Shown here in pieces: positions 1-10,713 of a stretch of 10,713 nt of DNA. Position 1 is the first letter of the stretch, and the number at the start of each line of letters is the position of its first letter. Below the pieces are notes generated by a model. It searched no databases, was not told where the DNA came from, and worked only from the letters and a program-made list of their open reading frames with translations. The DNA is from Desulfobacteraceae bacterium (GTDB lineage Bacteria; Desulfobacterota; Desulfobacteria; Desulfobacterales; UBA11574). The stretch lies in NCBI GenBank assembly GCA_002868985.1, contig PKTV01000258.1:1-10713 (forward strand). Direction: 5' to 3'. The position numbers and the translations under genes are program-made.

Positions 1-32
1 ATAAAAGAAATGCCTTGGTTAAAGATTGTTTG

Positions 33-335
33 TTACAGTTCCCAGATTTTTGCTTGGATTCCACGTGGATTTAACCTTGAACGTGCATCCGAATTAGATC
101 CATTGAGTAGCAGGACCCAGAATTCAGCCCTGTGCTGATTTGCATATTCCGCAAAGAGTTACCACTGGTCCGCAGCATGTTTATGTGTAATAGAATCAGC
201 GGCTTCAACTTCAAAAAGAAAGAGAGTTTCACTCTGAGCCGTTACATCCGGTATATGCCCCTTGCCTGTTGTCGCCCATGTAATTTTCAAATTTACGACA
301 CAGATTGTTGACTGATGCTTACCTGTTATATCTGC
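33..335 (-). pseudogene. Remnant of a PD-(D/E)xK nuclease-like protein
   Basis: Read on the minus strand, one frame is open from just after a TGA (336-338) to a TAA at 33-35, except for one internal TAA at 159-161. The translation looks like real protein on both sides of that stop: GHIPDVTA, then LFLFEVEAADSI, then HKHAADQW, stop, LFAEYANQHRAEFWVLLL, ending GIQAKIWEL. The PD ... ExE spacing with hydrophobic strands resembles the core of PD-(D/E)xK nuclease-fold proteins, and the stop falls in what would be the DQWxLF helix, so a Lys, Gln or Glu codon turned into TAA is likely. No credible ATG/GTG start with an RBS exists in this frame, so the 5' part is also missing or frameshifted. It could be a restriction-type or uncharacterised nuclease-fold gene; the exact family is not recognised. 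It points away from the rhodanese gene and appears to be decaying. Confidence 0.5.
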
Positions 336-466
336 TCAAATCGTCGAAAAACGCGGGTTTGCTTCGATATATCAAGATTCAACGGCGTTGGCATAAATTT
401 TGTAATTTGATCCTGAAACCTGTTGTAAAGAAACCATTTTAAAAACTGCACAGAAAGGAGTTTTAC

Positions 467-1162
467 ATGAGTTTGACACCTGAAACGCTCGAAGGTGTGG
501 TGGTCGTTTCTCCGCCGGAAGCTCTCAAAATCCAGTCCGAGGGGGGCATGCTCATCGCTGCCTTCACTCACATGACCGACTGGTGCATGAGACGCGCCTC
601 CGGGTCCGTCCACATCACCATGGATGTTCCCAAAGATCATAAGCGGCCCGATTTCGATCTGGCCCAGGCCGAGTTCGACGTCGAAGCCCTTCCCAAGGAC
701 AAAGACATACCCCTGGTCTTCTATTGTGCCGACAATCTTTGATGGAAATCCTATCACGCCGCCAGGCTGGCGGTAACCCAAAACTACACCAGAGTCCACT
801 GGATGCGGGTCGGGATGAAGGGCTGGATGGACGCCTTCTTCGCCATTGAAACCGATTCCAGGCTTCTTCAGAACATCATGTTCGCCAACCAAAGCAACCC
901 TGCCGCACGGGTCATCGGAATTGACAAGGCCAAGGCCCTGAGAAATCCGGTCTTGGTTGACTTCCGGTCAGCCGATAAATTTAAGGAGGGACATGTAGAA
1001 AATGCTGTCAATATTCCTTACGAGGAGTTGTGGACCTTTGACAACCTTGAAAAACTCAACAAGAGCAAGGAGCTTGTCATTATTCACGACGACCCGGTGG
1101 TCGCAGGCGTTCTGGTCGTTTCCTTCAGGCTTCTCGAGTATCGCACCTACATTCTAATCTAA
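467..1162 (+). CDS. Tandem rhodanese-domain protein, probable selenoprotein (Sec92, TGA at 740-742)
   Basis: Two rhodanese-like domains, 231 residues if the in-frame TGA at 740-742 is read through. Start is ATG 467, 7 nt after AGGAG. Domain 1 (about residues 10-130) has the active-site strand VFYC (Cys87) followed by ADNL, the TGA codon (92) and WKSYHAARLA. This matches the C-x4-C-x2-S-x2-A loop of many periplasmic/redox rhodaneses with Sec in place of the second Cys. The frame then stays open for 140 codons with continuous homology-like sequence (VHWMRVGMKGW, then VLVDFRSADKFKEGHVENAVNIP). Domain 2 (about 150-231) lacks a catalytic Cys (HDD at that position) and stops before the usual C-terminal GG-x3-W motif. 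Rhodaneses move sulfane sulfur or reduce thiol substrates; a CX4U site suggests redox use. By eye the gene is more GC-rich than its neighbours. Alternatives are a plain nonsense mutation giving a pseudogene, or a sequencing error. Confidence 0.72.
758..774 (+). promoter_or_regulatory. Candidate bacterial SECIS hairpin
   Basis: Directly downstream of the in-frame TGA (740-742), CCGCCA (759-764) and TGGCGG (768-773) form a perfect 6-bp stem, extended by a G758-U774 wobble, around a GGC loop (765-767). The first loop G is preceded by 22 nt after the TGA. The known rule for bacterial SECIS elements is a short stem-loop with a G among the first loop bases, roughly 16-37 nt after UGA, bound by SelB. 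The apical CAGGCUG resembles the CAGGUCUG loop of E. coli fdhF. The stem also encodes AARLA of the rhodanese helix, so coding constraint could produce it by chance. Confidence 0.6.
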
Positions 1163-1188
1163 AAAGCAATATCTTTTAGAAATTAACC

Positions 1189-1220
1189 ATACCCCCGCCT
1201 GAAAGGGCGGGGGTATTTCG
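1189..1220 (+). terminator. Strong intrinsic terminator after the rhodanese gene
   Basis: A perfect 11-bp stem, ATACCCCCGCC (1189-1199) with GGCGGGGGTAT (1206-1216), has a 6-nt loop and is followed by TTTCGTTC. It lies 26 nt after the stop of the rhodanese gene and also faces the end of the convergent lipoprotein gene, so it may act in both directions. Confidence 0.85.
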
Positions 1221-1280
1221 TTCAGACGGATTGATTTTTCAGGTGACTTTCTATTAAATTTGAAACGGTCAGTTTAGGGG

Positions 1281-1559
1281 TTAGATGCCCTTGCTGGACC
1301 GCCACGCAACGGTATCTGCCACGAACTTGATTTTGATCTGCTTGTCAGATGAGCCCCACATGCAGTTTTTCGTTTTTAGTACCGGGTCTTCGCAGGTATT
1401 CGGTTTTCCCAAAACCCCAACAACCTCTTCGTAGCTCATCCCGATTTTTATTTTATCGTAATTTTCTTTATTGACGTTGCTGCACCCGGTCAGTGCCAGT
1501 AGTGAAAACATACATATCACCAGCACCAACAGCTTTATCATGGGTATGACTCGCTTCAT
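1281..1559 (-). CDS. Small lipoprotein, BamE/SmpA-like fold (DUF3862-like)
   Basis: A 92-aa precursor with positively charged residues at positions 2-9, a hydrophobic stretch 10-22 and lipobox LTGC, placing the lipidated Cys at 26. The mature part holds YDKIKIGMSYEEVVGVLGKP (34-53), the signature of the SmpA/BamE superfamily and of DUF3862 proteins, and ends VAWRSSKGI. Two mature cysteines (56, 66) could form a disulfide in the periplasm. The fold is known for outer-membrane assembly factors, but such short stand-alone lipoproteins have no firm function. ATG 1559 is chosen because AGGAGG lies 10 nt before it; the internal Met7 has no ribosome binding site. It ends 61 bp from the rhodanese terminator and has the thioesterase gene 87 bp upstream on the same strand, so it could be cotranscribed with it. 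Confidence 0.75.
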   Translation of the reverse strand: MKRVIPMIKLLVLVICMFSLLALTGCSNVNKENYDKIKIGMSYEEVVGVLGKPNTCEDPVLKTKNCMWGSSDKQIKIKFVADTVAWRSSKGI

Positions 1560-1646
1560 TTGTTTATTTCCTCCTGTAATTTTTAAGCAACATCACATTC
1601 TTGCTAATTCTTCAAAGCGCAACACCTTCGAAAAAAAAATCGTTGT

Positions 1647-2114
1647 TTATGAAAAATCTTCGGGCATCTGTACTGCCACCAACTCACCTTTGGCACATAC
1701 TTTACCTTTGGCTGAGAGGGTAATGCCGACAATAACTTTACGGCCCTTGATTTCTTTGACCTTGCCACGGAGTTCCAGGGTTGAATCAATGGGGGTCGGC
1801 GCTAAATAGTCTACATGTAAAGAGGCTGTTACAAAGCGCAGGGGTGCATTATTGTCCGTATCCTTTTTGCGATCACGATATTTAATTGCTGAAGCTGTGC
1901 CGGCGGCATGGCAATCTATCAAGGAGGCAATCAACCCGCCATATACATAACCAGGAAAGCCACCGGTATGATAATGTTTGGGCTGAAAATGGCATACGCT
2001 TTCTTCTCCGTCCCAATAGCTTTTTATTTGGAGACTATGTTTGTTCAGTCTTCCACATCCAAAACAACTTGCGAATTCATCTGTATAGTAATCTTGAAAG
2101 GCTTTTGAGGTCAT
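1647..2114 (-). CDS. PaaI/4HBT-type hotdog thioesterase
   Basis: 155 aa, the usual single-hotdog length. The N-terminal CFGCGRLNKHSLQI (17-30) and the central FPGYVYGGLIASLIDCHAAGTA (53-74, the hotdog helix with conserved GG-x5-D) are typical of PaaI/YiiD-like acyl-CoA thioesterases, followed by the strands RFVTASLHVDYLAPTP (93-108) and LRGKVKEIKGRKVIVG (115-130). Asp67 would be the likely catalytic acid. Expected role: hydrolysis of acyl-CoA or aryl-CoA in the cytoplasm; the substrate cannot be told from sequence. The start ATG 2114 has only a weak GAGA-type RBS 6 nt upstream, and a small hairpin, CCACC (2140-2144) with GGTGG (2152-2156), lies in its leader. Confidence 0.8.
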   Translation of the reverse strand: MTSKAFQDYYTDEFASCFGCGRLNKHSLQIKSYWDGEESVCHFQPKHYHTGGFPGYVYGGLIASLIDCHAAGTASAIKYRDRKKDTDNNAPLRFVTASLHVDYLAPTPIDSTLELRGKVKEIKGRKVIVGITLSAKGKVCAKGELVAVQMPEDFS

Positions 2115-2164
2115 ATCATTCTCTATTTCGAGGATTAATCCACCAACGATCGGTGGCGGGTTAA

Positions 2165-2437
2165 ATTTGAACCTATTGATAAATCCCTATTATCGGGGAC
2201 GCCGGGATTGACCCCGGCTAAATATTAAATACCGATTTAACCGGGCAAGCAAAAGGGGGCGTTTTTAAAAGGTCTCGATCGATCTTATTATCGATATCGT
2301 ATAAATGCTATTATTAAGTCAAGTGAATCTGTTGATGATGTTAAAAAAATCACCATTGTTTAAAAGATGATTTGTGGTATGGGTACAAGGTGGATGTCAA
2401 AAATAAACCCGACAAACTGTTTTTGAACTGACAGAAC
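2165..2437. other. Intergenic region between divergent thioesterase and membrane-protein genes
   Basis: No ORF with coding character was seen. It holds a hairpin GCCGGG (2201-2206) with CCCGGC (2213-2218), without a T-run, and a cluster of short palindromes around 2274-2300 (CGATCGATC, TATCGATA). It presumably carries the minus-strand promoter of the thioesterase gene, but I cannot assign it with confidence. Confidence 0.4.
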
Positions 2438-2466
2438 TTGACTTGGAATGTTTTAATATCTATATA
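2438..2466 (+). promoter_or_regulatory. Sigma-70-type promoter for the membrane protein
   Basis: TTGACT (2438-2443), a 17-bp spacer and TATATA (2461-2466) lie in an AT-rich stretch about 50 bp before the start codon at 2518. Both hexamers are near consensus and the spacing is ideal. Confidence 0.6.
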
Positions 2467-2517
2467 TATTTTTAATATGACGGAGAAATAATCCACAACT
2501 TTATGAGGGAGCCATCA

Positions 2518-3126
2518 ATGGATTTTAAGTATCACCTCGAGACCGCCTGGAAACTAACGCTACAGTATATTGCGCCACTAATATTTATGACCCTCGCTTT
2601 GATTGTCATAAGTTTCATTACTCTGGGTATATTGGGGCCGGTGGCAATGGCCGGCTATATGCATTCCATTCTTCTTTTGATTAGAGAAGGGCGGGAGCCT
2701 AAAGTTCAGGATATTTTTTTGCACATGCGGCTTTTTTTCCCCCTTCTTCTCTTTGGCATCGTTATTTTCATTATAACTCTGATTGGAATAATGTTTCTTT
2801 TTCTCCCGGGCGTGGTGTTTGTGCTGGCAGTTTCATTCTGTTGTATCTACATGCTGCCGCTTATGACAGACAGAAACCTGGGCCTCATGGATGCGATTAA
2901 GGAGAGCTTTACAATCGTCACAAAAGAGCAGCCCGTGGATCACGTTGTGGTTTTTATCCTTTTTGTAGGAATATCTGCCATTGGAAGTTCTGTATTTATA
3001 GGTTCTCTTTTTACCCAGCCCTTGGCCACACTCTTTCTGATGTCAGTTTATAACAGACTCGACAAGCCGGCGCCCCAGACACCGCCCAAACCGCCTCCAA
3101 GCCCTGCGCCCTTGAACGGACAATAG
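2518..3126 (+). CDS. Multi-pass inner-membrane protein of unknown function with proline-rich tail
   Basis: 202 aa. I place the start at ATG 2518, not the in-frame ATG 2503, because GAGGGAG (2506-2512) is a good RBS for 2518 and would lie inside the longer reading. Hydrophobic segments at about 17-40, 41-55, 72-92, 93-117 and 142-178 give four to five helices. The loop LPLMTDRNLGLMDAIKESFTIV (113-134, with the DA-x-KES pattern) resembles proteins of the DUF975/DUF4013-like and YciC-like group, where a soluble amphipathic helix of this kind precedes the last membrane segment; that family call is tentative. The C-terminus (183-199) is almost pure Pro/Lys/Ala, probably a flexible cytoplasmic tail. 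It is a single-gene unit with its own promoter. Confidence 0.75.
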   Translation: MDFKYHLETAWKLTLQYIAPLIFMTLALIVISFITLGILGPVAMAGYMHSILLLIREGREPKVQDIFLHMRLFFPLLLFGIVIFIITLIGIMFLFLPGVVFVLAVSFCCIYMLPLMTDRNLGLMDAIKESFTIVTKEQPVDHVVVFILFVGISAIGSSVFIGSLFTQPLATLFLMSVYNRLDKPAPQTPPKPPPSPAPLNGQ

Positions 3127-3273
3127 GTGAGTGTTCACGGGGTGTACTCTCCCGTTTCACGCCCCCGAATATCGGGATTTCGCAAAGCTCAACTTGCTTT
3201 TGAAGCCGAATCTTATTTTTGAGAAAGGTTCTATTATATTAAGTGCAATCAGGGGCATCATAATTGTTGACAA

Positions 3274-3303
3274 AAATCGTATTCATTTCTTAAAATAAAA
3301 CAT
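3274..3303 (+). promoter_or_regulatory. Possible sigma-70-type promoter in the gap
   Basis: TTGACA followed after an 18-bp spacer by TAAAAT (5 of 6 bases of TATAAT) occurs within about 3267-3303. It points toward the stress-protein gene but lies about 450 bp from it, implying a long leader or an unrecognised transcript. Hexamer match is good, but no gene follows directly. Confidence 0.3.
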
Positions 3304-3541
3304 CAAACAGTAAATTTGAACAGCCTATTCACCAGAGTCGGATAATTTCCCATGGTGTTTCTCTTTCTATCTCCCTCTCCATTCTCAAATAATCCTGATT
3401 TCTAAAAAGATAGCCGATTATCTCTGAACCGGTTCAATAAATCTAAAAAGAAAATTTATCGTCCTGTCCATTGGTGTCCAAAATAGTGTTCAATCCACTA
3501 AATGTGTCGTTTGATAAGAAATCGATAATTGCGAAAATTTG

Positions 3542-3599
3542 AAAGTAATGGAGTATTGGAAATTTTGCTTTATCCATTGCCCCATTATTCCATCACTTT
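3542..3599. repeat. Imperfect inverted repeat (ATTCCA family)
   Basis: AAAGTAATGGAGTATTGG (3542-3559) and CCATTATTCCATCACTTT (3582-3599) are complementary at 15 of 18 positions around a 22-nt loop. The core CCATTATTCCA recurs at 9583-9593, and related ATTCCA strings lie at 9429-9435 and 9563-9569, suggesting a dispersed REP-like repeat. Confidence 0.5.
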
Positions 3600-3677
3600 A
3601 GGGTTTCCTTTGAATTGTTATTAAAAGTCCAATAATTTAAAAGTGATAGATAATAAGTCGATGTCTATTTTGAACAA

Positions 3678-3739
3678 GACTGAGTCCTGTCACTATTTGA
3701 AGCGTTAATTCAGGTTAACGACAAAACCCTGAACAGGGT
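3678..3739 (+). promoter_or_regulatory. Cluster of palindromes in the leader of the stress-protein gene
   Basis: Three dyads lie in tandem just before the RBS: GACTGAGTC (about 3678-3686), CGTTAA-N6-TTAACG (3703-3720, perfect arms) and ACCCTG-AA-CAGGGT (3726-3739, perfect arms). The last ends 2 nt before the AAAGGAGGG ribosome-binding region. They could be operator sites or an RNA hairpin that limits RBS access; which is not decidable here. Confidence 0.4.
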
Positions 3740-3753
3740 GAAAGGAGGGCGGT

Positions 3754-4218
3754 ATGGGCACCCCTAAAATATTATTACCCTATAATTTTACCAACTTTGA
3801 CAAAAAGGCCCTGGATTTTGTCTGCCGTACTTTTTCCGACAAAAAAGAAGCTGAAATTACCTTATTTAATGCATATACTCCGGTACCGACCATTGAAATG
3901 CGCGGCAGTCCCATTATGGATCAAATGAGGGACACATTGAGTTATCTGTCGCAAAAGGTTAAAGAACAGGAAGATGCACTTAAAACGATTAAAAAGCATT
4001 TGTTGGAAAAGGGTTTTATAGAAGATAACATTGACATCGTCTTTGAATCGAAAAAAAGGGATGTTGCCGGAGATATCATCGATCTGGCACAGAAGGGTCA
4101 GTTTAACGTCGTGGTATTAAATCGAAAGCCCGGAAAAATTGCGCGTTTTTTTGCGGGAAGCGTTTCCAGTAAAGTTGTGGCGGCCTTGAAAAACACGACG
4201 GTTTGTATTGTTTCATAA
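3754..4218 (+). CDS. Universal stress protein (UspA family)
   Basis: 154 aa, a single Usp domain of normal length. The N-terminal strand KILLPYNFTNFDKKALDFV (5-23) takes the place of the usual ILVPVDFS...AL; the nucleotide-contacting Asp is replaced by Asn11. The C-terminal part NVVVLNRKPGKIARFFAGSVSSKVV (118-142) keeps the end of the ATP-binding loop, G-x7-GS (127-136), but the first Gly of the G-x2-G-x9-G(S/T) motif is absent, so ATP binding is uncertain. Residues 62-90 are a charged helical region. RBS AAAGGAGGG lies 5 nt before the ATG. A GAF-domain gene follows after 77 bp with its own strong RBS and no terminator between, so the two probably form an operon that ends at 4866-4912. Likely a cytoplasmic stress or energy-status protein. 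Confidence 0.85.
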   Translation: MGTPKILLPYNFTNFDKKALDFVCRTFSDKKEAEITLFNAYTPVPTIEMRGSPIMDQMRDTLSYLSQKVKEQEDALKTIKKHLLEKGFIEDNIDIVFESKKRDVAGDIIDLAQKGQFNVVVLNRKPGKIARFFAGSVSSKVVAALKNTTVCIVS

Positions 4219-4295
4219 ATACATTCGTTTCCATTAGAACGAAGCCAAAAAACAATATCTTTTATAAACGTTTGGAACATATAAGGAGGAATCCC

Positions 4296-4850
4296 ATGGT
4301 TGCCGAAGACAGAATCAATATGGACATTTATAAAGTGGTCACTCGGGCCATTGCCGCATCCGATAATCTTGAGGATATGGCAACTCAATTGACTCAACTT
4401 TTGGTTGGAGCCTTTGGAATTAAAGGCAGCACCATATTTGTACTCAACCCTGATACGGAAGAACTTGAAGCTCGGGCCAGCTTTGGGCTGAGCATTAATT
4501 ATATGAATAAAGGCCTGATTTTAGTTAAAAAAAGTCTTGACCATCAGTTAAGAGGAGAACCGATTGTTATTCGAGATGTAACAAAATCCGACCGTCTTCA
4601 GTATCCGGAAGATGCCCAAAAAGAGGGGATCAGTGCTATTGTATCACTTCCCATCAGCTTGCATGGCAAACTCATCGGCGTTCTTCGACTGTATCACTAC
4701 GAACGATGGGATGTTTCTGAACGGGATCTGGATTCTTTGATGATTTTCACCGAAAATATCGGTCTCGCTTTGATGTATACCCGGCTGCTTCAAGCCCTTA
4801 AATTCGTGAAAGAAACGGTGGACGAGGTGCATCCCATATGGCTGGATTGA
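4296..4850 (+). CDS. Stand-alone GAF-domain sensor protein
   Basis: 184 aa from ATG 4296, chosen because AAGGAGGA lies 5 nt upstream; the open frame extends to 4203 but the extra part overlaps the stress-protein gene and lacks an RBS. Almost the whole protein is one GAF domain (about 20-165): LEDMATQLTQLLVGAFGIKGSTIFVLNP at the first helix and strand, then IVSLPISLHGKLIGVLRLYHYE (115-136), the classic GAF strand pair, and the helix ERDLDSLMIFTENIGLAL (142-159). No kinase, GGDEF, HD or HTH output domain follows, so it would work as a ligand- or redox-sensing partner. No cysteine is visible, which argues against a cysteine-based redox or Fe-S sensor. Pairing with a Usp suggests both serve one stress response. 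Confidence 0.8.
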   Translation: MVAEDRINMDIYKVVTRAIAASDNLEDMATQLTQLLVGAFGIKGSTIFVLNPDTEELEARASFGLSINYMNKGLILVKKSLDHQLRGEPIVIRDVTKSDRLQYPEDAQKEGISAIVSLPISLHGKLIGVLRLYHYERWDVSERDLDSLMIFTENIGLALMYTRLLQALKFVKETVDEVHPIWLD

Positions 4851-4865
4851 AAAAATAAAATGGCT

Positions 4866-4912
4866 GAAGACGGGAATCGATGCAAATTGAAATGCCCGTC
4901 TTCGCTGTTTTT
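4866..4912. terminator. Bidirectional intrinsic terminator
   Basis: GAAGACGGG (4866-4874) pairs perfectly with CCCGTCTTC (4895-4903); on the plus strand GCTGTTTTTA follows. On the minus strand the same stem is followed by AGCCATTTTATTTTTTC, so it can also end minus-strand transcription from the decayed reading frame beyond it. Confidence 0.75.
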
Positions 4913-5100
4913 ACCCGTTTTCTTCAGATGCGGTTTCAGAAAATCGTTTTCGAGAGGCCTTTTCCCAATCTTCGATTTTTTTCCACCCGGTATCGATGCC
5001 CTTAAACTGAGTAAATTTTGATCCCCATTTCTATCCAATTCTGATATGCTTCATCTGCTTGTAAAACATGACGATATGAGATAAATAAAATATCATTTTT
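4911..5100 (-). pseudogene. Frameshifted remnant of a small hypothetical protein
   Basis: On the minus strand one frame reads ADEAYQNWIEMG (ending at a TAA, 5002-5004), and a second reads SKFTQFKGIDTGWKKIEDW then EKASRKRFSETASEENG and stops at 4911-4913. They join into one natural-looking sequence if one G is removed from the run of four G (plus-strand CCCC 5023-5026), so a homopolymer frameshift is likely, genuine or a sequencing error. No start codon with an RBS is visible upstream in the first frame, so the 5' end is also missing or decayed. The sequence is acidic/basic and Trp-rich, helical in character; the family is not recognised. A terminator in the right orientation lies just behind it, supporting a former gene. 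Confidence 0.35.
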
Positions 5101-5174
5101 TTAGAAACACGCGAGTTGAATAAACTCTATTTGTTTTAGCAAATAATAAAGCGTTTTTTGGAGGCTCGGCATAT

Positions 5175-5990
5175 ATGTCATCCCAAATTTCACTCGAAAC
5201 CATCGGACATTTAATTCCCCAAAAACCCTATTATCTGAGAACACATGACGAGGTTAGAATGTTTGAAGCTGCTTTTGATGCCAGACTTCCGATAATGTTG
5301 AAGGGTCCCACGGGATGCGGCAAGACCCGATTTGTAGAGTACATGTCATATCAGCTCAAACGCCCCCTGATCACCGTGGCCTGTCATGAAGACTTGTTTG
5401 CCTCCGATTTGTTGGGACGCTACCTTTTAAAAAAAGATGAAACCGTATGGGTGGATGGCCCATTGACCCGGGCGGTTCGTATGGGAGCCATCTGCTATAT
5501 GGACGAAATTGTAGAAGCCCGTAAAGACACAACGGTAGTGATTCATCCTCTAACCGATACACGCAGAACACTTTCCATCGACAAAAAGGGTGAAACGATC
5601 CAGGCGCACCCGGACTTTATGATGGTGATATCCTATAATCCAGGATATCAATCTGTTCTGAAAGATCTCAAGCAAAGTACGCGGCAGCGGTTTATTTCTC
5701 TTGAGTTCAATTATCCCGAAGCTTCCAAAGAAACTGAAATTGTTGCCCATGAAGGTGATATCGACACGGAGATCGCTTCAAAATTGGTGTTACTGGCTGG
5801 AAAAATAAGAAACATAAGGGAGCACGGATTGACAGAAGGGGCGAGTACCAGGCTTCTGATTTTTGCCGCCCAGCTCATCAGCCGAGGGATACCCGTTCAC
5901 GATGCCTGTCGAAGTGCCGTTTGCTTTCCGCTAACCGACGATGTCAGGCTTCAGGAAACCTTGAATGATCTGATTGAGGATATTTTTTAA
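5175..5990 (+). CDS. MoxR-class AAA+ ATPase, CbbQ/NirQ/NorQ type
   Basis: 271 aa, the normal length for this family. Walker A GPTGCGKT (44-51), Walker B ICYMDE (106-111), sensor 1 Asn155 in VISYNPGYQ, an arginine-finger region STRQRF (168-173) and the C-terminal CbbQ domain with [15 protein letters not shown] are all intact. Members remodel and activate metalloenzymes (Rubisco, nitric oxide reductase, others) together with a VWA-domain partner (CbbO/NorD). Here that partner is missing: the next gene is on the opposite strand and the upstream gene is a GAF protein, so the target is unknown. GGAGG lies about 11 nt before the ATG at 5175, slightly long spacing. The stop codon overlaps the stop of the convergent metallopeptidase gene by 3 bp within TTAA. 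The symbol is left blank because target and partner are unknown. Confidence 0.88.
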
Positions 5991-6544
5991 GCTAATATGT
6001 AATCACGGAGTTTTTTATCGAGGCTTTTGGGGTCTTGCACAAACTTGCTCAACTCTTCCCAAAATCGATGGCTATGATCCTTGACCCGGGTATGGACCAG
6101 TTCATGTAAAATGACGTAATCGATCAATTCATCAGGTAGTCGCACCAGATTCACATTCAAGTTGATGTTGTTTTTATCGGAGCAACTCCCCCATCGGGTT
6201 TTTTGGTTTTTTACAAAAACCCTGTTGTATTTAAAACCGTTTCGTTTACAAAGTTCATCGAGCCGTTCGACCAGGAGTTTTTTAACTTTATCCCTGTCAA
6301 TGAGATGACATTCTTTGAGGACCTCTGCCTGTTTCTCAATGAATGTCATTTTTTCCAGATGCTTTTTTATCCAATTCGTCTTTGAATGTGCGAATTTTTC
6401 GGCTGTGGCAAATGATACACCATGCGGAACAGCCACTCGTGCACCTTTGAACGGTCGGATAGACAAACCCAGATGTTTGGCCCGGTTGCTTCGCTCAAGC
6501 AGAACCTCGCCGACACCTCTTATTGGCACCTTTTTAGATCTCAT
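5987..6544 (-). CDS. YgjP-like M48-type metallopeptidase (DUF45)
   Basis: 185 aa, slightly shorter than the usual ~230. The conserved block [20 protein letters not shown] (111-130) is followed by the zinc site HELVH-x5-H (His147, Glu148, His151, His157) and [11 protein letters not shown], the hallmark of the DUF45/YgjP/WLM-SprT-like group. The N-terminal [23 protein letters not shown] (19-40) is the usual beta-sheet region before the helical lid. Cytoplasmic; the physiological substrate of the family is not settled, and in many bacteria such proteins sit beside restriction-modification genes, which are not present here. The start ATG 6544 has AAAGGA very close upstream. It converges with the ATPase gene; no terminator separates them, so transcripts from both would overlap. 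Confidence 0.85.
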
Positions 6545-6675
6545 ATTCCTTTAACCTAAATTATTGTGGTCTAATTGCAATATTCGCAATATCATAAATT
6601 ATTAATTCCCGCATATCATATTTCACATGTTATTGACATCTTTGGTTCATATCCGATCAACCCTGCCGGACCCAT
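6545..6675. other. AT-rich spacer upstream of the metallopeptidase gene
   Basis: No ORF or recognised structure. It must contain the minus-strand promoter of the metallopeptidase gene; no clear hexamer pair was found. Confidence 0.3.
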
Positions 6676-6762
6676 AAATTAAAAAGGCCCCTGGCGCTGA
6701 AAACCAGGAGCCTTAGAGGGAGGCAAAATAGGCAGTACGATAAGCGTACTTACCTAACCCAC
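6676..6762 (-). ncRNA. Candidate small RNA, about 85-90 nt
   Basis: A minus-strand promoter (6768-6795) and a strong minus-strand terminator (6679-6714) delimit a transcript with no ORF. From 5' to 3' it has a short G-rich lead, a hairpin formed by UAGG/CCUA and AGUACG/CGUACU around CUUAU (6729-6756), an unpaired linker UUUUGCCUCCCUCU (about 6715-6728), and the terminator stem. CCUCCC in a single-stranded linker could pair with Shine-Dalgarno sequences, as in C-rich trans-acting sRNAs of other proteobacteria. I do not recognise a named RNA family. It may alternatively be the processed 3' end of the transcript carrying the two micro-ORFs upstream. Confidence 0.55.
6679..6714 (-). terminator. 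Intrinsic terminator of the candidate small RNA
   Basis: In the minus-strand RNA, AAGGCUCCUGG (6714-6704) pairs with CCAGGGGCCUU (6694-6684), all 11 positions including one U-G wobble, with a 9-nt loop, followed by UUUAAUUU. On the plus strand the wobble becomes a C-A mismatch and there is no U-tract, so the direction is clear. Confidence 0.8.
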
Positions 6763-6767
6763 GCGAA

Positions 6768-6795
6768 ATAATAATGCTACATTGTATTATGTCAA
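6768..6795 (-). promoter_or_regulatory. Sigma-70-type promoter of the candidate small RNA
   Basis: On the minus strand, perfect TTGACA (6795-6790), a 16-bp spacer and TATTAT (6773-6768; 5 of 6 bases of TATAAT). The predicted start is near 6762-6760. Confidence 0.6.
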
Positions 6796-6820
6796 GGGGG
6801 GCTGGGGAAATGAAGAGTAA

Positions 6821-6898
6821 CTATTTGGACATTTGATGCAGGTAGACAATCACAACAACATAAGAAAGTGTAACACCCAAAATTATACCCATTAGCAT
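6821..6898 (-). CDS. Micro-ORF: 25-aa single-helix membrane peptide
   Basis: ATG at 6898-6896, TAG at 6823-6821. The peptide starts MLMGIILGVTLSYVVVIVYL and ends HQMSK: one uninterrupted hydrophobic helix with a polar, basic end, typical of small transmembrane proteins or small subunits of transporters and oxidases. A good RBS, GGGAG, lies about 8 nt upstream, overlapping the stop codon of the previous micro-ORF. Function is not recognised. Too short for standard gene calling; the RBS, the partner and the clean helix are the support. Confidence 0.5.
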   Translation of the reverse strand: MLMGIILGVTLSYVVVIVYLHQMSK

Positions 6899-6910
6899 GA
6901 TTTTTTCTCC

Positions 6911-6982
6911 CTAAAATAAACTCATCCAATAACGGGTTGCGATCAAGGCCGAGCTTATTGTTAAAAGAATCCAACTTGACAT
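6911..6982 (-). CDS. Micro-ORF: 23-aa single-helix membrane peptide
   Basis: ATG at 6982-6980, TAG at 6913-6911. Sequence MSSWILLTISSALIATRYW then MSLF: a hydrophobic helix broken only by one Arg near the C-terminal end. AGAGGA lies about 7 nt upstream. Its stop codon (TAG) runs straight into the GGAG ribosome binding site of the 25-aa micro-ORF 12 nt further on, so the two look translationally linked. An AT-rich leader lies upstream (7000-7070). Function unknown. Confidence 0.45.
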   Translation of the reverse strand: MSSWILLTISSALIATRYWMSLF

Positions 6983-7272
6983 CAATATCCTCTCTTATTC
7001 AAATCGATAATTTTCCCATGGTTTTGCAAAAAACGTGCACAATTAATATATAATAAATTAATTATTATAAATTTAAGTGGTTAAGCCATATATGCGGTGA
7101 GGCTGCTTGTGACGATTTGTGGCAAAACAGATAAAAATATGGGGTAATATACACAAAGAATTGTGAAAAGATTTACATAAATTCAGTTCCAGGGGATAGG
7201 CACTTACGGCTGAAAGGTCATCCTTGATGCCTGCATGTGGGAAAACCAAGGGGCTTTATGAAAATCCATACG
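6983..7272. other. AT-rich gap between the micro-ORFs and the tRNA terminator
   Basis: Extremely AT-rich at 7035-7075 (runs of TAATATATAATAAATTAATTA), likely the minus-strand promoter region of the micro-ORFs. No further gene or clear hairpin was found at 7080-7272. Confidence 0.35.
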
Positions 7273-7308
7273 CAAAAAAAGGTTTGGCAATGAGGTATTT
7301 GCCAAACC
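7273..7308 (-). terminator. Intrinsic terminator of tRNA-Leu
   Basis: On the minus strand GGTTTGGCAA (7308-7299) pairs perfectly with TTGCCAAACC (7290-7281) around an 8-nt loop, followed by seven T (7280-7274). Confidence 0.9.
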
Positions 7309-7319
7309 CTTGATATCAT

Positions 7320-7406
7320 TGGTGCCGGAGGTCGGAATCGAACCGACACGGGGTTGCCCCCGCGGGATTTTGAGTCCCGTGCGTCTACCAGTTTCACCAC
7401 TCCGGC
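7320..7406 (-). tRNA. tRNA-Leu (anticodon CAA)
   Basis: The minus strand begins GCCGGAG (7406-7400) and ends CTCCGGC-A-CCA, closing the acceptor stem with an encoded CCA (7322-7320). The anticodon arm is CGGGA-CTCAAAA-TCCCG with CAA at positions 34-36, reading UUG. A long variable arm (CGGGGGCAACCCCG region) marks it as class II, and GGTTCGATTCC is the T-arm. It decodes leucine. It has its own promoter and terminator and no tRNA neighbour in the window. Confidence 0.95.
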
Positions 7407-7417
7407 ATGGATAACCT

Positions 7418-7445
7418 TTTATCCGAAACCTATAAGTGTTGTCAA
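7418..7445 (-). promoter_or_regulatory. Promoter of tRNA-Leu
   Basis: Minus-strand TTGACA (7445-7440), a 16-bp spacer and GATAAA (7423-7418), 12 bp before the tRNA 5' end. The -35 is perfect and the -10 matches 4 of 6. Confidence 0.6.
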
Positions 7446-7500
7446 TAAAATAGAATTCGTCACAAATTCGTTTTTTACAACCCTCACAAGTTTTATTTTA

Positions 7501-7689
7501 CTAATTAGTGTCCATCCGTGAGTTCAAAATGAACACAATGGGTGTCCAATTCAGAAATGAGCAGTTTTTGTTCTGATCAAGGCCGCACAAGGGTTTGCGG
7601 TGAGTCGTACGTCTGTACGCCGCAGCCGGAAACCCGCGGAGAACGCCGAGCAGGACAAAAAAAGCCATTTATGGATGGACACTAATTAG
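7501..7689. mobile_element. 189-bp MITE-like hairpin element with perfect 17-bp terminal inverted repeats
   Basis: CTAATTAGTGTCCATCC (7501-7517) and its exact complement GGATGGACACTAATTAG (7673-7689) bound the element. Inside, AAATG-x-TTTTTGTTCTG (7555-7575) faces CAGGACAAAAA-x-CATTT (7651-7670), and a nested core pairs GGGTTTGCGG (7591-7600) and CGTAC (7606-7610) with GTACGCCGC (7615-7623) and AAACCC (7630-7635). A small side hairpin GTTCA-AAA-TGAAC lies at 7522-7534. It has no ORF. The outermost CTAATTAG is itself palindromic and could be a duplicated 8-bp target instead of part of the TIR. It sits 24 bp before the start codon of the regulator gene. It could also be a structured RNA leader. 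Confidence 0.65.
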
Positions 7690-7713
7690 GAGAACATTTT
7701 AAGAGAACATATT

Positions 7714-9102
7714 ATGGCAAAAATATTAGTCGTTGATGATAATCCAGATGTATTAAAACTCATCGCCGATATTCTGGAATCTAATGGTTACGAAGTAAAA
7801 ACGTTCTCTGATGGTGCATCGGCCATCAAAGAACTGGAGAGCAATGATTATGACGTGGTCTTAACAGATCTCATGATGCCCGATGTGGACGGTATGCAAG
7901 TTCTTAGAAATGCGATATTGAAAACACCCAAAACCATCTGCATCATTCTCACCGGCCATGGGACCATTAAAAGTTCAGTTGAGGCCATTAAGAAAGGCGC
8001 TTTTGATTACATCACAAAACCTGTGTCGCCCAGTGAACTCCTTATTTTTGTTGAAAAAGCCCTTAAATTCAAGAATCTTGAAGAAGAGAATATTCGGCTT
8101 AAAAAGGAATTAAAGGGTAAATATCATTATAAAAAAATTGTCGGAACAAGTAAGGTTATCAAAAAAATATACTATCTCATCGAGAAGGTATCTGATACGG
8201 ATGGCACTGTCCTGATCACCGGTGCCAGTGGTACAGGGAAAGAATTAATAGCAAGATCGATTCATTATAACAGCCAACGGAGTGATAATCCGCTGGTTGT
8301 TATTAATTGTGGCGCTATACCAGAAACTTTGTTAGAGAGCGAACTTTTTGGCCACGAAAAAGGCGCCTTTACCGGTGCCTATAAAAAAAGAATCGGTCGA
8401 TTTGAAATGGCAAACGGTGGCACCATTTTTCTGGATGAAATCGGAGAAATGAGTCCGACATTGCAAATAAAATTGCTGAGAGTTTTACAGGAACAACAAT
8501 TTGAAAGGGTGGGCGGGACAAAGACCCTTCATGTGGATCTAAGGTTTATCGCAGCCACCAACAAGAATTTAACAACCGCCATCAATATGGAGAAGTTCAG
8601 GGAAGACCTCTATTATCGATTGAATGTTATTCCGATCAAGGTTCCATCTTTAAAACAGCGAAGATCTGACATTCCTTTGCTGATCGATTTTTTCCTTAAA
8701 AAATTTCAGAAAGGAAAGGGTGATAAGATTACGGGTTTCTCCCAAGCTGCCATGGATGCAATATTGGCGTATGACTGGCCTGGAAATGTCAGAGAACTTG
8801 AAAATGTGATAAAAAGACTCACAATCCTAAGTGAGGATCCGGTAGTAAGCTTTGATGATCTACCTGAAAATATGCAAGATATTAGCGTCTCGCGTTATCC
8901 GGATAAAGAGGTAACCCTAGATAATGAGCTGAACCTTAATGAAGCGGTTCAAGATTATGAAAAAAGGATTATTCTTGAGGCCTTGGAAAAAACCAACTGG
9001 GTAAAATCTAAAGCTGCAAAACTTCTAAATATCAACAGAACAACCTTGGTGGCAAAGATTAAAAAACAGAACATAGAAACAGATAAAGCCGCCTCTGCAT
9101 AA
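7714..9102 (+). CDS. NtrC-family sigma-54-dependent response regulator
   Basis: 462 aa with the full three-domain layout. Receiver domain (1-120): Asp8/Asp9 acidic pocket, phosphoacceptor Asp52 in VVLTDLMMP, Thr80, Lys102. AAA+ domain (142-375): Walker A GASGTGKE (170-177), the sigma-54-contacting GAFTGA loop (217-222), Walker [10 protein letters not shown] (236-244), [14 protein letters not shown] and the sensor region. C-terminal Fis-type helix-turn-helix (about 415-455), [20 protein letters not shown]. It is therefore expected to be phosphorylated by a histidine kinase, oligomerise and activate sigma-54 polymerase. No kinase lies in the window, so it is an orphan here. A consensus-like sigma-54 promoter sits 500 bp downstream, before the AMIN/TPR gene, an obvious candidate target. 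RBS is weak (AAGAGA, 8 nt before ATG), and the 5' leader is occupied by the hairpin element. Confidence 0.95.
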
Positions 9103-9117
9103 AACCGCCATCGGTTT
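9102..9117 (+). terminator. Weak hairpin at the end of the regulator gene
   Basis: AAACCG-CCAT-CGGTTT forms a 6-bp stem that begins inside the stop codon and is followed by ATAAT, not a clear T-run. A marginal terminator. Confidence 0.3.
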
Positions 9118-9136
9118 ATAATGACCTAAAATGTTC

Positions 9137-9322
9137 GGTTCCGGGTTCAGGGTTCAAAGTTCAAGGGTTGTAACATCTTGACATTGCATACATTTAAGCT
9201 TGATACTTATATAGGCCACTTTCACCCATTGGGTGAAAAAGCACTTCTGTCCCTCGGAATACATAATCTTTTTAGCGTGCGCTGGTTAGGGCTTTTCAAC
9301 CTGGAACCGTGAACATGGAACC
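9137..9322. repeat. Element bounded by GGTTC heptad repeats in inverted orientation
   Basis: At 9137-9164 four near-identical 7-bp units of form GGTTCNN follow each other. Their complement returns at 9302-9322 (GGAACC, GAACAT, GGAACC). The outer 19 bp of both ends match at 16 of 19 positions in inverted orientation. Between them lies a perfect hairpin TTTCACCC-ATT-GGGTGAAA (9220-9238). No ORF with coding character. It looks like a REP/MITE-type non-autonomous repeat filling the gap between the regulator and the AMIN/TPR gene. Confidence 0.5.
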
Positions 9323-9599
9323 GCTCAACCTTGGTATGTATTTAAACCCATTTTCCTCTTGAGACGGAAAGTCCAATTGTCAAAAAAATGACGGTCGACA
9401 TCAATTCCTCATTCTCTTTTGAGTCCATCATTCCACCATTACAACCTCCTCCTATGTATATTGAGACAATTCGAGCAAAAAGGACAACTTAAATAATAAT
9501 AGTCAAAACAGATATATAGAACCAAAAACCTTGTGGTGTTGTCATCAGAAGTGGGTTTTCAATATTCCACCATACTATCCCGCCATTATTCCAATCCCG
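9323..9599. other. Gap upstream of the sigma-54 promoter
   Basis: No ORF. It contains GTCA-N6-TGAC (9379-9392), a small dyad about 235 bp before the predicted sigma-54 start that could be an activator site, and ATTCCA-type repeats at 9429-9435, 9563-9569 and 9583-9593 shared with the gap at 3542-3599. Confidence 0.35.
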
Positions 9600-9617
9600 T
9601 TGGCATACTAATTGCTG
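9600..9617 (+). promoter_or_regulatory. Sigma-54 (-24/-12) promoter of the AMIN/TPR gene
   Basis: TTGGCAT-ACTAA-TTGCTG: GG at 9602-9603 and GC at 9614-9615 with exactly 10 bases between, and 10 of the 11 conserved TGGCAC/TTGCW positions present. The expected transcript start is near 9626-9627, only 3-4 nt before the ATG at 9630. Confidence 0.7.
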
Positions 9618-9629
9618 TAAAAACGTCGT

Positions 9630-10713
9630 ATGAAAGGCTACTTTATAAGATCCATTTCTGTCTTGTTTTTATCCCTTTATTTTCTGCTGCATTTCAATAA
9701 TGTTGCGGCAAGTCCGCATCCGTCTAATAAAAAATCATATAAAGGGACGATAAGCAGGATTGTTTCAATCACAACACATAAATCCAAAGGTCAAACCATT
9801 GTAAGTGTTTTGGGTGATGGTAAAATTTCTGAATATATAGCCAAACCCCTTAAGGCGCCTCCCAGGATCGTTGTTGATATTTTTTGTGCGGCGCGTTTGT
9901 TGAAAGGGACGTCTAAGGTGGTGGAAAATTCTGACATAAAAATTATAAGGACTGGATATCATACTCAAAAAATAAGGATAGTTTTTGATGTCAAGGGTTC
10001 CGTTGTTCCCAGTTTTACCGATAAGCCTGTTGATAATGAATTAATTATCACCCTTAAATCAAAAGAAGGCGAAGATAAAAAAGAATATGATAATACACCA
10101 AGTGTCATTGAAGAAACAATGGATGTTCCAAGTGTCATTGTAAAAACAAAGGATTTAACGACATTTAAAAAAAATGAGAGCGTGAAGGTAAGCGATATCT
10201 CAAAAGATATTGAAAATCCGCATAAAAAAAAAGCCTTAGAAGAAGTGACGCCGTTAATTTCAGAAACTCCAGGCAATCAAAAAGTTGGTGCTCCTGAAAA
10301 AGAAACGGAACATGTTTTTAAAAAACAAAACAGATCAAAAGAAGATGGTCTGACAAAAACAAGCCCTGAAGAGAAACTGACTCAAATGGTGGAAGATGAC
10401 GGGAAAGAAGATACTTCCGTTTACCTAAAATGCCTTGATACTTATAAAGCGAAAGACTGGGAAGGTGCGATTGAAAATCTTACCCGTTTAATAAAAACAT
10501 ATCCCGATGGAAGATATACAGAGAAAGCATATTTTATTTTGGCGAAATCTTATAATCACCTAAATACGGATTTTGTCTCGGTTCAAAATAAAGAAATTAA
10601 AAGTCATTATGAAGATGCCATCAGTCGATTCCCAACTTCCGAGTATGTTCCGGATGCCTTGTTTAGCATTGGCAACCTGTATTTTTATTTAAAAAATTAT
10701 TATGAGGCATTGG
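9630..10713 (+). CDS. Secreted AMIN-domain protein with TPR repeats (3' end outside the window)
   Basis: Open for 361 codons to the window edge. Residues 1-28 are a signal peptide (MKGYFIRSISVLFLSLYFLL, then HFNNVAA-S), so the product goes to the periplasm. Residues 38-143 look like an AMIN domain (strands TIVSVLGDG, RIVVDIFCA, IKIIRTGYH, KIRIVFDVKG), a module that targets amidases, PilQ-type secretins and related proteins to peptidoglycan. Residues 145-262 are a charged, low-complexity linker with an internal repeat, xPSVIxxTxD twice (157-166, 167-175; CCAAGTGTCATTG at 10098 and 10128). From about 263, YLKCLDTYKAKDWEGAIENLTRLI, AYFILAKSYNHL and ALFSIGNLYFYLKNYYEAL are TPR units like those of YbgF/BamD. 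The start is forced: TAA lies 12 nt upstream in frame, and no RBS is present, consistent with a leaderless transcript from the sigma-54 promoter. Confidence 0.82.
   Translation, partial: MKGYFIRSISVLFLSLYFLLHFNNVAASPHPSNKKSYKGTISRIVSITTHKSKGQTIVSVLGDGKISEYIAKPLKAPPRIVVDIFCAARLLKGTSKVVENSDIKIIRTGYHTQKIRIVFDVKGSVVPSFTDKPVDNELIITLKSKEGEDKKEYDNTPSVIEETMDVPSVIVKTKDLTTFKKNESVKVSDISKDIENPHKKKALEEVTPLISETPGNQKVGAPEKETEHVFKKQNRSKEDGLTKTSPEEKLTQMVEDDGKEDTSVYLKCLDTYKAKDWEGAIENLTRLIKTYPDGRYTEKAYFILAKSYNHLNTDFVSVQNKEIKSHYEDAISRFPTSEYVPDALFSIGNLYFYLKNYYEAL

Follow-up and report, generated by a model that had tools for sequence, protein, structure and literature searches.

The gene and its flanking signals

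The sequence analysed here, referred to as the window, is a stretch of 10,713 nucleotides from an uncultured member of the Desulfobacteraceae (contig PKTV01000258.1, assembly GCA_002868985.1). On its forward strand a single frame extends from an ATG at position 467 to a TAA ending at 1162, and its sole internal stop is a TGA at 740–742, codon 92. If this TGA is read as selenocysteine, as suggested by the frame and by comparison with related sequences, the product is a protein of 231 residues with two rhodanese domains in tandem. A ribosome-binding site, AAAGGAG, is predicted from the sequence at 454–460 and ends 6 nt 5' of the ATG. The codon of Cys87 (725–727) lies five residues N-terminal of the TGA, in the loop context CADNL-U-WKS, and alignment as well as the predicted model put it where rhodaneses have their catalytic cysteine. 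The continuous frame, the good ribosome-binding site and the position of Cys87 had all been proposed in an initial annotation and were found as described. The terminator which it had placed after the gene was recovered in part: the terminator scan gave an 11-pair GC-rich stem (1189–1216, strand undefined), but this scores as a terminator for the minus strand only. The stem is located between the selenoprotein gene and a convergent gene for a BamE/DUF3862-like lipoprotein, and the score belongs to the strand of the lipoprotein gene.

Conservation of the UGA codon and the cysteine column

In a sample of 389 genomes of the same order, 40 matched the protein at E<=1e-10, in 43 listed places. The TGA is kept in all 28 strong places (E<1e-50), which comprise the window and 27 relatives from altogether 27 genomes, and according to the motif reading it falls at one and the same codon in each of them. 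A search of genome contigs gave the same result for six of six related loci, four of which duplicate sequences in the order set. At the level of the family, seven of 24 genomes, the window's own included, matched at E<=1e-20, with a TGA in seven of eight places, the eighth being a C-terminal piece that lies at the end of a contig. Among 395 genomes of the phylum 13 matched at E<=1e-15, in 14 places altogether; all four strong ones (E<1e-100; G132 twice, G000, which is the window's own genome, and G700) carry the TGA, and among the ten weak ones the loop motif occurs only in L101, with a Cys, while one other has a TAG inside.

The distribution of the gene is patchy, as 17 of the 24 family genomes, including three of the four others of the genus, gave no match at E<=1e-20. 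One genome of the same genus (L079) has a truncated N-terminal copy near position 2988 on the plus strand, opposite a full-length gene nearby. Two types of the protein can be distinguished, one without a signal-like segment (the window, CADNxUWKSYHAARLAV) and one with such a segment (CASxTUWKSYHAARLAV), the latter being 39–45% identical to the window protein; signals were judged by eye, and by this measure no evident signal peptide was found in the window protein. A comparison of 22 loci revealed no shared neighbour that would point to a substrate. The only common neighbour is the response-regulator frame of the window, with a 34% match to frames in L018 and L022, which we interpret as a generic paralogue. 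Among themselves, L017, L018 and L022 do have neighbours in common.

A profile search of a large protein database matched 130 proteins, and the 120 listed were sorted by a loose pattern into 86 C-terminal pieces, 25 proteins ending one residue before the UGA, two with Trp at the UGA place and seven others (two shorter N-terminal pieces and five single-domain rhodaneses). Nearly all listed two-domain copies are thus broken at the UGA, just as had been expected of standard annotation. Among these 120 of 130 matches there was no intact two-domain protein with Cys in the column, and no Cys form of the full two-domain protein was found in the strong places of the order sample either. Cys does occupy the UGA column in four of the single-domain proteins (P0116 and P0118–P0120; CNxxECWKSYK). 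In the same order there is in addition a triple-rhodanese family with 19 motif sites in ten loci, nine with TGA and ten with Cys, and in three of its genes (L059, L082, L083) repeat 1 carries the TGA and repeat 2 the Cys. Three other triple-rhodanese proteins (L085, L086, L087) carry a TGA in repeat 1 as well as in repeat 2.

The expectation that homologues would show either Cys or TGA at residue 92 is therefore borne out by the 28 strong places on the one hand and by P0116, P0118–P0120 and ten of the 19 triple-rhodanese sites on the other. An unrelated residue, which had been named as evidence to the contrary, occurs in the single-domain P0117, with Gly at this place and Ser instead of Cys87. 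Taken together, the comparison supports the view that selenocysteine takes the Cys place at residue 92.

The codons past the UGA are, as judged from substitution patterns, under purifying selection. For the part 3' of the UGA the dN/dS of the window was 0.150 against L021, 0.149 against L017, 0.135 against L018 and 0.191 against L026; the values of 0.172 for L019 and 0.113 for L020 are unreliable, with dS near or above 2. For the part 5' of the UGA, dN/dS was 0.00–0.32 in the five computable pairs.

The predicted SECIS hairpin

A candidate bacterial SECIS hairpin, CCGCCA-GGC-TGGCGG, is located at 759–773 on the forward strand, as judged by its fold, its conservation and published rules. The arms CCGCCA (759–764) and TGGCGG (768–773) enclose the loop GGC (765–767), and an outer G-U pair (758–774) is also predicted. 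Both features pointed out in the initial annotation, a stem starting 16 nt past the TGA and a loop that begins with G, could be confirmed, the loop itself being 22 nt past the TGA. The RNA from 740 to 790 folds at −15.9 kcal/mol (z −2.80), with two of 200 dinucleotide shuffles equally stable, and the 42 nt following the UGA fold at −11.8 kcal/mol. The bSECIS rules given in PMC13188914 describe a loop of 3–9 nt with a G in the first two positions, a stem of 4–16 bp, a distance of 16–37 nt from the UGA and a minimum free energy of at most −7.5; with its loop GGC, 6–7 bp, 22 nt and −11.8 kcal/mol the window lies within all of them. When compared with 1000 synonymous recodings, support from the window alone is modest (p 0.016), the six pairs being present in 4.4% of the recodings.

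The hairpin was further compared on distinct 48-mers, the removal of duplicates reducing 49 to 46 sites. The UWKS count omits 15 of the 43 order places which had E>1e-50, including C-terminal pieces in G308, G390 and G011, and the Cys and UKLS groups were obtained by a motif search requiring the loop pattern, so that they consist of sites with this pattern only. All 29 UWKS sites, the window among them, form the six pairs, compared with three of seven UKLS sites and none of the ten Cys sites; in the remaining four UKLS sites, four or five pairs are made in the window register. Because the Cys sites, like the UKLS sites, come from the triple-rhodanese family, the fair contrast is that of three in seven UKLS with none in ten Cys sites. 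Two pairs fall on third codon positions and are unbroken in all 29 UWKS and seven UKLS sites, namely pair 18–30, counted in nucleotides after the UGA (C-G in 26 and T-A in three of the UWKS sites), and pair 21–27 (C-G in 28, T-A in one); they are held in five and four of the ten Cys sites, respectively. Synonymous recoding gave a mean z of −1.78 for UWKS, −2.79 for UKLS and −0.55 for Cys sites, with p<0.05 in 15 of 29, five of seven and none of ten. Since single sequences are often not significant (L019, for example, has a z of +0.34), the case for the hairpin rests on the whole set, and its support derives from conservation across sequences.

Synonymous variation in 29 sequences was 0.202 at codons 6–11 past the UGA versus 0.464 in 30 other conserved columns, and none of 20000 random column sets was as low. 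It is lower still at codons 1–5 (0.146, four columns), so that codons outside the stem are constrained as well. The Arg codon of the loop is AGG in 28 of 28 sequences with Arg (one sequence has Ser), whereas in the rest of these genes AGG accounts for 26 of 176 Arg codons. All sequences used for the hairpin and synonymous statistics are kin, and the figures do not represent independent events. Five weak Rfam matches between 400 and 1300 were all below the gathering score (best E 0.029) and none lies at the hairpin; viral contigs contained no exact match to the UGA-hairpin pattern.

Selenocysteine machinery and other genes with in-frame TGA

The genome assembly to which the window belongs (3.05 Mb, 577 contigs) is 89.74% complete with 5.17% contamination. 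The sel-gene check proposed along with the initial annotation, in which absence of these genes speaks formally against a selenoprotein, had a divided outcome in this incomplete assembly: selD is present, but selA, selB and tRNA-Sec were not found. Eight SelB matches were all under the cut-off, and the best of them (L007) reads as EF-Tu. The selD gene (L015, contig C415, 1471–2529) has itself an in-frame TGA in a CGU motif, at a residue where other SelDs have Cys, and its product is probably a selenoprotein too. A C-x4-C rhodanese (YCGFVKCGRSH) is encoded upstream of this selD, with another reading frame between them. Moreover, two of four FlpD/MvhD matches in the same genome have a TGA at Cys columns of sister copies (GGUHxGDC in L110, contig C316; CSYUGYTA in L111, contig C483), at two different columns, and the copy L109 has Cys at both. 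Including selD, three other genes of the own genome thus contain an in-frame TGA.

In most of the relatives searched the machinery is present. We detected selA in six of seven genomes, the six being those which gave L017–L022, and in four of five genomes of the genus, one of them partial; the miss is the own genome in both cases, and the six L017–L022 genomes and the four others of the genus apparently have one assembly in common. selB was present in seven of ten genomes and not found in G000, G023 and G028, the latter two being apparently one assembly because their matches coincide. Rfam reported tRNA-Sec over the cut-off in eight of ten genomes, a count that is too high because ARAGORN identifies the match in G026 (L067) as tRNA-Trp; none was found in G000 or G008. 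ARAGORN itself gave tRNA-SeC (tca) in six of seven scanned loci of relatives. The simplest account for the gap in the own genome is a missing piece of the assembly, because otherwise several TGA-bearing genes would all have to be broken.

Domain structure and active-site residues

Pfam PF00581 matches the read-through protein in two stretches with 59.4 bits (gathering score 22.2), while the two halves scored separately reach 14.5 and 37.2 bits. The first rhodanese domain extends approximately from residue 45 to 121 (599–829), as derived from the Pfam match of the first piece (40–89) and the NCBIfam TsoB match (72–141). The second corresponds to the Pfam match at residues 160–211 (944–1099). 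An alignment of 12 sequences, a selection of those available, shows no variation at Cys87 or at residue 92, and in none of them does the second domain contain a catalytic Cys.

A model predicted from six sequences has moderate confidence (pLDDT 75.9, pTM 0.51). In this model the strand 83–86 stops just ahead of Cys87, and the helix 94–104 begins after Sec92. Cys87 therefore shows the rhodanese hallmark of a catalytic Cys ending the central strand, which domain 2 does not. Among relatives of solved structure, 6mxv is the best match by sequence profile (E 2.6e-11). A PDB fold search of the model gave as top matches the tandem rhodaneses and sulfurtransferases 6mxv, 1yt8 and 1urh, and the persulfide reductase 3nt6 ranked tenth (E 2e-3). 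Whole-chain superposition was poor for the nine best matches (TM 0.29–0.33, rmsd 12–19 A).

Relationship to known rhodanese selenoproteins

The text of a 2026 review (PMC13188914) catalogues five rhodanese-like selenoprotein forms. The window protein, with U92-W-K-S95, fits the family and motif of form 1 (PF00581, UxxS, WP_010941598.1); this likeness is one of family and motif. The best NCBIfam match, TsoB (NF045694, residues 72–141, E 2.9e-13), is a rhodanese/DsbD fusion-like selenoprotein, but the window protein stays far below the cut-off (48.8 versus 805 bits), has 231 residues versus a model length of 572 and contains one Sec, compared with two in the UxxxxU of TsoB as the review describes it (PMC13188914). 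Similarly, the cut-offs were not reached for TIGR03865 (PQQ-dependent catabolism-associated CXXCW motif protein, PQQ_CXXCW; residues 77–127, E 3.6e-10, 40 versus 128.05 bits) and for rhodanese_LYCAU (NF041203, form 3, CxU; 24.5 versus 115 bits).

SseA-type tandem sulfurtransferases (1urh, rank 4 in the fold search) also have two rhodanese domains. In canonical tandem sulfurtransferases the C-terminal domain is the active one, whereas in the window protein the active residues are in the N-terminal domain and the C-terminal domain has none.

A Sec-containing rhodanese-like domain has been described for Deltaproteobacteria-bbl (Desulfobacterales) as well, where it is ranked among previously characterised types (PMC8318568); our comparison with it is by description only. 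Further entries are a rhodanese-like sulfurtransferase tabulated with the figures 24 and 25, taken as organisms and proteins (PMC5029168), several rows of Sec sulfurtransferases in ocean data (PMC2398784) and three Sec rhodanese-related sequences (PMC1088965). Among the literature matches listed, subscription papers and supplements aside, no paper described a two-domain, Sec-only form. Rhodanese selenoproteins as such are therefore already catalogued, and the window gene adds a member with two domains, for which a Cys version was not found.

Proposed mechanism and alternative explanations

Judged by sequence comparison, the frame at 467–1162 is almost certainly a bacterial selenoprotein gene. 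The explanation that accounts best for the whole, namely Sec decoding at UGA 92 in a tandem rhodanese, has in our estimation a probability of about 0.9. According to it, codon 92 would be read as selenocysteine via the SelB/tRNA-Sec route, with the hairpin 16 nt downstream directing the insertion, and the product would consist of an N-terminal domain whose extended loop reads Cys87-x4-Sec92-W-K-S, followed by a C-terminal rhodanese domain that lacks the catalytic Cys. Cys87 would accept sulfane sulfur or a thiol in the manner of rhodaneses, Sec92, located where the helix following the loop begins, would attack the sulfur bound to Cys87, resulting in a Cys87-Sec92 selenenyl-sulfide, and a cellular reductant would reopen the latter. 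We infer this couple from the invariance of both residues in the 12 sequences, the second domain without catalytic Cys, the model and the fold matches; the thiol/selenol redox pair that had been suggested for these residues is plausible. For this chemistry, which would make the protein a persulfide or disulfide reductase or a sulfurtransferase instead of a cyanide rhodanese, we see about even odds.

Alternatively, the protein could be a selenoprotein in which Sec92 performs peroxide, oxyanion or metal chemistry and Cys87 acts as resolving residue, with no sulfur transfer. The usual rhodanese loop has six residues and that of the window is longer, and the second domain without Cys would agree with such a function as well. 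Likewise, nearly all selenoproteins of known function are antioxidant and most predicted ones are thiol-oxidoreductase-like, according to the text of PMC9312934. On the other hand, the closest matches in the PDB (6mxv, 1yt8, 1urh) belong to the rhodaneses and sulfurtransferases, and the list includes the persulfide reductase 3nt6 (rank 10), and we consider this alternative unlikely, if still a serious competitor to sulfur chemistry. Much less probable is a selenium-sensitive switch, in which a part-domain product of 91 residues would be made without selenium, possibly followed by a restart at 803: an ATG at this position does start a frame of 119 amino acids, but a stop at 91 would remove the helix and the strand which the model shows after the loop.

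A pseudogene or assembly error, where the TGA represents a nonsense mutation or sequencing fault in a formerly intact Cys gene, would be in line with the lack of detected selA, selB and tRNA-Sec in the own assembly, with the truncated second N-terminal copy in the same-genus genome and with the C-terminal pieces of G308 and G390, which have a TAA in the stretch. It is nevertheless very improbable in view of the identical TGA in 28 of 28 strong places and the purifying selection past the UGA. Least probable of all is that this lineage uses code 4, with UGA for tryptophan. W is indeed found at the place of residue 92 in the database proteins P0009 and P0010, but this Trp probably originates from gene calling under code 4; calls of this type are possibly a wider source of false Trp in metagenome selenoproteins. 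Further, the other relatives read have Cys in this column and not Trp, TGA serves as the stop of the GAF gene in the window, and selA occurs in four members of the genus.

Returning to the selenoprotein with a Cys87/Sec92 couple, we tentatively suggest, with rather less than even confidence, a Sec-only subfamily of tandem rhodaneses in relatives of sulfate reducers, for which, unlike nearly all selenoproteins, a Cys version of the same architecture would not exist. It would comprise the forms with and without a signal-like segment, and its Cys-x4-Sec would constitute a dedicated persulfide-to-selenenyl-sulfide redox switch within one loop.

Conclusion

Our analysis suggests that an uncultured relative of the sulfate reducers possesses a sulfur-handling rhodanese with an active-site loop completed by selenocysteine. 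As the listed two-domain copies in the database are almost all broken in two at the UGA, with Trp at this place in two others, a conserved sulfur/selenium protein of anaerobes has been overlooked. Clear selenoprotein genes may be present even in a metagenome assembly where selA, selB and tRNA-Sec are not detected. Since a Cys version of the two-domain form was not found, this protein is a good case to ask what selenium adds to a rhodanese loop.
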